Virus record (IMG/VR): IMGVR_UViG_3300049450_000044
Span: 1-41,314 of that record
Length of the DNA: 41,314 nt
Strand: one strand, 5' to 3'
From: a virus
Shown: piece after piece, positions 1 to 41,314 of the stretch
Position numbering within the stretch: position 1 is the first letter of the stretch
Layout: every line of letters begins with the position of its first letter
The notes under the pieces: model-generated
What the model was told of the DNA's origin: nothing
The model's database searches: none
Seen by the model: only the letters and a program-made list of their open reading frames with translations
Program-made: the position numbers and the translations under genes

Positions 1-110
1 TGGGGGGCGCCAGGCGCCGCTGGGGCCTGTCCTGGGACCAGTCGCTGGCCGATGTAGCGCCCGAGCTCGGCATCACCCCATGGCGCGTCCACACGCTCTA
101 CTACCGGTTA
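1..110. repeat. Terminal direct repeat, left copy
   Basis: These 110 bases are identical to 41205-41314. An open reading frame runs through the join, so the repeat most likely reflects assembly overlap of a circular or circularly permuted genome rather than a biological terminal repeat. A real short terminal redundancy cannot be excluded from sequence alone. Confidence 0.95.
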
Positions 111-317
111 GCTGGCATTCGCCCGGTGCTGCTCAACGAGTGGAACCGGTTCCGCGTGCGCGGCGCGGCGATGCTGCGGGCCGAGGCGGTGCGCCTGCGT
201 CGCCTGGCCGACGAGCTGGACGCCGAGGCCGACTATCTCGAGAGCCGGCAATCGAACGGAGCGACCGGATGCAGTGCCGAAGTTGGCGCCGATGTGCAGC
301 CCGAGGCGGCCGATTGA
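3..317 (+). CDS. Helix-turn-helix-like protein, C-terminal part (gene spans the circular join)
   Basis: The frame is open from the left edge to TGA at 315-317 and is the continuation of the frame that starts at 41138 near the right end. The joined protein is about 130 residues. Its middle has the pattern SLADVAPELGITPWRVHTLYYRL, broken here as SLADVAPELGI then TPWRVHTLYYRL, which looks like a helix-turn-helix that recognises DNA. It is followed by an Arg/Glu/Leu-rich helix (around residues 75-100) that may be a coiled coil. No specific family is recognised. It is the first gene of the rightward early operon after the Cro-like gene, and its stop overlaps the next start (TGATG). Confidence 0.7.
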   Translation, partial: GGARRRWGLSWDQSLADVAPELGITPWRVHTLYYRLAGIRPVLLNEWNRFRVRGAAMLRAEAVRLRRLADELDAEADYLESRQSNGATGCSAEVGADVQPEAAD

Positions 318-430
318 TGGCGGCGCAGCTCGACAAGCTGGAGGGCGACCGCATGCTGCTCGCGCTTGAACTGCTGCTGCTGTGGCTGCTGGCCGACGCG
401 CTGATCGCGGTGCTGGTGCTGTGGCGGTGA
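317..430 (+). CDS. Small single-pass membrane protein, 37 aa
   Basis: The ATG at 317 overlaps the stop of the preceding gene, and its own stop overlaps the next gene, so translation is probably coupled. The N-terminal 12 residues are charged (KLEGDR), followed by a leucine-rich hydrophobic stretch of about 23 residues that could span the membrane once. The function is unknown. It is shorter than most gene finders accept, but the tight overlaps on both sides support it. Confidence 0.5.
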   Translation: MAAQLDKLEGDRMLLALELLLLWLLADALIAVLVLWR

Positions 431-918
431 TGGACGACCGGCCCATGCGCGTCTCTGGCGCCGCGGCGGGCGTCCGCGTGTCGGTGCCGGCACGGTTCAA
501 GCTGACGGCGCCGATCGTGGCCGAGCAGGATCTGCACGAGAGCGTGGCCGATGCGCTCGACAGGCTACTGCTGCCGCCGGCCGAGTGGACGTGCTTCCCT
601 GCGGGTAGCGTGCCGTTGCCCCCGCAATTCGCTGCCAAATTAGCCCGCATGGGGTTGAAGCGCGGCTGGCCCGATGTGCTGGTGCTGCACCGGCAACTCT
701 ACGGCATCGAACTCAAGCGGCGCGGTGGCAAGCTGTCGCGCACACGCCTCGTGCGGACCCGGCGCGGTGCATTACGCGAGCTACAGGGCCAACAGGACGT
801 TTTCCCGCGCCTCGAGGCGGCGGGGATGACGATCGCCGTGTGCGACAGCCTGGCCGGCGCGCTGGCCTTCCTGGCGGCCTGTGGCGTGCCGCTACGGTCG
901 CATGCGGTGGCGGCCTGA
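430..918 (+). CDS. VRR-NUC domain nuclease
   Basis: This 162-residue protein has the signature of the VRR-NUC branch of PD-(D/E)XK nucleases. A GWPDVLVL segment carries the catalytic Asp, and a following IELKRRGGKLS segment carries the Glu-x-Lys pair. Downstream QQDVFPRLEAAG and a closing helix are typical of the family. Such proteins cut branched DNA and in phages usually occur as stand-alone domains in replication or recombination clusters. The ATG at 430 was chosen because it overlaps the preceding stop; an upstream in-frame start at 382 would lie inside the preceding gene. Confidence 0.85.
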   Translation: MDDRPMRVSGAAAGVRVSVPARFKLTAPIVAEQDLHESVADALDRLLLPPAEWTCFPAGSVPLPPQFAAKLARMGLKRGWPDVLVLHRQLYGIELKRRGGKLSRTRLVRTRRGALRELQGQQDVFPRLEAAGMTIAVCDSLAGALAFLAACGVPLRSHAVAA

Positions 919-1019
919 TGTCGTTGCTGCGCGCCACGTTGATCACGCTGCTGAGCTGGGCGCTGGCGTTCGGCGCGACCTGGGTGGTGGTGGTGACGAT
1001 GGGGGAGGGGGTGCGATGA
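918..1019 (+). CDS. Small membrane protein, 33 aa
   Basis: The ATG at 918 overlaps the stop of the nuclease gene, and the reading frame ends at TGA 1017-1019, overlapping the next ATG. The product is one hydrophobic helix (LITLLSWALAFGATWVVVV) with a short polar tail. No family is recognised. Support comes from the overlapping start and stop codons in an otherwise gapless operon. Confidence 0.45.
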   Translation: MSLLRATLITLLSWALAFGATWVVVVTMGEGVR

Positions 1020-1450
1020 GCCTCTACCGACTCAACGCATTCCGTGCCACAAACGAGAACGCCGTCCATGCTGGAAACATGGGCGGCGCCTGTAACTGCA
1101 TAACTGGCTTCGGGGTTGCACCCACCGAAGGGGAAGAAGCTTACGCCCCCTTCATAACGCAGCTCCGTGGCCTGAGCAAGGGAGCGCGTACTATGGTCAC
1201 CTCGTATTCACATTCGAGGCCGGAAGGCCGATCGCACCGCGACAAGATCGCGCGGTGGATATTGCCACGCCTGACGCCTGGTTGCCGGGTGCCATCAGCG
1301 AACTGGATGGCCAGGTTTTTGGGCATCAGTTCCAGCGAAGGTGGGCGTCAGATCCGGAGAGCGCTGAACGAGGCGCAGATCGTCACCGAGACGCGAGGCG
1401 TGGGACGTGGGCGGCGGATTTACGTCATCAGCATGGGAGAGCGGCCATGA
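1016..1450 (+). CDS. Probable winged-helix DNA-binding early protein
   Basis: This 144-residue protein starts at ATG 1016, overlapping the preceding stop by four bases. The C-terminal half (about residues 80-140) has a helix-turn-helix-like stretch with WMARFLGISSSEGGRQIRRAL followed by a beta-hairpin-like GRGRRIYVI end, consistent with a winged helix. Those two pieces are separated here by about 15 residues. The N-terminal half has no recognisable domain. It lies directly upstream of, and overlaps by four bases, the presumed replication initiator, so a role in replication control is plausible but inferred. Confidence 0.6.
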   Translation: MSLYRLNAFRATNENAVHAGNMGGACNCITGFGVAPTEGEEAYAPFITQLRGLSKGARTMVTSYSHSRPEGRSHRDKIARWILPRLTPGCRVPSANWMARFLGISSSEGGRQIRRALNEAQIVTETRGVGRGRRIYVISMGERP

Positions 1451-2253
1451 GTGATCTGCCGCAACCGCTGACACCACCTGATTGCGACCTGCGCGGCTTC
1501 GAGTGGATGCAGCTCTGGGGCCATCGCATGTTCACCAGCAGCTGGTATCGGGCTGCCCGCAAGGATGGCCGTGGCGGCATCGCGTCGCTCAAGCTGTACT
1601 GGTCTGCCATGCTGCAATGCCCTGCCGGCAGCCTGCCAAACGACGAGGAGGAACTCTGCATGCTGGCCGACTTTGGCGAGGACATGCGGGCGTGGGCCAG
1701 GCACCGTCCGGTAGCCATGCACGGGTTCGTGCTGTGCGCCGACAATCGCTGGTATCATCCCGTGGTCGCTGAGCAGGTGCTCGACGCCTACGATCGGAAG
1801 CTCAAATCAGCTCGCACCAGGGAGGTCGATCGGGAGCGTCTCAAGCGTTGGAGGGCAAACCACAACGGCGCTCCGCCACCCGACAAACCAAACGGGCAAA
1901 CCCATCCAGAAACACGACATGAAACGCGTTTCGAAACGCCTACTGAAACGCATCACATACCACTAATGCGAATGCCTGAAACGCGTTTCGAAACGCAGCA
2001 TGAAACGGGGGGTGAAACCCCCGACGAAACGTCGCGCGCGACTACAAGACAGTACCAGACAAGACAAGACAGACCCCCCCTAAGCCCCCCCCAAAGCCGG
2101 GGGGGGCGGCGCGGCGCGCCAAAACCACCTCGCAGTGGCTTCAAAGCCGTCGAGCAACGGCTGGCAACAATCGAGGGAACCGCCGAGGAAGTGGCGGAAA
2201 TGCACGAGTTTGCCAGCCGGCTGCGGCTGGTGGCAGGAGGCTCCAATGGCTGA
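1447..2253 (+). CDS. Replication initiator-like protein (DUF1376-type)
   Basis: This 268-residue protein has an N-terminal domain (about residues 15-125) resembling DUF1376: an aromatic FTSSWYRAARKDGRGG start, an ALKLYW-like helix, SLPNDEEEL, and a charged helix with LKRWRANHNG. DUF1376 proteins of phages are associated with replication initiation. The middle (about residues 155-197) is a run of four-residue repeats beginning Glu-Thr, encoded by 12-bp DNA repeats that resemble an origin inside the gene, as in lambda O. The C terminus is a conserved-looking helix ending SRLRLVAGGSNG. The gene overlaps the next one by eight bases. Confidence 0.7.
   Translation: MSDLPQPLTPPDCDLRGFEWMQLWGHRMFTSSWYRAARKDGRGGIASLKLYWSAMLQCPAGSLPNDEEELCMLADFGEDMRAWARHRPVAMHGFVLCADNRWYHPVVAEQVLDAYDRKLKSARTREVDRERLKRWRANHNGAPPPDKPNGQTHPETRHETRFETPTETHHIPLMRMPETRFETQHETGGETPDETSRATTRQYQTRQDRPPLSPPQSRGGRRGAPKPPRSGFKAVEQRLATIEGTAEEVAEMHEFASRLRLVAGGSNG
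1909..2037 (+). repeat. Two blocks of 12-bp iterons, candidate replication origin
   Basis: Twelve-bp units beginning GAAAC occur at 1909, 1921, 1933 and 1945, and again at 1978, 1990, 2002, 2014 and 2026, in exact 12-bp register within each block. The stretch GAAACGCGTTTCGAAACGC is repeated identically at 1921-1939 and 1978-1996 and contains the palindrome GCGTTTCGAAACGC. It lies inside the initiator gene and is followed by an A/C-rich tract and G/C homopolymer runs (2072-2108). This is the arrangement expected of an initiator-binding origin; use as an origin is inferred. Confidence 0.6.
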
Positions 2254-2719
2254 CCAGCTCATCGTCCAGCGTTGGCTCATCCGGCTCGGGAAAATCACCA
2301 GCGCCAGGATCAGCGAGGACGACGCCGCGGATTTCATCGAGGAATTCTCCCCGCTTCTCGCCATGCGGTTCGGTGATGACGCGTTCACAAATGTCTCCCT
2401 CGAATTCGTCGCGGCGGAATGTAAGTACCTCCCCACATACGGCGAACTCGTCGCCCTACTCCGGGACTGGAAACGACAACTGCCAGCGCCATCCTATCCC
2501 GCCCTCAACGACAACGTGGCCGACATGGACGCCAAGAACCGACACTGGCTGAGCTACTACCAACGCCGCGAACGCGAGGGCTTCACACCCCTCCGCGAGA
2601 AGGATGGCAGGTTGTCACGGCCGGACATCACCGATTGGCGCGAACACACCCTCAGCCTGATCCGCCAACACGCCCCCGACGCCTGGGCCTACCTCCTTCG
2701 CGATCACCATGCCGCTTGA
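2246..2719 (+). CDS. Replication-partner protein, possible helicase loader position
   Basis: This 157-residue protein starts at ATG 2246 behind a good ribosome site (AGGAGG at 2235-2240). It is mostly alpha-helical in composition: an N-terminal helix IVQRWLIRLGKI, an acidic DDAADFIEEF segment, and a YLPTYGELVALLRDW motif that recurs in phage proteins found next to DUF1376 initiators. Its place immediately after the initiator matches lambda P, but I see no Walker motif and no direct proof of helicase loading. The end overlaps the next gene by 11 bases. Confidence 0.6.
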   Translation: MADQLIVQRWLIRLGKITSARISEDDAADFIEEFSPLLAMRFGDDAFTNVSLEFVAAECKYLPTYGELVALLRDWKRQLPAPSYPALNDNVADMDAKNRHWLSYYQRREREGFTPLREKDGRLSRPDITDWREHTLSLIRQHAPDAWAYLLRDHHAA

Positions 2720-3287
2720 CGCCAACCCACCACAGTGCGTAGCTACACAACCTGCCGCGCATCACCCGGCGTGCATCCGCGTCCGATGGGCCGTCCTCGC
2801 CACCTACCCAAAAGCCGAAGCCTGGGCCGAACAGAACCTCCGCCAACGCGGCTACACCCCCTTCCTCCCTCGCTACACCACCAGAGTCCGCGATCACTCA
2901 ATCCCATCCCTGGTCCGCGAAGCCTCCCGCCCGCTGTTCGCAGGTTACATCTTCTGCCAGCACAACACCGCCGATCCATGGCGACCAATCCGTTACTGCC
3001 CAGGCATCCGCGCCAACCTTATCGGCGGCAAAGGAGTCCAGTATGCCAACGCGGGCGCTGTGAGCGTGCTACAGGCCAGCGAGGCGCTTCGCCACAGACC
3101 AACCCCTCAGGAACCGTCCTGGCGCCCTGGTGATGCCTGTCAGCCCCGCGACGGGCCATTCGGCGGCCTGCCTGGAGTGGTCCTCAGCACCGAACGACAC
3201 AATGCAACCGTCGGCATCCTCTTCCTCGGACAACTCCGCGAAGTCGTCTACCCATTCGATGCCATCATCAGTAGGAACGACTTCTAG
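2709..3287 (+). CDS. NusG/RfaH-like transcription antiterminator
   Basis: This 192-residue protein combines an NGN-type domain (about residues 25-110: WAVLATYPKAEAWAEQNL, then RGYTPFLPR, then PLFAGYIFC) with a C-terminal KOW-like domain (about 135-185: GDACQPRDGPFGGLPGVV). Both are hallmarks of NusG paralogues such as RfaH and UpxY, which bind RNA polymerase and suppress pausing or termination. It closes the early rightward operon ahead of the late genes, the place taken by Q in lambda, so late-gene antitermination is the natural inference. Spacer 1 of the CRISPR array at 17986 resembles codons 36-46 of this gene. Confidence 0.85.
   Translation: MPLDANPPQCVATQPAAHHPACIRVRWAVLATYPKAEAWAEQNLRQRGYTPFLPRYTTRVRDHSIPSLVREASRPLFAGYIFCQHNTADPWRPIRYCPGIRANLIGGKGVQYANAGAVSVLQASEALRHRPTPQEPSWRPGDACQPRDGPFGGLPGVVLSTERHNATVGILFLGQLREVVYPFDAIISRNDF
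2815..2846 (+). other. Protospacer-like site for spacer 1 (RfaH-like gene)
   Basis: This stretch matches spacer 1 (18015-18046) at 22 of 32 positions. Fifteen of the first 16 match, and the single early mismatch is at position 6, which usually does not count in type I-E. It is immediately preceded by AAG (2812-2814), the classic type I-E PAM. Substitutions respect the reading frame: the spacer reads AETWADTNLQR against AEAWAEQNLRQR here. It marks the locus that the spacer would target in a relative. Confidence 0.6.
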
Positions 3288-3322
3288 CTGACTACCTAAG
3301 TAGAGGAACGGAGCGTACGCCG

Positions 3323-3679
3323 TTGTTAACACTACAGCCGGCAAGATTAAATCCAGGCGGCCGCCCAAAAGGCAGGGCAAATGGCGTCAATTCTGACGTG
3401 CGCAGCATGATGCACCAAGCCCTGCATCGTGTTGGTGGCGTCAAGTATCTTGCACAGCAAGCCATTGATCATCCAGGCGCTTTTCTCACACTGCTTGCCA
3501 AGGTGATGCCAGCGCACATCGTCAGCGAAAGCAGCAACCATCTGCATCTGCATCTCGAGGCCGCAATGCAGATCTCAAAGCAGATGCAGTCCGAGCCCAA
3601 ACGCACGATAACGCTAGAGCCGCAGGCACAAGATGCACCACCAGCATCATTGCTCGATGCGCCGTTGCCCGAGGAATAG
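3323..3679 (+). CDS. Possible small terminase-like or DNA-binding protein
   Basis: The frame of 118 residues begins with TTG at 3323. The N terminus carries GGRPKGRANGVN, a basic motif common at the start of small phage DNA-binding and small-terminase-like proteins. It is followed by a helical segment and HPGAFLTLLAKVMPAH, a pattern seen in the same group. The large terminase gene is 7.4 kb away, and no other small terminase candidate was recognised. The start is uncertain because TTG is used and the ribosome site is weak. A packaging role is a suggestion only. Confidence 0.5.
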   Translation: MLTLQPARLNPGGRPKGRANGVNSDVRSMMHQALHRVGGVKYLAQQAIDHPGAFLTLLAKVMPAHIVSESSNHLHLHLEAAMQISKQMQSEPKRTITLEPQAQDAPPASLLDAPLPEE

Positions 3680-3693
3680 CGATCGTGATCAGC

Positions 3694-3724
3694 ATGCTCC
3701 GCTAACTTACAATAAGTGGAGCAT
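3694..3724 (+). terminator. Hairpin, possible end of early operon
   Basis: ATGCTCC at 3694-3700 pairs perfectly with GGAGCAT at 3718-3724, and an inner ACTTA pairs with TAAGT across a three-base loop, leaving a four-base bulge. It sits 15 bases after the last early gene. There is no T-run, so it may be a weak terminator, an antiterminator target or an mRNA-stabilising stem. Confidence 0.4.
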
Positions 3725-4032
3725 CCCAATGATATCAACGACTTAGCTGTTATGTGACAGCGTTGGGCTTCAGTGGGGCTTCATCCCGGCAAGCGACAGC
3801 CCGCGTGTGTTGCAGTGCAGCGTGTAGCTACACAGCCACCACAGAGTAGCGAACCAACACGACCCACATCGGCGCGGACCAGCCACACGCACGCAGCAGC
3901 ACCAACGCTCTAGCCGCATCGCACCACTGGCCACCAATCGCCATCACCACCAGGATCGACCCCCGTGCCATGGCCCCCCTTCGAGCGGCATCGACTGACA
4001 CCCACGCCCACCCTCACACCCCTCCGAAATTT

Positions 4033-4060
4033 TTGGCATGCTCGTAACTACGTATATACG
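4033..4060 (+). promoter_or_regulatory. Candidate sigma-70-type promoter
   Basis: TTGGCA at 4033-4038 is followed after 16 bases by TATACG at 4055-4060, about 30 bases before the ATG at 4092. The core GTATATACG also occurs just ahead of the mini-CRISPR array (17973-17981). It would drive the small membrane-protein genes. Confidence 0.4.
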
Positions 4061-4091
4061 TCGGCACATACACCATGGCAGGTGAACGGCG

Positions 4092-4277
4092 ATGACGATT
4101 GGGTTTGTGTTTTGGCTGGTGATGCTTATTTGGATCATCTTTTGGGTATTTGGGAATTTCACGCCGGCGGGTCAGCCTTACTGGAACCGAGGTGGCTGGC
4201 TGGTGGGGTTTGTGCTGTTTTTTCTGCTTGGTTGGGCGGTATTTGGGTTTATGATTCAGGGGCCTGGTGTGAGATGA
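4092..4277 (+). CDS. Small two-helix membrane protein, 61 aa
   Basis: Two hydrophobic segments are visible, about residues 3-22 (FVFWLVMLIWIIFWVFGNF) and 36-55 (LVGFVLFFLLGWAVFGF), separated by a short polar loop PAGQPYWNRGG. The start at 4092 follows GGTGAACGGCG. The end overlaps the next gene by four bases, and both encode tiny membrane proteins. The function is unknown; holin-like architecture is possible but nothing proves it. Confidence 0.6.
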   Translation: MTIGFVFWLVMLIWIIFWVFGNFTPAGQPYWNRGGWLVGFVLFFLLGWAVFGFMIQGPGVR

Positions 4278-4441
4278 ACCTGGTTCTTCTGCTGATCATC
4301 ATCATTGTGCTGTTTGGGGTTGGTGGTGGCGGCTACTACGGCCCGCGCTACGGGTGGGGACCGAGCCACTACGGCGGGCTTGGTCTGGTGCTGCTGATCA
4401 TTGTGCTGGTGCTGCTGTTCGGTGGCGGCCGGTTCTGGTGA
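4274..4441 (+). CDS. Small glycine-rich membrane protein, 55 aa
   Basis: The ATG at 4274 overlaps the preceding stop. Residues 2-14 (NLVLLLIIIIVLF) and 37-49 (GLVLLIIVLVLLF) are strongly hydrophobic and flank a Gly/Tyr-rich loop (GGGGYYGPRYGWGPSHYGG). This layout resembles small phage and bacterial membrane peptides of unknown role. The stop (TGA) overlaps the GTG start of the broken methyltransferase fragment that follows. Confidence 0.55.
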   Translation: MNLVLLLIIIIVLFGVGGGGYYGPRYGWGPSHYGGLGLVLLIIVLVLLFGGGRFW

Positions 4442-4518
4442 GCATCAGGCTGTTGGCGGGAGACGCAAGAGATGTGCTGGCGACGCTTGCGGCTGAGAGT
4501 GTGCAGTGCGTGGTGGCT
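4438..4518 (+). pseudogene. 5' fragment of a disrupted DNA methyltransferase
   Basis: Starting at GTG 4438, the frame reads SIRLLAGDARDVLATLAAE then SVQCVV, clearly homologous to the N terminus of the intact methyltransferase beginning at 4789 (IKLLRGDCRDVLRTLPSD then SIQCCV). The homology stops at about 4515, precisely where a minus-strand gene ends. The matching C-terminal piece is found 1.9 kb downstream at 6462-6712. The frame continues a little into unrelated sequence but lacks all catalytic motifs. Confidence 0.75.
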
Positions 4519-4790
4519 TATTCCTCCTCGTCGTCCGCCACTGGCACCCAGGTCCAGGTCATTACCCAGCAACCGCCATTACCGCGCGAATAGAGCGGCT
4601 TATCATCCACCTCTAGCTCGTCATTCACCGGCACCGCTGCGGCGCATTCGGGATACTTAGGGTTGGCGTCATGCAGCCAATGAAGCACCTCGCCCTGGCA
4701 GATCCTTTTGCCGCCCATACGTGCGAGGAACTCGGCTTTAAACTCTTCATCGCTCATTGCCACGGCGGGCGCTTGGTCGAGGTCAGCCAT
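4518..4790 (-). CDS. Small acidic protein of unknown function, 90 aa
   Basis: The start at 4790 is supported by AGGAG seven bases upstream on the minus strand. The protein is acidic, with MADLDQAPAVAMSDEEF at the front, an EFLARMGGKRICQGEVLHWL helix in the middle and DDEEE at the end. Those segments are separated in the chain. Its ATG overlaps the ATG of the divergent methyltransferase by two bases. It belongs to the inserted cassette. No family is recognised. Confidence 0.6.
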   Translation of the reverse strand: MADLDQAPAVAMSDEEFKAEFLARMGGKRICQGEVLHWLHDANPKYPECAAAVPVNDELEVDDKPLYSRGNGGCWVMTWTWVPVADDEEE

Positions 4791-6030
4791 GATTAAACTC
4801 CTAAGGGGAGATTGCAGGGATGTGCTGAGAACACTCCCAAGCGATAGCATACAGTGTTGCGTAACCTCACCACCTTATTACGGTTTGCGTGATTATTCGA
4901 CGGCACAATGGAATGGCGGGGATGAGAACCACGAACACGATCGCGTCCCAGCTAGAAATGGGCGTGGAGGATCAGGCTCCCCAGGCAAGCAGACCGAAGG
5001 GGCGTTCCCATCGACACTGCCGGCCGATATATGCTCCTGCGGTGCGGTGCGCGTTGACCGCCAGATCGGGTTGGAGGCGACGCCTGACGAGTATCTGGCG
5101 ATGATGGTTGGGGTGTTCCGTGAGGTGCGCCGTGTGCTGCGGCCGGATGGGACGTGCTGGGTGAATATGGGTGATAGCTACGCAGGCACCAACACGATGG
5201 GGCGTGGTGCGGGTGATGGTACGCGTGTGGACGGTCGGGGCGTGCCGTTTGGGCCGAGCATGAAGCATTTGGTGCCGTCTGAGGTGCGGTCAGTAGTTCC
5301 GTCCGGCGCCAAGCCCAAAGACCTGCTGCTGATGCCGGCGCGTTTGGCGCTGGCGTTGCAGGCGGATGGGTGGTGGGTGCGGTCGGATATCATTTGGCAC
5401 AAGCCGAACCCGATGCCTGAGAGCGTCACTGACCGGCCGACGAGCGCGCATGAGCATGTGTTCCTGCTGACGAAGAGCGCGAGGTACTGGTATGATGCGG
5501 ATGCGGTGCGGGAGGAGCCTAGCTCTACGTCGCATGGGTGGCTGCCTGCCGCAGTAGCTCCAGCAACGGATAAATACTCGGCTGTGGGTAATGGGCACGA
5601 CGGGAAGCGGAATGCGCCCAACCCCGCCGGCCGCAACCTCCGGAACGTCTGGACGATCGCCACGCATAGTTTCGCTGCCGCACACTTTGCGACCTACCCG
5701 CCTGCGCTGGCCGAGCGCTGCATCAAGGCTGGCACCAAGCGCGGGGATACCGTCCTCGATCCTTTCGCCGGCGCGGGCACCACTCTCCTCGTGGCTGATC
5801 GCCTGCAACGCGATGCGATCGGCATAGAGCTTAACCCAGAGTATTTGGCTATGACTCAGGCGAGGATCGAGGGCGACGCAGGGCTTTTTGCCAGCGTTGA
5901 AGAAGCCCCTCCGCAGAGCCTCGATTTACCTTCAGCTCCTCACGCGAATGGCAAGGCCGACATAACGTTGCTAGATTATCTAGAGCGTGAGATTGCGAAT
6001 ACCGATGTGGAACTATGTGATGCACGTTAA
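4789..6030 (+). CDS. DNA adenine/cytosine-N4 methyltransferase
   Basis: This 413-residue protein is a beta-type amino-methyltransferase. The catalytic motif IV TSPPYYGLRDY is near residue 30, and the AdoMet-binding motif I DPFAGAGTT with IGIELNPEY is near residues 320-350. Between them are the expected IIWHKPNPMPESV and HVFLLTKS elements of DNA N4/N6 methylases. It likely modifies phage DNA against host restriction; the target sequence cannot be read. The ATG at 4789 has GAGG about eight bases upstream. The last 60 codons overlap the convergent HNH gene, and the C-terminal tail has no similarity to the remnant at 6462. Confidence 0.9.
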   Translation: MIKLLRGDCRDVLRTLPSDSIQCCVTSPPYYGLRDYSTAQWNGGDENHEHDRVPARNGRGGSGSPGKQTEGAFPSTLPADICSCGAVRVDRQIGLEATPDEYLAMMVGVFREVRRVLRPDGTCWVNMGDSYAGTNTMGRGAGDGTRVDGRGVPFGPSMKHLVPSEVRSVVPSGAKPKDLLLMPARLALALQADGWWVRSDIIWHKPNPMPESVTDRPTSAHEHVFLLTKSARYWYDADAVREEPSSTSHGWLPAAVAPATDKYSAVGNGHDGKRNAPNPAGRNLRNVWTIATHSFAAAHFATYPPALAERCIKAGTKRGDTVLDPFAGAGTTLLVADRLQRDAIGIELNPEYLAMTQARIEGDAGLFASVEEAPPQSLDLPSAPHANGKADITLLDYLEREIANTDVELCDAR

Positions 6031-6427
6031 CCCGGTCATCACTGCCGCAAAGCACGCACAAGCGCCCATCGCGTTGCAGCGCTTGTCGGCGTTGCTCGCG
6101 CCATTCACCAATATAGGGAGCGGTCTTGCCGCCGCGCCAGAAGTGGCTTCGGTCGCCTGTATAGAGGGTGGCGCGCAGCTTGGCGTAACACACTCGGCTG
6201 CATACCTTGCGTTTCTCCGATGCCGCAGCCTTGAAAGTGGTGCCGCATACGGCGCAAGTGAACGTGGTTGCGCGAGTGCCTCCCCACCTCGCAGCCTGAT
6301 AGCATCGCTGCGAGCAGAACCTATTGGCGTCATTCGTGATGCTGGACGCAGAGCGATAGAACGATTTACCGCATTGCTCGCATACAAAGTCTCTACCGTT
6401 TTTAGGCTTAGGTGGCGGCTTGCTCAT
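5849..6427 (-). CDS. HNH endonuclease with zinc-finger repeats
   Basis: This 192-residue protein has two N-terminal Cys4-like fingers (CEQCGKSFY with FCSQRCY, then CAVCGTTF with VCSRVCY) and a C-terminal HNH domain (about residues 120-165: LCVLCGSDD, VNVHHIVPHR, NLATLCRPCH). The paired cysteines and HH/H residues form the metal-bound active site. Free-standing HNH proteins of this form act as homing endonucleases in phages. It overlaps the 3' end of the methyltransferase by 182 bases on the opposite strand, and it lies inside the inserted cassette. Confidence 0.85.
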   Translation of the reverse strand: MSKPPPKPKNGRDFVCEQCGKSFYRSASSITNDANRFCSQRCYQAARWGGTRATTFTCAVCGTTFKAAASEKRKVCSRVCYAKLRATLYTGDRSHFWRGGKTAPYIGEWREQRRQALQRDGRLCVLCGSDDRVNVHHIVPHRYSQSHALDNLATLCRPCHSREELKVNRGSAEGLLQRWQKALRRPRSSPES

Positions 6428-6461
6428 CGCTGGATTGTATCATTACCGACGCCAAATAGTC

Positions 6462-6712
6462 CACTCAACACCGCCTACACCGAGATGGCGATGGAACGGG
6501 TGCGGGCCGATGCGCCGCTGTTCGCGGACTTGCCGCCAGCCGCCGACCCCGAGGACGAGCGCATGGCGGACCTGTTTGCGGGGGACGAATACCAGCGGGT
6601 GTCGGAGGCTGCCTCCAAGCCGCTTCAGGTGCCGCGTGGGTGGGACACTGGGCCTGGGGCGCATGGCACGATCCATCGGACTGGGCGAACGCTGTCGGAG
6701 GCTGCGGAGTGA
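6462..6712 (+). pseudogene. 3' fragment of the disrupted DNA methyltransferase
   Basis: In frame, this reads LNTAYTEMAMERVRADAPLF then ADL, matching LNPEYLAMTQARIEGDAGLF then ASV of the intact methyltransferase near its C terminus. A specific tail follows (DPEDERMADLFAGDEYQ). Nothing upstream in frame supplies catalytic motifs. With the fragment at 4438 it marks an older gene split by the cassette. Internal ATGs at 6486 and 6492 could still allow a short peptide. Confidence 0.65.
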
Positions 6713-6813
6713 GCCACGGGGCGCTGCTTGGGATGATGGTGGTGGGGGTGGTCACGATTGGGGTTGGCTGGGGGTTTATTGTGATGGCGATTGGTCTGAG
6801 GTGCCGGGGATAG
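6709..6813 (+). CDS. Small membrane protein, 34 aa
   Basis: GTG at 6709 overlaps the stop of the preceding frame, and the TAG at 6811-6813 abuts the next ATG. The product is a single hydrophobic helix (GMMVVGVVTIGVGWGFIVM) with a short basic end. It is too short for family assignment; it is supported only by tight packing with its neighbours. Confidence 0.4.
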   Translation: MSHGALLGMMVVGVVTIGVGWGFIVMAIGLRCRG

Positions 6814-7002
6814 ATGATCCTGCAGAACACTCCGTTTCTCTGCTTGGCCTGTCACCACAGGTGGATGCACGACCTGGTGATGGACGCGCCTGCGATGGTC
6901 GTCATTGCCTCGATGCGCGCGGTGCATTGCCCGCAGTGTGAGGCAGGGTGGAAGCGCATTGCGATTGCCACTGAACCGTCGCGTGACGACACGGCCGGAT
7001 AG
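6814..7002 (+). CDS. Small zinc-ribbon protein, 62 aa
   Basis: Two cysteine pairs, CLAC near residue 10 and CPQC near residue 39, are spaced as in a zinc ribbon. Between them is a hydrophobic, Met-rich segment (MVVIASMRAV). The N terminus MILQNTPFLC suggests a soluble or peripheral protein. It starts one base after the preceding stop. Zinc ribbons of this size in phages often bind nucleic acid or partner proteins; the specific role is unknown. Confidence 0.6.
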   Translation: MILQNTPFLCLACHHRWMHDLVMDAPAMVVIASMRAVHCPQCEAGWKRIAIATEPSRDDTAG

Positions 7003-7003
7003 C

Positions 7004-7042
7004 GAGTAGGGGCGGCTTCTGGCGGTTGCCGCCCGGCTACTC
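7004..7042 (+). terminator. Strong GC hairpin after zinc-ribbon gene
   Basis: GAGTAG (7004-7009) pairs with CTACTC (7037-7042), and inside it GGGCGGC pairs with GCCGCCC, leaving a loop of about 11 bases. It begins two bases after the gene's stop. It lacks a T-run but is the most stable stem in this intergenic gap, so a terminator or transcript-end stabiliser is likely. Confidence 0.5.
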
Positions 7043-7153
7043 TCCCGCGCACCTTGCACGGACGCGGTGTGGCATCACAGCACGGTCGAGTCCAACCCGC
7101 AACGACACCAGCCGACATCCATACGCAACGACATCAACACATGGAGACATCTG

Positions 7154-7612
7154 ATGCCAACATTTCGCGTGACCGGCGGGGCGCTGACGCTTGATAGCGT
7201 CGGTGGCAATTATCCGGACAACAGCCTGCCTGGTGATCAGCCTGGCATCGACAACAGCCTGCCCATTCCGCCGCCTCCGTTGGGTGTGTGGCCGCCTCCG
7301 GTGCCGGCGCACCCGATCGTTCCTGCGCCGCCTGGGACGCCGCCTGGCAGCATCTGGCCGCCTGTAGGGGGCTACCTGCCGCCCAAGCCTGACCAGGGGT
7401 TGCCGCCGGGGTCTGGGAGCGCGCCTGGGACGCCTACGCACCCGATTGCACCGCCGCCTGGTGGCCAGGTGCCTGGCACGCCGGAGCATCCGATTGCGGG
7501 CGGGACGTATTGGTGCCTGGTCTACATGCCGAACTACGGCTGGAGCTACCATGCGATTGATCCCAGCCTGCGCCCTGGCATGCCGCTGCCGCCGCACGCA
7601 CAGCCGAAATGA
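7154..7612 (+). CDS. Proline/glycine-rich protein, 152 aa
   Basis: The start at ATG 7154 was preferred over the longer frame because the upstream part lies in the hairpin and spacer region. Residues 1-30 look ordinary (FRVTGGALTLDSVGGNYPDN). Residues 35-120 are dominated by Pro and Gly with recurring P-x-HPI and PPG units (PAHPIVPAPPG, PTHPIAPPPG, PEHPIAGG). The last 35 residues form a compact aromatic end (YWCLVYMPNYGWSYHAIDP). Similar proteins occur in phages of unknown function; a virion-surface or linker role is possible. Confidence 0.6.
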   Translation: MPTFRVTGGALTLDSVGGNYPDNSLPGDQPGIDNSLPIPPPPLGVWPPPVPAHPIVPAPPGTPPGSIWPPVGGYLPPKPDQGLPPGSGSAPGTPTHPIAPPPGGQVPGTPEHPIAGGTYWCLVYMPNYGWSYHAIDPSLRPGMPLPPHAQPK

Positions 7613-7644
7613 CAACGAACAACAAGCCTACAGGGAAGCTTCAC

Positions 7645-8298
7645 ATGAAACACGCGCTGCGCATTACCACGATTGTGGCTGGGGCTTGGTTCTTCCACGC
7701 GCCGGCGCATGCCACGCAAATTATCGCGTTTGGGCAGGTCTCCGGCTCCAATACGCTGACGGCCACCGCCAACGGCGCCGGCACTGCAACGGCGCTCAGC
7801 ACCGATACGGCGATCAGCATCACGCAACTATTCGGGAACGCGCCCACGTCGGGCTTCCTCGACCTCAATGCATCCTCGATCGACGCGGCGGTGGGTGTCG
7901 GGCCGGCTTTGCTCCAGCACTACAGCGGGACATTCGCGATCACCTCGCTCGCCGGCGGTCTCGGCACCAACTTCCTTAGCGGGACGTTCTCGGATGCGGC
8001 GTTTGGATTGGCGACTGGTGAGCAGTTGAGCATCAACGTGGCCAACCCGCCTGATACCTTGTCCCTGACAAGCAGCGTGATCCCGGCGGCCGATCTGGTG
8101 GCGCCGTCCTCGTTCACCCTGTCGCTGTCCAACGTTCTCCCGGCGCTCAGCCTCGACAACGCCACGCTTGCCTCATTCACCGCGTCCTATAGCGGCGTGG
8201 CCAGCGCGACCACGGAGGCTGTGCCGGAGCCGGCGGGCCTGGCGCTGCTGGGCGTGGGGCTGCTGGGGTTGGGGTTGGTGCGGTCGCGGAGGGTGTGA
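7645..8298 (+). CDS. PEP-CTERM sorted secreted protein
   Basis: The ATG at 7645 is preceded by GGGAAG and opens a signal peptide (MKHALRITTIVAGAWFF, cleavage near AHA-TQ). The body (about residues 25-190) is low in charge and rich in Ser/Thr/Ala, as in exported extracellular-matrix proteins. The end is a textbook PEP-CTERM signal: VPEP, a hydrophobic helix GLALLGVGLLGLGLV, then RSRRV. Such tails are cut by exosortase in Gram-negative bacteria. In a phage this is unexpected cargo, probably taken from a host, that could alter the infected cell's surface. A longer start at 7609 is possible. Confidence 0.85.
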   Translation: MKHALRITTIVAGAWFFHAPAHATQIIAFGQVSGSNTLTATANGAGTATALSTDTAISITQLFGNAPTSGFLDLNASSIDAAVGVGPALLQHYSGTFAITSLAGGLGTNFLSGTFSDAAFGLATGEQLSINVANPPDTLSLTSSVIPAADLVAPSSFTLSLSNVLPALSLDNATLASFTASYSGVASATTEAVPEPAGLALLGVGLLGLGLVRSRRV

Positions 8299-8525
8299 TG
8301 AGCGATAAGATCGAGGCCATCAACGATTTGCGGGGCGCCATCAAGGAGACCGCGGCGGAAACGCTGGCGCTGCGGGACGGCATGATCGCCCCTGAAGAGG
8401 CGATTGCGAATATCATGCTGGCGTATCGTCATCTGGAGGACGCGTCTATGCGGCTTGGAAAGGTGCTACAGGCTCTGGATGGCGGCGTCAGCGTCTATGA
8501 CAAGCGCACCACCGTCGGGGCGTGA
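8298..8525 (+). CDS. Acb2/Tad1-hairpin-like small protein
   Basis: This 75-residue protein starts at ATG 8298, overlapping the preceding stop. It is two helices: IEAINDLRGAIKETAAETLAL, then a turn, then EEAIANIMLAYRHLEDASMR followed by LGKVLQALDGG. The second helix pattern (Leu-Glu-x-Ala-x-Met) and overall size resemble the hairpin domain of Acb2 and Tad1, phage sponges that bind cyclic nucleotides to block CBASS or Thoeris immunity. The resemblance is judged by eye. If correct, this would be an anti-defence gene; ligand-binding residues cannot be assigned. Confidence 0.55.
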   Translation: MSDKIEAINDLRGAIKETAAETLALRDGMIAPEEAIANIMLAYRHLEDASMRLGKVLQALDGGVSVYDKRTTVGA

Positions 8526-8746
8526 CCGAGCAGGAGCGCACCAACGGGCTGCTGGCGGGGATCTCGGAGCGGCTGATCAAGGCGCTCCCGCCGGCCATGG
8601 TCGTCCTAGTCCTATTGAATATCGGCACCTTGGGCATGGTCGCGTACATTTTCCAGCACAATTCAGATGCCAGGAATGCGCTGTTGACGAAGATCGTTGA
8701 AAATTGCTTGCTTCGTTCTCCGAAAGAGGGCGATGCGAGCCGCTGA
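8522..8746 (+). CDS. Small membrane protein, 74 aa
   Basis: GTG at 8522 overlaps the preceding stop by four bases. A soluble N terminus (TEQERTNGLLAGISERLIKAL) precedes one membrane helix at about residues 25-45 (AMVVLVLLNIGTLGMVAYIF) and a basic tail with KIVENCLLRSPKEGD. The tail overlaps the convergent GIY-YIG gene by 84 bases, so the last residues may have been altered by that gene's arrival. The function is unknown. Confidence 0.6.
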   Translation: MTEQERTNGLLAGISERLIKALPPAMVVLVLLNIGTLGMVAYIFQHNSDARNALLTKIVENCLLRSPKEGDASR

Positions 8747-9460
8747 TATCTTGGCGCGCTGTTCGGCTGACATGGGGCCTCTTTTCTTGCCCTTCCAAAT
8801 CGCTGAGACGGCAGCGCGAGTTTGTGGGGGACAAGGCCTGCGGTTTTTGCCCTTCAGAGCAGCCGACTGTTTTGCACGCGTCTCTGCGGAACGTTTCACA
8901 CCACGACGTGCGGCCGCCGACTTAGCAATGACTTCCGGAGGCAGTGGTTTGCCCTTCTTGCTGGCGGATAGCTTTGCGCGCCACTCCGGCGAACGGTTCT
9001 GCTGGGCGGCAACTAGTTTGGCAACATGCTCGGGAGACCGGTTGCTTTGAAATGCGGCGATTTGGGCGCGTTGCTGCGCCGACATCGGCGGCATCTTCCG
9101 GCCAATGCGACTGGCTGACATGGCGGCGCGGTGCTCCGCAGTAGCTATCCACCCGCTGGCGCCGTCTCCACCATCTGTCTGGTTGGCCAGAGGCCCGAGC
9201 CCTTTGTCCCAACGGCCGATGGCAGCGATCAGTGCCTTTTCATAGGCGAACGCCACGTCTTCTGTCAGGTTCTCATGCAGTATGATCGATGGAATGCCGC
9301 AACCAGTTGCCTGCATTTTGCGGATAATTCTTTCCTTATGGCGGTTTCGGTTTCCCTGGTATCCGGACTCTCGCCATCGATCTCCCATCCCCTTTCCCAC
9401 GTAGAAAGGGACGCCGGTTTCACGGAACAGGACATAGATGTAGAACTCGTTGGCAGCCAT
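8663..9460 (-). CDS. GIY-YIG homing endonuclease with NUMOD3-type repeats
   Basis: This 265-residue protein starts at 9460 behind a near-perfect AAGGAGG. The N-terminal GIY-YIG nuclease domain (residues 1-95) shows FYIYVLFRETGVPFYVGKG, the conserved Arg in DRWRESG, and a Glu in AFAYEKALI. The rest is a chain of basic repeats of the form (S/A)xE(H/T)RAKxSAAxKGK, typical of NUMOD DNA-binding modules. It interrupts the packed operon in antisense orientation, as expected of a homing gene, and it also brings about 130 bases of 5' noncoding DNA. Confidence 0.9.
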   Translation of the reverse strand: MAANEFYIYVLFRETGVPFYVGKGMGDRWRESGYQGNRNRHKERIIRKMQATGCGIPSIILHENLTEDVAFAYEKALIAAIGRWDKGLGPLANQTDGGDGASGWIATAEHRAAMSASRIGRKMPPMSAQQRAQIAAFQSNRSPEHVAKLVAAQQNRSPEWRAKLSASKKGKPLPPEVIAKSAAARRGVKRSAETRAKQSAALKGKNRRPCPPQTRAAVSAIWKGKKRGPMSAEQRAKISAARIALFRRTKQAIFNDLRQQRIPGI

Positions 9461-9593
9461 ATGATCCTCCTTCCAGGGTCGTTGGTCAGGAGGGCGGTGG
9501 CGTGGCAAGCGCTGCCGTTCTCCGCTGACAAGTATAGCATGGCCTGCTGCGACCGTGAGGCTTCAAAACTTTGATTTTGAAGAGTAGGAACCC

Positions 9594-9803
9594 ATGACGG
9601 ACACCAACGAGGACGGTGATCACGAGCTAGGCCGCAAGCTGACCGAGGCCGGCATCTCGTGGTTCGTCTGCCCGCTGTGCTCCACGATCAGCGTCAATCC
9701 AAACGATGTCCGGGAGCGCTATTGCGGCCGATGCCACCGGTTCGTGGATGATCCGCCGCCCCTGCCGATGGGGTCATACTGGCACCCGGGAGATGAGGCA
9801 TGA
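9594..9803 (+). CDS. Small zinc-ribbon protein, 69 aa
   Basis: Two pairs of cysteines, CPLC near residue 26 and CGRC near residue 44, form a zinc ribbon, with an aromatic SWFVCPL entry and a C-terminal proline-rich DDPPPLPMGSYW tail. It starts at ATG 9594 after the endonuclease insertion, behind TAGGA at 9585-9589, with a short hairpin at 9561-9582 further upstream, and overlaps the next gene by four bases. Similar small phage proteins have no established function. Confidence 0.65.
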   Translation: MTDTNEDGDHELGRKLTEAGISWFVCPLCSTISVNPNDVRERYCGRCHRFVDDPPPLPMGSYWHPGDEA

Positions 9804-9979
9804 GCCAGGACCTGACCGACATCGTGACCATGATGCTGAAGGTCGACGCCAACCACGACCCGTCGGAGGCGAACGAACTGCTGTCGGCCGGGGCGCGGGA
9901 GATCACGCGGCTTCGCACGGCGCTTGCCAAGATAGCAGAGGGAATGAACGCGCCAATCGTGCTTCGTGGCGGGGCGTGA
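9800..9979 (+). CDS. Small hypothetical protein, 59 aa
   Basis: ATG at 9800 overlaps the preceding stop and the frame closes with TGA 9977-9979. The sequence is helical, with a conserved-looking core DPSEANELLSAGAREITRLR followed by a TALAKIAEGMN stretch. It resembles short phage proteins encoded next to zinc ribbons. No function is known. Confidence 0.5.
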   Translation: MSQDLTDIVTMMLKVDANHDPSEANELLSAGAREITRLRTALAKIAEGMNAPIVLRGGA

Positions 9980-10185
9980 GAAAGATTTTCTACCACCCAA
10001 AGGCCGAAGTTCCGACGCTATCAGATTACACCGAAACAGCCCTGCTTTTGGATTAACTGGCACCACCCTACGCTATGATCGTTCTCCGCACCCCGTCCAA
10101 AAGCCGCCCAGACGGCTGAATTATGTTGTGTTCCCCTACTCTCCAAAATGCCCCTTTCCGATAGCTACCCCCAGTCAGGTGCCAG

Positions 10186-10398
10186 TTGCCACAATTGACC
10201 ATCCTAGAACAGGTAGACGAGGCGACATCTCTCGCGCGGAAATCGTTCGCAGTGGGCGACCTGGTGGGCGGCATCGCGGCCATTCAATTGGCAGCACACT
10301 TGCTGCAACTGGCGCGTATCAGCCAAAAAGTAGCCCCGCACTCACACGGGAGATACGGGGCGCTGAAGTTCTCGGACTTATCGCGGACCTCAGTATAG
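10186..10398 (+). CDS. Small hypothetical protein, 70 aa
   Basis: The frame uses TTG at 10186 and has a plausible helical N-terminal half (LTILEQVDEATSLARKSF, then AAIQLAAHLLQLARISQK). The C-terminal 20 residues run through a hairpin at 10326-10362 and into the end of the minus-strand mini-CRISPR array, so the true end may have been altered. The ribosome site is weak. It may be a genuine gene whose 3' end was disrupted by the array. Confidence 0.4.
   Translation: MPQLTILEQVDEATSLARKSFAVGDLVGGIAAIQLAAHLLQLARISQKVAPHSHGRYGALKFSDLSRTSV
10326..10362 (-). terminator. Rho-independent terminator for leftward transcription
   Basis: On the minus strand GCCCCG pairs with CGGGGC around an inner CTC/GAG helix, and the stem is followed by TACTTTTT. 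It lies about 35 bases beyond the last repeat of the minus-strand mini-array, so it is well placed to end the array transcript. It also lies inside the 3' part of a plus-strand frame. Confidence 0.6.
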
Positions 10399-10399
10399 C
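10391..10399 (-). promoter_or_regulatory. Extended -10-like element next to the terminal repeat
   Basis: On the minus strand the sequence TGCTATACT is a close match to an extended -10 box. The same nine bases occur at 9532-9540 ahead of the GIY-YIG gene. A start here would give a transcript of about 60 bases ending at the terminator at 10326. No good -35 box is seen, and part of that region is the terminal CRISPR repeat. Confidence 0.3.
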
Positions 10400-10485
10400 A
10401 CATCCCCGCTGACGCAGGGAACACTCGGCGTCGGTCCAAGGGACTCTGACGACGTGCGGTTCAACCCCGCTTAGCGGGGAAGGCG
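10396..10485 (-). CRISPR. Degenerate mini-CRISPR array, type I-E-like, two repeats and one spacer
   Basis: Read on the minus strand, a 29-nt repeat at 10485-10457 has the CCCCGC/GCGGGG stem and an 8-nt end TTGAACCG, as in type I-E. A 32-nt spacer (10456-10425) follows, then a second 29-nt repeat (10424-10396) beginning GTGTTCCCTGCGTCAGCGGG. The period is exactly 61. The second repeat matches the terminal repeat of the array at 17986 at 22 of its first 24 bases. The spacer translates as HVVRVPWTDA, close to GVISVPWTDE in the adjacent GcrA-like gene. There are no cas genes; a terminator lies downstream. Confidence 0.75.
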
Positions 10486-10517
10486 ACCACCTACCACAAT
10501 CATGGAGGCCAATGCCA

Positions 10518-10802
10518 ATGGCAGACATGAAGGGCGTCATATCCGTTCCCTGGACGGACGAGGAGCGCACGACGCTGCGCCGGATGTGGGCGAATGGCAT
10601 GGGTCCGACGCTCATCGGAAAGCTGCTGGGGCGCTCCCAATACTCCGTCTCCAAGCAGACGCAGGCACTGAAGCTGCCGCGACACCGGCTGCCGCCCGGC
10701 CTGGCGCCGTCGCCGGAACCCCGCCAGCGACCACCACAACCGCTGCGACCCGGCGCCCGCACGCTGCCGCCGCTGCCGAGTGAGATGAACGTACACGAAT
10801 GA
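10518..10802 (+). CDS. GcrA-like DNA-binding protein
   Basis: The start at ATG 10518 is preferred because GGAGG (10504-10508) is nine bases away, whereas the ATG at 10512 is too close. Residues 8-52 (VPWTDEERTTLRRMWANGM, then IGKLLGRSQYSVSKQ) match the N-terminal helix-turn-helix of GcrA-type regulators, including the Trp-Thr-Asp/Glu start. The remaining 40 residues are Pro/Arg-rich and probably disordered. In alphaproteobacteria GcrA controls cell-cycle promoters. A phage copy could recruit polymerase or act in packaging; which one is not visible. Confidence 0.75.
   Translation: MADMKGVISVPWTDEERTTLRRMWANGMGPTLIGKLLGRSQYSVSKQTQALKLPRHRLPPGLAPSPEPRQRPPQPLRPGARTLPPLPSEMNVHE
10533..10564 (+). 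other. Protospacer-like site for spacer 3 (GcrA-like gene)
   Basis: This site matches the spacer of the minus-strand mini-array (10425-10456, read in reverse complement) at 20 of 32 positions. It is preceded by AAG at 10530-10532. Differences fall largely at synonymous or conservative codon positions, so seven of eleven encoded residues agree when the next codon is counted. It is the weakest of the three spacer matches taken alone. Confidence 0.45.
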
Positions 10803-11107
10803 ACGAAGGCGACGAACCAGAGAAGCTGCCGTTATCGGCCAGGCAGATGTCGCTCGATCTGCACCTGTTGGTGCGGGATGTGGAAGGCGGCGGCCCGCTT
10901 GATCTCAATGTCTATGTGCTGGACATCGTCGCTGACCGTGAGGCGCATGTTTGGCCGATCACGGTATGCATCCAACATTCTGGCGGCCCGCCCAAAGCCG
11001 AGAGTTGGGAGACCGCTTTTGACCTGACGCCGCTGGGCGCAGCGACATTGCGGGACTTTCTTGATTTTCTGGTCCGCACCAAACCATGGCTGCCGGAATT
11101 GCCATGA
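10799..11107 (+). CDS. Hypothetical protein before the terminase, 102 aa
   Basis: ATG at 10799 overlaps the preceding stop, and the end overlaps the terminase start by four bases. Features are SARQMSLDLHLLVRDVEGGG, a beta-rich middle (NVYVLDIVADREAHVWPITV) and a C-terminal helix LRDFLDFLVRT. Its position suggests a small terminase or packaging accessory, but no helix-turn-helix is evident and no family was recognised. Confidence 0.6.
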   Translation: MNEGDEPEKLPLSARQMSLDLHLLVRDVEGGGPLDLNVYVLDIVADREAHVWPITVCIQHSGGPPKAESWETAFDLTPLGAATLRDFLDFLVRTKPWLPELP

Positions 11108-12570
11108 GCGACACCACCGCCCCTAATTATGCAGAGACTATGCCACCAAGTTGGGCGGAAGCTATCGCCCGCGCGCCCAATCCGTATGAGGTATCACTCG
11201 CCAGATACGCCCGCGCGCCGATCGCATTTGTTCGGGAAGTGTTGTTGGCTGAACCTGACGACTGGCAGATGAAGGTGCTGCGGGCGCTGGCGAGGGGGCA
11301 TACGCGGATTGCGGTGCGCAGCTGCCACGGGCCTGGCAAGACCGCGCTGGCGGCGTGGGTGGCGGTGTGGTTCTCGAACACCAGGGCACCGTTCAAGCTG
11401 GCGATGACGGCACCATCCTCTCCCCAGTTGTTCGATGCCCTCTATCCCGAGGTGATCAAGTGGCTGGATCGGTTGCCGGGGGCGTGGCGTGAGTTGTGGC
11501 ATGTGACCAGCGACCACATCACGCTGAAGAGCAACCCGGAGTGTTTTATTACGGCGAGGACCAGCAGGCCCGAGACCCCTGAAGCCCTTGCCGGCCTGCA
11601 CTCGGACAACATCCTGCTGGTGGTGGATGAGGCGTCTGGTGTGCCTGAGCAGGTGTTCGAGGCGGCATCGGGGTCGATGAGCAGTGCGGGGGCGATCACG
11701 CTGCTGATCGGCAATCCGACGCGGTCATCCGGGTTCTTCTGGAAGGCGTTCATGTTGGAAAGGGATCGGTGGTTCACCATGAAGGTGGGCTACCAGGACA
11801 GCCCGCGGGTGACGCAGGATTTCGCTGATGAGATTGCCGGGCGGTATGGCGCCGACAGCAATGCGTATCGGGTGCGGGTGCTGGGGGAATTTCCGCTGGC
11901 TGATGCCGATACGCTGATCCCGGCCGAGTTGGTTGACGGCGCGATGGTAAGGGACACCCCATTAGACGGCTCTGCCGAGATCTGGGGCGTCGATGTGGCG
12001 CGGTTCGGAACTGATGCGTCGGTGCTGATCAAGCGGCGGGGCAACGTGGTGCCTGAGATGCCGCGCAGCTTCCACCAGCTGGATACCATGATGCTGGCGG
12101 GGGCGATCAAGGCGGAATGGGATGCCCAGATCACCAAGCCGGTGCTGATCTGTATCGATGTCATCGGGATCGGGGCGGGGGTCGTGGATCGGCTGAACGA
12201 GCAGGGGCTGCCGATCCTCGGGGTCAACGTCTCGGAATCGCCCTCCACCACCGGGCGCTATGCGCGGCTGCGCGATGAGCTGTGGGTGCGGTGCAAGGAG
12301 TGGTTGTCGTCGCGTGCGGTTCGGCTGCCGCGCCATGAGCGGCTGAGGGACGACCTGGTGGCGCCGCGCTATGCGTTCCTGAGCGATGGCCGGCTGAAGG
12401 TCGAGGACAAGAACAGCATGCGGGCCCGGGGATTGCCGAGTTGCGACTATGCCGATGCGCTCAACCTGACGTTCTGTCAGCAGGGGCTGGGGGTGGGCTC
12501 GGGGATGAGCGGCGGGATCTACGACAAGGTGGGCATGCGGATGGAACTGGGTGCCGAGGTGGAGGTATGA
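11104..12570 (+). CDS. terL: Terminase large subunit
   Basis: This 488-residue packaging motor has an ATPase with Walker A SCHGPGKT (about residue 80) and Walker B ILLVVDEASG (about residue 178), then a C-terminal RNase H-like nuclease with Asp residues in WGVDVARFGTDAS and ICIDVIGIGAG. The enzyme translocates DNA into the prohead and cuts it at headful or site ends. The ATG at 11104 overlaps the preceding stop; the longer start at 11086 would overlap more. It leads the structural operon. Confidence 0.93.
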   Translation: MSDTTAPNYAETMPPSWAEAIARAPNPYEVSLARYARAPIAFVREVLLAEPDDWQMKVLRALARGHTRIAVRSCHGPGKTALAAWVAVWFSNTRAPFKLAMTAPSSPQLFDALYPEVIKWLDRLPGAWRELWHVTSDHITLKSNPECFITARTSRPETPEALAGLHSDNILLVVDEASGVPEQVFEAASGSMSSAGAITLLIGNPTRSSGFFWKAFMLERDRWFTMKVGYQDSPRVTQDFADEIAGRYGADSNAYRVRVLGEFPLADADTLIPAELVDGAMVRDTPLDGSAEIWGVDVARFGTDASVLIKRRGNVVPEMPRSFHQLDTMMLAGAIKAEWDAQITKPVLICIDVIGIGAGVVDRLNEQGLPILGVNVSESPSTTGRYARLRDELWVRCKEWLSSRAVRLPRHERLRDDLVAPRYAFLSDGRLKVEDKNSMRARGLPSCDYADALNLTFCQQGLGVGSGMSGGIYDKVGMRMELGAEVEV

Positions 12571-12905
12571 GCGACGCCCCACAGGACGCCGGCCTCGATG
12601 TCATGTTGCTGCCGGCCGATAATGGCGAGGGAATGGAAGTTACTGTCTTTGACGGTGATCAGCCGGTGCTGGAGGTGGGCATCATTGATCTGGTTGCGAG
12701 ATGGGCAGAGCTGGAGACCGTCGAGGGGGAACTGCATCCGTATCTTGATAGCACGCTCAACGTATTGAGCGACATGACATACGCAATCATCAAGGTGGTG
12801 GAGCGAATGGAACAGGACGATCCGCACCGTGCTGTACTGCTGGAAATCTACACACAGGCTTACGACTACACGCAGGATCTTGTGAAGGCGTTGACGGATG
12901 ACTGA
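12567..12905 (+). CDS. Hypothetical acidic protein, 112 aa
   Basis: ATG at 12567 follows GGAGGT and overlaps the terminase stop. The product is acidic with two visible segments: a beta-rich part (GMEVTVFDGDQPVLEVGIID) and long helices in the C-terminal half (TLNVLSDMTYAIIKVVERME, then LEIYTQAYDYTQDLVKAL). It lies between terminase and portal genes, so a packaging or head-assembly accessory is possible. No family was recognised. Confidence 0.6.
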   Translation: MSDAPQDAGLDVMLLPADNGEGMEVTVFDGDQPVLEVGIIDLVARWAELETVEGELHPYLDSTLNVLSDMTYAIIKVVERMEQDDPHRAVLLEIYTQAYDYTQDLVKALTDD

Positions 12906-12908
12906 GCT

Positions 12909-13400
12909 ATGAGCGGCCTGCTTGGTCCGGTGGTGGCGCAGGGCATCACGCCCGACAGCGGTCAGGGGCAGCTGGCGACGGCGATCTCGTCATTCTTCGG
13001 TGCGGGCACGCCGCAGTTCAGCACGCAGGCTCCACAGGCTGCGCCGCCACCAGACAACACCTATGACAAGTGGGGGCATGTCATCACGGGACAGCCGCAG
13101 CCGCAGGCCGCGCCGGCAGCGCCCGCACCCGCCATGCCGTCGCTCAACACCGGGCCGGGACTTCCGCAGGCACAGCAAGGGCCCAGCGCCGTCAATCCAG
13201 GGGCGAGCGGCTACGACATGTGGGGCAGGCAGGCGCCCGCACCGCCGCAGCAGGCGCCACAGCTGCCGGGGCTGGCCGACATCCTGGCGATGATCCAGGC
13301 GGCACAGGCCAAGCAGGCTGCGAATGCGCCCGTGCCGCCGGGACTGCTGAGCGATGGCGCCAGCGAGGGCGGCGGCGGCGGCGCAGAGGGGACCATGTAG
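12909..13400 (+). CDS. Pro/Ala/Gln-rich head-region protein, 163 aa
   Basis: A short ordered N terminus (SGLLGPVVAQGITPDSGQGQ) precedes a low-complexity body rich in Ala, Pro and Gln. It contains two related units, NTYDKWGHVITGQPQPQ and SGYDMWGRQAPAPPQQ. A C-terminal helix LADILAMIQAAQAKQ and a Gly-rich tail follow. It ends one base into the portal start. Such proteins are common beside podovirus portals but their function is unclear. Confidence 0.6.
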   Translation: MSGLLGPVVAQGITPDSGQGQLATAISSFFGAGTPQFSTQAPQAAPPPDNTYDKWGHVITGQPQPQAAPAAPAPAMPSLNTGPGLPQAQQGPSAVNPGASGYDMWGRQAPAPPQQAPQLPGLADILAMIQAAQAKQAANAPVPPGLLSDGASEGGGGGAEGTM

Positions 13401-16114
13401 TGAGCGGACTGATCCAACGACCCGGTGGCCTGCTGTCTCCCATGGGCATGCCACAAGGGATTATCCCGCCTCTGCCCCCCCTGCAGGGCCTGGTGCCATC
13501 GGGCATGCAGCCGCAGGGCCTGCAACTCGGCAGCGAGCAGATGCTGGCCTACCTGGTGCCACAGCAGGCGGATCTACATCCACATGACCCCGACCAGGAT
13601 TTACCGACAAATCTGCGGCGCTATGCGGCAGGGCTGCGACCGACAGTCAAGCCAGCCGGCGTGCCGTGGCAACAGGAGATCGTTTTCGAGCGGCTTGGGA
13701 AAGACGATCGCGAGATAGAGGCGGTGGCGCAGTACTATTTCCGCATCGCACAGAACTATGACGCGTATCTGTCGCGCGAGCGGATCACCGCGTCGCAATA
13801 CTACGATGGGCGGCCGCTCGGTGATGAAACGCCCGGCAGGTCTCAAATTGTTTTAACGGTTGTCCGCGACACCATTCGTTCCACGCTGCCATCGCTGCTG
13901 CGCGTGTTCACGGGCGTCGAAGACCCGGTCAGCTTTGAACCGATTTCGTCTGAGATCACCGGCAACGATCAGTTGGCGACGACACTGGCGCGCCAGGCGA
14001 CTGATTATGCGCGCTGGGCGCTGATGACGGCCAACCACGGCTGGCAGGTGCTGCACGACGTGCTGCTGGATGCGCTGACCAGGAAGGCGGGGTGGGCACG
14101 CTGGTACTGGGGCAAGCGCGAGCAGGTGCGGACGGATGTGTGCGAGGGCCTGCTGCAACCGCAGCTGCAGATGCTGCTCGCCCAGCCGGGCATCGAGGCG
14201 CAACGCATCGTCCGCCGCCCGATGACGCAGGAAGAGCTTCAGGCGATGCAGAAGACCCCCGATGGGGCGATGTATCTGCAGTCGGGTGGTGCTGCGGAAA
14301 TGTGGAGTGCCACCATCACCCGCACCGCGCAGCAGAACTGGCCGGTGGTCGAGGCCGTGCCCGCCGAGTGCGTCTGGGTAGTAGCAGATGCCGATACCGT
14401 CGATGGCGCCCGCGGCATCTTCCATGTGCGCGATGTGCCCGCCAGCGACCTGATCGAGATGGGACTGCCGGAGGACAAGATCCTCGCCTACTGCGATACC
14501 ATGATGCGGCCGCAGCAGCGCCGCGAGATGATCGCCCGCAACCCAGCCCAGGGGCACAACATCAAGCCGTCGCCCCCAGGTGACCGCAGTATGGGCATCT
14601 GTCGCTACGCGGAAGGCTGGATACGCTGCGACACGGATAACGACCATAAAGCGGAACTCATCCACGTCCACATGCTGGGCAATGCCACCAGGATGATCCA
14701 GTGGGAGCGGGTGGATGAGATCCCGCTCGCTTGTTTCACCCCCTACAGGGAGCCCGGGCGGCTGATCGGCTATTCGCAGGCCGACATGGTGATGGACCTG
14801 CAGCGGGTGGAAAGCCGGGTGATGCGGGCGACACTGGATAGTTTAGCCCAGAGCATGTTCCCGCGGACGGTGGTGACGCTGGGGCAAGTCAACCTCGCGG
14901 ACGCCAGACAAACGGCTATCGGGTCGATCATCCGCACCACCCAGGCGGGCGCCGTCACCGAGCTGGTGAAGCCCTACACGGGCGAGGCCGCGCTCAACAT
15001 GATGCAGGCGCTGGAGGCGATCCGGGAGTCACGGACAGGCATCACGCGAGCTTCGCAGGGCCTCACCGTGGACGAGTTGCAGAGCACGGCACCCGTGGCC
15101 GTGTCGGCGCAGACCTCGGCCGCGCAGGACCGGCTCGACATGATGGCACGCACGCTGGCCGAGACCGGGCTGGCGCCGCTGTATAGCGGGCTGTTGAGAA
15201 TGATGGCGCGGCATCAGGACCGACCCAACGTCTATCGTATCCGCGGGCAATGGGTGCCGATCGATCCGCGGGCGCTCGGCGTCATGTGGCAGACCTCGGT
15301 CAATGTCGGCGGCAAGGGCATGCCGATGGAACGGCTGGCGATGCTCGCCCAGATCGCCGGCAAGCAAGAGATGATCATGCAGACACAGGGGTTAACCAAT
15401 CCCTTGGTCGGCGTGCCGGAGTACCGGAATACGCTCAGCCGGATGCTGGAAACCGCCAACATTGCCGATGTGTCCTCGTATTTTAAGGCGTTACCCCCAG
15501 GGTTCCAGGCGCCGCCGCCACCACCGACACCGCCCGATCCGTCACTGATCCTCGCCCAGGTGCAGGCCGGTAAGACCGCTGCCGATGTCGAGAACGATCG
15601 GGCGTCAGAACAAACCAAACGCGCGCAGATGCTGACCGATGATGACCTGAAGCGGGATCAGGCGGCGCTCGATGCCTGGACCAAGACCTGGATCGCCGGG
15701 GCCCAGTTCGGCACCCCCGTGCCGTCGCTCACCGAGTTCCAGCAGGCCATGGCCAGCAAGGTGCCGGGGATCCAGCTGCTCGGCAATCTGCCGCCGCCCA
15801 CCAGCCCGCAGATGCCAGCCACGGCAGGCCCCCCGCCTGGTCAGCCGCCCCAAGGGCCGCCACGACCGCCAGGGATGCCCCAAGGGGCGCCAGGGCCATC
15901 CATGGTGCCGCCACGCCCACAGCAACCGATGGGCCCGCCCGCCGGCTCGTTCAATCCGGCCCAGGCGATGGCCACCCGCCAGGCGCTGATGCAGGGGCAG
16001 ATGCCCAGTGCATATGGCAACATCGCTGCCAACGCCGCGGCGAAGTCACTGTTCGGACCCGGGGGGCCGGCATTGCCGCGGCCCGGCGCACAGCCACCAC
16101 AACCAGGGCAATAG
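13400..16114 (+). CDS. Portal protein, P22-like
   Basis: This 904-residue protein starts at GTG 13400, overlapping the previous stop. An upstream extension of the frame to 13070 is only a shadow of the preceding gene. Features include a helical clip/stem region (REIEAVAQYYFRIAQNYDAY), WARWYWGKREQVRTDVC, the DPRSMG-like DRSMGICRYAEGWIRCD, PFTPYREP-like CFTPYREPGRLIGYSQADM, and the long wing helix up to about residue 690. The last 200 residues are coiled and then Pro/Gln-rich, a long tail for this family. It forms the dodecameric DNA gate and nucleates prohead assembly. Confidence 0.88.
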   Translation: MSGLIQRPGGLLSPMGMPQGIIPPLPPLQGLVPSGMQPQGLQLGSEQMLAYLVPQQADLHPHDPDQDLPTNLRRYAAGLRPTVKPAGVPWQQEIVFERLGKDDREIEAVAQYYFRIAQNYDAYLSRERITASQYYDGRPLGDETPGRSQIVLTVVRDTIRSTLPSLLRVFTGVEDPVSFEPISSEITGNDQLATTLARQATDYARWALMTANHGWQVLHDVLLDALTRKAGWARWYWGKREQVRTDVCEGLLQPQLQMLLAQPGIEAQRIVRRPMTQEELQAMQKTPDGAMYLQSGGAAEMWSATITRTAQQNWPVVEAVPAECVWVVADADTVDGARGIFHVRDVPASDLIEMGLPEDKILAYCDTMMRPQQRREMIARNPAQGHNIKPSPPGDRSMGICRYAEGWIRCDTDNDHKAELIHVHMLGNATRMIQWERVDEIPLACFTPYREPGRLIGYSQADMVMDLQRVESRVMRATLDSLAQSMFPRTVVTLGQVNLADARQTAIGSIIRTTQAGAVTELVKPYTGEAALNMMQALEAIRESRTGITRASQGLTVDELQSTAPVAVSAQTSAAQDRLDMMARTLAETGLAPLYSGLLRMMARHQDRPNVYRIRGQWVPIDPRALGVMWQTSVNVGGKGMPMERLAMLAQIAGKQEMIMQTQGLTNPLVGVPEYRNTLSRMLETANIADVSSYFKALPPGFQAPPPPPTPPDPSLILAQVQAGKTAADVENDRASEQTKRAQMLTDDDLKRDQAALDAWTKTWIAGAQFGTPVPSLTEFQQAMASKVPGIQLLGNLPPPTSPQMPATAGPPPGQPPQGPPRPPGMPQGAPGPSMVPPRPQQPMGPPAGSFNPAQAMATRQALMQGQMPSAYGNIAANAAAKSLFGPGGPALPRPGAQPPQPGQ

Positions 16115-16116
16115 GA

Positions 16117-16359
16117 ATGTCGGAGACTCATATCTTTGATAGCGTGGATGAATGGTGCGACCTCTTCACGGAGGCATTCGATAAGTCTCGTGTCAACGAG
16201 ATCCTTGACGCCGTCAATGCCAAAGATACCGATCATGCAACAATCATCGTCGCTTGCGCGCATATGCTTGGCGCACTGCTAAAGACCAACGATGACAGCT
16301 ATTTTCCGCTCGCCTTGATGGCAATGATTGTGCGCGCCAGCGAAAAAGATGAGCAATAG
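16117..16359 (+). CDS. Hypothetical acidic protein, 80 aa
   Basis: The ATG at 16117 lies two bases after the portal stop, behind AGGA. The sequence is acidic and helical (DSVDEWCDLFTEAFDKSRV, then ATIIVACAHMLGALL). It has the size and composition of small phage accessory proteins but no recognised domain. Confidence 0.6.
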   Translation: MSETHIFDSVDEWCDLFTEAFDKSRVNEILDAVNAKDTDHATIIVACAHMLGALLKTNDDSYFPLALMAMIVRASEKDEQ

Positions 16360-16369
16360 GAGAACCACC

Positions 16370-16519
16370 ATGGTCACACGCGCATCAGGCAGCCAATCGA
16401 CGAAAACCGTGCCCAAGCAGGGCCAGAACAAGCCGGTGAGCGGTGGGGCGGCCGGGGCAGGCAAGGATCGCGGCACCGCCAAGCTGCCCACCATCAGCAG
16501 GACCACAACCCGGAAGTGA
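16370..16519 (+). CDS. Small basic low-complexity protein, 49 aa
   Basis: ATG at 16370 is preceded by AGGAGAACCACC, a clear ribosome site. The product is Lys/Arg/Gly/Thr-rich (STKTVPKQGQNKPVSGG, then GKDRGTAKLPTISRTTTRK) and probably disordered, so it may bind DNA or another virion protein. It overlaps the next GTG start by four bases. Confidence 0.55.
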   Translation: MVTRASGSQSTKTVPKQGQNKPVSGGAAGAGKDRGTAKLPTISRTTTRK

Positions 16520-16788
16520 GCGACCTCTCCCGCGAGGAACGCTACGAGATCCAGCGCCGCGGCGGCGAAGCCCACCGCCTGCTGCAGGACCGCGAGCTGA
16601 TGGACATGCTCACGTTCATTCGGGAAGGCGCGGTGCAGACGGCAGTGCATGGTACGGATGTCCGCGAGCGCGAGGACGCCCGCAACCTGGCGCGGGCCAT
16701 CGATCACCTCGCGACCGAGATGCGCTCACGCCTCGATACCGCCCTGCTGCAGAACCAGCGCGAGACCGATGGGCGGCGGTTTGAATGA
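16516..16788 (+). CDS. Helical head-region protein, 90 aa
   Basis: GTG at 16516 overlaps the preceding stop. The whole product is charged helix (SREERYEIQRRGGEAHRLLQ, then EREDARNLARAIDHLATEMR), suggesting a coiled-coil assembly factor. It lies immediately before the scaffold gene. No family was recognised. Confidence 0.6.
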   Translation: MSDLSREERYEIQRRGGEAHRLLQDRELMDMLTFIREGAVQTAVHGTDVREREDARNLARAIDHLATEMRSRLDTALLQNQRETDGRRFE

Positions 16789-16797
16789 GGATGTACC

Positions 16798-17955
16798 ATG
16801 AGTGAGAGTAGCCCATCCGCGCCTGCCGCACCGGCAGCAGCCCAGCCGGCCACCCCGGCACCGGCAACCAACACCAACGTCGTCAACGCCCCAGCGCCAG
16901 CGTCGCAGGAAAGCATCAGCCTCTCCGATGCCGGCAGGCTGCTCGCCAGACGCCGCCAGGAGACCGCACGCGAGGCGCAGGGGCAGGGGCAGCCGACAGC
17001 ACGCCTCAACCCCTCTCCAGCCCCCGCAGGGCCGCCCGGACAGCTTACGGCGCCGGTAGAGTCCAAACCCGCAGCGCCCACCACCCCCACCGACAGCCCA
17101 AGGGACAGCCCAAGGGACAGCCCAAGGGACAGCTACGACACCATCGCCAAGGCGCTGGGGCTCGAGCAGGGAGCGGCGCCAGCACCGGCCGAGGGTGCCC
17201 CCACCGAAGGGGCAACCGACGGCGTCTATACGATCGACGGACACCGCGTCACCGCAGCCCAAATCCGCACCGCCATGGGCATGGCCGCGGACTACACCCG
17301 CAAGACCCAGGATTTAGCCCAGCAGCGCCAGCAGCTGCAGCAGCAGGCCGAGGCACTCGCCACCGTGCTGCCCCATATCCAGCCGGAACTCGCGAAGCTT
17401 GGTGAGCGGCTCCAGGGAGCGACCCCGCCAGACCCCGGCCTGATCGAAAGCGACCCGCAGGGCTATCTCCGCCAATTCGCCGCCTACCAGCAGGCTACGG
17501 CTGAGCAACAACGTCTGGGCAGCCTCACCCAACTCCAGCAGCAAGCCTACGAAAGGGCGATGTCGCAGCAGGTCGAGGCCGGCAACAAAATGCTGAGCGA
17601 AAAGTACGAGTTCTGGCGCGATGACGCGATGCGCTCGACCGTGCAGCGCGATATCGCCCGCTGGGCCGAAAGCAAGGGCGGTTACACCCGCCAGGAGCTC
17701 CAGGGGCTGTCCGACCCGCGCCACGTCGAGAGCATGATGAAAGCGATGATGTGGGATAGGATGCTGGAGGGCGCCAAGACCAGGGCACCGCAGCCAGTAC
17801 AGACCGCACAGGTGCGTGGCGTGCGCCCGCCACCAGCCGCCGCCGCCCAGGTGCAGGCCATGGAGCAGGCGTTCGAGGCACGGCCCAATGCCCGCAACGC
17901 CGCCGCCCTGCTCAGCGCACGACGCTCCAACGCCAACGGCAGCACCCGGTATTGA
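16798..17955 (+). CDS. Scaffold protein
   Basis: This 385-residue protein has the usual scaffold layout. An Ala/Pro-rich disordered N terminus is followed by a segment with three DSPR repeats (about residues 99-110), a long Gln-rich coiled coil (about 160-200, TQDLAQQRQQLQQQAEALAT) and a helical C-terminal domain with KYEFWRDDAMRSTVQRDIAR. It sits between portal and capsid genes, which is the expected place. It would guide capsid assembly and leave before maturation. The mini-CRISPR array starts 30 bases after its stop. Confidence 0.8.
   Translation: MSESSPSAPAAPAAAQPATPAPATNTNVVNAPAPASQESISLSDAGRLLARRRQETAREAQGQGQPTARLNPSPAPAGPPGQLTAPVESKPAAPTTPTDSPRDSPRDSPRDSYDTIAKALGLEQGAAPAPAEGAPTEGATDGVYTIDGHRVTAAQIRTAMGMAADYTRKTQDLAQQRQQLQQQAEALATVLPHIQPELAKLGERLQGATPPDPGLIESDPQGYLRQFAAYQQATAEQQRLGSLTQLQQQAYERAMSQQVEAGNKMLSEKYEFWRDDAMRSTVQRDIARWAESKGGYTRQELQGLSDPRHVESMMKAMMWDRMLEGAKTRAPQPVQTAQVRGVRPPPAAAAQVQAMEQAFEARPNARNAAALLSARRSNANGSTRY
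17092..17127 (+). repeat. Three 12-bp tandem repeats in the scaffold gene
   Basis: The unit GACAGCCCAAGG occurs three times without a gap at 17092, 17104 and 17116 and encodes DSPR each time. The identical codons point to a recent slippage expansion in a disordered region. Confidence 0.85.
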
Positions 17956-17979
17956 TCCATGAACCGGTTGGAGTATATA
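17952..17979 (+). promoter_or_regulatory. Candidate promoter for the mini-CRISPR array
   Basis: TTGATC (17952-17957) and TATATA (17974-17979) are separated by 16 bases, and the predicted start falls at or next to the first repeat base (17986). The -35 part overlaps the scaffold stop codon. The GTATATACG core is shared with the promoter at 4033. Only about 30 bases lie between gene and array, so there is no room for a long leader. Confidence 0.35.
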
Positions 17980-17985
17980 CGAAGC

Positions 17986-18136
17986 GTGTTCCCCGCAGGC
18001 GCGGGGATGACCCGCCGAAACCTGGGCCGACACCAACCTGCAACGCGTGTTCCCCGCAGGCGCGGGGATGACCCGGAGTAGACCATGGCCGTTCCCGCAC
18101 AGGGAGCGTGTTCCCTGCGTGTGCGGGGATGAAACC
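17986..18136 (+). CRISPR. Phage-borne mini-CRISPR array, type I-E, three repeats and two spacers
   Basis: Repeats start at 17986, 18047 and 18108, a constant 61-nt period, with 29-nt repeats and 32-nt spacers as in type I-E. The first two repeats are identical (GTGTTCCCCGCAGGC, then GCGGGGATGACCCG), with a CCCCGC/GCGGGG stem and an 8-nt tag ATGACCCG. The third is degenerate (GTGTTCCCTGCGTGTGCGGG, then GATGAAACC), as usual for the leader-distal end. Spacer 1 is 18015-18046 and spacer 2 is 18076-18107. Spacer 2 resembles the start of this phage's capsid gene and spacer 1 its RfaH-like gene. No cas genes are present, so host Cascade would be needed. Confidence 0.93.
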
Positions 18137-18371
18137 CGTTATTGACGGCATGGCTCTACTGACAACATACTGACATTCGTCGCCCGAAGGAGTGCTTGCA
18201 CCAACCGGCTGGGCGGGCCGTGTAGTCGCGAGGATGACCAAGTTGGTCGCCGGCACGCACCGCAGTCGCAAGACCAAGCGGTAAACGCCCGAGCAGACCT
18301 CCAGTCGCTCCATTGCGAACCAGCAATTTGGTTCAATCAGGCATGCAGCGTAGCTACGCGCGTGCCATGCA
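18137..18371. other. Noncoding stretch between the mini-array and the capsid gene
   Basis: No convincing gene or tRNA is seen. It holds the inverted repeat GACCAAGTTGGTC (18236-18248), the stem GAACCA/TGGTTC (18318-18335) and the palindrome GCGTAGCTACGC (18348-18359). Such a gap is unusual in this packed operon. It could be the original intergenic region with a capsid promoter, or DNA that came with the array. Confidence 0.6.
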
Positions 18372-18374
18372 ATG

Positions 18375-18406
18375 GAGATGGACATGGCCGTTCCCGCACA
18401 GGGAGC
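18375..18406 (+). other. Protospacer-like site for spacer 2 (capsid gene start)
   Basis: The site matches spacer 2 at 28 of 32 positions, including 24 consecutive bases from 18383 to 18406. The preceding bases 18372-18374 are ATG, an accepted type I-E PAM. The four mismatches are at spacer positions 4, 5, 7 and 8, all in the seed. The window covers the ribosome site and start codon of the capsid gene. Confidence 0.85.
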
Positions 18407-19367
18407 CGCTCCCGCAGGCACTTATATCGAGACTGCAGCTGTCGGCGTCCGCGAAGACCTCGCGGATATCATCTATCGTATCGATCCCGACGAGACACCG
18501 CTGGTATCAGCATGTTCCCGCGTCGGCTCCAAACAAGTCCTGACCGAGTGGATCGTGCAGGAGTTGAATCCTGCGGCAGATAATGCTCAGCCTGAGGGCT
18601 TCACCGCCGTTATGCAGGCGGTGATCAAGCCCATCCGCCTGAACAACGTCTGCCAGATTATCGCCCGTACAGTGGGCGTCTCCAACACGCTCCGCGTCGT
18701 GGACGTGGTCGGTGGGGAGGACGAGTACAATCGCAATATGATCCTACGCGGCATGGAGGTGAAGCGCGACCTCGAGCTGGCCGTCACCTCGCCACTCGTA
18801 CGCACCATCACCGACCCACGCCACATGAGCGGCCTGCCCTGCTATACCGCATTCGGCGCGCGTGGTGCCGGTGCTGGCGTCATGCCGATCGGTGACGGTT
18901 CCAACGCCGGAACGGCTGGCACGCCCTACGATCTTACGCTGAACGTCGTCAACGCCGCCATCCAGCAGTCCTGGCAGGCCGGTGGTAATCCGACATTGGG
19001 GATCATGTCGGGAAATATTAAGAACTATTTCGCGACATTGTCGCAGGGCGGGACGGGCAACCCGATCGTGGCCCAGAACATCGTGCAGGCGTCACCAACC
19101 GGCGAGATGACCATCCAGGGCGCGGTCGATGTCTACCGCACCAACTTCGGCACACTGCAACTCGCACCCGATCGGTTCTGTCCAGCCCATCAAATCCTGA
19201 TGGTGTCGACAGACTATGTCGAGATGGCGCCGTTGCCGGAAAGGGATTTAGTCCAGCAGGACTATGCCCAGACAGGAGATAATTCCCAGGGTGGGGTTAT
19301 TTTCGAGGGGTGCATCAGGCCCACCGCTCCTAAGGCACATGCCACAATTTTCGATCTTAACCAATGA
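18384..19367 (+). CDS. Major capsid protein, SU10/DUF5309 type
   Basis: This 327-residue protein starts at ATG 18384 with GGAG at 18374-18377. The N-terminal arm reads GTYIETAAVGVREDLADIIY followed by RIDPDETPLVSA, the signature of the SU10-type (DUF5309) major capsid family with the HK97 fold. A spine-helix region (EYNRNMILRGMEVKRDLELA) and a C-terminal sheet (QGAVDVYRTNFGTLQLAPDR) follow. It forms the icosahedral shell. Its first bases are the likely target of spacer 2. A start at 18372 is less likely because it precedes the ribosome site. Confidence 0.88.
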   Translation: MAVPAQGAAPAGTYIETAAVGVREDLADIIYRIDPDETPLVSACSRVGSKQVLTEWIVQELNPAADNAQPEGFTAVMQAVIKPIRLNNVCQIIARTVGVSNTLRVVDVVGGEDEYNRNMILRGMEVKRDLELAVTSPLVRTITDPRHMSGLPCYTAFGARGAGAGVMPIGDGSNAGTAGTPYDLTLNVVNAAIQQSWQAGGNPTLGIMSGNIKNYFATLSQGGTGNPIVAQNIVQASPTGEMTIQGAVDVYRTNFGTLQLAPDRFCPAHQILMVSTDYVEMAPLPERDLVQQDYAQTGDNSQGGVIFEGCIRPTAPKAHATIFDLNQ

Positions 19368-19430
19368 TACCAGCGGTTTCTTGTAAGTCTGCTGGCTAGA
19401 ATGGAGGGTAAACTGTCTGGGAATGCGATC

Positions 19431-19913
19431 CTAGGTTCTGTCGAGATAGGCGATCAGCTTGAGAAGCCGATTGCGGTCGTCTCGCACATTGCCCAGAGCC
19501 AGGTTGCATTCCCGGCACAGCCAGCCACGGAAATGGCCCTTCTGGTGACAATGGTCGAAATGAAGTGCGCGTCCCTTGTCTGGCGCTCCGCCGCAAGCAT
19601 CGCACATCTCGGGCCGAGGACGTCCTGCCAGCACCTCCAAATCCACAGCGCGTTGAAGGCGATTGCGTGCTTGGTGTTCCTTCTCTTTGGCTGTTATCTC
19701 GCCATACTCGCCGCGGATGTATCTGCGATTGGCTTCTCTGATCTTTTGGCGGTTCTTCTCGCGATAACGTCGCCGGTTCTCGCGCAAGGCTTCGCGGTTC
19801 TTTTGGGCATATTCCTTCTGATAGGCAGCGCGAGCCTCGCGGTTTTCCGCAACCCAAGTTCGCATATAAGCGGTCTTGATAGACTTGCGCGTCTCGTCAT
19901 CATCATATGGCAT
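19431..19913 (-). CDS. Endonuclease VII-like homing nuclease
   Basis: This 160-residue protein has a long basic N-terminal helix with repeated REANRRYI-like units. A C-terminal recombination-endonuclease-VII-type domain follows, with CDACGG, then LHFDHCHQKGHFRGWLC and RECNLALGNV. The paired cysteines bind zinc and the His-Asp-His forms the beta-beta-alpha-metal active site. It lies antisense between the capsid gene and the next structural gene, the common habitat of homing nucleases. Confidence 0.85.
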   Translation of the reverse strand: MPYDDDETRKSIKTAYMRTWVAENREARAAYQKEYAQKNREALRENRRRYREKNRQKIREANRRYIRGEYGEITAKEKEHQARNRLQRAVDLEVLAGRPRPEMCDACGGAPDKGRALHFDHCHQKGHFRGWLCRECNLALGNVRDDRNRLLKLIAYLDRT

Positions 19914-19946
19914 CAGCTTCGGTCCTCTCCAGTAGGATCGCGGTCA

Positions 19947-19982
19947 GGGGCGCTGTTGGCTTGGGAGAGCCAGCAACGCCCC
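19947..19982 (+). terminator. GC-rich hairpin downstream of the capsid region
   Basis: GGGGCG pairs with CGCCCC and an inner TGGCT pairs with AGCCA around a six-base loop. No T-run follows. It is probably the hairpin that originally followed the capsid gene before the endonuclease gene was inserted, and it may tune expression of downstream genes. Confidence 0.4.
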
Positions 19983-20002
19983 GCTTATAGCGGATTACCG
20001 CT

Positions 20003-20326
20003 ATGACCGACAGACCGTTCTATCAGTCCTGGAACCCGGTAACGCAGCGGTCCACCGAGATCGTGACGGACAGCGAAACCGGGCTGCCGCTCATCATCAC
20101 CTCGCAGAACACCCGCCCCATTGTCGAGAGCGCGAAGCAACTCGCGTCCAACTTCGACAAGCACCGGCCGAACCCGGACGGCATCACCCACGTCGCGCGC
20201 ATTCCCATGGTCATCTGGCAGCAGCTCCAGAAGCTCGGGATCACGAAGGACCAGAAGGCGCTCAATGCCTGGCTGGATGAGCGCGATAACCGCGTGTTCA
20301 GGACCGACGACGCCCGCAAGATCTGA
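20003..20326 (+). CDS. Conserved structural-region protein, 107 aa
   Basis: The protein reads RPFYQSWNPVTQRSTEIVTD at the front, QNTRPIVESAKQLASNFDKH in the middle, and a C-terminal helical part with QLQKLGITKDQKALNAWLD. I recognise this arrangement from podovirus-like genomes, where it follows the capsid gene, but it has no assigned function. The ATG at 20003 lies at the edge of a perfect palindrome (TAGCGG/CCGCTA, 19988-20003) and lacks a clear ribosome site, so translation may be controlled by that stem. Confidence 0.65.
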   Translation: MTDRPFYQSWNPVTQRSTEIVTDSETGLPLIITSQNTRPIVESAKQLASNFDKHRPNPDGITHVARIPMVIWQQLQKLGITKDQKALNAWLDERDNRVFRTDDARKI

Positions 20327-20337
20327 AGGAGACCACC

Positions 20338-20706
20338 ATGGCCAGCCCAACGAAACACGACGCTCCGCACGCCTCGCAGATGAAGCCCACACCCGGCGTT
20401 GGTGGCGCTCCCGCAACCGCTGGAAGCATGCAGCCCATGGCGGGGCACGTCGCGCAGACGCCCGAGACCAAGGGCGCCGAGCCCCATCTGGTCGAGGGCA
20501 TCGACAAGGTGCTGCTGCACCGGCTGTTCCCCGAGGCCGACAGCGCCGCCGATGTGGAGGGCCTGGCACTGGCGCAGGGACAGCAGACCTGGGAGCAGGG
20601 TTCGACGCTCGTGGCAGCGCAGCAGGAGCCGATCTGGATCGAGGGCGACCCGGCTGTAGCAAAGCCACAGCAAGCGCCAACCCAAAAGCCAAAGACTGAG
20701 CCATGA
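20338..20706 (+). CDS. Structural-region protein, 122 aa
   Basis: ATG at 20338 is preceded by AAGGAGACCACC, a strong ribosome site. The first 45 residues are low-complexity. Residues 48-100 (PHLVEGIDKVLLHRLFPEAD, then QEPIWIEGD) are paralogous to the N terminus of the next protein, which suggests tandem duplication. The C terminus is Lys/Pro/Gln-rich. The function is unknown; it overlaps the next gene by four bases. Confidence 0.6.
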   Translation: MASPTKHDAPHASQMKPTPGVGGAPATAGSMQPMAGHVAQTPETKGAEPHLVEGIDKVLLHRLFPEADSAADVEGLALAQGQQTWEQGSTLVAAQQEPIWIEGDPAVAKPQQAPTQKPKTEP

Positions 20707-21170
20707 GCGGCACCATCGAGCCAGTGCTGGTCGAGGGCCTCGATCCGGTGCTGTTGATACGTTTGTATTACGGTGCCGACAGCATCAGCGCTGCCGGCGA
20801 TGCGGCACTCGCGCAGGGCGTGGAGACGGCGGCTGCTGGCGCAACGCTTGAAGGCAGCCAATACGAGCCGATCTACGGCACGGAGGCTGGGGCCGGCGGG
20901 GCGGCCCCTGTCAACGTCACAGTGCCGGCCGTGACGCAGGCAGCCGACACACTGAGCTGCACCATGGGCACCTGGAACGGCGAGCCGACCAGCTATGCTT
21001 ATGCGTGGAGTTTGGACGGCACCTCCATCCCAGGCACGGGCGCTACGCTGCCTGTCGTGGCCGCAGACGCCGGCAAGAGCGCGACGTGCGTCGTGAGCGC
21101 TACGAATGCCAGCGGCACCACGGCAGCGCCGCCGTCAAATGCCCTCGTCGTGGTTGATCCGGGGGCCTGA
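20703..21170 (+). CDS. Ig-like domain decoration protein candidate
   Basis: This 155-residue protein begins with a domain paralogous to its upstream neighbour (EPVLVEGLDPVLLIRLYYGA, ending YEPIYG). Residues 68-150 are a bacterial Ig-like fold: repeated beta strands with LSCTMGTWNGEPTSYAYAW, CVVSATNASG and a closing ALVVVDPG. Phage Ig-like domains often decorate capsids or tails and weakly bind glycans. It overlaps the next start. Confidence 0.65.
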   Translation: MSGTIEPVLVEGLDPVLLIRLYYGADSISAAGDAALAQGVETAAAGATLEGSQYEPIYGTEAGAGGAAPVNVTVPAVTQAADTLSCTMGTWNGEPTSYAYAWSLDGTSIPGTGATLPVVAADAGKSATCVVSATNASGTTAAPPSNALVVVDPGA

Positions 21171-21847
21171 TGGCCTCGCTCGCGCAACTCCAGGCCGACG
21201 TTGCCAGCTACCTCAACCGGCAGGACATCCTGACCAACGGCGTCATGCCAGGCTGGGTGGCAGCGGTCGAGACGGAGCTTGCCGAAACGCTGCGCGCGCG
21301 CTGCCAGGTAGCATCGGCCATCCAGCCGATCGATGCGCCCTACATCGCCCTGCCCGACGACTTCGCGACCATGGAGTCGATCCGCGACAACACGACCGGT
21401 GAGATGCTCCAATTGCTCGACCAATGGAGCGGACATTGGAGCAACCAATATGCGCCGATCGGCTGGCAACCCTATGATGCCATTACCGCGCTGAGCGGCC
21501 CCAGCGTGGCCTACAGGCTGGTGGCGAATTGCATCGAGTTCCTGCCGCACCCACAAGTGCCAAACCCTCCAGACCCGTCCTGGGTGCCGCAGAGCGTGCT
21601 GATGGGATGGTATCGCAAGCCGCGCCCGCTGCTGCTGCCGACCGATACCAATCCGATCCTCGAACAGCTGTATTCCATCTACCTCTACGGGGTCATCAAA
21701 CAGGGCGCGATCTGGGCGCTGGATGACGACCGCGCACAGCAGATGGACGCGCTATTTCAGCAGGCTGTGACACGGGCGGACCTCGCGAAGCAGCAGAGTG
21801 ATTATTCCGGAGCGCCACTGAGATCGGAGATGGCAACATGCTTCTAA
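21170..21847 (+). CDS. Head-tail adaptor protein
   Basis: This 225-residue protein is largely helical, starting LAQLQADVASYLNRQDILTN. It has the PYIALPDDFATMESI segment, WYRKPRPLLLPTDTNPIL, and a C-terminal helix with VTRADLAKQQSDYSGAPLR, all as seen in podovirus adaptor proteins that sit under the portal. The last residues (MATCF) are followed by an inserted endonuclease gene and echo the MATNI start of the gene beyond it, so the C terminus may be slightly altered. Confidence 0.7.
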   Translation: MASLAQLQADVASYLNRQDILTNGVMPGWVAAVETELAETLRARCQVASAIQPIDAPYIALPDDFATMESIRDNTTGEMLQLLDQWSGHWSNQYAPIGWQPYDAITALSGPSVAYRLVANCIEFLPHPQVPNPPDPSWVPQSVLMGWYRKPRPLLLPTDTNPILEQLYSIYLYGVIKQGAIWALDDDRAQQMDALFQQAVTRADLAKQQSDYSGAPLRSEMATCF

Positions 21848-21886
21848 GGTGTTGTCTAGCGTCTTGTAGTCTACTACTATCCATAG

Positions 21887-22360
21887 ATGAGAAAAACACC
21901 ACAGGAACTAAGAGAGTATAACCGGCAATGGTTCAAAACGCCCCGTGGTCGATACCACCATCAAAAAAGCACCTCATTGTCTCGTGGCGTCGAGTTCCTC
22001 CTGTCGTTCGAGGAGTGGTGGGACATCTGGCAAACCAGCGGCAAATGGGAGCTACGAGGGCGTCGTCGGGGCCAATATGTGATGGCGAGATTTGGCGATC
22101 GGGGCCCGTATGAACGCAGCAACATCAGGATTTGTCTTGTTGAAGAGAATATCGGGGAGAGCAACCAGAACTGTGACAATCCTACGGAGCAAAGGTCGGC
22201 TGTCATGAAGGCGTGGTGGGCCAGTGCATCGAAGAAGAAGCGCGCTGCCATCAGTCATGCGCTATCTGTGAACAATGGCTCACATCGTCCAGAGGTGCGC
22301 GCTAAGCAGTCTGCCGCAGCCAAGATAGTTTGGGCCAGACGCAGGGGCGAGATCGCCTGA
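21887..22360 (+). CDS. Putative homing endonuclease with C-terminal NUMOD-like repeat
   Basis: This 157-residue protein has the core FLLSFEEWWDIWQTSGKWEL, then RGRRRGQYVMARFGDRGPY and NIRICLVEENIGESNQN, a pattern I associate with small free-standing phage nucleases. The C terminus has a basic repeat HRPEVRAKQSAAAKIVWARR like NUMOD3 modules. It is inserted between two structural genes and has lower GC than its neighbours. Catalytic residues cannot be assigned by eye. Confidence 0.65.
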   Translation: MRKTPQELREYNRQWFKTPRGRYHHQKSTSLSRGVEFLLSFEEWWDIWQTSGKWELRGRRRGQYVMARFGDRGPYERSNIRICLVEENIGESNQNCDNPTEQRSAVMKAWWASASKKKRAAISHALSVNNGSHRPEVRAKQSAAAKIVWARRRGEIA

Positions 22361-22986
22361 TGGCCACCAACATCACCTATCCCTTCGACTGCTACATGGC
22401 GCTGATGGTGGGCGGCACCGAGGTGACCGGCATCGGCTACGAGCGTCGCCCGGCACACTTCGCGGACATCGGTGATGGTCGCATCGCCGCCAATACCACC
22501 AGCGTGCAGTGGCCTGCGTGCGGCAGCAACTGGGGGCCGATCGACGCCGTGACCCTGTTTGACGCACTCACCGGCGGCCACCTCCTGTGCATCGAGGCAG
22601 CGACCTCCGTCGTGCAGGGCAATATGTACGACCAACTGCGCGTGTCAGCGTCGGGCTATCAGGTCGTTCACTCGCCATCGGTGCCCATGGGCTTCGGCAC
22701 GTTCACCTGGGGCACCGGCCGGTTTGCCACCTCTCGCCACCTGGTGCCGCCAGGCAGCGGCATTGGCTCGCCCTACGACGTGGGCGGCTACGGGGCCGGC
22801 CCCTACGAGACTCTGGAACAGACAGTGCTGCTGCTCCGCACCCTGGGCACCGTGGCGCTGTGCGGCAATCAACCCGGCGCCTGGACGCCGCCACCGCCGT
22901 GCGAGACCGGGGTGTGGGTGCCATCCAACGCCTGCAAGGCCGGCTCCTGGGCACCCGGCCCGTTCGATGTGGTGCCCGTGTCATGA
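22360..22986 (+). CDS. Tail-region structural protein, 208 aa
   Basis: ATG at 22360 overlaps the stop of the inserted nuclease. The product is beta-rich with few charges ([20 protein letters not shown], then [20 protein letters not shown]) and ends with Trp/Pro-rich repeats ([30 protein letters not shown]). It lies upstream of the fibre genes, so it may be a tail or fibre-attachment protein. No family is recognised. Confidence 0.6.
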
Positions 22987-23675
22987 GCGGCACGGATTAC
23001 ACCACCACGCCCAATCTCGGCCTGTTCAAGCCGATCTCAAATCGCGCAATCGGGACGTGGGGCGATCTTTGGAACTCCAATGCCGATGTGCTCGATGCGG
23101 CACTCGCAGGGGCAGGTAGCGGGGTCGGCACAGTCACCAACGTGGCGACCTCGGGCGCAGGCATCACCGGCGGCCCGATCACCACGAGCGGCACACTCAA
23201 CGTGCAGTGGAACGCGGGGAATGTCATCACGCTGACTGGCATGACGCTGACCACCGGCACGCTGTCAGCAACGCCAGCGCTCTCGGCATGCACCGGCGTG
23301 GCGACCTACGCGCAGTTGCCGGCCGAGGTGCAGCAGGTGCCGATCGCATTCCCGTTCCAAGGGAAGCCCAGCACGGCGGCGACCATCAACGTCCCGATGG
23401 CTATGGCGCTGACCGTGCCCAGCGGCCTCGCCGGGACGGTGGTCTATGATGTGACCAAGGCGACGGCGTCGGCGGTGTTCACGCTCAACAAGATCAGCGG
23501 CGGCAGCACGACGGCGCTGGGCACGATCACCATCACCACGGCGTCGAACACCAGCGCGACGCTGGCTGGCGCGGGCGGCAGCCTCGCAGTGGGCGACGTG
23601 ATGCAGATCTTGGCGCCGACACAGGACGCGACGCTGGCCGAAATAGGCATCACCGTCCTCGCGGCGAGGGTGTAG
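22983..23675 (+). CDS. Tail fibre-like protein with shared N-terminal module
   Basis: This 230-residue protein begins [20 protein letters not shown] followed by [14 protein letters not shown], a module repeated in the proteins at 25353 and, in modified form, 26993. It probably anchors fibres to the tail. The rest is Thr/Ser/Ala-rich beta structure ending [15 protein letters not shown], resembling fibre shaft or receptor-facing domains. It overlaps its upstream neighbour by four bases. Confidence 0.65.
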
Positions 23676-23680
23676 CTACA

Positions 23681-25144
23681 ATGGCATATATCTTCGGCGA
23701 CGGGTTCGATTGCTACGCCACCACGGCGGACCCGTTCCTCGGATATTGGGACAGTGGGGCGGCCTCTAACGCCACGCTCATCGCGGGACGCTTCGCGGGC
23801 GGTCAAGCCTGGAACTTCAGCACATCCGCTGGTGTTTATTTCGTCAAAAGCAGCGGCCAGAACGATGCGGCGCATCACATCGTCATGGCGTTTCGCCAGA
23901 CCTTCGTCCTAAGCGGCACCACGCTCGGGCTGTATTTCCAACTCTCGGATGCTGCCACCAATCAGGTCTGCATCGTATTCCGTTCAGATGGCGCGATCTT
24001 GTTGACCTCAGCCACGCCTGCCGGAACGGTGTTGGACACCTACACTGGCGCGGTCTCAGCGGCCAACACCTGGTTTTCGTTCGAGTTCGAAATCGTTATC
24101 AACGCCACAACCGGAAGCTGGTCGGTGCGTAAGAACGGCAACACCAGCAACGACAGGTTCCTTGGTTCGCTGAACACGCGACCTGGCACGAATGCTTATG
24201 CCAACAAGCTGACGGTTGGCATCCAGGTGGCCACCAACGCCCAGCAGATCGACGACCTGCTCTGGCGCAGCGACGCATCGAGCGTGCCGTTCGTGGGCGA
24301 TATACGAGCGTATACACGCATGCCAGCGAGCGATGCCAGCACGCAGTTCGCGCGAGCGCCTAGTCCGGTGAGCGTAGCGCAGTCGGGGACATCATCCGGC
24401 ACGACATCGAAGGCCGCTAACCTGGGGATCATGTCGGCATTCACCGCCGCTTACAGCGGCACGATCGCCTCTTGCCAGGTATCAATTAACGCGGGCGCCA
24501 CCGGCAACATGAAGGCGGCGATTTACGACAGCACCCGGACAATCGTACTGGCGACATCCAACGCCGTGGTTAATCCGGCGAGTGGATCGAACGCGATCAC
24601 GTTTGGCACGCCGCTGACCGTGACAAAGGGGACAGTTTACCATCTTGCGGTCGATCAGGACGCGACGATTGTGTACAATACAACTGGCTTCACCCAGTGG
24701 TCATTTACCACGACCTATGCGAGCTTTCCCGCCGCCGGCCCAGCGCTGACCGCCAATCAGACCGGCCCGCTTTTCACCGTCAACATCACGCCCACTATCA
24801 ACGCCGAGTTCGTCAGCGAAACCCTCCAGGACGGCACCACCAGCTACGTCTACGACAGCACCCCAGGCGACGCCGACTTCTACAACATCGGCACCATCGC
24901 CTCGACGCCACTTGCCACGGTGGCGGTGACCACGCGCGGCTTCATGCAGAAGTCGGACGCAGGCACGCGCACCGCTGCGGTGCAGATCAAGAGCGGCGGC
25001 ACCACGGTTGCATCACCAACAGCCACTCTGTCGTCCTCGTTCGGCTGGGTGTGGCGTACTGATCTAACCGATCCGGCAACTGGGGCTGCGTGGACCGCGA
25101 CAGGCGTGAACAATGCCCAGATCGGGCCGAAGACAATAGCATGA
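23681..25144 (+). CDS. Large tail protein with lectin-like jelly-roll domain
   Basis: This 487-residue protein has an N-terminal half (about residues 1-210) resembling concanavalin-like sandwich domains: FGDGFDCYATTADPFLGYWD, WFSFEFEIVINATTGSWSVR and LTVGIQVATNAQQIDDLLWR. The second half is another beta-rich domain. This two-part form is common in virion proteins that bind host glycans. The palindrome TGTAGCTACA lies directly ahead of the ATG. Confidence 0.65.
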   Translation: MAYIFGDGFDCYATTADPFLGYWDSGAASNATLIAGRFAGGQAWNFSTSAGVYFVKSSGQNDAAHHIVMAFRQTFVLSGTTLGLYFQLSDAATNQVCIVFRSDGAILLTSATPAGTVLDTYTGAVSAANTWFSFEFEIVINATTGSWSVRKNGNTSNDRFLGSLNTRPGTNAYANKLTVGIQVATNAQQIDDLLWRSDASSVPFVGDIRAYTRMPASDASTQFARAPSPVSVAQSGTSSGTTSKAANLGIMSAFTAAYSGTIASCQVSINAGATGNMKAAIYDSTRTIVLATSNAVVNPASGSNAITFGTPLTVTKGTVYHLAVDQDATIVYNTTGFTQWSFTTTYASFPAAGPALTANQTGPLFTVNITPTINAEFVSETLQDGTTSYVYDSTPGDADFYNIGTIASTPLATVAVTTRGFMQKSDAGTRTAAVQIKSGGTTVASPTATLSSSFGWVWRTDLTDPATGAAWTATGVNNAQIGPKTIA

Positions 25145-25356
25145 CGGACACCAGACTTACCCAGGCAGCAGCTGAACACTGGCTGACCACCAACCCGCAG
25201 GCTCAGGTCACGCAGGTCGTCGCCGAACACTGGGGAACGGTGCAGTCGGGACCGATCCAGCTCGTCGTGACGCAGATCGGCATCGAACAATGGGCCTCCG
25301 TCGCAGCGCTGACACCGCCCGGCGGCGCGCAGGCAATAGCGATGGTGATGGCATGA
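25141..25356 (+). CDS. Small tail-region protein, 71 aa
   Basis: ATG at 25141 overlaps the previous stop. The protein contains three related units, AAAEHWLTTNP, VVAEHWGTVQSG and IGIEQWASVAAL, each with a hydrophobic pair, Glu, His/Gln and Trp. Such short repeats in phage tails may mediate assembly with fibres. The function is unknown. Confidence 0.6.
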   Translation: MTDTRLTQAAAEHWLTTNPQAQVTQVVAEHWGTVQSGPIQLVVTQIGIEQWASVAALTPPGGAQAIAMVMA

Positions 25357-26663
25357 GCGGCACAGATTATACGCTCACCGCAAACCTCGGCCTGTTCAAG
25401 CCGAATTACGATATGGACGACGGGCAGTGGGGCTTCCATTTGAATGGAAACGCCGACGTGCTCGATAGCGCCATCCACGCCCTGCAGACGACCTCGGCTG
25501 GCGTCACGTCATGGAACGCCCGCACCGGGGCTGTGGTGCTCAACGCAGCCGATGTCACCACCGCGCTCGCCTATACGCCCTATAACGCCACCAACCCGAG
25601 CGGCTATCAGACGGCCGCGCAGGTTACGACGGCGCTAGCCCCATATGCGCCGCTGCTATCGCCCGCGCTGACCGGCAATCCGACTGCACCGACACCAAGC
25701 CCGAATGATAACGACACCAGCATTGCAACCACCGCGTTTGTGCTCGGGCAGGCATCCGGCGCCGTGCCTACGATGGACGGCACCGCAGCGGCCGGCGTCG
25801 CCACCATGTTCAGCCGGGGCGACCATACCCATCCTAGCGATACCTCGCGGCTGGCGGCGACGGGGGGCGCCATTACCGGCAATCTGACTGTGAGCGGAAC
25901 TGTCACCGCAACCGGCAACGGTAGTTTCGCCGGGCAGGTCATGTCCCCGCTAGGTATCACCTATGCGGGCCATTCAAATGCCATATCTTTCAGTTGGGCC
26001 AGCCCAAACATTACTGCTTTTGTTGACAACGCTAGTCAGGGTATTCTTGCTACGCAGGCGTTTGTCAGCGGCGCTTACTTACCACTGACTGGCGGCACGG
26101 TTAGCGGCGGACTGAACGTTAGCGGCACCCTGATGACTACCGGCGCATTTTTCGCTAGCGGCGGCACCAACACCAACGCAGTCAGCGGGTGGGGCGTCAG
26201 ATACTACGGACTGCCTAGCGGGACGACGACTCACGGGTTTCAGTGGAACTCCCCCAATGCGGGCGTCATCAATGGCTATGTGGACGGCGGCAGTGTGATC
26301 CAAGGCTTTCAGCCGGTATCCGACGAACGGCTGAAATCTGACATCGCGCCAACCTCGTTTGACGGGCTGGCCGCTGTGCTGGCGATGCCGCTGTTTGAAT
26401 ATCGCTGGAAGGATCACAGCGAACCGGGCAAGCCCGTGGATGACCCGGCCGCGCTGCTTGAGCCGATCGGTTTCGTGGCGCAGCGGGCCGCCGAGACGTT
26501 TCCTTCGGCCGTCATGATGCCGGCGGAGGAAAAGGAGGATCAGATGATCCTTGCGACGCTCAATCCGCTCGTGCTGCTTGCCGCTGCTTACGACGCGATC
26601 AAGCGGCTGACCGCTCGGGTGGAAGTCCTGGAAGCGGGCAACATTCCCGCAACGGAGGCATAA
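25353..26663 (+). CDS. Tail fibre with C-terminal S74 chaperone domain
   Basis: This 436-residue protein has the N-terminal anchor module (SGTDYTLTANLGLFKP), a collagen-poor beta shaft with TGAVVLNAADV and ALTGNPTAPTPSPNDND repeats, and a C-terminal intramolecular chaperone. The chaperone starts at SDERLKSDIAP, whose Ser and Lys are the autocleavage dyad of peptidase S74, and ends with a coiled coil (AYDAIKRLTARVEVLEAG). The chaperone trimerises the fibre and is then released. It is likely a receptor-binding fibre. Confidence 0.85.
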   Translation: MSGTDYTLTANLGLFKPNYDMDDGQWGFHLNGNADVLDSAIHALQTTSAGVTSWNARTGAVVLNAADVTTALAYTPYNATNPSGYQTAAQVTTALAPYAPLLSPALTGNPTAPTPSPNDNDTSIATTAFVLGQASGAVPTMDGTAAAGVATMFSRGDHTHPSDTSRLAATGGAITGNLTVSGTVTATGNGSFAGQVMSPLGITYAGHSNAISFSWASPNITAFVDNASQGILATQAFVSGAYLPLTGGTVSGGLNVSGTLMTTGAFFASGGTNTNAVSGWGVRYYGLPSGTTTHGFQWNSPNAGVINGYVDGGSVIQGFQPVSDERLKSDIAPTSFDGLAAVLAMPLFEYRWKDHSEPGKPVDDPAALLEPIGFVAQRAAETFPSAVMMPAEEKEDQMILATLNPLVLLAAAYDAIKRLTARVEVLEAGNIPATEA

Positions 26664-26665
26664 CC

Positions 26666-26989
26666 ATGGCGACCAATGCCGGTTCGATGTTCAACGGCAC
26701 GCAGCCCAACCCGCAATGGGTGCTGTGCAGCGGCCAGCCGCTCTACGCGCTCGATGCCAAGCAGCCAGTGCGTGCGAAGGGGGTGCTGTCGGAAGGCAAC
26801 CGCCAGGATTACATCCGCCAGGTTGGCTGGCAGGGCAGACGGCGCGGCCTCGGCCCACTCGGGTGGATCATCCTGATGCCATACGACGCCGGGGGCACCT
26901 GGCGCATCTCCACCGCTGACGATGGCGCAGAGACGGCGCTGACGCCGCCGATCCCGTGGCCCGGCAAGCCACCGGCTGGGATTAAATAG
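26666..26989 (+). CDS. Small tail-region protein, 107 aa
   Basis: ATG at 26666 follows the fibre stop by two bases. The composition is mixed, with Gly/Pro turns and basic segments (NRQDYIRQVGWQGRRRGLGP), an internal GWIILMPYDAGGTW strand pair and a Pro-rich end. It lies between two fibre genes and may be a fibre accessory or assembly protein. No family is recognised. Confidence 0.55.
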   Translation: MATNAGSMFNGTQPNPQWVLCSGQPLYALDAKQPVRAKGVLSEGNRQDYIRQVGWQGRRRGLGPLGWIILMPYDAGGTWRISTADDGAETALTPPIPWPGKPPAGIK

Positions 26990-26992
26990 GCC

Positions 26993-28102
26993 ATGAGCGA
27001 TACCACCACGCCTAATTACTCATTTACCTTGCCCGCAATTGGCGCCTCGCAAGACACCTGGGGCAACAAGCTGAACGCCAACTGGGTGTTAGCCGATAGC
27101 ACGATACACGGCATCACGTCCGGCTATCTACCGCTCGCCGGCGGCGGGACAATCAGCGGCAGCCTGGTACTGTCGCCACCGTCCGGTTATGCGATCCTGA
27201 CGCTGAACAAGCCGGCCGGCGCAAACAGCAGCCAACTCGAAGGCGCCAGGGTGGGGATACCGCGCTGGGAGGTGCTGCTGGGAGACGCGACCTTAGAAAC
27301 CGGTGGCAGTGCCGGCTCTAACTTCTCGGTCAATCGCTATGATGACGTTGGCACCTATCTTGGCTCGCCGCTCAGCATCAACCGCGCCTCGGGCAACGTC
27401 ACCGTCCAGCAGGCAATGTCCATCGGTGCCAGCCTGGCCGTTGGCACCGCCCTGTCGATCGCGGCCGGTGACTTCGTGCTCTATCGCTCGGCCCCTAGCC
27501 GCATTCTGCAATGGCAGAGCGGCTGGAGCATCGCCTTTAGCGAGTCAAATGGCAGCACGGGATGGAACTCGCCCAGCGGCCAACTTATGGGCCTCGATGG
27601 TAGCGGCAATCTTGCCGTCAGCCAGGGTTTCAGTTGTCAGTCCACAGGCGTTCGTTACAACAACATCGGCCCCAACGGTTTTAACTTCCGCTGGAACAGC
27701 ACCAATCTTTACGCGCGGGTCGACAACGCGATTGAGTTCGCCCTGCAGGCGCAGTCGGATGAGCGGCTCAAGGGCGACATCGCGCCATCCACGTTCGACT
27801 GCCTCGCCGCAGTCATGGCAACGCCGCTGTTCGAGTTCCGTTGGAAGTCGTTGGGGCAGACCCCGGACCTGGAAACCGCAACGGTTGCTCACGATGCGCC
27901 GCTGGTGCCGGTCGGGTTCGTGGCGCAGCGCCAGCACGAGGTGTTTCCCGCCAGCGTTATGCCCGGCTCCGAGACCAGCAGCGGGCACGCGCGTGCCACG
28001 ACGATGTGGCAGATGGACCACAACACGCTCTGCGCTGCGCTGTGCGGCGCCATCCAGCAACTGACCGAGCGTGTCGCTGCCCTGGAGCTGCAGCTTGGCT
28101 AG
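26993..28102 (+). CDS. Second tail fibre with S74 chaperone domain
   Basis: This 369-residue protein starts SDTTTPNYSFTLPAIGASQD followed by TWGNKLNANWVLAD, a variant of the anchor module above. It has a beta-helical middle and a C-terminal S74 domain (SDERLKGDIAPSTFD) with both catalytic Ser and Lys present, ending in a coiled coil (QQLTERVAALELQL). Two different S74 fibres suggest a branched fibre or two receptor specificities. Confidence 0.85.
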   Translation: MSDTTTPNYSFTLPAIGASQDTWGNKLNANWVLADSTIHGITSGYLPLAGGGTISGSLVLSPPSGYAILTLNKPAGANSSQLEGARVGIPRWEVLLGDATLETGGSAGSNFSVNRYDDVGTYLGSPLSINRASGNVTVQQAMSIGASLAVGTALSIAAGDFVLYRSAPSRILQWQSGWSIAFSESNGSTGWNSPSGQLMGLDGSGNLAVSQGFSCQSTGVRYNNIGPNGFNFRWNSTNLYARVDNAIEFALQAQSDERLKGDIAPSTFDCLAAVMATPLFEFRWKSLGQTPDLETATVAHDAPLVPVGFVAQRQHEVFPASVMPGSETSSGHARATTMWQMDHNTLCAALCGAIQQLTERVAALELQLG

Positions 28103-29660
28103 GCTCACCCAATCACCGCCCCCCGGCATCGTGAGGCAGTCTACCGCCGAAGCCACAAGCGGTCGGTGGTTCGATAGCAACAACATCAGGTGGCGCGGCG
28201 GCGTCATGGTGCCAGTCGGCGGCAATGTCGTGCTGACGGGCTCCGGCGTTTCCGATACCCCGCGCGATGTCCTCACCTGGCACGACAACAGCTATCAGCG
28301 CTGGGCGGCCTACGGCACCGACACCACGCTGTGGGCCTATTGCTTCGACACCCACACGCAGTACGACATCACGCCCACAGGGGCGCCGCCGATCCTGCCG
28401 CCGGGCTACCGCAGCGGCTACGGCCTCGGGTTCTATGGTGATGGCCTGTATGGCATCAGTAGCCCCACGGGCTCCCCCATCGGCCCCCCCGGCATCCTCA
28501 GCTACATCAGTGACTGGTGGTCGATGGACACATTCGGTGAACTGCTGGTCGTGGTCCCGACGCAGGATGGCCACCTGTATTCCTGGGATCCGAACACACC
28601 CACGGTGCATGCGACGCAGGTGCTGAACGCGCCCACCGGGAACCGCGGCGTTATCGTCACCGATCAGCGTCAGGTGGTGCTCTACGGGGCTGGCGGCGAC
28701 CCCCGTAAGATCGCCTGGAGCGATCAGGAGGATATGACGGTCTGGGCGGCCGATGTCACTAACCTGGCCGGCGAAAAGCAGCTCGTCACCAACGCCCATG
28801 CGCTGACCGCGTGCAAAATCGGCAGCGGTATCCTGCTGTTTACCACCAACGACGTGCATCTGATGACGTACGTGGGGCCGCCATACGCCTACGGCATCAC
28901 CCAGATTGCGGCCGGCTGTGGGCCGATCTCCCCGCGCGCAGTCATTAGCGGAGGCAGCTTCGTGGCGTGGATGAGCCTGCAGAACTTCTGGGCGTATAAT
29001 GGCAACGTGCAGCCGTTGCCGTGCGACGTTAAGAACTACTTCTTTGCTGTGCTGAACCCTGGCAGCATCGGGCGCCTGTTTGGCTCTGCTAATCCGCAGT
29101 TCGCGGAAGTCTGGTGGGACTTCCCGGACGAGAACTCATCGAGCGGTGAGTGCAACCGCTACATCGCGTGGAACTACACGTCAGCGCCCGGCTACTGGCT
29201 ACTGGGCACCCGAGCCCGTACGGCAGGGGACCGCATCGGCACGCTGGATTATCCGATCCTGGGTGGCATCGGCCCAGGCGGCACCGGCGGCGCGCTCTAT
29301 CAGCACGAAACCGGCTGGACCGACAACGGCGCACCGCGCGCCAGTGCCGGCGAGGTCTACGCCGAGAGCGGTTCCATCAACCAGGGCGAGGGGGATATCA
29401 GGTTCGCGGTCAAGCAACTGGTGTTCGACAGCACGACCGATCCTGTGCTGGTGAACAACTTCGGGTTCCGCTTCTTAGCCCGTGAGCAACCCTGGGACAG
29501 CGCTGAGACCGATACAGCGCTGTATACACAACTGCATGGCGGGCTGATGGACACGCGGGTGTCGGGACGCAGCATTCGGATGCGGCTGGAGGCGACGGCA
29601 GATGCCCCGTTCTCGGTCGGGCGCACGCGGATCGATCTGGTCAAGGCGGGGAGGCGGTAG
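28095..29660 (+). CDS. Tail nozzle/hub protein, P22 gp10-like
   Basis: The start is taken as TTG 28095 with GGAG upstream, overlapping the fibre stop by eight bases; the longer frame from 28071 is less likely. The 521-residue protein begins ARLTQSPPPGIVRQSTAEA and then runs as a beta-propeller-like fold with WMSLQNFWAYNGNVQPLPCD and ITQIAAGCGPISPRAVI. I recognise this arrangement from podovirus tail nozzles that extend the adaptor ring and block DNA exit. Confidence 0.72.
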   Translation: MARLTQSPPPGIVRQSTAEATSGRWFDSNNIRWRGGVMVPVGGNVVLTGSGVSDTPRDVLTWHDNSYQRWAAYGTDTTLWAYCFDTHTQYDITPTGAPPILPPGYRSGYGLGFYGDGLYGISSPTGSPIGPPGILSYISDWWSMDTFGELLVVVPTQDGHLYSWDPNTPTVHATQVLNAPTGNRGVIVTDQRQVVLYGAGGDPRKIAWSDQEDMTVWAADVTNLAGEKQLVTNAHALTACKIGSGILLFTTNDVHLMTYVGPPYAYGITQIAAGCGPISPRAVISGGSFVAWMSLQNFWAYNGNVQPLPCDVKNYFFAVLNPGSIGRLFGSANPQFAEVWWDFPDENSSSGECNRYIAWNYTSAPGYWLLGTRARTAGDRIGTLDYPILGGIGPGGTGGALYQHETGWTDNGAPRASAGEVYAESGSINQGEGDIRFAVKQLVFDSTTDPVLVNNFGFRFLAREQPWDSAETDTALYTQLHGGLMDTRVSGRSIRMRLEATADAPFSVGRTRIDLVKAGRR

Positions 29661-29882
29661 ATGGTCGCGATCCGCCGGCAACCCCCTGCGCCGTTCGTTG
29701 CCCCGTTATCGGGCGACCTCAACCAGCGCATGGCGCAAGTCGCTGATGCGCTCAATCGCAAGGCTGATGCCAACGGCGCCTCAGTGTTCCCGATGATTGG
29801 GTTGAGTTCCCCTGATGGGACTACATGGAAGCTGAGCGTCGATGATGCGGGGGCGCTTCACATCGAAGCGGTGCCGCGATGA
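29661..29882 (+). CDS. Small tail-region protein, 73 aa
   Basis: ATG at 29661 follows the preceding stop directly. The N-terminal half is helical (LNQRMAQVADALNRKADAN) and the C-terminal half is a small beta-hairpin (SSPDGTTWKLSVDDAGALHI). Proteins of this form are common next to nozzle genes in phages, function unknown. It overlaps the next gene by four bases. Confidence 0.6.
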   Translation: MVAIRRQPPAPFVAPLSGDLNQRMAQVADALNRKADANGASVFPMIGLSSPDGTTWKLSVDDAGALHIEAVPR

Positions 29883-30259
29883 GCCTTACTGGCGCAGAAA
29901 AAGCGCACCGGCTGCAGAAGGCGCTGGATTGCGGTGGCCACGCCACGCACCGAATGGACGACGTGGTGCAGATGCTACGCGATGGTACAGCCCAGTTATG
30001 GGAGCAGGGCGACGGCTGCATCATCACCGAGGTACAATCATTCCCGCTTGGTAAGTCGGTCTATTACTGGCTGATCTTTGGAAGTCTCCACGACTGCCTC
30101 GCGCTTGAACCTACCATCGACGCCTGGGCACGGGAGCAGGGCTGCATCGCTGCCACCGCGATGGGCCGCAAGGGTTGGGGCAGGGTGGCCTATGCCTCTG
30201 GGTGGAGACCGCATTTCCCGACGTTCTACAAGCCGCTGGTGATCCCCGATGGCTCGTAA
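29879..30259 (+). CDS. GNAT-like phage protein, 126 aa
   Basis: Residues 40-120 follow the pattern of an acetyltransferase-type fold found in podoviruses: WEQGDGCIITEVQSFP, then WLIFGSLHDCLALEPTIDAW, then AREQGCIAATAMGRKGWGRV and ASGWRPH. The GRKGWGRV stretch stands where GNAT enzymes bind acetyl-CoA. T7 gp13 has a comparable fold and position. Enzyme activity is unproven. The ATG at 29879 overlaps the preceding stop. Confidence 0.6.
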   Translation: MSLTGAEKAHRLQKALDCGGHATHRMDDVVQMLRDGTAQLWEQGDGCIITEVQSFPLGKSVYYWLIFGSLHDCLALEPTIDAWAREQGCIAATAMGRKGWGRVAYASGWRPHFPTFYKPLVIPDGS

Positions 30260-30728
30260 GCAGCAGGGACTGCTCGGCACACTGCCGGAACCGGTGGCTG
30301 ATGTGGCTGCCCAGATCGGCGCGGTGGCTGATCCGCGCAGCCCCAAGTCCTCGGCCTTCATGGCCAAGGGCACCAAGGTGCCGCGCACGCTGCCGGCAGG
30401 ACTGGTAAAGGCCACACGGCCCGAGGGCACGCTGGTGACCAAGTCGCCGGCGCAGGCCAAGCAGTTCGCCAAGGCCAAGACGGTGACAGACGCCGGCATG
30501 GCGCGGCAGCTCGGCTATCCCGAGAGCAAGCGGCAGGCCATCGCATCAGGCGCGCCGCGCGTGGTGCAGGGGCGCACGCCGTCGGGTGCCGTGGCACATG
30601 AGAGCGTCGCCAGCCCGGCCGGTGTTCCCGCTGCTGCTCGGGCTGCGGCTCGTGCCGTTCCCGGCGGGCGTGTCGCGGTGATGTCGCCGCTGGCCGCGCT
30701 GTTCCGCCGCGCCGTCATGAAACGCTAG
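30249..30728 (+). CDS. Basic internal virion-region protein, 159 aa
   Basis: The protein is Lys/Ala/Pro-rich, with VPRTLPAGLVKATRPEGTLV and an Ala-rich C terminus (VPAAARAAARAVPGGRVAVM). It lies at the start of the ejection-protein cluster and overlaps its neighbour by 11 bases. It may be a small virion or ejection component, but no family was recognised. Confidence 0.55.
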   Translation: MARKQQGLLGTLPEPVADVAAQIGAVADPRSPKSSAFMAKGTKVPRTLPAGLVKATRPEGTLVTKSPAQAKQFAKAKTVTDAGMARQLGYPESKRQAIASGAPRVVQGRTPSGAVAHESVASPAGVPAAARAAARAVPGGRVAVMSPLAALFRRAVMKR

Positions 30729-30737
30729 GAGATGGCC

Positions 30738-31880
30738 ATGTGGACCGAGGGCGGACAGATCGACCACCTGGCATTCGGTGGCGTCTACAAGAGCAAGAGT
30801 GGGAGCCAGCAGACCCAGCAATCCGGCACCAGCAACACGTCCGGCACCTCATCGACGCAACTGCCGCCGTGGCTGACCAACGCCGCGCAGCAGGCGGTCG
30901 GCACCGCGCAAACGCTGTCGCAAGACCCCAACCTGTTCAATCCCTATCCCGGCCAGCAGGTGGCCGACGTATCGCCTGGCACGCAGGCCGGTTGGAACTA
31001 CGGCACCGGCAACGACGCGGTCGGGATGGCGCAGCAGATCGGCGGCAGCACCTCCAACATCTACAACACCCTCGCCGGCCTGGGACAGCCGCAGCAGCGA
31101 CTGGACATAAACCAGGGGCTGGCACAGGCGCAGGGGCTGCTTGGGCCATGGGCAGGGCAGGCACCGGCCAGCGCCGCGTCTGTCGCGCAGGATGCGCAGT
31201 CGATGATGTCGCCATACCAACAAGCGGTGATCGACCCGACCATGGCGCTCGGGCGCCAGGCGCTGCAACAGAACCTGCAAACGGTCGGCGCCAACGCAAA
31301 TCAGGCCGGTGCATTCGGCGGCTCGCGGCAGGGCGTCATGGAGGGCATGGCGCAGGCACAGGGCGCGCTTAACGAGCAAAATGTCCTCGGCAACATGCTG
31401 AACACCGGCTACGGCCAGGCGCTGACCCAGGCGGGCAACCTAGCCAATACCCGGCAGCAGCTAGGCGCCACTGCGGCCGGCAATCTGGCGTCGATGTATG
31501 GCAACGCGGGCAGCGCCATGGCCGGCTACGGGCAAACGGATCTCAGCAACGCGCTCTCCACCGGCTCGGGACTGCCGCAGCAGTATCTGCAGAACCTGCT
31601 CGGCATCGGCGGCCTGCAGCAGAGCCAGCAACAGGCCGGGATCAACGCGCAGATGGGCAACTATTACGCGGGGCAGCAGCAGCCGATCCAGAACCTCGAT
31701 CTGCTGCTGTCCGCCGTCAGCGGCGTGCCTTACGGCACCACGGGGCAGACCACGGGCACCGGGCAGACGACCGGCAACGTAACGGGCACCACGACGCCGT
31801 CCACAGTCGATCAGATCGGGTCGTATCTCGGCTTGATCAGCAAGGTCGCGTCCATCGGCGGCGCGGCAGCGGGGATATAG
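30738..31880 (+). CDS. Ejection/internal virion protein, Gln-rich, 380 aa
   Basis: The second ATG (30738) is preferred because GGAG is six bases upstream; ATG 30732 abuts that site. The protein is rich in Gln, Gly and Asn and mostly helical, with TNAAQQAVGTAQTLSQDPNL, TMALGRQALQQNLQTVGANA and FGGSRQGVMEGMAQAQGALN. The C terminus has a TTGTGQTTGNVTGTTT linker and a hydrophobic helix. This style is typical of podovirus proteins ejected into the cell to form the DNA channel. Confidence 0.65.
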   Translation: MWTEGGQIDHLAFGGVYKSKSGSQQTQQSGTSNTSGTSSTQLPPWLTNAAQQAVGTAQTLSQDPNLFNPYPGQQVADVSPGTQAGWNYGTGNDAVGMAQQIGGSTSNIYNTLAGLGQPQQRLDINQGLAQAQGLLGPWAGQAPASAASVAQDAQSMMSPYQQAVIDPTMALGRQALQQNLQTVGANANQAGAFGGSRQGVMEGMAQAQGALNEQNVLGNMLNTGYGQALTQAGNLANTRQQLGATAAGNLASMYGNAGSAMAGYGQTDLSNALSTGSGLPQQYLQNLLGIGGLQQSQQQAGINAQMGNYYAGQQQPIQNLDLLLSAVSGVPYGTTGQTTGTGQTTGNVTGTTTPSTVDQIGSYLGLISKVASIGGAAAGI

Positions 31881-31882
31881 CG

Positions 31883-32263
31883 ATGGCATGGGACGATCTG
31901 GCCTCGGGCGGACTTGGCGCCGACACGTCGTCATGGGGTAGCGGCGCACTGCCAGCAAGCGCCTGGAACACCTCCGGCAGCAGCGGCGGTGTGGACTATG
32001 CCGGGATCGCCAAGGCGCTGGGAGACGCCACCGCCCAGCAGGGGCCGCAAAAGCCAGCCGTGTCCAACCTGCCACCGGGCGCGTCGGCGGCATCTGGAGG
32101 CGCTTCCTCGGGTGCCTACAGCGGCAACCCGGCGTCGATGAACGCCCTGGTGCAGATGCTGATGCAGCGCGTGCAGGCGCTGCGGGATGCCAGCAACCCG
32201 GCCAGCGCACGACCGGTCAATCTCCAGGGCGGCAGTCGGACATCCGGCTTGTTAGGATTGTAA
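31883..32263 (+). CDS. Gly/Ser-rich internal virion-region protein, 126 aa
   Basis: A low-complexity Gly/Ser/Ala body surrounds short helices (GVDYAGIAKALGDATAQQGP and NALVQMLMQRVQALRDASNP). It is encoded two bases after the preceding ejection-type gene and two bases before the lysozyme-bearing gene. It is probably a minor virion component, function unknown. Confidence 0.55.
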   Translation: MAWDDLASGGLGADTSSWGSGALPASAWNTSGSSGGVDYAGIAKALGDATAQQGPQKPAVSNLPPGASAASGGASSGAYSGNPASMNALVQMLMQRVQALRDASNPASARPVNLQGGSRTSGLLGL

Positions 32264-32265
32264 CC

Positions 32266-34614
32266 ATGGCAGCACCTGACGACACCCAGACGGCAGCGCC
32301 TCCGGACTACCCCTCGCCGCAGGATATCCAGGCGGCGCTGGCTGCTAGGGGAGTTACAGCCGCCGCTGCTGCGCCACCACCAAGCGCCGCGCCAGCGGCA
32401 GCAGCCGATCCGACGCAGGACTATATCAGGCAGCAACTTGCGCTGCTCCAGGCGCCGTTGCCGCAAATCAAGCCCGACACCACGCCGGCGCAGGGCGGTA
32501 TCGTGGGCCTGCTCGGCAGGATCGGCATGGCGCTCGCCGGCGGCTCGATCACCGACACATTGTCACCGGCACAGCGGGAACGCGCCGGCATCCGCGCCCT
32601 CGGAGACTTCGGCACCAGCCTGATGGCGGGCTCGGGCTACTATCCGGGCAAGCCGATGTTTGGCGGCCTGGCGCAGGGCTTCCAGGGCGCGGAGCGCAGC
32701 GAGGCTGGGTCCGAGCAACAGGCGGCGTCCTATCTCGGCGCGCAGCAGAACTGGCAGCTCGAGCAGCAGAAGCTGCAGCTGGAGCGGCTCAAGGAGGCGA
32801 TGCCGCTGCTGCAGATGCAGTACGGGGCAACCATCCCCAATCCATTGCTTGCCGGCCCTGCCGTGCCAGGGACTGCGACGGGGGCCGGCAAGCCAGGCGG
32901 CAGTGGTGTAGCCACGGCGCCATCTGGGGCAACAATCGAACCGGCAGCATTCAACAACGCCACCGCAGTGCGTGACGGCCTCATCAAGCGCGGCATCGAT
33001 GCTGACACGGCCACAGCCCTCGCAGCCAACGCGCTGCACGAGAGCGTCGCCAACCCAGCCACCGGGCGCGGCGATAAAGGCAACTCCGCTGGTCTCTTCC
33101 AGTGGTCTGGACCGCGCCTGCAAGCATATACCGACGCATACGGCCATCCGCCTGACGGCTCTCCTCTCGACGAACAACTTGATTTCGTGACGCGCGAACT
33201 AAAGGGCAGCGAGGCGTCAGCATCGGCGCAGATTGGCCAGGCACAAGGGCCAGCCGCCAAGGCCGCCGCGGTCTCGCAATATTATCTGCGACCGAAAGAT
33301 ACGATGGCTGAGATGCAGCGTCGTTCGGCTACCGCGTTGCAACTTCAGCAGCAACTTGGAGGTGGCACAGGCACGGCTTCTGCCGCACCATCGCCTTCAG
33401 GGACGCGGTTTGCCGGCCCTGGGGCGCCTCCTGGCAGCCCTGCCGCCCCTGCCGCACCATCAACCGCCCCCGACGCAACGGCGCCTTCTGCTGCCGCGCC
33501 AGCCGCCCCCGGTGAGCTGACGTTCGAGCAGTTCCAGGCGCAGCATCCGATCGCCATCAACGCCGCCGACTACACGGTGACGCCGCCCGGTCTGGCCGAG
33601 GCCAGGGCAGCGCAGGCCGCGGCCGCCCAGCAGCTCTCGCTGGCACGCGCCGGACGCGGCGGCGATCCGAACAAGTCGCTGTCCGACTACAACACCGCTA
33701 CCCAGGCGGTGAACAAGCTGCAGCAGGACGCGCAGGCCAAGTCACTGGAGCTGCAGCAGGCCGCGCAGAAGAACGCGCTGGATACCCAGCGGCAACTGTA
33801 TGACGCTGAGATGCAGCGCAAGCAGGGGGATGAGAAAGCCGCAGCGGATCGTGCGGCAGCCGTCGCGCTGAAGACGCAGGAGGGAGAGCAGGCAGTAAGG
33901 CTTGCCAACATCCAAGCGGACCAACAGCGCGTGACGAACAAGGAGCAGGTTACCAACACTGCCAACCTGGAAGGGTTGAAAACAGCCCAGAAAGAGCAAG
34001 CCGACTCCCGTGATGTTGTGGCTCAACTAGCAGGGTTCCGCGCTATCTCGGATGGCTTCGGGCAGCCTGGATGGTTGCAAACCACCAAGGTGCCAGGCAG
34101 TGACAAGACCATCGCTGAAACGCTAGGCCAGCTTGGCATGCCGTTAAGCGACACTGGCGGCGTGCAGTTGCTGCGCGGCGGCATCAACAACCTGGTGAAG
34201 ACGCTGCGCCAAGGAATGGCGATGGGTTCGCTGTCCGACCGAGACCTTAATTTTATCGAGCGCATGGGGCCGACCGAATGGATGGACCAGGACACACGCA
34301 GCGCAGCAGTCGGCTACCTCCAGCAAGCCTATCAGGCAAAGCAGAGGTTTTCCTCTGACGTTCAGAAGGAAATGAGTCGCGGCAAGAACTATGGCGACGC
34401 CATGGATACTGCCGATGCAAAGCAAAAGCCCTTCGTGCCAGCCGTGCCTGCGGACTTAACCGCGCACTGGACCGACAGCAGCCCTGAGTGGTCGCAACGA
34501 CGCATCCAATGGGCGCAGGAACACGAGGTTCGGCCCGGCACGCTTTATCACCTTGCTGACGGCAAGATCATGGTGATGAAATCGCCGCGCGCTCTACAAC
34601 AGGGGCAACAGTGA
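32266..34614 (+). CDS. Ejection protein with phage-tail-lysozyme domain
   Basis: This 782-residue protein has an Ala/Pro-rich N terminus and helices. A phage tail lysozyme domain follows at about residues 225-350: AVRDGLIKRGIDADTATALA, then ANALHESVANPATGRGDKGN and SAGLFQWSGPRLQAYTDAYG, with the catalytic-type Glu in HESV. A Pro-rich linker and a long coiled coil (about 445-580) follow, then a C-terminal helical domain. It probably opens the peptidoglycan during DNA entry. It is the only muralytic domain recognised in the genome. Confidence 0.75.
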   Translation: MAAPDDTQTAAPPDYPSPQDIQAALAARGVTAAAAAPPPSAAPAAAADPTQDYIRQQLALLQAPLPQIKPDTTPAQGGIVGLLGRIGMALAGGSITDTLSPAQRERAGIRALGDFGTSLMAGSGYYPGKPMFGGLAQGFQGAERSEAGSEQQAASYLGAQQNWQLEQQKLQLERLKEAMPLLQMQYGATIPNPLLAGPAVPGTATGAGKPGGSGVATAPSGATIEPAAFNNATAVRDGLIKRGIDADTATALAANALHESVANPATGRGDKGNSAGLFQWSGPRLQAYTDAYGHPPDGSPLDEQLDFVTRELKGSEASASAQIGQAQGPAAKAAAVSQYYLRPKDTMAEMQRRSATALQLQQQLGGGTGTASAAPSPSGTRFAGPGAPPGSPAAPAAPSTAPDATAPSAAAPAAPGELTFEQFQAQHPIAINAADYTVTPPGLAEARAAQAAAAQQLSLARAGRGGDPNKSLSDYNTATQAVNKLQQDAQAKSLELQQAAQKNALDTQRQLYDAEMQRKQGDEKAAADRAAAVALKTQEGEQAVRLANIQADQQRVTNKEQVTNTANLEGLKTAQKEQADSRDVVAQLAGFRAISDGFGQPGWLQTTKVPGSDKTIAETLGQLGMPLSDTGGVQLLRGGINNLVKTLRQGMAMGSLSDRDLNFIERMGPTEWMDQDTRSAAVGYLQQAYQAKQRFSSDVQKEMSRGKNYGDAMDTADAKQKPFVPAVPADLTAHWTDSSPEWSQRRIQWAQEHEVRPGTLYHLADGKIMVMKSPRALQQGQQ

Positions 34615-36110
34615 TGGGCGATAGCCTTGACCCCGCAGCCACCTCGGTGATGGTGGCGCCAGGCGGTCCCCGCGGATCGACCGACAACACATCGACGACA
34701 TACGCGGACCCAGGTGGCTCTACCTATCCTGACATGACGCCTACCCCAGGCAAACGGTCGGTTCTTGGTACCAGTTTCAACACCGTGCCGTCCGACACCA
34801 GGCCGGGCGGCTCGCTATGGGATGCCAACGTCCGCGTCGGCACCGAGATGAAACAGACCTACCAGGACACCCCGCCGATCGTCGGGCCAGCAGTGCGCCA
34901 ATGGATCGGCAACCAGGGATGGCTTGGCCGGAACATCCTTGGACCAGCGGCTGATGCCGGGGACGCGGCGTACAAAGGCACGGCAGCGGCGGGTGCGGGT
35001 GTTCTCGCCAACCTCTCGGAAATTGCCAGCGGTGGCGATCCCAGACTTGCCAGGGATGTGCATGCGGCACTATCGATTGCCCCGGTGCTACAAAGCGGCG
35101 TTCCCATGGTTGGTCCTAATCTAGGTGCCAGGGAGCCGTACACCGGCGGCGCTCCGCTAGAGCGCAAATCGATCAATACGCCGGAAGGTGGGATGGAGTT
35201 TTACAAGCCGCAGATCAAAATGGCCGAGCAGTCTGACTTCAGCCTGGCGCCGAAATTCACTGATGATTGGCTGGCGAGCCTTGAGGATCACACGACAACG
35301 TCTCCCGCCGGCAAAGCGGTTAACCCAGAGGCGCCCCCTGTCGCCAAGCTGATCGATGATCTGCGCAACACAGCGAGTGCCCCGCTCGACAATATCAAAA
35401 GCATTCAGGAAGTGGACCAGAGGATACAGCGCGCCATCTCGGAGCAGTCCGGTTCCGCAGGCGATCCTAACCAAGTGCGGCAGATGCGGGCTATCCAACA
35501 GGACTTCCGTAACCGCTACAGCAACGTCCCGCCGGATCAATACACCGGCAGCCCGCAAGGTATTGCAGCCTTCCAGGACTCTCTCAAGAGCTACGCTGCC
35601 GTTTCGCGCCTGCGGGACGTACAGGGCCTCATCGACAGCACTGAGGGCAACCCCAACCGCTCAACGCTTCTGGCATCACGGCTTAACGCGTTCCTGAACG
35701 ATGATCGCAACACGAAAGGCTGGAATCCCGCCGAGATAGCTAGCATGCGTCAGGCGGCTAATTCTGGCTTCCTGCAGGAATGGATGCGAGCCCAAGGTAG
35801 CCGGTTGGTCGGCATCGGCGGGGCGGCTCTTGCTGGTCCGATCGGCGCGCTGGTCGGGGTGCCGGCGCAAGTCGGTATGTCCTATGCGCTACGCAACGCC
35901 ATGGAGGATATGCGCCTGAACAAAGTGCGGGAGGCCATGTACACTCTGGGCCAGCGCGTGCCACAACCCGGCACCGTGCCGCCAACACCAGTGCCGCCGG
36001 CACTGCCACAGAGCGCTATAACGGCCGCGCGTTATGCACCGTTGGTAGGTCTGCTTGGACAGACGGCTAACCAGCCTAGCGATGCGCGACCCTTGCCAAG
36101 TGCCTTCTGA
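34614..36110 (+). CDS. Internal virion/ejection protein, 498 aa
   Basis: ATG 34614 is used; GTG 34611 is three bases earlier and equally possible. The first 180 residues are Gly/Pro/Thr-rich. A helical middle has VAKLIDDLRNTASAPLDNIK and SIQEVDQRIQRAISEQSGSA. A hydrophobic segment near residues 407-430 (LVGIGGAALAGPIGALVGVP) could insert into a membrane. This matches podovirus ejection proteins. It ends the late operon and overlaps a convergent membrane-protein gene by 35 bases. Confidence 0.65.
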   Translation: MGDSLDPAATSVMVAPGGPRGSTDNTSTTYADPGGSTYPDMTPTPGKRSVLGTSFNTVPSDTRPGGSLWDANVRVGTEMKQTYQDTPPIVGPAVRQWIGNQGWLGRNILGPAADAGDAAYKGTAAAGAGVLANLSEIASGGDPRLARDVHAALSIAPVLQSGVPMVGPNLGAREPYTGGAPLERKSINTPEGGMEFYKPQIKMAEQSDFSLAPKFTDDWLASLEDHTTTSPAGKAVNPEAPPVAKLIDDLRNTASAPLDNIKSIQEVDQRIQRAISEQSGSAGDPNQVRQMRAIQQDFRNRYSNVPPDQYTGSPQGIAAFQDSLKSYAAVSRLRDVQGLIDSTEGNPNRSTLLASRLNAFLNDDRNTKGWNPAEIASMRQAANSGFLQEWMRAQGSRLVGIGGAALAGPIGALVGVPAQVGMSYALRNAMEDMRLNKVREAMYTLGQRVPQPGTVPPTPVPPALPQSAITAARYAPLVGLLGQTANQPSDARPLPSAF

Positions 36111-36315
36111 GCGTTCGTGGGAGCCAAATAACGACCAGCACCGCGAATAGCACAGTGAAGACGTTGTCGTGGCCAACAGCGGCTGCGTTCACGAGCAGTA
36201 GAACGACAGCGCCAATGGTGCAGGCCATGCACACATACCAGCAGCCGTTGTACCATCGGGCGATTACGATAGCGGCGATGAAGAGCGTTGCGATCCCGGC
36301 AAGCAGTTCCATCAC
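36076..36315 (-). CDS. Small membrane protein, three helices, 79 aa
   Basis: Three hydrophobic segments are visible: LLAGIATLFIAAIVIARWY, VCMACTIGAVVLLLVNAAAV and VFTVLFAVLVVIWLP, followed by a basic tail. The size and number of helices fit a class I holin, but it is the last gene of the leftward early operon and no endolysin is adjacent. It may instead be a superinfection or membrane-modifying protein. Start 36312 is also possible. Confidence 0.55.
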   Translation of the reverse strand: MMELLAGIATLFIAAIVIARWYNGCWYVCMACTIGAVVLLLVNAAAVGHDNVFTVLFAVLVVIWLPRTLRRHLARVAHR

Positions 36316-36372
36316 ATCGATCCAATCACAGTGGGTGAGGCGGCGCTCATGTCCAGTGGAACCCGTGCGCCA

Positions 36373-36693
36373 TCATGCCGCCGAGCGTGGCAAGGCCAGT
36401 ACCATGCCGACGACGGTGATCGCGCGCGTCATCCCGGCGTAGAAGCCGGGATGTTCGGCCCGGTTGCGCGGATCGTCTCGCTCCAAGATAAGCGCATCGA
36501 CCAGCCGATCGAGAAGAGCCGCACCCAGCACGGCCCCCGGCAGCTTCAGCACCATATCGCGCGTTACGCTGTGCTCCGAGCGCAGATCGCGGACCTCGCC
36601 CTCTATCCTGGTCAGCCGGTTAAGAATGCGCTCGTTGCCGTCGTTGATCTGCTTCATCATATCGGCCAGATAGCGCTTTAATTCGTCATCCAT
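36373..36693 (-). CDS. Coiled-coil protein with hydrophobic tail, 106 aa
   Basis: Residues 1-50 are a charged coiled coil (DDELKRYLADMMKQINDGNE, then LNRLTRIEGEVRDLRSEHSV). A hydrophobic helix PGAVLGAALLDRLVDALIL follows, and the C terminus is MTRAITVVGMVLALP. The form resembles short phage proteins anchored to the membrane. The function is unknown. Confidence 0.55.
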   Translation of the reverse strand: MDDELKRYLADMMKQINDGNERILNRLTRIEGEVRDLRSEHSVTRDMVLKLPGAVLGAALLDRLVDALILERDDPRNRAEHPGFYAGMTRAITVVGMVLALPRSAA

Positions 36694-36772
36694 GTCGTAG
36701 CTCCATTCTGCGGCATTGGTCAGGGCCGGCGCGGCTTCCGAGGGCTGCGTCGGCCCGAATTGTATCAGCGGC

Positions 36773-37045
36773 TCAGCGTTTGAGCCATGTCGTCAGCCGA
36801 CAAACGCTTGCAGCGGTGGCGCCGCACGTGGGGCACGGGTGCTCAATCTGAGAGCCTACCCGTGGGCAGTTACCGGTCGTTTCGGGTCGGGTGGTTTTGT
36901 CAGCCATGCGGTAAAGCCACTCGGCCACCAGTGCGTACGACGGCTCAGTGCCTCCAGCTATTGCGATGCAGCGCACCAGCGCATCGCTAGCTTTCAGCAA
37001 GTGCTCGCGCGCCGGCTCGATTGCTGGTGTCGTATTGTCACTCAT
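36773..37045 (-). CDS. Small protein with phage-type zinc finger, 90 aa
   Basis: The N-terminal 55 residues are helical (AREHLLKASDALVRCIAIAG). The C-terminal part reads HPCPTCGATAASVCR, a cysteine pattern of small phage zinc-finger domains that bind DNA. It is expressed leftward between the coiled-coil gene and the DUF551-like gene. Confidence 0.55.
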   Translation of the reverse strand: MSDNTTPAIEPAREHLLKASDALVRCIAIAGGTEPSYALVAEWLYRMADKTTRPETTGNCPRVGSQIEHPCPTCGATAASVCRLTTWLKR

Positions 37046-37069
37046 CGCCGCAGTCTAGGTTGTTGTCTG

Positions 37070-37309
37070 TCATTGTGGTGGCTCCGGTAACCGCATCCAG
37101 CCGGATGGATAGATCGTCACAATCGGATCCCCTGTGACAGCCTTAATCCGCCACCCCAGCCTCGCTGACCACCGCACGATCCAGGCGCCTCCTTGTGGCT
37201 CCCATGCGACGATCTCGGAACCGTCTGTCGGCGCGGTCTCAATCGGTTGCCACGCCAGCAGTTCCCCGGAATTTCCGGGGTACTGCTTTTGGGCTGTTTC
37301 ACTGGTCAT
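37070..37309 (-). CDS. DUF551-like small protein, 79 aa
   Basis: The core reads WQPIETAPTDGSEIVAWEPQ at residues 20-39 and ends GWMRLPEPPQ, matching small phage and bacterial proteins annotated as DUF551-like, whose role is unknown. A strong inverted repeat (37257-37287) lies within its first codons. It overlaps its upstream neighbour by 11 bases in the leftward operon. Confidence 0.6.
   Translation of the reverse strand: MTSETAQKQYPGNSGELLAWQPIETAPTDGSEIVAWEPQGGAWIVRWSARLGWRIKAVTGDPIVTIYPSGWMRLPEPPQ
37257..37290 (+). terminator. Rightward Rho-independent-type hairpin
   Basis: AGCAGT pairs with ACTGCT and an inner CCCCGG with CCGGGG around AATTT, followed by TTTT. It is the best terminator-like stem on the plus strand after the late genes and would stop read-through into the opposed early operon, although it is 1.1 kb beyond the last late gene and inside a minus-strand gene. 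Confidence 0.45.
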
Positions 37310-37520
37310 TTATAGCCTCCCGCGCAAACATCTTCACCCGATCCATCCGCACCATCTCCCGCTTGGTTCGCCAACGCTTCGTGGTGTGAGACCAGACGAA
37401 AGCCAAAGGCCGATTCGGGTGCTTCATGTCCAAGTCTTTTATCCACGTATGGCCTTGGCAGCTCTCGTATTCTCCGCACGCCTCGGCGGGCGGCGCCCCC
37501 AGCAGCGCGCGGTCAACCAC
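37299..37520 (-). CDS. Hypothetical protein, 73 aa
   Basis: The frame starts with GTG at 37520, overlapping the end of the annealing-protein gene, and ends overlapping the next gene by 11 bases. Visible features are two cysteines (EACGEYESCQGHTW), SHTTKRWRTKREMVRMDR and a basic C terminus. It is probably a small DNA-metabolism accessory; nothing specific is recognised. Confidence 0.5.
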   Translation of the reverse strand: MVDRALLGAPPAEACGEYESCQGHTWIKDLDMKHPNRPLAFVWSHTTKRWRTKREMVRMDRVKMFAREAINDQ

Positions 37521-38400
37521 TCGCCATTTTCTCCTCCCCAGCGATCACGACCTCGTCCAGGTCGTCACCGGGCTCGGCTTCCGGTTCCTCAGGGAACCTG
37601 GCGAAAGCATCGTTGAGCGCTTTTGTGACCCATACCGCTAACTCAGGTATGCCGGCTGCCTGCGCTGCATGGACGGATTTCAGGCTGCCGACCGCCACCA
37701 CATCGGCCCGCGATTTCGCCAGCGCCAGCTTGGCCAGCAGGTTCCGCTTCCACCTCTCCTCATCCGTCTCGGCCGGCTCGGCGTCATACACCTCGGGATC
37801 CGCCCTGCGGGGCGCGCGCGGTGTGGCGGCGGCGGCTGAGCGCAGGGGGATCGCGTCGTTGATAGCGTCCCTCGCGGTGCGGATCGGGGCAACTGGCACA
37901 TCCTCCTCGGCATCGAACACCCGCGCACCGGGCATCGTGTCCAACTCGCTCTCGTCAGTCTGGCCAAGCCCGCAGATCGAGAGCGTCACGCGCCGTTTCG
38001 CTTTCGTGATTGCTTTCATCAGCGCATTGGCGCGGCTATCGCCCGAAGCAGGCAGGACGACTGCGCCGATATCCTCGTCTTCGCGCCCATCCTTGGTTCT
38101 TGCCCGCACCGTGACCGAGAACACCCCGGCATCTATCGACTTATCGACAACGTGCAACGTGATGTTGCGCGATGAGCGAAGCTGGTCGGTGCCGTCGCGC
38201 GTGAAGTAAATCTGGATCTGACCATTCAGCGACAGGAACCTGATAGGCCGCGTCAATGGATTGAGGCCGAGCGATTTGCAGGTTGCGACCAGATATTCGA
38301 CGCGCTGCTGCGTGGTCAGCTTCGACAGGTCGCCGGTGCCGAGCACATGCTCCAACGCCTGCGCGGATACCGGCTCGGTGGTCGTTAGTGCTTGGCTCAT
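37513..38400 (-). CDS. Probable single-strand annealing protein (RecT-like)
   Basis: This 295-residue protein shows the pattern of a phage annealing-protein family. It begins with QQRVEYLVATCKSLGLNPLT, continues through RFLSLNGQIQIYFTRDGTDQ, then RTKDGREDEDIGAVVLPASG and NALMKAITKAKRRVTLSICG, and ends with the acidic GLGQTDESELDTMPGA. The last 120 residues are a variable, charged tail. Such proteins anneal single strands in phage recombination and replication. It lies next to a Gp157-like gene, as in many phages. Confidence 0.65.
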   Translation of the reverse strand: MSQALTTTEPVSAQALEHVLGTGDLSKLTTQQRVEYLVATCKSLGLNPLTRPIRFLSLNGQIQIYFTRDGTDQLRSSRNITLHVVDKSIDAGVFSVTVRARTKDGREDEDIGAVVLPASGDSRANALMKAITKAKRRVTLSICGLGQTDESELDTMPGARVFDAEEDVPVAPIRTARDAINDAIPLRSAAAATPRAPRRADPEVYDAEPAETDEERWKRNLLAKLALAKSRADVVAVGSLKSVHAAQAAGIPELAVWVTKALNDAFARFPEEPEAEPGDDLDEVVIAGEEKMASG

Positions 38401-38870
38401 AGCGTCCTCAGAACTAAATGTGTTTCGCCGTTATCCAAGACCGCTCCAGCGATCTTTTGCCCTGCGTTCAGCGCCTTCTTAATCGCCACTTTGTCAGGAG
38501 CGCGGCGCCACCATTCGTCGGGCAACAACGCCTCATCGATCGGCGCGAGTTCCCGGCGCGTAGCAATGGTAGCGGTATAGAGCGGTCGGTCGGCGTTGGT
38601 CAGGTCGACGCCTTCCAGCATGCGCTTCATCACATGGCGGCTTTTGGCAGCGCGGGACTTGATGCGCTTGAGACGCTCCTCGCCGAGCTCGAGCAGCTTA
38701 GCGTCAGCGATCGCCAGTTCCGCCACATCATCGAGTGCAGCGAAGAAACGCGAGTTGCCCTCAAGGGTGTCGTAGCGCAGCAACGGATCGCGACCGAGGC
38801 GAGGATCGCTGGCGATGAGCTGCATCGCCTCCGACATCACCTCTTCCAGTCTGTGGGGACTAATCGGCAT
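38397..38870 (-). CDS. Gp157-like recombination-associated protein
   Basis: This 157-residue protein has an N-terminal coiled coil with KRIKSRAAKSRHVMKRML. The C-terminal part is typical of Siphovirus Gp157: LAPIDEALLPDEWWRRAPDK, then VAIKKALNAGQKIAGAVL. Gp157 family genes accompany annealing or recombination genes and have been linked to phage resistance, but the biochemical role is unknown. It overlaps the annealing-protein start by four bases. Confidence 0.7.
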   Translation of the reverse strand: MPISPHRLEEVMSEAMQLIASDPRLGRDPLLRYDTLEGNSRFFAALDDVAELAIADAKLLELGEERLKRIKSRAAKSRHVMKRMLEGVDLTNADRPLYTATIATRRELAPIDEALLPDEWWRRAPDKVAIKKALNAGQKIAGAVLDNGETHLVLRTL

Positions 38871-39078
38871 CGTGGCGCTCCCTGCGGAGCTCGTGGAAGC
38901 CCAGGCGCACCTCGGGTGAGTCCAGCCGCAGCGGTGTGTTCTCCATGGCGCGAACCTGGGATGCGATGTCCATCATGCGCTGCGCCAACTCGGCGGCGTC
39001 GCGGGGCGGCATGGCCTCGCCGCGCTTGGCCCAGGACAGCGTCCAGTCACTGGCGTTCTGTAGTTTCTCGGAAATCAT
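38860..39078 (-). CDS. Hypothetical protein, 72 aa
   Basis: The start at 39078 follows a GGAGACGACACC stretch. The product is helical (SEKLQNASDWTLSWAKRGEA, then AAELAQRMMDIASQVRAMEN) and ends in a basic RRERHDAD tail. It overlaps the Gp157-like gene by 11 bases. The function is unknown. Confidence 0.55.
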   Translation of the reverse strand: MISEKLQNASDWTLSWAKRGEAMPPRDAAELAQRMMDIASQVRAMENTPLRLDSPEVRLGFHELRRERHDAD

Positions 39079-39093
39079 GGTGTCGTCTCCCTG

Positions 39094-39342
39094 TTACGCC
39101 CCCGGCGCGTCGGATTGCAGCGGCAGCTCGTCGTCTGGCGGCTGGTGGTTGGCGCCTGGGACATGCTGGGGCGGCTCGATCACTTCGAGCTTGCGTGGCC
39201 TGCCACGACGCTGCGGACGCTCCAGCCGGTCGATCACGTCTCGCAGCTCCGAGACGCGGGCTTTCACGTCACACGCCTCCAGCTCCAAATCGCGCATTCT
39301 GGTGTGCAACGCCGCGAGCAGATCGGGGCAGGTGCCGGTCAT
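39094..39342 (-). CDS. Coiled-coil hypothetical protein, 82 aa
   Basis: The internal ATG at 39342 is chosen over 39489 because the longer start would cover the neighbouring gene, and the four-base overlap at 39339-39342 is typical here. The N terminus is a coiled coil (LHTRMRDLELEACDVKARVS), then an AT-hook-like GRPRK motif, then a Pro-rich acidic end. It may bind DNA through GRPRK. Confidence 0.55.
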   Translation of the reverse strand: MTGTCPDLLAALHTRMRDLELEACDVKARVSELRDVIDRLERPQRRGRPRKLEVIEPPQHVPGANHQPPDDELPLQSDAPGA

Positions 39343-39506
39343 GGCTGCTTCTCCAATCCGACGCCCTCGATGCCGCGCAGCCAGGTATCGACCGTGTCCT
39401 GGATATGCTGTGCCAGTGCGTGCAGCGCCTCGTGGTAGTCGGCACCAAGGTCCATGTGACGGAGGAAGTACTCGGCCAGCCGTTCGCATTGCGGGTCGTA
39501 GCTCAT
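39339..39506 (-). CDS. Small hypothetical protein, 55 aa
   Basis: The start at 39506 is preceded on the minus strand by GGAGGGCAGC. The product is mostly one helical domain (ECRLAEYF-like CERLAEYFLRHMDLGADYHE, then HALAQHIQDTVDTWLRGI). Four-base overlaps on both sides support it. The function is unknown. Confidence 0.5.
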   Translation of the reverse strand: MSYDPQCERLAEYFLRHMDLGADYHEALHALAQHIQDTVDTWLRGIEGVGLEKQP

Positions 39507-39697
39507 GCTGCCCTCCGGGATTGCTGGCGAGCGACCGCGGCCTCGAAGGAGGCGCGCTCTGGCTGGAGGTAGTCGCGCCTGAACCGGCGGATGTCGTGGA
39601 TGGCCAGCTTGCGCCAGAACGCGCGCAGGGCGGGGTGGGAGGCCGTTCTCCATTCCCCGATATCGTTGAGTATCTCGTCCAGCGCCTGCTGGCGCAG
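39503..39697 (-). CDS. Small hypothetical protein with unusual start
   Basis: The frame ends at 39503 in a four-base overlap with the next ATG, as in a real operon gene. It encodes QQALDEILNDIGEWRTASHP followed by RAFWRKLAIHDIRRFRRDYL. No ATG, GTG or TTG is available in the expected place; CTG at 39697 is the best candidate. The protein is basic and helical. Confidence 0.4.
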   Translation of the reverse strand: MRQQALDEILNDIGEWRTASHPALRAFWRKLAIHDIRRFRRDYLQPERASFEAAVARQQSRRAA

Positions 39698-39705
39698 CGT
39701 GCCGG

Positions 39706-39882
39706 CTATCGGCGGCCGTTGTCCCTGGCCAGTAGCAACTCCAGCCGATCCTGCAGCAACTGCAGCCGCTCCAGGATTTCCTGGCTGAGTGGTGAGTGCA
39801 GGAGATCCCGCACAGTCCAATAGGCGTCGTGGAGCGCGGTCATCGCCTCCGTGTAGGTGACTGCACGGGGCTGACGCGCCAT
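39706..39882 (-). CDS. Small hypothetical protein, first gene of the leftward operon, 58 aa
   Basis: The internal ATG at 39882 has GAAGGATACACC upstream and is preferred to 39966. The product is helical with ARQPRAVTYTEAMTALHDAY and a leucine-zipper-like ILERLQLLQDRLELLLARD. It begins the leftward early operon behind the 289-base noncoding region 39883-40171, which carries the inverted repeats CTCGGGAAATTTCTCGG and CCGGAATTTCCCCGG. Confidence 0.5.
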   Translation of the reverse strand: MARQPRAVTYTEAMTALHDAYWTVRDLLHSPLSQEILERLQLLQDRLELLLARDNGRR

Positions 39883-40171
39883 AAGGTGTATCCTTCTCGG
39901 GAAATTTCTCGGCTGATGTGAGCGCGTAGGTAACAGCCCCATCGCATTGGAATAACGATGCTGCACTGCGGGAATTAACGTTCAGTTGACGCTGGATTTG
40001 GGATACCGGTTCTGTGGCCGGAATTTCCCCGGATGACAGCCCGATGACCGGCAGTAGACTGGTTACTGGCGCGCCTATCCCGCCAGAAATGCAGTCCTGC
40101 GACGTTCCGGAAGAACTATCGGCTCGGCCCCCTCGGACGGGACACCGACGATAATGGGAAAGGAGGCCGTC
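39883..40171. promoter_or_regulatory. Noncoding control region for the leftward operon
   Basis: No gene is convincing here. The related AT-centred inverted repeats at 39894-39912 and 40018-40032 (GGAAATTTC and GGAATTTCC cores) could be regulator sites. A promoter for the leftward operon is expected in this region, but no clear -35/-10 pair is visible by eye. Confidence 0.35.
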
Positions 40172-40474
40172 GTGCCGATACGTGCCGCCGCCGTCCATAA
40201 CCAAATCCTCACGTCACTAATTGACGGAGGTAAGTTTAGCGACCCTGAACAGGTTACGCAAGCGGAAATGTGGAATGCAGCCAAAATCAGGTTAGACCGG
40301 CTAAACGAGGCTAGGAATGCTGCTTCTTCCTTGTTCGTCGAGGCGCTGGGCTATCCGGTGGTGGGTCTGGGGGAGGATCAGCGAGTAACCTTGCGGTATG
40401 CTCGATCATCAGCACAAGTCCTGCCTGCTTGTCTGGCGGCACTGCTCGAATTATCTGAGCTATTGCCTCCGTGA
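40172..40474 (+). CDS. Hypothetical protein convergent with the repressor, 100 aa
   Basis: GTG at 40172 is preceded by a perfect AAAGGAGG, which argues for a real gene. The N-terminal 60 residues look protein-like (AVHNQILTSLIDGGKFSDPE, then WNAAKIRLDRLNEARNAASS). The last 55 residues lie antisense to the repressor gene. The 164-base tail-to-tail overlap is unusual. The function is unknown; a role in the genetic switch is possible from position. Confidence 0.55.
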   Translation: MPIRAAAVHNQILTSLIDGGKFSDPEQVTQAEMWNAAKIRLDRLNEARNAASSLFVEALGYPVVGLGEDQRVTLRYARSSAQVLPACLAALLELSELLPP

Positions 40475-40682
40475 TTTCGTCCACCGGCATGCCGGGGATC
40501 AGGTCGGTTATCCGCATATCCAGCAGGACGGCGAGCTGTGCCCGCCGCGTGATCGATGGCTTGGTCGTGCCGCTTTCCCACTGATTAACCGCGCTTCGCC
40601 CGACGCCCAGCGCCCTGGCCACATCCTGTTGGGATAGCCCTGCTTTCGTCCTGGCTGCCGCGATTCGTTCGCCGATGGTCAT
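40311..40682 (-). CDS. CI-type repressor, HTH (XRE family)
   Basis: The start at 40682 is chosen because residues 1-60 form a complete XRE helix-turn-helix (GERIAAARTKAGLSQQDVAR, then ALGVGRSAVNQWESGTTKPS). The longer frame to 41069 would run through the divergent gene. The rest is short (123 residues in all), with ITEAIAQIIRAVPPDKQAGL and a Pro/Arg tail, so it lacks a LexA-like cleavage domain. It probably represses the divergent promoters flanking the operator at 40719. Confidence 0.8.
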   Translation of the reverse strand: MTIGERIAAARTKAGLSQQDVARALGVGRSAVNQWESGTTKPSITRRAQLAVLLDMRITDLIPGMPVDEITEAIAQIIRAVPPDKQAGLVLMIEHTARLLADPPPDPPPDSPAPRRTRKKQHS

Positions 40683-40718
40683 ACCGTTGGTATGCCATAA
40701 CCGTTGTTCAGTTTCCCT

Positions 40719-40733
40719 GCACAAATATTGTGC
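40719..40733. promoter_or_regulatory. Perfect 15-bp operator-like palindrome
   Basis: GCACAAATATTGTGC is a perfect inverted repeat (GCACAA, three-base centre, TTGTGC) midway between the divergent repressor and Cro-like genes. Direct repeats ACCGTTG at 40683 and 40700 lie nearby. It is the natural binding site for one or both regulators. Confidence 0.6.
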
Positions 40734-40808
40734 GGTTTCGAACATTGATGGCTTGCCAATCGGTTTAGGGTCGCTTAACGTGGTCGGATGCCCGCTGGCC
40801 TCACCGGA

Positions 40809-41024
40809 ATGGACCTGCTGCGCTCGCCCGCTTGCCGTGGTTTCCGGGCTTTGATCGCTCGGGAACTCGGCATCGAGCGGGGGGCTGTCTCGCAGTGGCG
40901 ACAGATACCCGCTGAGCGGGTTCCGGCCATCAGCCGCATTACCGGCATCCCACGTCATCTGCTGCGGCCCGACCTTTGGGAGCCGCATGATTGTGCCTGC
41001 CGTGAGCCAGCGGAGGCTGCCTGA
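40809..41024 (+). CDS. Cro/YdaS-like transcription regulator
   Basis: ATG 40809 is preferred because homologous proteins begin at this MDLL; ATG 40788 is an alternative. The 71-residue product has the YdaS-type helix-turn-helix: FRALIARELGIERGAVSQWR, then QIPAERVPAISRITGIPRHL and LRPDLW. It is divergent from the repressor and heads the rightward early operon, as Cro does in lambda. It probably represses CI synthesis or early promoters. Confidence 0.8.
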   Translation: MDLLRSPACRGFRALIARELGIERGAVSQWRQIPAERVPAISRITGIPRHLLRPDLWEPHDCACREPAEAA

Positions 41025-41137
41025 ACGCCTGACGCCTGCACCAAGGGAGGGAACCGTATGCACACACACAACAGCCTGCTCACACGCTTACCCTCGCTCG
41101 GCTCGTTCTGGCAGCTTGGCGTAGTGGCGTAACGGTC

Positions 41138-41314
41138 GTGGCCAAGTCACCACGAAACTCCTGTGACGACATGGCCGAATTCGCCATCCCCTTGGTGCGC
41201 AAGCTGGGGGGCGCCAGGCGCCGCTGGGGCCTGTCCTGGGACCAGTCGCTGGCCGATGTAGCGCCCGAGCTCGGCATCACCCCATGGCGCGTCCACACGC
41301 TCTACTACCGGTTA
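41138..41314 (+). CDS. Helix-turn-helix-like protein, N-terminal part (gene spans the circular join)
   Basis: GTG at 41138 opens a frame that stays open to the right edge (59 codons) and continues without interruption from base 3 to the stop at 315-317. The first part reads AKSPRNSCDDMAEFAIPLVR, then the helix-turn-helix region. ATG 41171 is an alternative start; neither has a strong ribosome site. The uninterrupted frame across the join supports a circular molecule. Confidence 0.65.
   Translation, partial: MAKSPRNSCDDMAEFAIPLVRKLGGARRRWGLSWDQSLADVAPELGITPWRVHTLYYRL
41205..41314. repeat. Terminal direct repeat, right copy
   Basis: This stretch is identical to bases 1-110. Removing one copy gives a 41,204-bp circle with one gene running through the join. 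Confidence 0.95.

Follow-up and report, generated by a model that had tools for sequence, protein, structure and literature searches.

The control of late genes by Q is a textbook case, and it is built on proteins of other folds than that of NusG. Related lambdoid phages carry different Q alleles, and alleles of N, Q or the repressor are swapped among lambdoid phages. NusG proteins stimulate pausing or Rho-dependent termination in some bacteria. According to PMC11150451, both Q and AlpA load at an element located in the late promoter. On the side of RfaH there is a precedent in RfaH-like proteins whose C-terminal domain is fixed in the beta form. As portrayed in PMC13015549, they lack the contacts to the ops element, are ops-independent and always active, and are encoded beside their presumed targets. 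We analysed a phage gene that combines features of both kinds of system. There is good support for the view that its product is RfaH-like and that the gene occupies the place of Q.

Genome organisation and position of the gene

The window, by which we mean the whole stretch of DNA that was analysed, is a viral record of 41,314 bases. Its ends are identical over 110 bases, and for this reason it probably represents a closed phage genome. The phage is temperate. An ORF with a CI-like helix-turn-helix (Pfam HTH_3, 4.3e-13) was located at 40311-41069 on the minus strand, and a Cro-like gene at 40788-41024 on the plus strand matched the Pfam models YdaS (5.4e-11) and P22_Cro (4e-6, under the cut-off of the latter). 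Lying on the strand opposite to the CI-like ORF, the Cro-like gene is the probable start of the early operon. This rightward operon comprises a resolvase-like gene, replication genes and nusG. Downstream of nusG follow a gene for a protein of 118 amino acids (g118, PHROG 11043; 3323-3679, plus strand) and a stretch of 412 bases that is not translated. The genes for a DNA methyltransferase, terminase, portal and capsid lie in the long block after it, most of which is rightward.

Position 3323 may be the start of the late region, since a PHROG 11043 gene directly precedes the terminase in Bradyrhizobium phage ppBjS10J-1. The large terminase subunit of the late operon (11086-12570, plus strand; PHROG 2, 1.5e-40) starts 7.8 kb further on, with small genes, the methyltransferase and endonuclease genes in between. 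In 14 of the 15 related records (those that are not closed were rotated as if circular) nusG is followed in turn by g118, the C-rich leader motif, the terminase and the portal, and the 15th ends before the terminase. A preliminary description of this DNA had put the gene in the position of lambda Q, and the conserved gene order and the recurrence of this position in other phage groups bear this out. It had also let nusG end the early operon just before the late region. This stands in so far as nusG is the last or last-but-one gene of the operon and lies at the early/late junction, but g118 intervenes before the 412-base stretch, and the terminase is reached only at 11086. The product of another gene of the window (7609-8298) carries a PEP-CTERM sorting signal (Pfam 1.1e-4, above the cut-off).

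The NusG-like protein

The ORF at 2709-3287 (plus strand) starts with ATG, encodes 192 amino acids and overlaps at its 5' end with the upstream ORF, the stop codon of which lies at 2719. Residues 26-107 matched the Pfam family NusG (PF02357) with 36.9 bits against a cut-off of 22.2 (E 5.2e-9), and residues 25-186 matched PHROG 6386, a family named 'transcription antiterminator' (E 3.3e-10). A gene of this kind is encoded in 16 related viral loci, where the surrounding gene order is kept. The NusG N-terminal domain (amino acids 27-126; 2787-3086, plus strand), which is swapped among sister phages, is followed by a conserved KOW-type C-terminal domain (amino acids 138-192; 3120-3284, plus strand), for which the Pfam KOW model reported no match in the window protein at E 1.

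AlphaFold2 predicted a NusG-type N-terminal domain and a KOW beta-barrel for the window protein (mean pLDDT 74.8, pTM 0.49) and likewise for a member of a very different class (mean pLDDT 73.7, pTM 0.50). With this modest confidence (pTM about 0.5) the fold of each domain is usable and the mutual orientation of the domains is not. In a search of the PDB the top match of both models was RfaH in a transcription complex (8pen), with Z 14.6 and an rmsd of 1.7 over 100 residues for the window protein and Z 12.6 and an rmsd of 1.8 over 98 for the other. The model of the KOW domain superimposed on the C-terminal domain of E. coli NusG (2jvv) with Z 9.3 and an rmsd of 1.4 over 55 residues. An NGN domain, a KOW C-terminal domain and a hydrophobic patch for the beta-prime clamp helices, all features of the NusG/Spt5 family, are present. 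The gene had been described before as a two-domain NusG paralogue, and the Pfam and PHROG 6386 matches and the models with RfaH as best structural match confirm this. Among the NCBIfam models, RfaH was the best for all four family proteins scanned, and none reached its cut-off of 144.5 bits: the window protein scored 30.5 bits and the three others 54.7-74.8. The window protein also stayed below the cut-offs of LoaP (14.4 of 125 bits) and UpxY (23.9 of 100 bits).

Comparison with functional residues of RfaH

The functional residues of RfaH, as given in PMC5995543 and PMC2871177, were mapped by hand onto 13 distinct proteins of the family. The equivalents of W4, P49, L50, Y54 and F56, five of the seven positions of the clamp-helix patch, were invariant in all 13; Y54 corresponds to Y80 of the window protein. 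At the remaining two positions, the equivalent of F51 was F or W and that of Y8 was variable. The polymerase-binding face, on the presence of which the earlier interpretation had hinged, is therefore there. In all 13 proteins the ops-reading residues were replaced (K10 by Y, H or G, H20 always by N and R73 by P, L or F), and so was the autoinhibition residue E48 (by R, A or V). The mean entropy amounted to 0.41 for the clamp-helix patch, 1.29 for the equivalents of the ops contacts and 1.21 for the entire N-terminal domain, and in view of the last value the ops-contact positions are no more variable than the rest.

An ops-like element had been supposed to lie in 3680-4091. Allowing up to 2 mismatches, none was found there, and the 10 matches in the whole window are at chance level (8.1 expected). 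With the equivalents of K10, H20 and R73 all replaced, RfaH-type reading of DNA bases is not supported either, and the sequences lend no support to the idea that this RfaH-like protein recognises an ops element. Because the ops-reading residues and E48 are replaced, ops occurs at chance frequency and the clamp-helix patch is kept, we place the protein among the specialised NusG paralogues of RfaH type and do not regard it as an RfaH orthologue. The residue pattern fits the always-active, ops-independent RfaH-like proteins reported in PMC13015549. The C-terminal domain was modelled as a beta fold in both proteins; models of this sort cannot settle whether it switches to an alpha-hairpin as in RfaH.

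The same position in other phages

A tblastn search with the window protein gave no match among annotated phages. Other phages were reached via a relative (L011), whose identity to the Labrenzia, Bradyrhizobium and Microcystis phage proteins is about 25-33% where BLAST aligns them. The early operon of Labrenzia phage vB_LagS-V1 ends with the gene for an unnamed NusG-like protein (Pfam 1.5e-9), which is followed by an HNH gene and the terminase. The NusG-like gene of Bradyrhizobium phage ppBjS10J-1 (Pfam 3.2e-12) precedes a gene for 64 amino acids, a gap of 0.5 kb, the PHROG 11043 gene and the terminase, and relatives of its product (76-90% identical) are encoded on four viral contigs, adjoining terminases of two PHROG families. 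The annotated NusG of Microcystis phage vB_MweS-yong2, barely above the Pfam cut-off, is the last early gene product and its gene adjoins that of the small terminase. As it was found, besides the phages of the present group, in the Labrenzia, Bradyrhizobium and Microcystis phages and on the four viral contigs, the seat of a NusG-like gene at the early/late junction is real and repeated, in at least four distinct phage groups. Matches from Salmonella, Listeria, Staphylococcus, Enterococcus, Synechococcus and uncultured phages and from an unannotated faecal record were left out of this survey. Sinorhizobium phage phiM5 has a related terminase and gave no NusG match, and the Labrenzia protein as query retrieved no relatives from the viral contigs.

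The 'nusG' of Microcystis phage MaAM05 was dropped, since it lies within a bacterial secE-nusG-rplK-rplA operon (MW495066.1, 38134-38865). Because of this operon the record is probably contaminated or misassigned. Some of the annotated phages nearest to this one, several in number, have Alphaproteobacteria as hosts, which is only a hint at its own host; among the genome contigs, protein alignment confirmed no relatives of the protein. Among the open-licence PMC papers surveyed we found no mention of phage-encoded NusG/RfaH as such, which is no proof that it is unpublished.

A CRISPR mini-array

The phage carries a mini-CRISPR array at 17986-18136 with 29-base repeats, the third of them degenerate, and two 32-base spacers. 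No cas family appeared among the PHROG matches of 30 ORFs in the window, and the exact repeat had no match in the genome contigs. Spacer 1 (18015-18046, plus strand) matched nusG of two sister phages (L006 and L007) in 31 of 32 bases, with AAG before the target. A related nusG had been noted as its target from the outset, and this holds; targeting does not show, however, that the gene is essential, as had been suggested. Spacer 2 matched the start of the capsid gene of two sister phages, G003 (L005) and G010 (L012), in all 32 bases, with ATG before the target; in the window's own copy of this target, 4 of the first 8 bases are mismatched. Between its scaffold and capsid genes, L005 (G003) carries an array built on the same repeat (37737-37887), and the first spacer of that array is a perfect match to the window at 36202 (minus strand). 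By these reciprocal matches the phage of the window and the L005 phage target each other. In archaea, sister viruses are known to target each other (PMC6858448).

The late leader and a proposed mechanism

The 412 untranslated bases ahead of the late genes (3680-4091, plus strand) were partly conserved in alignments. They contain a C-rich, G-poor, rut-like tract (3996-4025, plus strand), which most relatives share and which lies inside the 120-nt segment (from 3906) with the top plus-strand value of C minus G. At this segment length the leader was the only plus-strand peak of that height in the window, and with 60-nt segments it was among the top four plus-strand peaks in 12 of 13 genomes. One genome (G001) had 14 plus-strand peaks as high as that of the leader, and the nusG gene is likewise C-rich. 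Weak RNA folding of the tract (lowest 10% of segments) was limited to 5 of 9 genomes, in part because a G-run hairpin sits just 5' of it in others. In its sequence the tract resembles a Rho-loading site, a rut-like tract being a weak signature. Relatives show one of two forms at 3960-3980, a G-run/C-run form with a hairpin or a C-run/C-run form without one, and the window has the second.

Just after the C-rich tract, a block of the form AAATTTTTGG-N15-GTATATAC (4027-4059, plus strand) is kept in most relatives. With up to 2 mismatches it occurred once in the window and never in 100 shuffles. The block may be a late promoter or an operator; promoter-like as it is, it could provide the late genes with a separate promoter. 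What the relatives have kept of the leader has the look of a C-rich tract with a promoter-like block and not that of a pause hairpin. Intrinsic terminator-like sites were at chance level and so give no independent sign of terminators that need to be overcome, and neither the nusG start nor the leader had a match in Rfam.

We consider it somewhat probable that this phage-borne NusG paralogue of RfaH type is a late-gene antiterminator which does the job of Q with a NusG fold and acts in cis against Rho. The proposal builds on the modelled fold, the clamp-helix patch, the position of the gene, the conservation of the C-rich leader and the absence of the ops-reading and autoinhibition residues; from these we infer the binding to polymerase, Rho as the obstacle, the action in cis and the effect on the late genes. 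The protein would be made from the end of the early operon, and its N-terminal domain would bind the clamp helices of the host RNA polymerase, replacing host NusG, mostly on a polymerase that has just transcribed nusG itself. The same polymerase would next reach the untranslated leader, where Rho would be loaded at the C-rich, G-poor tract. Carrying the phage protein instead of host NusG, the polymerase would be Rho-resistant and would continue into the late operon of approximately 32 kb. Action in cis leaves the extreme variability of the N-terminal domain unexplained.

Exchange of the N-terminal domain

Between the six N-terminal classes, identity was 45% in the N-terminal and 82% in the C-terminal domain (68 pairs of 13 distinct proteins); capsid and terminase are about 93% identical among the sister phages. 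Mean amino acid distances in nine genomes were 0.519 for the N-terminal domain, 0.183 for KOW, 0.066 for the terminase and 0.061 for the major capsid protein. The N-terminal distances were uncorrelated with those of KOW (r 0.12, p 0.24), nor did they correlate with those of the terminase, portal, capsid or g118. No such swapping is seen in the Bradyrhizobium group, where this domain is conserved, so the exchange is a feature of the present phage group.

One reading that takes up this exchange is possible, if on the unlikely side: antitermination with an exchangeable specificity, in which the C-terminal domain, a frozen 5' cassette and the leader would be kept, the N-terminal domain, which faces polymerase and DNA, would be swapped as an allele in the manner of the lambdoid N, Q or repressor alleles, and the frozen first 14 codons would be a cis-acting loading or control element. 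Each class would then have either a signal of its own to recognise or its own host or rival factor to evade. A class-specific DNA element was sought and rejected. No stretch of the leader tracked the N-terminal class (the highest value was 0.26, compared with 0.32 at 95% of permutations), and with nusG masked, genomes of the same class shared no excess of private 11-mers (822, 1253 and 736 in the three same-class pairs versus 439-2271 in 33 others).

The gene start and alternatives to action in cis

The 5' leader of the gene (codons 1-23; 2709-2777, plus strand) had low model confidence, and its product is probably disordered according to the prediction. Codons 1-14 are nearly invariant even at synonymous positions. 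Where two classes have the same residue, the codon is also shared in 95% of comparisons within codons 1-14, compared with 63% for the N-terminal domain and 76% for KOW, and the 60 nucleotides ahead of the ATG are random among relatives (identity 0.32). A scan of viral contigs for the frozen start found 16 stretches, 15 on known nusG contigs and one new (L052), which is another nusG; the pattern missed L017, where one base is changed. The frozen start may be a boundary by which recombination is guided, or it may be an element that acts in cis.

Codons 11-13 (2739-2746, plus strand) contain the palindrome GTAGCTAC, which all 15 of 15 related records have at this position. The longer sequence CAGTGCGTAGCTAC at codons 9-13 is invariant and has a near copy with 2 mismatches in the late leader (3818-3831). 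The palindrome GTANNTAC occurs 8 times in the window (at 2421, 2739, 3824, 4044, 4052, 17973, 18350 and 23672) versus 1.6 expected, and 4-18 times per genome in nine genomes versus 0.9-1.6 expected. Many of the copies are in non-coding DNA close to gene starts, and GTANNTAC is possibly an operator. A hairpin at 18340-18366, immediately before the capsid gene, had a z of -1.83 against shuffles, and its GTAGCTAC core is at the same place in two other genomes (G002 and G012).

If the protein, like RfaH, LoaP or Q, were loaded sequence-specifically at an element in DNA or RNA, the best candidate would be CAGTGCGTAGCTAC with its near copy. Such loading could account for synonymous positions that are frozen downstream of random DNA, for the invariable place of GTAGCTAC and for the excess of GTANNTAC. 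We think it unlikely, however, as the element is identical in all N-terminal classes though the ops-reading positions differ between them. Moreover, the leader copy of GTAGCTAC is missing from several relatives, the N-terminal class is not mirrored anywhere in the leader, and RNA hairpins at 2709-2790 and 3800-3900 were no better than those of shuffles.

Slightly less likely still in our view is a general anti-NusG factor acting in trans, which would take over the host polymerase and shield all phage transcription from silencing by NusG and Rho with no preference for a site or operon. Such a factor would suit a protein that keeps the clamp-helix patch, lacks the RfaH-type DNA contacts and E48 and has a beta C-terminal domain in both models, but it would have no need of the early/late junction, where the gene nevertheless sits in four distinct phage groups. 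That the protein is instead a pausing or termination-promoting factor, a coupler of transcription and translation for late mRNA or a mere passenger is very improbable: KOW as the most conserved structured part would fit a contact to the ribosome or Rho, yet the position just before the packaging genes recurs, and the PHROG families of such proteins are named antiterminators (an annotation, not a test).

Comparison with known systems

The protein shares with E. coli RfaH and other specialised NusG paralogues the N-terminal fold, the clamp-helix residues and the best NCBIfam model. It differs from RfaH in a score far under the cut-off, in the replacement of K10, H20, R73 and E48, in the lack of ops and in being phage-borne beside its presumed target. 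The monomorphic beta-RfaH homologues, as PMC13015549 portrays them, are alike in the modelled beta C-terminal domain, the missing ops-contact residues and the location next to a presumed target. They are found near pathogenicity loci, whereas here we have a phage gene at the early/late junction with swapped N-terminal domains. Should late control by this protein hold true, it would offer a simple natural system for asking what restricts a specialised NusG paralogue to its target when there is no ops, and the swapped N-terminal domains would be ready natural chimeras for asking which face sets specificity.

The PHROG 6386 proteins of Labrenzia phage vB_LagS-V1 and Bradyrhizobium phage ppBjS10J-1 and the NusG of Microcystis phage vB_MweS-yong2 occupy the same early/late junction. 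A NusG-fold protein in the seat of Q in at least four phage groups suggests that phages have made a universal elongation factor into a late switch. With lambda Q and its functional analogues (Q21, AlpA and GafZ) the protein has in common the genome position, the presumed role and the occurrence of differing alleles in related phages. Unlike lambda Q, it has a NusG fold in the model (Z 14.6 in the comparison with RfaH/NusG structures). Q and AlpA have their loading element in the late promoter; here the conserved block at 4027-4059 is present, and no stretch of the leader tracks the N-terminal class.

Follow-up and report, generated by a model that had tools for sequence, protein, structure and literature searches.

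A cas-less, type I-E-like mini-CRISPR array in a tailed phage is probably directed against related phages

The window analyzed here, a single 41,314-base virus record with terminase, portal, SU10-type capsid and tail genes, carries a minus-strand unit of two type I-E-like repeats around one spacer at about 10.4 kb. This cas-less, virus-borne mini-array very probably turns the CRISPR defense of the host on related phages, and action on competing viruses is its most likely role. The direct basis for this reading is the anatomy of the array, the matches between spacers, protospacers and PAMs, the escape of the carrier's own copies, reciprocal targeting, and the turnover of sites and spacers. Named relatives of the phage are only distant (e.g., Sinorhizobium phage phiM5), megablast of the window against named phages returned no match, and we found no description of this lineage in the literature searched. 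The window also has GIY-YIG/NUMOD3 and endonuclease VII-like ORFs in the style of homing endonucleases (8663-9508 and 19431-19913, both minus strand), which lie opposite the structural-gene strand.

The initial annotation had described minus-strand type I-E-like repeats with a 61-nt period around a 32-nt spacer, and this proved exact to the base (Table 1). The first repeat, R1, keeps the 6-bp stem, the 3-nt loop and, as had been claimed, the 8-nt tag TTGAACCG. The second, R2, retains the stem and loop with a tag degenerated to ATGTGCTA, and the two repeats differ in sequence from each other. Folding of the minus-strand RNA, which had been suggested as a check, gave the expected type I-E hairpin for R1 and R2 alike. 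Scored against a type I-E-like consensus, the R1/R2 pair reaches 40 of 46, and the best of 500 first-order Markov surrogates of the whole window reaches 34. At a much looser threshold some repeat pair appears in 28 of 300 dinucleotide shuffles, or about 1 in 10 shuffled windows, so that the case rests on the strict pair score and on comparative evidence. The terminal repeat is 92% alike over 24 nt to that of a plus-strand mini-array elsewhere in the window, A1, and Rfam gave no meaningful match for either array. The 10.4-kb unit thus has the layout of a virus-borne type I-E mini-array: at least two repeats of about 29 nt, 32-nt spacers and a 61-nt period.

Table 1. Features of the mini-arrays, their targets and flanking elements in the window.
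Feature	Position	Strand	Details
Repeat R1, type I-E-like	10457..10485 (read 10485..10457)	-	CGCCTTCCCCGCTAAGCGGGGTTGAACCG; 3-nt loop; tag TTGAACCG
Spacer, 32 nt	10425..10456 (read 10456..10425)	-	CACGTCGTCAGAGTCCCTTGGACCGACGCCGA
Terminal repeat R2	10396..10424 (read 10424..10396)	-	GTGTTCCCTGCGTCAGCGGGGATGTGCTA; hairpin intact, tag decayed
Putative leader with promoter-like element	10486..10520	-	TGTGGTAGGTGG, just upstream of R1; similar to leaders in L027, L253 and the relic of L004; by comparison only
Conserved minus-strand element	10326..10402	-	Extended -10-like TGTGCTATACTG, GCGATAAGTCCGAGAAC, intrinsic terminator; in array-less relatives; would end the array transcript
GcrA-like small DNA-binding protein gene	10512..10802	+	Orthologue in relatives is the spacer target
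Own orthologue of the protospacer	10533..10564	+	AAG PAM retained; mismatched at 12 positions, among them 1, 2 and 7 of the seed (self-immune allele)
Mini-array A1, 3 repeats and 2 spacers	17986..18136	+	Repeats 17986-18014, 18047-18075, 18108-18136; 32-nt spacers 18015-18046, 18076-18107
Own orthologue of A1 spacer 2 target, major capsid gene start	18375..18406	+	ATG PAM; mismatched only at seed positions 4, 5, 7 and 8
Own orthologue of A1 spacer 1 target, NusG-like gene	2815..2846	+	AAG PAM; 10 mismatches
Protospacer hit by L058/L059 mini-array spacer 1	36202..36233	-	32/32, ATG PAM

Related phages in IMG/VR (denoted by L numbers) read AAG-CACGTCGTCAGCGT... at the start of the GcrA-like gene. 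Against this sequence the spacer has four mismatches in L026 (positions 12, 18, 29, 30; AAG PAM), four in L313/L321 (positions 12, 15, 18, 30; AAA PAM), and five or six at the GcrA-like gene starts of other relatives; positions 1-11 match perfectly in L026 and L313/L321. Since every sixth guide position is unpaired in type I-E systems, most of the mismatches to L026 and L313/L321 should be tolerated. Here, codon wobble also falls on every third position, and the mismatch spacing may be partly coincidental. In Escherichia coli type I-E, AAG is the optimal PAM and ATG is among the good ones (PMC5904413). A perfect protospacer was found neither among the related phages nor by an exact search of IMG/VR, and a degenerate form of the spacer searched in IMG/VR returned one relative, L321. 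Relatives are thus matched next to a type I-E PAM, and the window's own orthologue, 108 bp from the spacer, is mutated.

The same pattern extends across the lineage. Relatives were gathered from IMG/VR by the GcrA-like gene, by the capsid gene and by profile search, and a scan of them for further arrays gave 274 hits (redundant) on the real sequences and 1 on reversed sequences. When 12 spacers from 9 array loci of the lineage were compared against 181 loci, 10 matched other phages at 0 to 6 mismatches; reversed and shuffled controls reached 7 to 11 at best. Spacer L058p_s2 had no match among the 181 loci, and L058p_s3, which has a match with 5 mismatches and no PAM, was excluded from the hit count. 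Best or tied-best targets usually have AAG or ATG as PAM, some of the ATG PAMs being start codons; the exceptions are L005p_s1, for which CAG is best, and L019_s1, L027_s1 and L058m_s1, which have mixed sets. Every spacer compared with its own copy matches relatives better than self, and local duplication of the carrier's own gene was rejected on this ground as the source of the 10.4-kb spacer.

A1 provides the clearest matches. Its spacer 2 matches the capsid-gene start of L052, L054, L055, L058, L059 and others at 32 of 32 positions next to an ATG PAM, and its spacer 1 matches L163 with a single mismatch (position 6) next to an AAG PAM. Of the mismatches between spacer 1 and its own copy, only the one at position 6 is in the seed. 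Moreover, targeting is reciprocal: spacer 2 hits L058/L059, and spacer 1 of the L058/L059 mini-array hits the window in return, both perfectly. The two mini-arrays initially reported in the window are indeed both present; that count falls short of the lineage, where sister phages carry more, aimed at each other. At the capsid locus itself, L071-L077 and L086 match the gene over about 1290 bases rather than 993, some 300 more, and the gene-start sequence occurs in two copies in L073 and L074.

These matches bear on the reading that the array is an RNA anti-CRISPR (Racr), whose repeats would be decoys drawing host Cas6e and Cas7 into dead complexes, the spacer being irrelevant. Racrs for type I-E do exist; they mimic repeats, and a predicted promoter often precedes them (PMC10651486). 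In addition, R2 is degenerate, and one relative, L004, has a solitary repeat at the same site that would qualify as a Racr. However, the 10.4-kb array is not a solitary repeat lacking a targeting spacer: its spacer is of exactly the right length, and sister phages contain targets for it beside a PAM, which also holds for most spacers of the lineage. A pure decoy would need neither a matching spacer nor mutated copies of the target in its carrier, and we regard this explanation as improbable.

The 10.4-kb site was followed through the related phages, as had been proposed. It is empty in most of them. L027 and L253 have arrays with different spacers there, so that three spacers are known from the site, and all three target the GcrA-like gene beside it. 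The protospacer of the L253 spacer overlaps that of the window spacer with a 3-nt shift and has a separate ATG PAM, which suggests that the two spacers were acquired independently. The L253 array at this site has the 29-nt sequence of R2 as its terminal repeat, too. The solitary repeat of L004 is as expected after loss of the spacer through recombination between repeats. One leader with different spacers is also found at other sites, in the plus-strand arrays of the window and L058 and in the minus-strand arrays of L019 and L058. In L019, the place where the window has its 10.4-kb mini-array is taken up by a minus-strand tRNA-like sequence (CAT anticodon), just upstream of 9076. The proposal that the arrays have a selected function is supported by the PAM-flanked protospacers, by the differing spacers of L027 and L253 at one site and by the arrays of sister phages.

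Turnover of this kind argues against a non-functional relic, i.e., a fragment taken up from a host array and now in decay. Such decay would account for the difference between the repeats, the decayed tag of R2 and the collapse to one repeat in L004. Against it, the R1 and R2 hairpins are intact, spacers have been exchanged at the same sites among relatives, the carrier's own targets are mutated, and elsewhere in the lineage targeting is both perfect over 32 nt and reciprocal. We therefore consider a relic very unlikely.

The terminator that had been noted after the array is present, with a stem at 10351-10334 followed by a T-run (z = -4.4), but it belongs to a conserved element rather than to the array. 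In array-less relatives the same place holds a promoter-like box, TGTGCTAKGMTG, then GCGATAAGTCCGAGAAC and the terminator; the terminator is therefore independent of the array. This element of about 75 nt also occurs in L003, L004, L005, L010, L016, L020, L025, L077 and L086, has no match in Rfam, and could be a small RNA gene. On the other side of the array, a sigma-70 scan reported no promoter within the putative leader.

PADLOC, run on 40 ORFs of the window with some short or overlapping ORFs left out, gave no Cas hit, and on that set of ORFs the virus lacks cas genes. The minus-strand ORF at 40311-41069, which has a repressor-type helix-turn-helix and weak PADLOC matches, is possibly a phage repressor. 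The exact A1 repeat is absent from a collection of 84,980 genomes. A degenerate repeat search of that collection gave 32 loci of mixed taxa, with similar repeats in Rhodobacteraceae, Ectothiorhodospira and others, which do not settle the host. Comparison of 689 host spacers with the phages yielded one match, that of a Marivita spacer in L187 to L176 with three mismatches and a CAG PAM, and this single match was judged too weak to name a host.

We infer that the array is expressed, is processed by Cas6e and directs interference, and that the type I-E system of the host is compatible with it. After infection, a phage promoter immediately preceding R1 would drive minus-strand transcription of the array, and the transcript would end at the terminator at 10334-10351. 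Host Cas6e would cut the repeats and the 32-nt guide would be loaded into host Cascade, which presupposes such a host. Cascade-Cas3 would then attack co-infecting relatives with the AAG-CACGTCGTCAG... GcrA-like allele. The carrier would be spared by the seed mismatches of its own allele.

The arrays tend to lie close to the genes they target. The distances from spacer to own orthologue are 108, 299, 194, 175, 542, 186, 1177 and 15,200 bp. For six of the eight lineage spacers that have an own orthologue, it is at most 550 bp away, against a chance of about 3% in a 41-kb genome; collecting relatives around two genes inflates this proximity somewhat, and about 20 long records were added to lessen the bias. 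Partial own matches also occur in three phages on contigs chosen by repeat pattern alone, L225, L232 and L240, whose DNA has little or nothing in common with the window. These matches lie 150, 107 and 100 bp from the array and have 7, 9 and 6 mismatches, respectively; 869 null searches for own matches reached 9 mismatches once and otherwise at least 10. The 41-kb record IMGVR_UViG_3300046376_000041 carries three mini-arrays (L261 4579, L261 7121 and L232 7927), with one spacer partly matching a gene 107 bp off.

Proximity, together with the AAG PAM kept by the own orthologue, would also suit a CreR/CreA-like guide by which host Cascade represses the adjacent gene of the phage through partial complementarity without cutting, but this is the least probable explanation, since the own copy of the only target detected mismatches at seed positions 1, 2 and 7 and at nine more, E. 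coli Cascade needs PAM-proximal pairing (PMC5904413), and relatives beat self for every spacer compared.

For an array directed at related phages, proximity is the sole basis of a further hypothesis, that each array is a CRISPR-powered homing element, which targets the rival allele of the adjacent gene and is linked to its own immune allele. In a mixed infection, host Cascade-Cas3 would break the rival genome at the target gene, and repair from the carrier would copy the array and the immune allele into the rival, giving biased conversion. We regard this idea as speculative and rather unlikely. More likely is a weaker form, in which selection keeps the array together with the immune allele, since any recombinant that has split the two destroys itself. 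The lineage offers a clean data set on why virus-borne spacers target adjoining genes, and both the linkage and the homing models are directly testable.

The 10.4-kb array belongs to a known kind of virus-borne mini-array, that of the Saccharolobus portogloboviruses SPV1 and SPV2 (PMC6858448). As in those viruses, there are one or two spacers without cas genes, one genomic position holds differing spacers, close relatives are targeted reciprocally, own orthologues are mutated, and targets lie near the array; Medvedeva et al. call the origin and consequences of this proximity in SPV1 and SPV2 unclear (PMC6858448). Linkage between array and target gene is thus already known and is striking here; what we propose is linkage to an immune allele, possibly with homing-like spread. 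Unlike SPV1 and SPV2, which are archaeal viruses with host-like leaders, the present carriers are tailed phages; their repeats are type I-E-like and, within one array, unequal, their leaders are of phage type, and their PAMs are AAG or ATG. Mini-arrays of phages and prophages from Faure et al. 2019, as far as they are recounted in PMC6858448, PMC8616872 and PMC7099407, consist of one spacer with a full repeat on one side and a truncated or altered one on the other, and some of their spacers match adjacent genes of related viruses. Cas-less phage mini-arrays with one spacer, an altered second repeat and leaders unlike those of the host are likewise on record (PMC8616872, PMC7099407). The 10.4-kb array shares their single spacer and altered second repeat, whereas this lineage has in addition a dense network of reciprocal targeting and an accessory site whose cargo is interchangeable. 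Racrs (PMC10651486) are similar in being cas-less CRISPR repeats near promoters in phage genomes, but are solitary, in contrast to the two repeats around a targeting spacer found here. Free-standing phage homing endonuclease genes are proximal to essential genes and can drive recombination between genomes (PMC10448857), features that the arrays would share under the homing hypothesis, except that a guide RNA would give the specificity and the nuclease would be the host's. Conflict between viruses by means of mini-arrays, best shown in archaeal viruses, is thereby extended to a lineage of tailed phages that target each other in a dense, reciprocal network.
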